From contig LNEX01000409.1 in the NCBI GenBank assembly GCA_001464165.1, positions 1 to 10,275 of the forward strand: a stretch of DNA of 10,275 bases, written 5' to 3'. Positions 1-10,275 of this stretch are shown here, piece after piece. The stretch is from a bacterium Ga0077546 (lineage in GTDB: Bacteria > Cyanobacteriota > Vampirovibrionia > Obscuribacterales > Obscuribacteraceae). Numbering within the stretch: the first letter of the stretch is position 1; every line of letters starts with the position of its first letter. The position numbers and the translations under genes are program-made. Under the pieces are notes generated by a model that worked only from the letters and a program-made list of their open reading frames with translations, had not been told where the DNA came from and searched no databases.

Positions 1-22
1 CGCCAGTAAAGGGTTTTGAAAA

Positions 23-1213
23 TTAGGAGTCTTTAACAAGAGCGCTCAGTCTTTCAGCGAAACTCTCTGAAATTTTCGCAGGTTCAAGCTCAGAAATCTG
101 ACGGATATTGTAGACAGTGTCACGCACCACAGGCTTATAGCCAGATGAGGCAATCAACTCTTCCATCTTTTCTTGCGCTAACTGCAAAGGAGACTTGGCA
201 CCAGCGGCATGAGTGATTTTCTCTTCCATAATGGTGCCATCCATATCGTCAGCACCAAAGGAAAGAGCCAGCTGAGCTAACTGCACTCCTAGCTGTATCC
301 AATAGGCCTTAATGTGCGGGAAATTATCAAGCAAAATTCTTGAGATAGCCACATCTTTGAGCAAATCTGCTGGAGTTGGCTCAGTCACTTCATCTTGAAT
401 ATTGGTGCCATCGTAATAGCACTTCAACGGTATAAAGCACTGGAAGCCACCACTCTTATCTTGCTGCTCACGCAAAAGCAGCATGTGGTCTACTTTATTT
501 TCTATACTCTCGCTGATTCCGGTGAGCATGGTGGCATTAGATTTAAGACCAAGCTTGTGAGCGATGCCATGAATTTCTAAGTAAACAGCTGCTGGTGTCT
601 TCTTCACAGCCATGCGCTCACGCACTGCATCGTCAAATATCTCGGCACCACCACCAGGCATTGAACCTAAACCGCAGGCAATCAAACGAGTCAGAACTTC
701 TTCATAGCTAATGCCATCAAGATTGGCCAGATACTCTATCTCGACAGCTGTAAATGCTTTCATGTGAACATGTGGATACTTGTTCTTGAGCTGCTGTAGC
801 ACTTCTTCGTAGTAGGCCAGGTCACAAGCCGGGTTGAGACCACCAACCATATGAATTTCATTGATGCCTAAAGCGGCACCCTTTCCAGCTTCTTCTAGTA
901 CACGGTCAACGCCCCACGTGTATGCCTTACCCCTTTCTTCGGGATTGGCGTAGGAACAGAAGCGGCAAGTCTCAACACAAAAATTAGTGGGGTTGAGATG
1001 CATGTTATGAATGTAATAGACATAGTTCTCTTGGCCGGGCTCGGCTTTGACACGACGAGCGTACTCACCTAAAGCACCGATAGCAACTAAGTCGTCAGAT
1101 TGATAAAGTCGAATAGCATCTTCGCGACTGATGCGCTTGCCAGTGTAGACTTTCTCGGCCACATCAGCCAGGGGATGACCGGTGAAAATTCTATTTTCTA
1201 TGACAGCGGACAT
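23..1213 (-). CDS. mqnE: Aminofutalosine synthase MqnE (radical SAM)
   Basis: Radical SAM enzyme of the futalosine route to menaquinone. It joins the adenosyl radical to the enolpyruvyl-benzoate product of MqnA to give aminofutalosine, in the cytoplasm. Seen: the cluster-binding CxxxCxxC (C79, C83, C86) in TNFCVETCRFCSY, then GGLNP, MKAFTAVEIEYLA, SMPGGGAEIFDD, SNATMLTG and GGFQCFIPL, which are the blocks that separate MqnE from the related MqnC and CofH proteins. At 396 residues it is about full length for the family. An upstream in-frame GTG at 1219 exists, but its G overlaps the GAGG ribosome binding site (1219-1222) that sits five bases before the ATG at 1213, so the ATG is chosen. A 145-base gap separates it from rimJ upstream. 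No other menaquinone gene is visible in the window. Family assignment is very secure. Confidence 0.93.
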   Translation of the reverse strand: MSAVIENRIFTGHPLADVAEKVYTGKRISREDAIRLYQSDDLVAIGALGEYARRVKAEPGQENYVYYIHNMHLNPTNFCVETCRFCSYANPEERGKAYTWGVDRVLEEAGKGAALGINEIHMVGGLNPACDLAYYEEVLQQLKNKYPHVHMKAFTAVEIEYLANLDGISYEEVLTRLIACGLGSMPGGGAEIFDDAVRERMAVKKTPAAVYLEIHGIAHKLGLKSNATMLTGISESIENKVDHMLLLREQQDKSGGFQCFIPLKCYYDGTNIQDEVTEPTPADLLKDVAISRILLDNFPHIKAYWIQLGVQLAQLALSFGADDMDGTIMEEKITHAAGAKSPLQLAQEKMEELIASSGYKPVVRDTVYNIRQISELEPAKISESFAERLSALVKDS

Positions 1214-1224
1214 TGACACCTCTA
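1214..1224 (-). promoter_or_regulatory. Ribosome binding site that fixes the mqnE start
   Basis: On the minus strand the sequence reads AGAGGTGTCAATG. GAGG lies five bases before the ATG at 1213. The alternative GTG start at 1219 would be built from part of this Shine-Dalgarno sequence, so it is unlikely to be the real start. Confidence 0.7.
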
Positions 1225-1247
1225 AAGGCTACTCAAAGTGGCCTGTG

Positions 1248-1275
1248 CTAATAACAAGGGAATCACAAAAGACAA
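1248..1275 (-). promoter_or_regulatory. Possible mqnE promoter
   Basis: On the minus strand TTGTCT is followed after 16 bases by TATTAG, each matching four of six sigma-70 consensus bases. It lies about 35 bases before the mqnE start, inside the 145-base gap after rimJ. The match is modest. The rest of the gap holds only a weak five-base inverted repeat (1338-1342 with 1352-1356) just after the rimJ stop, with no T run. Confidence 0.3.
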
Positions 1276-1358
1276 TCTTATCAGGATAAAAATCGGTTTT
1301 GTCCACATTCTAGCGACCTAGTCACAAGCGTTCACAAGAGGCAGGAACGAAGCCTCAA

Positions 1359-1949
1359 TTATTCTCTGACAATCCAATTTGGATTGAGCATCGATGTCAG
1401 GATATGATCACACCACTTACCATTAATGAGCAAATAATCACGGGCATAACCTTCGACATTGAAGCCCAGACTGCGTAACAGCCAGCCGCTGCGCTGGTTA
1501 GAAGGCTGGTAATTGGCCATGATTCGATGCAAGTTGAGAGCCGAAAAGCCATAAGCAATGACTGACTGCAAAGCTTCTTTCATCATGTGTTTGCCTTCAC
1601 GATCTTTGGCAATGGAATAGCCTAAATTGCAGTATTGAGCAGCACTGCGAACAATGTTGTTGAGATTGGCAGAACCAACAACCACAGACGGATTGGCGCG
1701 ATCAAAAAGAAAAAAGCGAACGGCGGCATCGCCGTAAAAATCTTCGAGATTCTGCTTTACTTGCTCTTCCCAATAAGCATTGGTAAGAAATTCGCTAGAC
1801 CAGGCAGGGCCACCATCGGCCAAATGAGCCCTATTTGTCTTGAAGTACTCAATCACGGCCTCAACATCTTCAATCTGAGCTAAGCGAACAACGCATCTTC
1901 CTGTGTTGAGCGTAGGAAGCTTGGCTTTCTGTGCGGGCAAATCTTGCAT
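1359..1949 (-). CDS. rimJ: Ribosomal protein S5 alanine N-acetyltransferase RimJ-like (GNAT)
   Basis: GNAT-fold acetyltransferase expected to move an acetyl group from acetyl-CoA to the N-terminal alanine of ribosomal protein S5. Seen: 196 residues, close to E. coli RimJ in length, and shared blocks across the whole protein: RCVVRL near residue 18, LGYSIA at 109-114, LHRIMANYQPSNQRSG at 140-155, LGF..EGYARDYLLINGKW at 161-179, then DHILT. The strongest similarity is in the C-terminal half. In the acetyl-CoA pyrophosphate-binding loop (usually GxG or GxA) the last small residue is His121 (EGKH), which is unusual. It follows the acidic hypothetical protein by 36 bases on the same strand and is probably co-transcribed with it. 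The ribosome binding site before the ATG is weak. Other RimJ/RimL-type substrates are possible. Confidence 0.87.
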   Translation of the reverse strand: MQDLPAQKAKLPTLNTGRCVVRLAQIEDVEAVIEYFKTNRAHLADGGPAWSSEFLTNAYWEEQVKQNLEDFYGDAAVRFFLFDRANPSVVVGSANLNNIVRSAAQYCNLGYSIAKDREGKHMMKEALQSVIAYGFSALNLHRIMANYQPSNQRSGWLLRSLGFNVEGYARDYLLINGKWCDHILTSMLNPNWIVRE

Positions 1950-1985
1950 GGTTTTCTCGAGCAGACTATTTACTTTCTCTGTATT

Positions 1986-2513
1986 TTACTCGACCCAGAA
2001 GCTAGAATTGGCTCCAATCGGAGCAGCAGCCTCTGCAAACACCGATTTTCTGTTATCTTCATGTGCAAGAATCTCGACGAGCAAATCGGCATCGATTTCT
2101 AAATCATCGTCAAGCGAATAAGGTGATGCCAAAACCAAAGCGGTTTGGTCGTCATCAAAATCGCGCCATGATTCTTTAATAGAACCATCGAAAAGACACT
2201 CATCTTCGTTGGTCCAAGCCAAAAAGCTGTCTTCAATAGAGGGCAAAGGCTCAATCAAGGGCATACCCGCACGTCGTCCCCGATCAATATCGTTGATTCG
2301 CTGCTCTATCGCTTCGACTTCGCTACGACGAGTATCGCCAAACCAGTGCATCATCGACTCTTTCTGCCGTTCGCGGCACAAAACATTGTCGGCCCTTTCA
2401 GTGTCTGCCATACGCCTGGCGTCATTGAGACTGAAGCCGCCCTGATGGGTCTGCGCTCTCATTTGTGCCAAACGCTGCTTGTTGCGGTCTATATCAATGA
2501 AGTTGGGCAGCAT
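1986..2513 (-). CDS. Hypothetical acidic protein, function unknown
   Basis: I do not recognise a family for this 175-residue protein. The first half (about 1-85) is rich in Arg, Gln and Glu and looks helical, with a single cysteine at the end of NVLC. The second half is strongly acidic, with runs such as FDDDQ and LDDDLEIDADLLVEI, ending in a short hydrophobic tail, SSFWVE. There is no signal peptide, membrane segment or metal motif. The longest ORF begins at a TTG at 2582, but an ATG at 2513 has AAGG seven bases ahead and starts a cleaner protein, so I use it. It lies 240 bases after nurA and 36 bases before rimJ. The charge pattern would suit a cytoplasmic protein that binds a basic partner, but that is a guess. 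Confidence 0.7.
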   Translation of the reverse strand: MLPNFIDIDRNKQRLAQMRAQTHQGGFSLNDARRMADTERADNVLCRERQKESMMHWFGDTRRSEVEAIEQRINDIDRGRRAGMPLIEPLPSIEDSFLAWTNEDECLFDGSIKESWRDFDDDQTALVLASPYSLDDDLEIDADLLVEILAHEDNRKSVFAEAAAPIGANSSFWVE

Positions 2514-2526
2514 CAAACCGCCTTTT
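2514..2526 (-). promoter_or_regulatory. Ribosome binding site of the acidic hypothetical gene
   Basis: The minus strand reads AAAAGGCGGTTTG directly before the ATG at 2513, placing AAGG seven bases from the start. This supports the shorter 175-residue form over the TTG-initiated 198-residue form. Confidence 0.6.
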
Positions 2527-2582
2527 GCTCGTGTCACTGACGAACTCAAACTTTTGACTAGAAGCAATACATTTGAAATCAA

Positions 2583-2753
2583 TTTTCACACCCGCCAACT
2601 GAAAAACTTATGCTATTTTCGACTTGCCAAGAGATTAGTTCAGCGACCGCCTGATCTCAATGGGGTAATTCCCCCAAGACAGCCCTACTTCATTAATTTA
2701 TCAACTCAGATATTAAATGTCTATCTGAAGCCAGCTCTATCAAGTATACGCAC
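2583..2753. other. Gap after nurA with a short GC hairpin
   Basis: Between nurA and the acidic hypothetical gene there are about 170 bases with no convincing ORF. A perfect five-base inverted repeat, TGGGG at 2661-2665 and CCCCA at 2672-2676 with a six-base loop, lies about 80 bases past the nurA stop. No T run follows on either strand, so it is not a clear terminator. A TTGAGA/TAATCT pair with a 17-base spacer is readable on the minus strand just past it, but its -10 half is poor. Confidence 0.3.
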
Positions 2754-3950
2754 TTATACAAAGCCGCTACGTTTCTGGCTTTCTTTTGGACTGACCCGAA
2801 TACGACCTACCCCAAGGCTAACCATTTGATTAGTAACTAGCTCAAAGAATCGCTCTCTATCAGGCCCCTTAATTACAGCCAAGTGATGAGCTTCAGCCAA
2901 CGCCACGGGATAGCCTTGCCCCTTCTCTACTTGAGTGCGCACGGCTTTGAGAGCAAAGTCAAATAGCACTTTATCAGCAAAAACCCAGCGAGGCAGCTCA
3001 ATGCGGGCCACTTCACTGGCGCCGCGCCAGTAGACAAAGCAACTGCGGTCACTTTCAGGCATTAACTTCACGACAGAGGCACCACTAACAAAAACAGCCG
3101 ATCGCATATTCATTGGCAACAAGCGCTCGAATAAGCTGCGATCGCTCAAAGGCCAGACCTTTGAGCAGGGAAATTCTTCTTCATTTAGGCTACCGCAGAG
3201 ATCGCGGCAATGACTAACCTCATAAGGGCAGATTGAAACGCGCAAACAGTTAATTAAATCGGCACTGCGACTGTGACTAAGATAGCCCACAATTGGTACT
3301 TTCGCCAATCTAAGCTGAGTCATAAGCGTTTCAACGCGGGCGAAATAGCCCTCTTGGTAACTGCTGCTCATTTTCTCCACCGACCAAGGAATGAGCGAAC
3401 CGTCGTACATCGCCAAAGTCGGACCGTGTTCAGCCGCTTGGCAGGCCGTTTCGGTCAACAACTCAAGCTCGAAAAGACTACGTTCAAGGGAGACATACAG
3501 CTCATCTATGTGCACTCGACGCCGGTCTACCAATGGGTAGAGGTCATCTGGCCGGGCATGTAAATGCGGTTCACTATAGAGATGGGGCTGTAGGGGAAGG
3601 CCATATGAAATGCGCGCCACGCCCACATTGAGAAGATAGCAATTATGTACTTCATGATGGGATGGCATTATTTGAGAGCCATCCACGGCCACTACAGTCC
3701 AAGGCTGACGCGCTGTGTCAAGGACAGAAACGACTTCTCTCAGCCCTATGGCTTCGAGGGGCTTGGCCGTAGGCCAGAGTACCCAAGGGGCATTCTCAGC
3801 CAGCTTGTGCTCAAACACTGCAGCATTCTTCTCAGCGTCAGAAAAAGCTGCCGAGGCGCTGGTCAAAACCCGCTCATAATCTTGCTTCTCCACTAGGGCA
3901 TCAGCACCAATCTGAGAGACAAGCTGCGAGAGCTTCATAAAATCGAGCAT
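2754..3950 (-). CDS. nurA: NurA-domain 5'-3' DNA nuclease
   Basis: NurA-family nuclease. Known members resect DNA ends 5' to 3' with the HerA ATPase during double-strand break repair. Seen (numbered from this start, 398 residues): VAVDGSQIMPS with Asp90, a second metal-site motif YDGSL with Asp183, the late YPVALAEAHHLAV block (347-359) with two histidines, and a basic SPKESQKR tail. The longest ORF starts at a GTG at 3992 and adds 14 residues. I chose the ATG at 3950 because cyanobacterial NurA proteins begin with MLD...KL, as here, although no good ribosome binding site precedes it. No herA lies within the window, so the motor partner must be elsewhere or different. The gene is divergent from the HTH/zinc-ribbon gene. 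Confidence 0.85.
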   Translation of the reverse strand: MLDFMKLSQLVSQIGADALVEKQDYERVLTSASAAFSDAEKNAAVFEHKLAENAPWVLWPTAKPLEAIGLREVVSVLDTARQPWTVVAVDGSQIMPSHHEVHNCYLLNVGVARISYGLPLQPHLYSEPHLHARPDDLYPLVDRRRVHIDELYVSLERSLFELELLTETACQAAEHGPTLAMYDGSLIPWSVEKMSSSYQEGYFARVETLMTQLRLAKVPIVGYLSHSRSADLINCLRVSICPYEVSHCRDLCGSLNEEEFPCSKVWPLSDRSLFERLLPMNMRSAVFVSGASVVKLMPESDRSCFVYWRGASEVARIELPRWVFADKVLFDFALKAVRTQVEKGQGYPVALAEAHHLAVIKGPDRERFFELVTNQMVSLGVGRIRVSPKESQKRSGFV

Positions 3951-3994
3951 GGCAAAACCGGCTATGAGAGAAGAGACAAGAGACAAGAACACTG

Positions 3995-4007
3995 ATAGCG
4001 CTATACT
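3995..4007. promoter_or_regulatory. Palindrome and -10-like element in a divergent promoter region
   Basis: ATAGCGCTAT (3995-4004) is a perfect 10-base palindrome. It overlaps TATACT (4002-4007), a good rightward -10 for the HTH gene, and lies about 45 bases upstream of the nurA ATG on the other strand. No good -35 is present at the right distance. The position suits an operator for a DNA-binding protein acting on both genes. That role is inferred. Confidence 0.35.
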
Positions 4008-4035
4008 TTACTAGATGAATCACAGATTAAAAATG

Positions 4036-4056
4036 AAGATTCAAAGCAAAGATTCA
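4036..4056. repeat. Short direct repeat in the HTH gene leader
   Basis: AAGATTCA occurs at 4036-4043 and again at 4049-4056, a 13-base period, between the -10-like element and the HTH gene start. It could be a protein-binding repeat or chance in an A-rich leader. Confidence 0.25.
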
Positions 4057-4082
4057 GATTTCAATTGGAAAGCAAATAAACA

Positions 4083-4568
4083 GTGAATCCCAAAAACGAC
4101 CGCAAGGCCAAAGATACCCAAAGAGATGCCGGCACTGAAGCAAAAGAATTGCCACCAACTCTCGCTCGTCGCGTTGCTGCGCTAAGAGAACGTAAGAATC
4201 TAACGGTGAAAGACTTAGCCAAAGATTCACGTTTCTCAAAAGAGCGCATCGAAGATATCGAATCGGGCTTAGAGACTTGGCTTTCGTCAACAGATAGACA
4301 GCTGTTAGCAAGAGCACTAGCAGTCGATCCATACATTATTCAAGAAGTAGAGGCCCGGCCGCGCCTAGAAGAAAGTGATGACCCGGTGCGCTATGCCGCC
4401 ATACTGGCCGACCTAACAGACTCAATATTGAAAGGTGTCAAAGAACACGAATGTCCACAATGTGGAAACACTCTGCGTTGTCGCGTACAAGAAGGTTTCG
4501 ATATCGACGAGCAACCAATTTATCTAGCCAAAGCTTTCTGCCAGAAGTGCCCATTCATACTCAAATAG
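4083..4568 (+). CDS. XRE-type HTH protein with C-terminal zinc ribbon
   Basis: Probable DNA-binding regulator of 161 residues. Seen: a charged, probably disordered N-terminus (1-24), then a lambda-repressor-like helix-turn-helix region at about 26-86 (LARRVAALRERKNLTVKDLA, then SKERIEDIE), then a C-terminal four-cysteine zinc ribbon made of CPQCG (C124, C127) and CQKC (C153, C156). The zinc ribbon could mediate dimerisation, redox or metal sensing, or binding to RNA polymerase or another protein. The start is a GTG, with GGAAAG about 11 bases upstream. The gene is divergent from nurA and ends 9 bases before the convergent ATL/carbonic anhydrase gene. No ligand-binding domain is present. The HTH and cysteines are clear, while the target genes are unknown. 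Confidence 0.8.
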   Translation: MNPKNDRKAKDTQRDAGTEAKELPPTLARRVAALRERKNLTVKDLAKDSRFSKERIEDIESGLETWLSSTDRQLLARALAVDPYIIQEVEARPRLEESDDPVRYAAILADLTDSILKGVKEHECPQCGNTLRCRVQEGFDIDEQPIYLAKAFCQKCPFILK

Positions 4569-4577
4569 AGTTATCAG

Positions 4578-5321
4578 CTACTTCGTAATCAAGCGAGCTG
4601 GTTGGGGATACTCACCAAGAAAAGTAATGGTGCCTGTTTTCAATTCGCGCATAGCTCCCACAATTTTCACTTTGCCTTGAAAGACAGCCTCTTTCACTAT
4701 AGAGCTGTTGCTGAGCATGTCGTTGGCCGCCAACCAGACATTGGCAATGGCAGAAGAATGTACAAGTTGGTCGCCCTTTTCGGCTGGATGACTTTTTCTG
4801 GCAGCCGCCACAGCTGGTGCTATTTTGCTCATAATGGTTGGCAAATTGCCTGGCAAAAGCGAACCATTCACAGCACTATCTACAGCAGCCTTAACCGCAC
4901 CACAGTCAGAGTGTCCCAAGACAATTACCAGGGGAATACCCAAATACTTGATGCCATACTCAATTGAAGCTAGCTCTGAAGTAGCGCAGACATTTCCGGC
5001 TACTCGCACCACAAACAATTCCGCCAAGCCCTGGTCAAAAACCATCTCCACCGGCACTCGCGAATCAGAGCATCCCAAAACAATCGCTACAGGCTTTTGA
5101 CCGTTAATTGCAGTCATTTCACGCCTGACCGAATTGACTTCAAAATGATTTGTTTTACCGGACAAATAGCGCTTGTTACCGCTCTTCAGCTCTTGCAATG
5201 CTTGCTCAGGGGTAGGCCTTGAGTAAGCCGGTAGAGCCACTAGCGAGACAAATAAAGAAAAGACAAGCAACGATATCGAGAATACCGAAACCAGCTTCTC
5301 TACCCAGAGATACTTTTGCAT
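4578..5321 (-). CDS. Nested internal ORF: secreted beta-carbonic anhydrase alone
   Basis: The ATG at 5321, in frame inside the fusion, has GAAGGA nine bases upstream and would give a 247-residue protein. Its N-terminus is a normal export signal: MQKYLWVEK with two lysines, about 20 hydrophobic residues, and ALPAYS before RPTPEQ as a likely signal-peptidase site. The mature part is a complete beta-carbonic anhydrase, expected in the periplasm or outside the cell. The same codons for MQKYLW also form the end of the ATL domain, so the two coding units share about 18 bases in the same frame. It may be the main product, with the fusion a readthrough form, or the two may coexist. The sequence alone cannot decide. 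Confidence 0.55.
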   Translation of the reverse strand: MQKYLWVEKLVSVFSISLLVFSLFVSLVALPAYSRPTPEQALQELKSGNKRYLSGKTNHFEVNSVRREMTAINGQKPVAIVLGCSDSRVPVEMVFDQGLAELFVVRVAGNVCATSELASIEYGIKYLGIPLVIVLGHSDCGAVKAAVDSAVNGSLLPGNLPTIMSKIAPAVAAARKSHPAEKGDQLVHSSAIANVWLAANDMLSNSSIVKEAVFQGKVKIVGAMRELKTGTITFLGEYPQPARLITK

Positions 5322-5627
5322 ATCCAGTTTTCCTTCAGAGTTGAACACTATTCCCTCTGCTTCAAGCAAACTTTGTTGTAGATCGGGCGGCATCTCGGTA
5401 TTGCGACTAGTGCTGATACCGCCAGTTGAGTTGATTACTCTATGCCAGGGCACATTTCCTGAGTGATATTTTTTATTAGCTTTATCGCTAGAGAGTGCAC
5501 GCAGAGCCCAGCCAACGCCTTGAGCACTAAGGCGCTTGTTTAGCAAATTCGAAATCAAACCATAGGTTAATATGCGGCCACTCGGTATGCCCTTGACGAT
5601 TTCATAGACTTCAAAGTAGACCGACAC
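4578..5627 (-). CDS. Fusion: alkyltransferase-like (ATL) domain + membrane-targeted beta-carbonic anhydrase
   Basis: One uninterrupted frame encodes two unrelated proteins. Residues 1 to about 108 (from the GTG at 5627) are an ATL domain: IPSGRILTYG, VGWALRAL, then PWHRVINS with Trp where the repair enzyme Ogt/MGMT has its alkyl-accepting Cys, and the family's closing LLEAEG...YLW. ATLs bind O6-alkylguanine without repairing it and hand it to nucleotide excision repair. A hydrophobic segment ending in ALPAYS follows. Then comes a full beta-carbonic anhydrase (CO2 to bicarbonate) with zinc and active-site motifs GCSDSR and GHSDCG (Cys, Asp, Arg, His, Cys). The frame can open at a GTG at 5678, overlapping the upstream stop. 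I prefer 5627 because it gives the typical ATL N-terminus, though neither start has a good ribosome binding site. It starts 20 bases after the Clp-N gene. A separate anhydrase start is likely at 5321. Confidence 0.85.
   Translation of the reverse strand: MSVYFEVYEIVKGIPSGRILTYGLISNLLNKRLSAQGVGWALRALSSDKANKKYHSGNVPWHRVINSTGGISTSRNTEMPPDLQQSLLEAEGIVFNSEGKLDMQKYLWVEKLVSVFSISLLVFSLFVSLVALPAYSRPTPEQALQELKSGNKRYLSGKTNHFEVNSVRREMTAINGQKPVAIVLGCSDSRVPVEMVFDQGLAELFVVRVAGNVCATSELASIEYGIKYLGIPLVIVLGHSDCGAVKAAVDSAVNGSLLPGNLPTIMSKIAPAVAAARKSHPAEKGDQLVHSSAIANVWLAANDMLSNSSIVKEAVFQGKVKIVGAMRELKTGTITFLGEYPQPARLITK
5319..5336 (-). promoter_or_regulatory. Internal ribosome binding site and start inside the ATL-carbonic anhydrase frame
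   Basis: The minus strand reads GAAGGAAAACTGGATATG. The purine core GAAGGA (5331-5336) is nine bases from the ATG (5319-5321). It is a better ribosome binding site than that of either possible start of the full fusion, which supports internal initiation. Confidence 0.5.
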
Positions 5628-5647
5628 GTCAGACCATCTTTTGATTA

Positions 5648-6829
5648 CTAGGCTGAAACAGACCGCTTTACGAAACACTGCCGAATAGTTTCATCAAGTC
5701 TGCCTTTAAGCTTATTCAATCTCTCTGAAATTTCTAGTCTGCGCTTCTGTAGGTTGAGCAAATGCTTTCTTCGATGATCATCTAAAGCATCGGCAAAGAG
5801 GTCGTTAAGGGCAATTTCTTCACCCTGTGCCCACCATAGGTCTTCAACCACCGAACCAATCAAATCATGCTCTGCTTCATCGAGCATCTGACTAAACAAG
5901 CGATACTCATTGCTTAGCATAAACTCAATTGCGGTGCGCACTTCTTGCCTCAAACTTTGAGCAGCAGAAGAAACAATGGTGGCAATCAATTCTTTGTCTA
6001 AATTGCCAACACGCAAATTAAGCTGTGCCAATGTCTCTTCAAGTAGATAGCGACGGAATGCTATTTGATTGAGAAGAAAATCAGGGAAGTAGCCCGTGCA
6101 TACCATATGAACTATCTCACTGCGGGGAGGCAGTGAAGAAAGAGCATGACGACTACGGACAGACAAACCTTGCAGAGTGCTAACTGCTCGGTAATGTTTG
6201 TCAATTAGCTCTTTCAGCCCGTTGACCACCGCGCGGTTAAGACCAGGCACCTCGGCATTGCTTGAACCAGTATTTAAACTCTTGGCCATCAGCTGCATGA
6301 TTTGTCGACGCAGATAATCAATGTTGCCACCCAACTCTTCAATCATTTTTACAGCTGTCGATTCGCGCGCATCAAGAATGCCGAGAAGCAAATGCTCAGG
6401 GTTGATAAAGTTAAGACCAAAGAAAAGAGCATATTCATAGGCCCGATGCAAAGACTGCACAGTTAGATCACTAAGGCCATACGCCTTTCTGGTCTCACTA
6501 AAACTAGCAGTGGCGCCACCAGCACCAGTGGCAACCACCGGCAGACTAACAGATGGTAAACCAGATGAAAGGTCTGGCCGGCCTGAAAATGGCAATTCGG
6601 ATTCAGTTTTACCCTTAACTTGATTTTCCAATTCTTTGCTGACTGAGTCTTCGTCAATTTTCATTGTGGCAAGGGCTTCGTTAGCAACACCACCATATTC
6701 AGTCGCTAGGGCAGCCAGAATATGATCAGTACAGATATAGTTATGTTCGAAGTTTATGCACTCGTCTAAAGCAAGTTGCAACACTTGCAGTAGTGAATCA
6801 CTTGAACGCTCAAAAACAGAATCCAACAT
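5648..6829 (-). CDS. Stand-alone Clp N-domain repeat protein without ATPase
   Basis: A 393-residue protein with two Clp_N-like repeats, the substrate- and adaptor-binding module at the front of ClpA/ClpB/ClpC. Repeat one is at about 12-58 (HNYICTDHILAALATEYGG) and repeat two at about 124-180 (YEYALFFGLNFINPEHLLLG, then EELGGNIDYLRRQI). They are joined by a flexible Gly/Ala/Ser linker. No Walker A or AAA+ domain follows. Instead there are about 200 residues of helical sequence of no recognised family, ending in a charged coiled-coil-like stretch (354-384). It could act as an adaptor or decoy for a Clp chaperone, or use the fold for a different partner; this is inferred. It is probably first in a transcript with the ATL-carbonic anhydrase gene, 20 bases away, and is divergent from surE. 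Confidence 0.8.
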   Translation of the reverse strand: MLDSVFERSSDSLLQVLQLALDECINFEHNYICTDHILAALATEYGGVANEALATMKIDEDSVSKELENQVKGKTESELPFSGRPDLSSGLPSVSLPVVATGAGGATASFSETRKAYGLSDLTVQSLHRAYEYALFFGLNFINPEHLLLGILDARESTAVKMIEELGGNIDYLRRQIMQLMAKSLNTGSSNAEVPGLNRAVVNGLKELIDKHYRAVSTLQGLSVRSRHALSSLPPRSEIVHMVCTGYFPDFLLNQIAFRRYLLEETLAQLNLRVGNLDKELIATIVSSAAQSLRQEVRTAIEFMLSNEYRLFSQMLDEAEHDLIGSVVEDLWWAQGEEIALNDLFADALDDHRRKHLLNLQKRRLEISERLNKLKGRLDETIRQCFVKRSVSA

Positions 6830-6892
6830 TGGCTAATAATCCAAAAAAGGGGACAAATTAGAAAAGAGAGCATATATAGGATAGCAGCAAAC

Positions 6893-6898
6893 TATAAT
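6893..6898 (+). promoter_or_regulatory. Possible surE promoter -10
   Basis: A perfect TATAAT lies about 42 bases before the surE GTG in the 110-base divergent gap. No -35 match is seen at 16-18 bases, so an activator or another sigma contact would be needed. TATATA at 6873-6878 could serve the leftward Clp-N gene. Confidence 0.4.
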
Positions 6899-6939
6899 TT
6901 ACCCTGAGGCAATAAGCTGTTCAGTTTAAGAAGGTATCA

Positions 6940-7737
6940 GTGAGAATTTTAATTTCAAACGACGACGGGGTCTTTGCACCAGGTTTAGGCACGCTAGCAA
7001 GAGTACTAGCTGCCACTGGCGAGCACGAGGTCTATGTCGTCGCCCCCGATAGGCAAAGAAGCGCCACTGGTCACTCAGTCACGCTACACAAACCGCTAAG
7101 AGTAGAAGCAGTTGACCTCGAAGGCGGCGTCAAAGCCGCTTGGTCAACCACGGGAACACCCTCTGACTGTGTCAAATTGGCAGTCAAACAGTTGCTACCG
7201 CAACCACCCGATGTCATTCTCTCAGGTATTAATTCCGGCCCCAATCTAGGCACAGATGTGCTTTATTCGGGCACAGTAGCCGCTGCCATGGAAGGCGCCT
7301 TCTCTGGATTTCCCAGCATTGCCGTCAGTGCTCAGAAGAACAATCAGCTGGCCTTTAACCTTGCTGCTGATTTCATTGTCGACTTCCTCCGCGTCTTACC
7401 AAAAGCCCCCATGCCAAACCGTGGTCTATTCAATGTCAACGTTCCAGCCTGCAGTGCCACACAGCTGAAAGGTGTGCGCGTAACTGAGCTTGGCAAGCGC
7501 CAATACGAAGATTTGTTTGAGCGCCGCCACGACCCCAATGGCCGAGATTACTATTGGCTCTCGGGCCGCCCCATCGAAGAGGGTGAATCAGAACTGTCTG
7601 ACGTTTGGGCCTTAGCCAATGGCTACATAACGATCTCGCCGGTTTCTTTCAATATGACCGACCAAAATACACTAGCCAAGCTACATGAGATGATGACTGT
7701 CAATGAATTCTCCCACCACGTTCGATCTAGCAAATAG
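6940..7737 (+). CDS. surE: 5'-nucleotidase SurE
   Basis: Metal-dependent phosphatase that removes phosphate from nucleoside 5'- and 3'-monophosphates in the cytoplasm. Seen: MRILISNDDG at the N-terminus with metal ligands Asp8 and Asp9, Ser41 in RSATGHS, GTPSDCVK, and SGINSGPNLGTDVLYSGT with Asn98, followed by AAMEGAFSG. At 265 residues it is slightly above the usual length. It starts at GTG with AAGG five bases upstream (6931-6934), a good ribosome binding site. The 3' end overlaps the DUF4013 gene by 35 bases in another frame, which suggests translational coupling. In many bacteria surE sits with pcm, nlpD or rpoS, but none of these is present here. Confidence 0.95.
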   Translation: MRILISNDDGVFAPGLGTLARVLAATGEHEVYVVAPDRQRSATGHSVTLHKPLRVEAVDLEGGVKAAWSTTGTPSDCVKLAVKQLLPQPPDVILSGINSGPNLGTDVLYSGTVAAAMEGAFSGFPSIAVSAQKNNQLAFNLAADFIVDFLRVLPKAPMPNRGLFNVNVPACSATQLKGVRVTELGKRQYEDLFERRHDPNGRDYYWLSGRPIEEGESELSDVWALANGYITISPVSFNMTDQNTLAKLHEMMTVNEFSHHVRSSK

Positions 7738-8428
7738 TTATAAGGCCATTTTCAAAGACCCAGAATGGACTTTCAAGACGACCATTGGCGGCTTTATTAA
7801 CTACTTAGCCCTAGGTGCATTTCTCTACAATCCCAATCTCATACCACTTTGCTTTGTGCTCTGGGCTATTTCAACTGGTTACTTACTGCGCAGCATCAGG
7901 CTCAGTGCCGCCGGTGAGCTAGAGAAGCTACCCAGCTGGAGCGATTGGCTTGACCTGATAATCTCAGGCCTATCTTGGTTGTCGATTGCAGCTGGATTCT
8001 TTTTCTTTGCCTTGTCGCTCTTGGCCATGAGCCTATTAATTGGCGCAGGTTTCGATATCTCACACATATCCAAACCGAACTTTTTAGTCTGGTCTGAGGC
8101 GACTTTCTTAGGCTTGTTCTTTCTCTGCCTGACTCAAAACTTCTTTCTTACAGTGTTAATGGCCAATTTCGCCGAAGAAGAGCGCATGGCCGCTGGCTTT
8201 GCTTGGCGCAAAAGCTTAAGACGTATAGCGAAAGCACCTGTAGAGCTAATTACTGTCTGGCTAGCCGGCTCGTCACTGACACTCATGGCTCTAGTGCTAC
8301 CGCCCATGAGCTTGATTGGAGCCTTGCTTACACCATTCTGCTATTTTCTAGCGCAAATTATAAGCACCCGAATGATTGGACAGACTTGGGCTTATATAAA
8401 CACACTAGATTTATCAAAAAGTAACTAG
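7703..8428 (+). CDS. DUF4013 multi-pass membrane protein
   Basis: A 241-residue integral membrane protein of unknown function. Hydrophobic segments lie at about 26-42, 46-64, 85-115 (probably two passes or one long one), 132-155 and 178-225 (two). The diagnostic DUF4013 stretch is GYLLRSIR...GELEKLPSWSDWLDL at 59-85, and the closing IISTRMIGQTWAYI also fits the family, whose members end in a GQ-aromatic motif after the last helix. The start ATG lies inside the last 12 codons of surE, with only a weak purine-rich stretch (GAGATGATGA) upstream, so translation probably depends on ribosomes finishing surE. It is convergent with the next gene, 9 bases away. The function of DUF4013 is not established. 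Confidence 0.8.
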   Translation: MNSPTTFDLANSYKAIFKDPEWTFKTTIGGFINYLALGAFLYNPNLIPLCFVLWAISTGYLLRSIRLSAAGELEKLPSWSDWLDLIISGLSWLSIAAGFFFFALSLLAMSLLIGAGFDISHISKPNFLVWSEATFLGLFFLCLTQNFFLTVLMANFAEEERMAAGFAWRKSLRRIAKAPVELITVWLAGSSLTLMALVLPPMSLIGALLTPFCYFLAQIISTRMIGQTWAYINTLDLSKSN

Positions 8429-8445
8429 CTAGCAAAACTAGCGTT
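8423..8445 (-). terminator. Bulged hairpin plus T run ending the secreted-protein gene
   Basis: On the minus strand AACGCTAG, a five-base loop TTTTG, then CTAGC, a two-base bulge TA and GTT form an eight-pair stem. Two bases later comes TTTTT (8416-8420). It covers the stop codons of both convergent genes. For the rightward gene the hairpin has no T run after it. Confidence 0.5.
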
Positions 8446-9049
8446 GCACAACTGTCTTCAATCTACCTTCAGTAGTCAAATAGAGCTTGTGACCGGCTGC
8501 GATTTGAGTGGGAGCCTGAGGTGGTGGCGTATTAATATAAGGATAGCCTGCCGGTGTGACAGTGGTACTGTGGCTGAGCTGTTTGAAATAAATGCCAATC
8601 CATTTAGCCAAGTTCGTCAGCTGTGTTCCGCCTTCATTGGCCAGTTTGCCCACTTGCTTAGAAGCAACTTGGGCATAGTCAAAAGCTTCATCTACTGTTT
8701 CAGGCACCCTCACAGTGATGCTGTTGCCGCTGCGACTGATGGCATAGGGATAACCAGGGGTTTTGGCTGAAGATTTTGGCGCTTTAACAGAATTATTTAC
8801 AGCCGGAGTAAGGCTGATATTGGCCGTACCAAGGCCGGGTATCGACAGGGCCAACTTGCGACTAGTGTTGTCAACCTCTTGAGTTTTACGAGCAGTCTTG
8901 GCTTTGCCTAGTGACTTCTTGCCGCAACTGTCTTTGGAAGCATTAGCATTGAGAGTCTCTGGTGACATGGCCTTAGCTTCAAGCGCTGAAAAGGGAATCA
9001 CCCCAACAAGCGCTGCCGATAGCAAAAGACCAGCTTTATTAATTCTCAT
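8438..9049 (-). CDS. Secreted protein of unknown function with paired GYPY motifs
   Basis: I do not recognise a family for this 203-residue protein. It starts with a clear Sec signal peptide: MRINK, a hydrophobic core at 6-22, and a probable cleavage after Ala27 (EAKA). The mature part has a basic Lys/Ser/Ala-rich region with one cysteine (C42), then a short module in which GYPY occurs twice, at 99-102 and 168-171, each shortly after TP. Between them is a putative beta stretch (NSITVRV) and a helical stretch (119-157). The end is Pro-rich (NTPPPQAP) with a short GHKLYLTTEGRLKTVV tail. The ATG has GAGG four bases upstream. It is probably periplasmic or extracellular and monocistronic, with its own terminator. 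Confidence 0.75.
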   Translation of the reverse strand: MRINKAGLLLSAALVGVIPFSALEAKAMSPETLNANASKDSCGKKSLGKAKTARKTQEVDNTSRKLALSIPGLGTANISLTPAVNNSVKAPKSSAKTPGYPYAISRSGNSITVRVPETVDEAFDYAQVASKQVGKLANEGGTQLTNLAKWIGIYFKQLSHSTTVTPAGYPYINTPPPQAPTQIAAGHKLYLTTEGRLKTVVQR

Positions 9050-9343
9050 AAATCCTCAACCTTAGCGATCACGAAGAAGATCCGATAAAGCTCATGTCGC
9101 AAGCCCAAGATTATGTCACAAAGAGGGTTTGGAGAAAGGACACTTGCATAATTTCTTGATAACCTAACATCCCAGGTAAGGCTGGCACCTAACGACCACT
9201 TGACTAGCGCCGATTATCAGGTATAGTCGCAGCAGTTGGGTATGATCTGGGCATAAACAGAAAATCCCATGTGATACGATCGAATGAAGTATCTCGATCC
9301 TATCCTTGACCATAAAAAGACGACAGAAAACTAGACAGTAACG
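9050..9343. other. Intergenic region between divergent genes
   Basis: About 290 bases separate the leftward secreted-protein gene from the rightward small ORF. Besides the promoter at 9200-9227 it holds a direct repeat ACCTAAC at 9162-9168 and 9187-9193 (25-base spacing, just upstream of the -35). It also holds two interleaved inverted repeats, GATAC/GTATC (9273-9277, 9289-9293) and GATCGA/TCGATC (9278-9283, 9294-9299), downstream of the promoter in the leader. No RNA gene is recognised. Confidence 0.4.
9200..9227 (+). promoter_or_regulatory. Sigma-70-like promoter for the small ORF and CNNM gene
   Basis: TTGACT (9200-9205), a 16-base spacer, then TATAGT (9222-9227). Each half matches five of six consensus bases. 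Transcription would begin near 9235 and leave a leader of roughly 110 bases before the 48-codon ORF. Confidence 0.6.
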
Positions 9344-9490
9344 ATGGAAGATTCGCAAAGTAGTAGCAGCTGCAGCAAAAGTAGCAACAATAACGGCACC
9401 GTCAAAGAATCCGAAGACCCTCTTCCGGGACCTTTAAAACTTTTGCTCAGCGATGCTTACGGTAAAAAAGGAGACAGACAACGCAGCTAG
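9344..9490 (+). CDS. Small 48-residue protein upstream of the CNNM gene
   Basis: An ATG-started ORF encodes a 48-residue peptide with a Ser/Asn-rich, low-complexity first half (SSSSCSKSSNNN) and a second half reading DPLPGPLKLLLSDAYG followed by a basic end. Its TAG stop lies two bases before the GTG of the CNNM-domain gene, and the AAGGAG that could serve that gene is inside this ORF. The arrangement suggests a translated leader or a small partner protein made together with the transporter-like protein. There is no clear ribosome binding site before its own ATG, which lowers confidence. No family is recognised, and there is no signal peptide or membrane segment. Confidence 0.45.
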   Translation: MEDSQSSSSCSKSSNNNGTVKESEDPLPGPLKLLLSDAYGKKGDRQRS

Positions 9491-9492
9491 CG

Positions 9493-10275
9493 GTGTCTGA
9501 ATTTATTTTGTACCAAATTGCCTGGATACCAGTTTTAATTCTCTTCAACGCTTTCTTTGTAGCGGCGGAAATGGCTCTTGTTCGTGTGCGTCGCACCCGC
9601 ATAGACCAACTAGCCGAACGCGACAATCTTTTCGCCAAGAAAGTGCAAATTTATTTGCACGACCCTGAACGCTTTATATCAGCCTGTCAGCTTGGTATTA
9701 CAATCGCCACACTGCTTCTTGGTGCCGCAGGTGAAAGTGCTCTAGCTGAAAACATTTCAGAGTGGACACGGCACCTTGGCGTACAAGCCAGCCTGCCAGA
9801 GTCGTCGCTAAAAACTCTAGCTCTTTTGTCCTTCGCCTTTGCCTTCACATTGACAGCTTACATTCAGACTGTCGGCGGTGAGCTTTTGCCAAAAATGCTT
9901 ACCTATAGCCGAGCCGAAACAGTAATACTCTTTACTATTTATCCAATGCACTTCTGGTGCTTTATCACCTCTCCCTTCTTAGTGGTTCTGCAAAAGACCA
10001 CAGAGGTTGTGGTCAAGCTGCTCAAAATCAAAGACCCTCCGTCTATACATTCAGTGCATTCAGAAGAAGAGCTGAAAATGTTAGTAACCGCCTCTCACGA
10101 TGAGGGAATCTTAGAGCCAGATGAAGAAGAGATGCTTCATAGTGTCTTTGATTTTTCTGACACCGTTGCTTCTGAAGTGATGACACCAAGAATCGACTTA
10201 GTCTGCGTCTCAGCCACTGCCACTGTTAAAGAGTTTGTTCATGAAGCCCTAAAATGGGGGCATTCAAGAATACCT
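9493..10275 (+). CDS. CNNM/CBS-domain membrane protein (CorC/hemolysin family), 3' end outside window
   Basis: The first 261 codons of a CNNM-domain (DUF21) membrane protein. Relatives are linked to magnesium or cobalt efflux and are often labelled hemolysin-like. Seen: membrane segments at about 8-29, 62-82, 105-128 and 143-168; FFVAAEMALVRVRRTRIDQLA, ISACQLGIT and GGELLPK (usually GELVPK), all typical of the DUF21 domain; then an acidic helix (EEELKMLV, ILEPDEEEML) and the start of the first CBS domain at SEVMTPRIDLVCVSA. The second CBS domain and the CorC_HlyC domain would lie beyond the window. The GTG start is two bases after the small ORF stop. Its only strong Shine-Dalgarno candidate, AGGAG at 9469-9473, is 19 bases away, too far for normal initiation, so translational coupling is likely. 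Confidence 0.9.
   Translation, partial: MSEFILYQIAWIPVLILFNAFFVAAEMALVRVRRTRIDQLAERDNLFAKKVQIYLHDPERFISACQLGITIATLLLGAAGESALAENISEWTRHLGVQASLPESSLKTLALLSFAFAFTLTAYIQTVGGELLPKMLTYSRAETVILFTIYPMHFWCFITSPFLVVLQKTTEVVVKLLKIKDPPSIHSVHSEEELKMLVTASHDEGILEPDEEEMLHSVFDFSDTVASEVMTPRIDLVCVSATATVKEFVHEALKWGHSRIP

Follow-up and report, generated by a model that had tools for sequence, protein, structure and literature searches.

An ATL domain and a putatively exported beta-carbonic anhydrase share one conserved reading frame in Obscuribacterales, probably with a nested start for the enzyme

A single reading frame of the window (the whole stretch of 10,275 nucleotides that was analysed) joins a Trp-type alkyltransferase-like (ATL) domain to a beta-carbonic anhydrase (CA), with a hydrophobic export segment between them. 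On the strength of sequence comparisons, we consider it fairly probable that this gene is an in-frame fusion of an ATL gene and an anhydrase gene and that it carries two nested starts and one stop, which would provide an exported anhydrase and an ATL with a membrane tail.

The frame is read on the minus strand, from 5627 to 4578, and its 349 codons, starting with GTG, contain no internal stop (Table 1). The strand was omitted in the earlier note on this DNA; frame 1 of the plus strand of 4578-5627 has many stops. An alternative longer ORF (366 aa) from a GTG at 5678 runs into the end of the upstream gene, and the start at 5627 (MSVYFE or VSVYFE) is used by 8 of the 10 full-length relatives, which supports it over the GTG at 5678. 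In the numbering of the 366-aa ORF, the Pfam family PF01035 matches residues 23-110 (60.6 bits, cut-off 27) and PF00484 matches residues 198-351 (132.9 bits, cut-off 25.7). The claim that a complete ATL domain, an export segment and a complete anhydrase lie in one frame is confirmed. The corresponding NCBIfam models score below their curated cut-offs: ogt gives 24 bits with the ATL part (cut-off 46.4) and PRK15219, a carbonic anhydrase family, gives 153.1 bits with the anhydrase part (cut-off 221). No Rfam family was found at gathering scores in the whole window. The AlphaFold model of the fusion has a mean pLDDT of 66.9 and a pTM of 0.51, the export segment being below 50; the junction is weakly modelled and no claim is made about the arrangement of the domains.

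Table 1. Position of the fused gene, its parts and the adjacent upstream gene in the window
Feature	Position	Strand
Whole fused ORF: ATL, hydrophobic export segment, beta-carbonic anhydrase; 349 aa, GTG start	4578..5627	-
ATL domain, residues 1-108; active site PWHR, full length as far as KYLW, arginine finger replaced by Gln36	5304..5627	-
Codons 92-106, lowest synonymous variation of the fused gene	5310..5354	-
AAGGA, Shine-Dalgarno-like, 9 bases 5' of the internal ATG	5331..5335	-
ATG of Met103, in frame within the fused gene; would start a separate anhydrase preprotein of 247 aa	5319..5321	-
Putative anhydrase signal peptide / membrane segment of the fusion, M103-S136	5220..5321	-
Mature beta-carbonic anhydrase (putative), R137-K349, then stop	4578..5219	-
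Neighbouring gene with Clp_N repeats, ending 20 bases upstream of the fused ORF	5648..6829	-

The anhydrase half carries the zinc and dyad residues of beta-carbonic anhydrases, namely C186, D188, R190, H239 and C242, each conserved in at least 90% of the alignment; D188 and R190 would form the dyad. The enzyme had been described as complete with all its active-site residues, and so it is. The closest solved structure is that of Rv3588c (2a5v/1ym3), 1ym3 being found by Foldseek at 1.3e-13. When the model of the whole fusion was used with Foldseek, the 50 matches listed were all carbonic anhydrases, with no ATL among them.

The fused frame is not a peculiarity of one assembly. A search of 5.8 billion proteins, with 7996 candidates scored, gave 5382 matches, and among the best 120 of these the 10 full-length fused clusters outrank all others; a distant ATL-CA fusion could have escaped this search. 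The clusters are 83-100% identical, each has both Pfam domains, and by the listed counts they comprise 77 members. The taxa of the fused records include Candidatus Obscuribacterales (P0003 and L001), which sits within Candidatus Melainabacteria in the NCBI taxonomy, a Cyanobacteriota bacterium (L003) and a soil metagenome (P0010). Four fused genomes, all in one order, have no stop inside the frame (4/4), clusters and genomes being only partly independent samples, since the same assemblies may occur in both. The earlier note had proposed to look for homologues of the whole protein that keep one frame across the junction, and 10 clusters and 4 of the 53 genomes of the order do so. Its alternative of a sequencing error, or of a stop lost in a single genome, is ruled out because several assemblies, in the ten clusters and in four other genomes of the order, agree. 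An artefact of assembly or sequencing therefore deserves practically no credence: the fused records with visible titles are metagenome assemblies or bins, as an artefact would have it, but they come from several different assemblies and codon evolution is clean across the junction.

When the ATL part alone was used as query, 15 proteins of fusion-like length were obtained: 11 ATL-CA proteins (P0001-P0010 and P0024), one ATL-NUDIX protein and three with PF01035 only. The ATL-NUDIX protein (P0124, 291 aa) has its ATL domain joined to a NUDIX domain (PF00293). P0024 is an odd row of 202 aa, from a contig of 2123 bases, in which the export segment is scrambled and the internal Met is absent. P0003 and P0004 show a short STSRI-type repeat expansion, of differing length, in the ATL loop after PWHRVINSTGG.

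Relatives with two separate genes are found in the same order. Among 53 genomes in the order of G002, in which ATL and CA matches were accepted at E 1e-15, four have the fused frame, and in two (G005 and G006) the genes are separate neighbours. Matches at separate places are present in 20 genomes, 18 of them with the two on different contigs and two with a shared contig and distances of about 41 and 663 kb; separate short contigs are no proof that ATL and CA lie far apart, and many of the separately placed CAs (31-53% identical) may be paralogues. Eight genomes have a CA match only, eight an ATL match only, and 11 have neither. In G005 (locus L005) the CA gene starts at an ATG in a different frame, with an overlap of 8 bases at the ATL stop, and in G006 (L006) its ATG lies 7 bases after the ATL stop, again in another frame. 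Both CAs are 66-70% identical to the fused CA. The neighbouring genes (MqnE, GNAT, NurA, HTH, Clp_N, SurE, DUF4013 and two unnamed ones) occur in identical order at fused and two-gene loci, one of them being absent at the end of L004. The Clp_N protein has two Clp_N repeats and no further Pfam match, and its sequence identity among six fused and two-gene relatives is 97-100%, a conservation that exceeds that of its neighbours.

Close relatives with a stop between the two parts had been named in the earlier note as a sign that these are two genes. Such relatives do exist (G005 and G006), but only outside the fused group, so that they point to an ancestral state rather than to an error in the fused sequences. 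A single fork of the ATL tree (support 93/94) holds the fused rows, and they lie on one side of a branch (84/86) in a CA tree that combines ten fused rows with three unfused ones and seven of the outgroup. A larger midpoint-rooted CA tree, which took in the window and 30 places with loci, has the two-gene rows nested within the fused ones by a weak fork (81/90) and would also allow a fused gene to have split back into two. A single fusion event, favoured by the Leu found at position 103 in 22 of the 22 unfused ATLs examined, is the simplest reading; the trees by themselves do not firmly show a single origin or a direction.

Position 103 is the sixth-last residue of the ATL domain, and in all 10 full-length fused clusters it is Met. 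The unfused ATLs compared at this position are L100-L119, L005 and L006, out of 31 non-fused ATL places found; the nine left out include a second copy in G049, and L107 and L110 are identical over the compared stretch. At the nucleotide level, the internal ATG and the AAGGA that precedes it are identical in all five fused nucleotide sequences available, so that the conserved internal start codon and ribosome-binding site by which in-frame nested genes are recognized are present in 5/5. The computed pairing of AAGGA with the anti-Shine-Dalgarno sequence is -5.0 kcal/mol, close to the values for the Shine-Dalgarno-like sites that precede each CA start in the two-gene relatives G005 and G006 (-5.6 and -7.1 kcal/mol); pairing at the ATL start is weaker, from -0.4 to -4.0 kcal/mol. 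Pairing as strong as -5.0 kcal/mol, or stronger, is not rare at internal ATGs: 34 of 399 have it, five of these being the Met103 site itself. Nothing remarkable was found in RNA folding around the internal start.

A further sign comes from synonymous variation: at 0.10, codons 92-106 have the lowest value of the gene, whose mean is 0.40, and 0.35 would be expected after correction for amino acids; the homologous stretch of the two-gene pair has no trough (0.38 vs 0.45). In a test at this fixed place, which was picked after the ATG had been seen, 6 of 20000 random column sets were as low, and the scan-wide test is marginal (749/20000 shuffles, and 106/3000 in a neighbour-control scan). The control scan covered nine neighbouring genes, one of them in four species and the others in five. 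Ranked by z, the trough of the fused gene is the fourth among the ten genes scanned, three of the nine neighbours having stronger ones. The strongest of the ten is that of MqnE (z -4.12), and that of Clp_N (z -3.24) is similar to that of the fused gene; these two troughs count against the internal start. The SurE and DUF4013 troughs, also stronger than that of the fused gene, speak for it in that they lie at an overlap that holds the DUF4013 start and is partly dual coding. The trough at codons 92-106 is thus suggestive only as a sign of an internal start.

The control genes offer some observations of their own. The MqnE-like gene (23-1219, minus strand) has its trough at codons 273-289, with a synonymous value of 0.10 against 0.38 expected (4/3000 shuffles, five relatives), and that of the Clp_N gene (5648-6829, minus strand) is at codons 44-58. 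SurE and DUF4013 overlap by 35 bases in different frames (7703-7737, plus strand), and both have troughs there.

Taking the codon change, the AAGGA and the trough together, an internal start is the best reading of Met103, short of proof, and the anhydrase probably has a start of its own in addition to that of the long frame. This would have consequences for the interpretation of the conserved frame. Met103 shares the frame of the ATL and precedes the last residues of that domain, so that a stop or a frameshift after it would destroy the anhydrase preprotein too. The Met103 start, if used, would thus be enough to keep the frame open, and a conserved frame cannot be taken as proof that the fusion protein works.

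The segment between the two domains begins within the last residues of the ATL and reads MQKYLWVEKLVSVFSISLLVFSLFVSLVALPAYS, followed by RPTP. It has a hydrophobic core at about residues 112-132 and a proposed cleavage site, PAYS|RPTP, which was read by eye from the alignment. Signal-peptidase sites follow a -3/-1 rule, and PAYS, PAYA or PAHS precedes RPTP or KPTP in a way that keeps this pattern at the position where the unfused relatives have it. The segment evolves fast between the constrained ATL and CA domains, as judged from a dN/dS of 0.16-0.50 (computable in 4 of 10 pairs) and from a four-codon indel.

These data can be arranged in a sequence of events and products. The starting point would have been co-directional neighbours, an ATL gene and then a beta-carbonic anhydrase gene with its own signal peptide, in one Obscuribacterales lineage. 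An in-frame fusion at the ATL C-terminus would have removed the former ATL stop and the former CA start, and a change from Leu to Met six residues before the ATL end, with AAGGA upstream, would have supplied a new anhydrase start. Ribosomes starting at Met103 would make a preprotein of 247 aa, whose export and cleavage would give a carbonic anhydrase in the periplasm. Those starting at codon 1 would make an ATL-CA chain of 349 aa in which the signal segment may act as an N-in, C-out anchor; a cut after PAYS in this long chain would leave the ATL with a membrane tail and release an identical mature anhydrase.

Two other readings do without the internal start. In that of the earlier note, only the full-length product is made and remains uncut, as a bifunctional membrane protein with the ATL in the cytoplasm and the anhydrase outside. 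A frame without stops in 10/10 full-length clusters and in 4/4 fused genomes and the purifying selection on both domains agree with it, but it leaves the new Met103, the AAGGA and the synonymous trough without a role, the -3/-1 pattern is kept at PAYS, PAYA or PAHS in the same place as in unfused relatives, and the conservation of the frame would be forced anyway if Met103 is used. We regard such a protein as unlikely; the internal start with its Shine-Dalgarno-like site and the signal-peptidase-like motif suggest a separate anhydrase instead of a single tethered protein in two compartments. The second reading, to which we also give a low probability, is a fused precursor, again made only from the first codon, from which signal peptidase would yield a membrane-tailed ATL and a periplasmic anhydrase. 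Bacterial polyproteins cut by signal peptidase are exemplified by FbcH, the cytochrome b/c1 precursor, which is not used as evidence here. The conserved cleavage-like motif, the conserved hydrophobic core and the single frame fit a precursor of this kind, which leaves the change from Leu to Met and the synonymous trough without a cause.

Whether the ATL half matters can be judged from selection. Among fused rows, dN/dS is 0.026-0.067 for the ATL and 0.022-0.063 for the CA (rough Nei-Gojobori values, many of the synonymous distances being near or above 1). Both domains are under purifying selection, and that on the ATL half is strong, so this half is still being kept. The ATL part aligns with 3gva, which we take to be S. 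pombe Atl1, at E 4e-10 up to Trp106 of that protein, and is thus complete to KYLW. It also matches 2kif, presumably Atl of V. parahaemolyticus, over its length, ending at the same Trp. Proteins of the ATL type bind O6-alkylguanine DNA and recruit UvrA. At the position of the active-site Cys, all 27 ATL rows, fused or not, have Trp (PWHR). The arginine finger, which belongs to the HTH and flips the base, is Arg in 3gva, in 2kif and in the five Cys-type genes compared; its position is occupied by Gln in 26 of the 27 ATL rows and by Ala in the other one, in fused and unfused proteins alike. This finger is described as conserved between AGTs and ATLs (PMC10779285). Because it is replaced here by Gln or Ala, lesion binding by this ATL should not be assumed, and the description "DNA-lesion-sensing", used in the earlier note, fits the retained active-site Trp but not the finger. 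The ATL orthologues L100-L119, L005 and L006, as well as 5304-5627 of the window, keep the Trp and have no arginine finger, and the ATLs of this order without the finger may form an ATL subgroup of their own.

The one further PF01035 gene found in each of the four fused genomes encodes a Cys-type alkyltransferase (PCHR), and no second copy of the Trp-type ATL was found in them. As there is also no stop after the ATL, every ATL molecule would, on these data, have the export segment attached from the outset. It could be argued that the fusion is non-adaptive, that is, that almost all the anhydrase comes from Met103, the long chain being an unimportant by-product and the ATL dispensable. The separate Cys-type alkyltransferase in all four fused genomes and the lack of the arginine finger in 27/27 ATL rows would suit this, but the low dN/dS of the ATL among fused rows speaks for a half that is retained, and we hold this explanation to be very unlikely.

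The case has some general meaning. A gene fusion is seen beside its apparent earlier stage, with adjacent genes that overlap or nearly touch and then a single frame. As a rule for fusions, if the second protein can start in frame within the first domain, breaking the frame beyond that point would cost the second protein, and the lack of a stop in every relative does not prove a functional fusion. If the ATL half works, a DNA-repair-type domain would be forced onto the membrane. Tentatively, the long product may place a lesion-type sensor domain on the inner membrane, the anhydrase being sent to the periplasm from the chain or from the nested start.

No description of a natural ATL-carbonic anhydrase protein was found in the open-access literature searched, so the statement that no protein of this architecture has been described stands within these bounds. 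The ATL half resembles Atl1 (3gva) and Atl (2kif) in the match over the whole domain, the Trp in place of the catalytic Cys and the C-terminal end; it differs from both in the Gln at the arginine finger and in a C-terminus that continues into an export segment and an enzyme. Natural AGT/ATL fusions are known, as far as PMC10779285 describes them, in archaea with endonuclease V and in C. elegans, whose AGT-2 has a histone-like domain. They are alike in that an AGT/ATL C-terminal-type domain is fused to another protein, but here the partner is a putative exported CO2 hydratase rather than an endonuclease or a histone-like domain. Beta-carbonic anhydrases with a signal peptide (PMC5746736; Rv3588c) share the catalytic residues, the fold and the proposed periplasmic site, whereas the start proposed here lies within an ATL domain. 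Nested genes in one frame are also known, for instance those of two-polypeptide phage endolysins (PMC9430671), which have two starts and a shared stop; in contrast, what the short frame would yield here is a complete enzyme for a different compartment and not an isoform of one endolysin. In ASLtag-SspCA, too, an AGT-fold domain is joined to a carbonic anhydrase. That chimera is an engineered one (PMC7216122), made of an archaeal AGT-derived tag and a thermostable enzyme.
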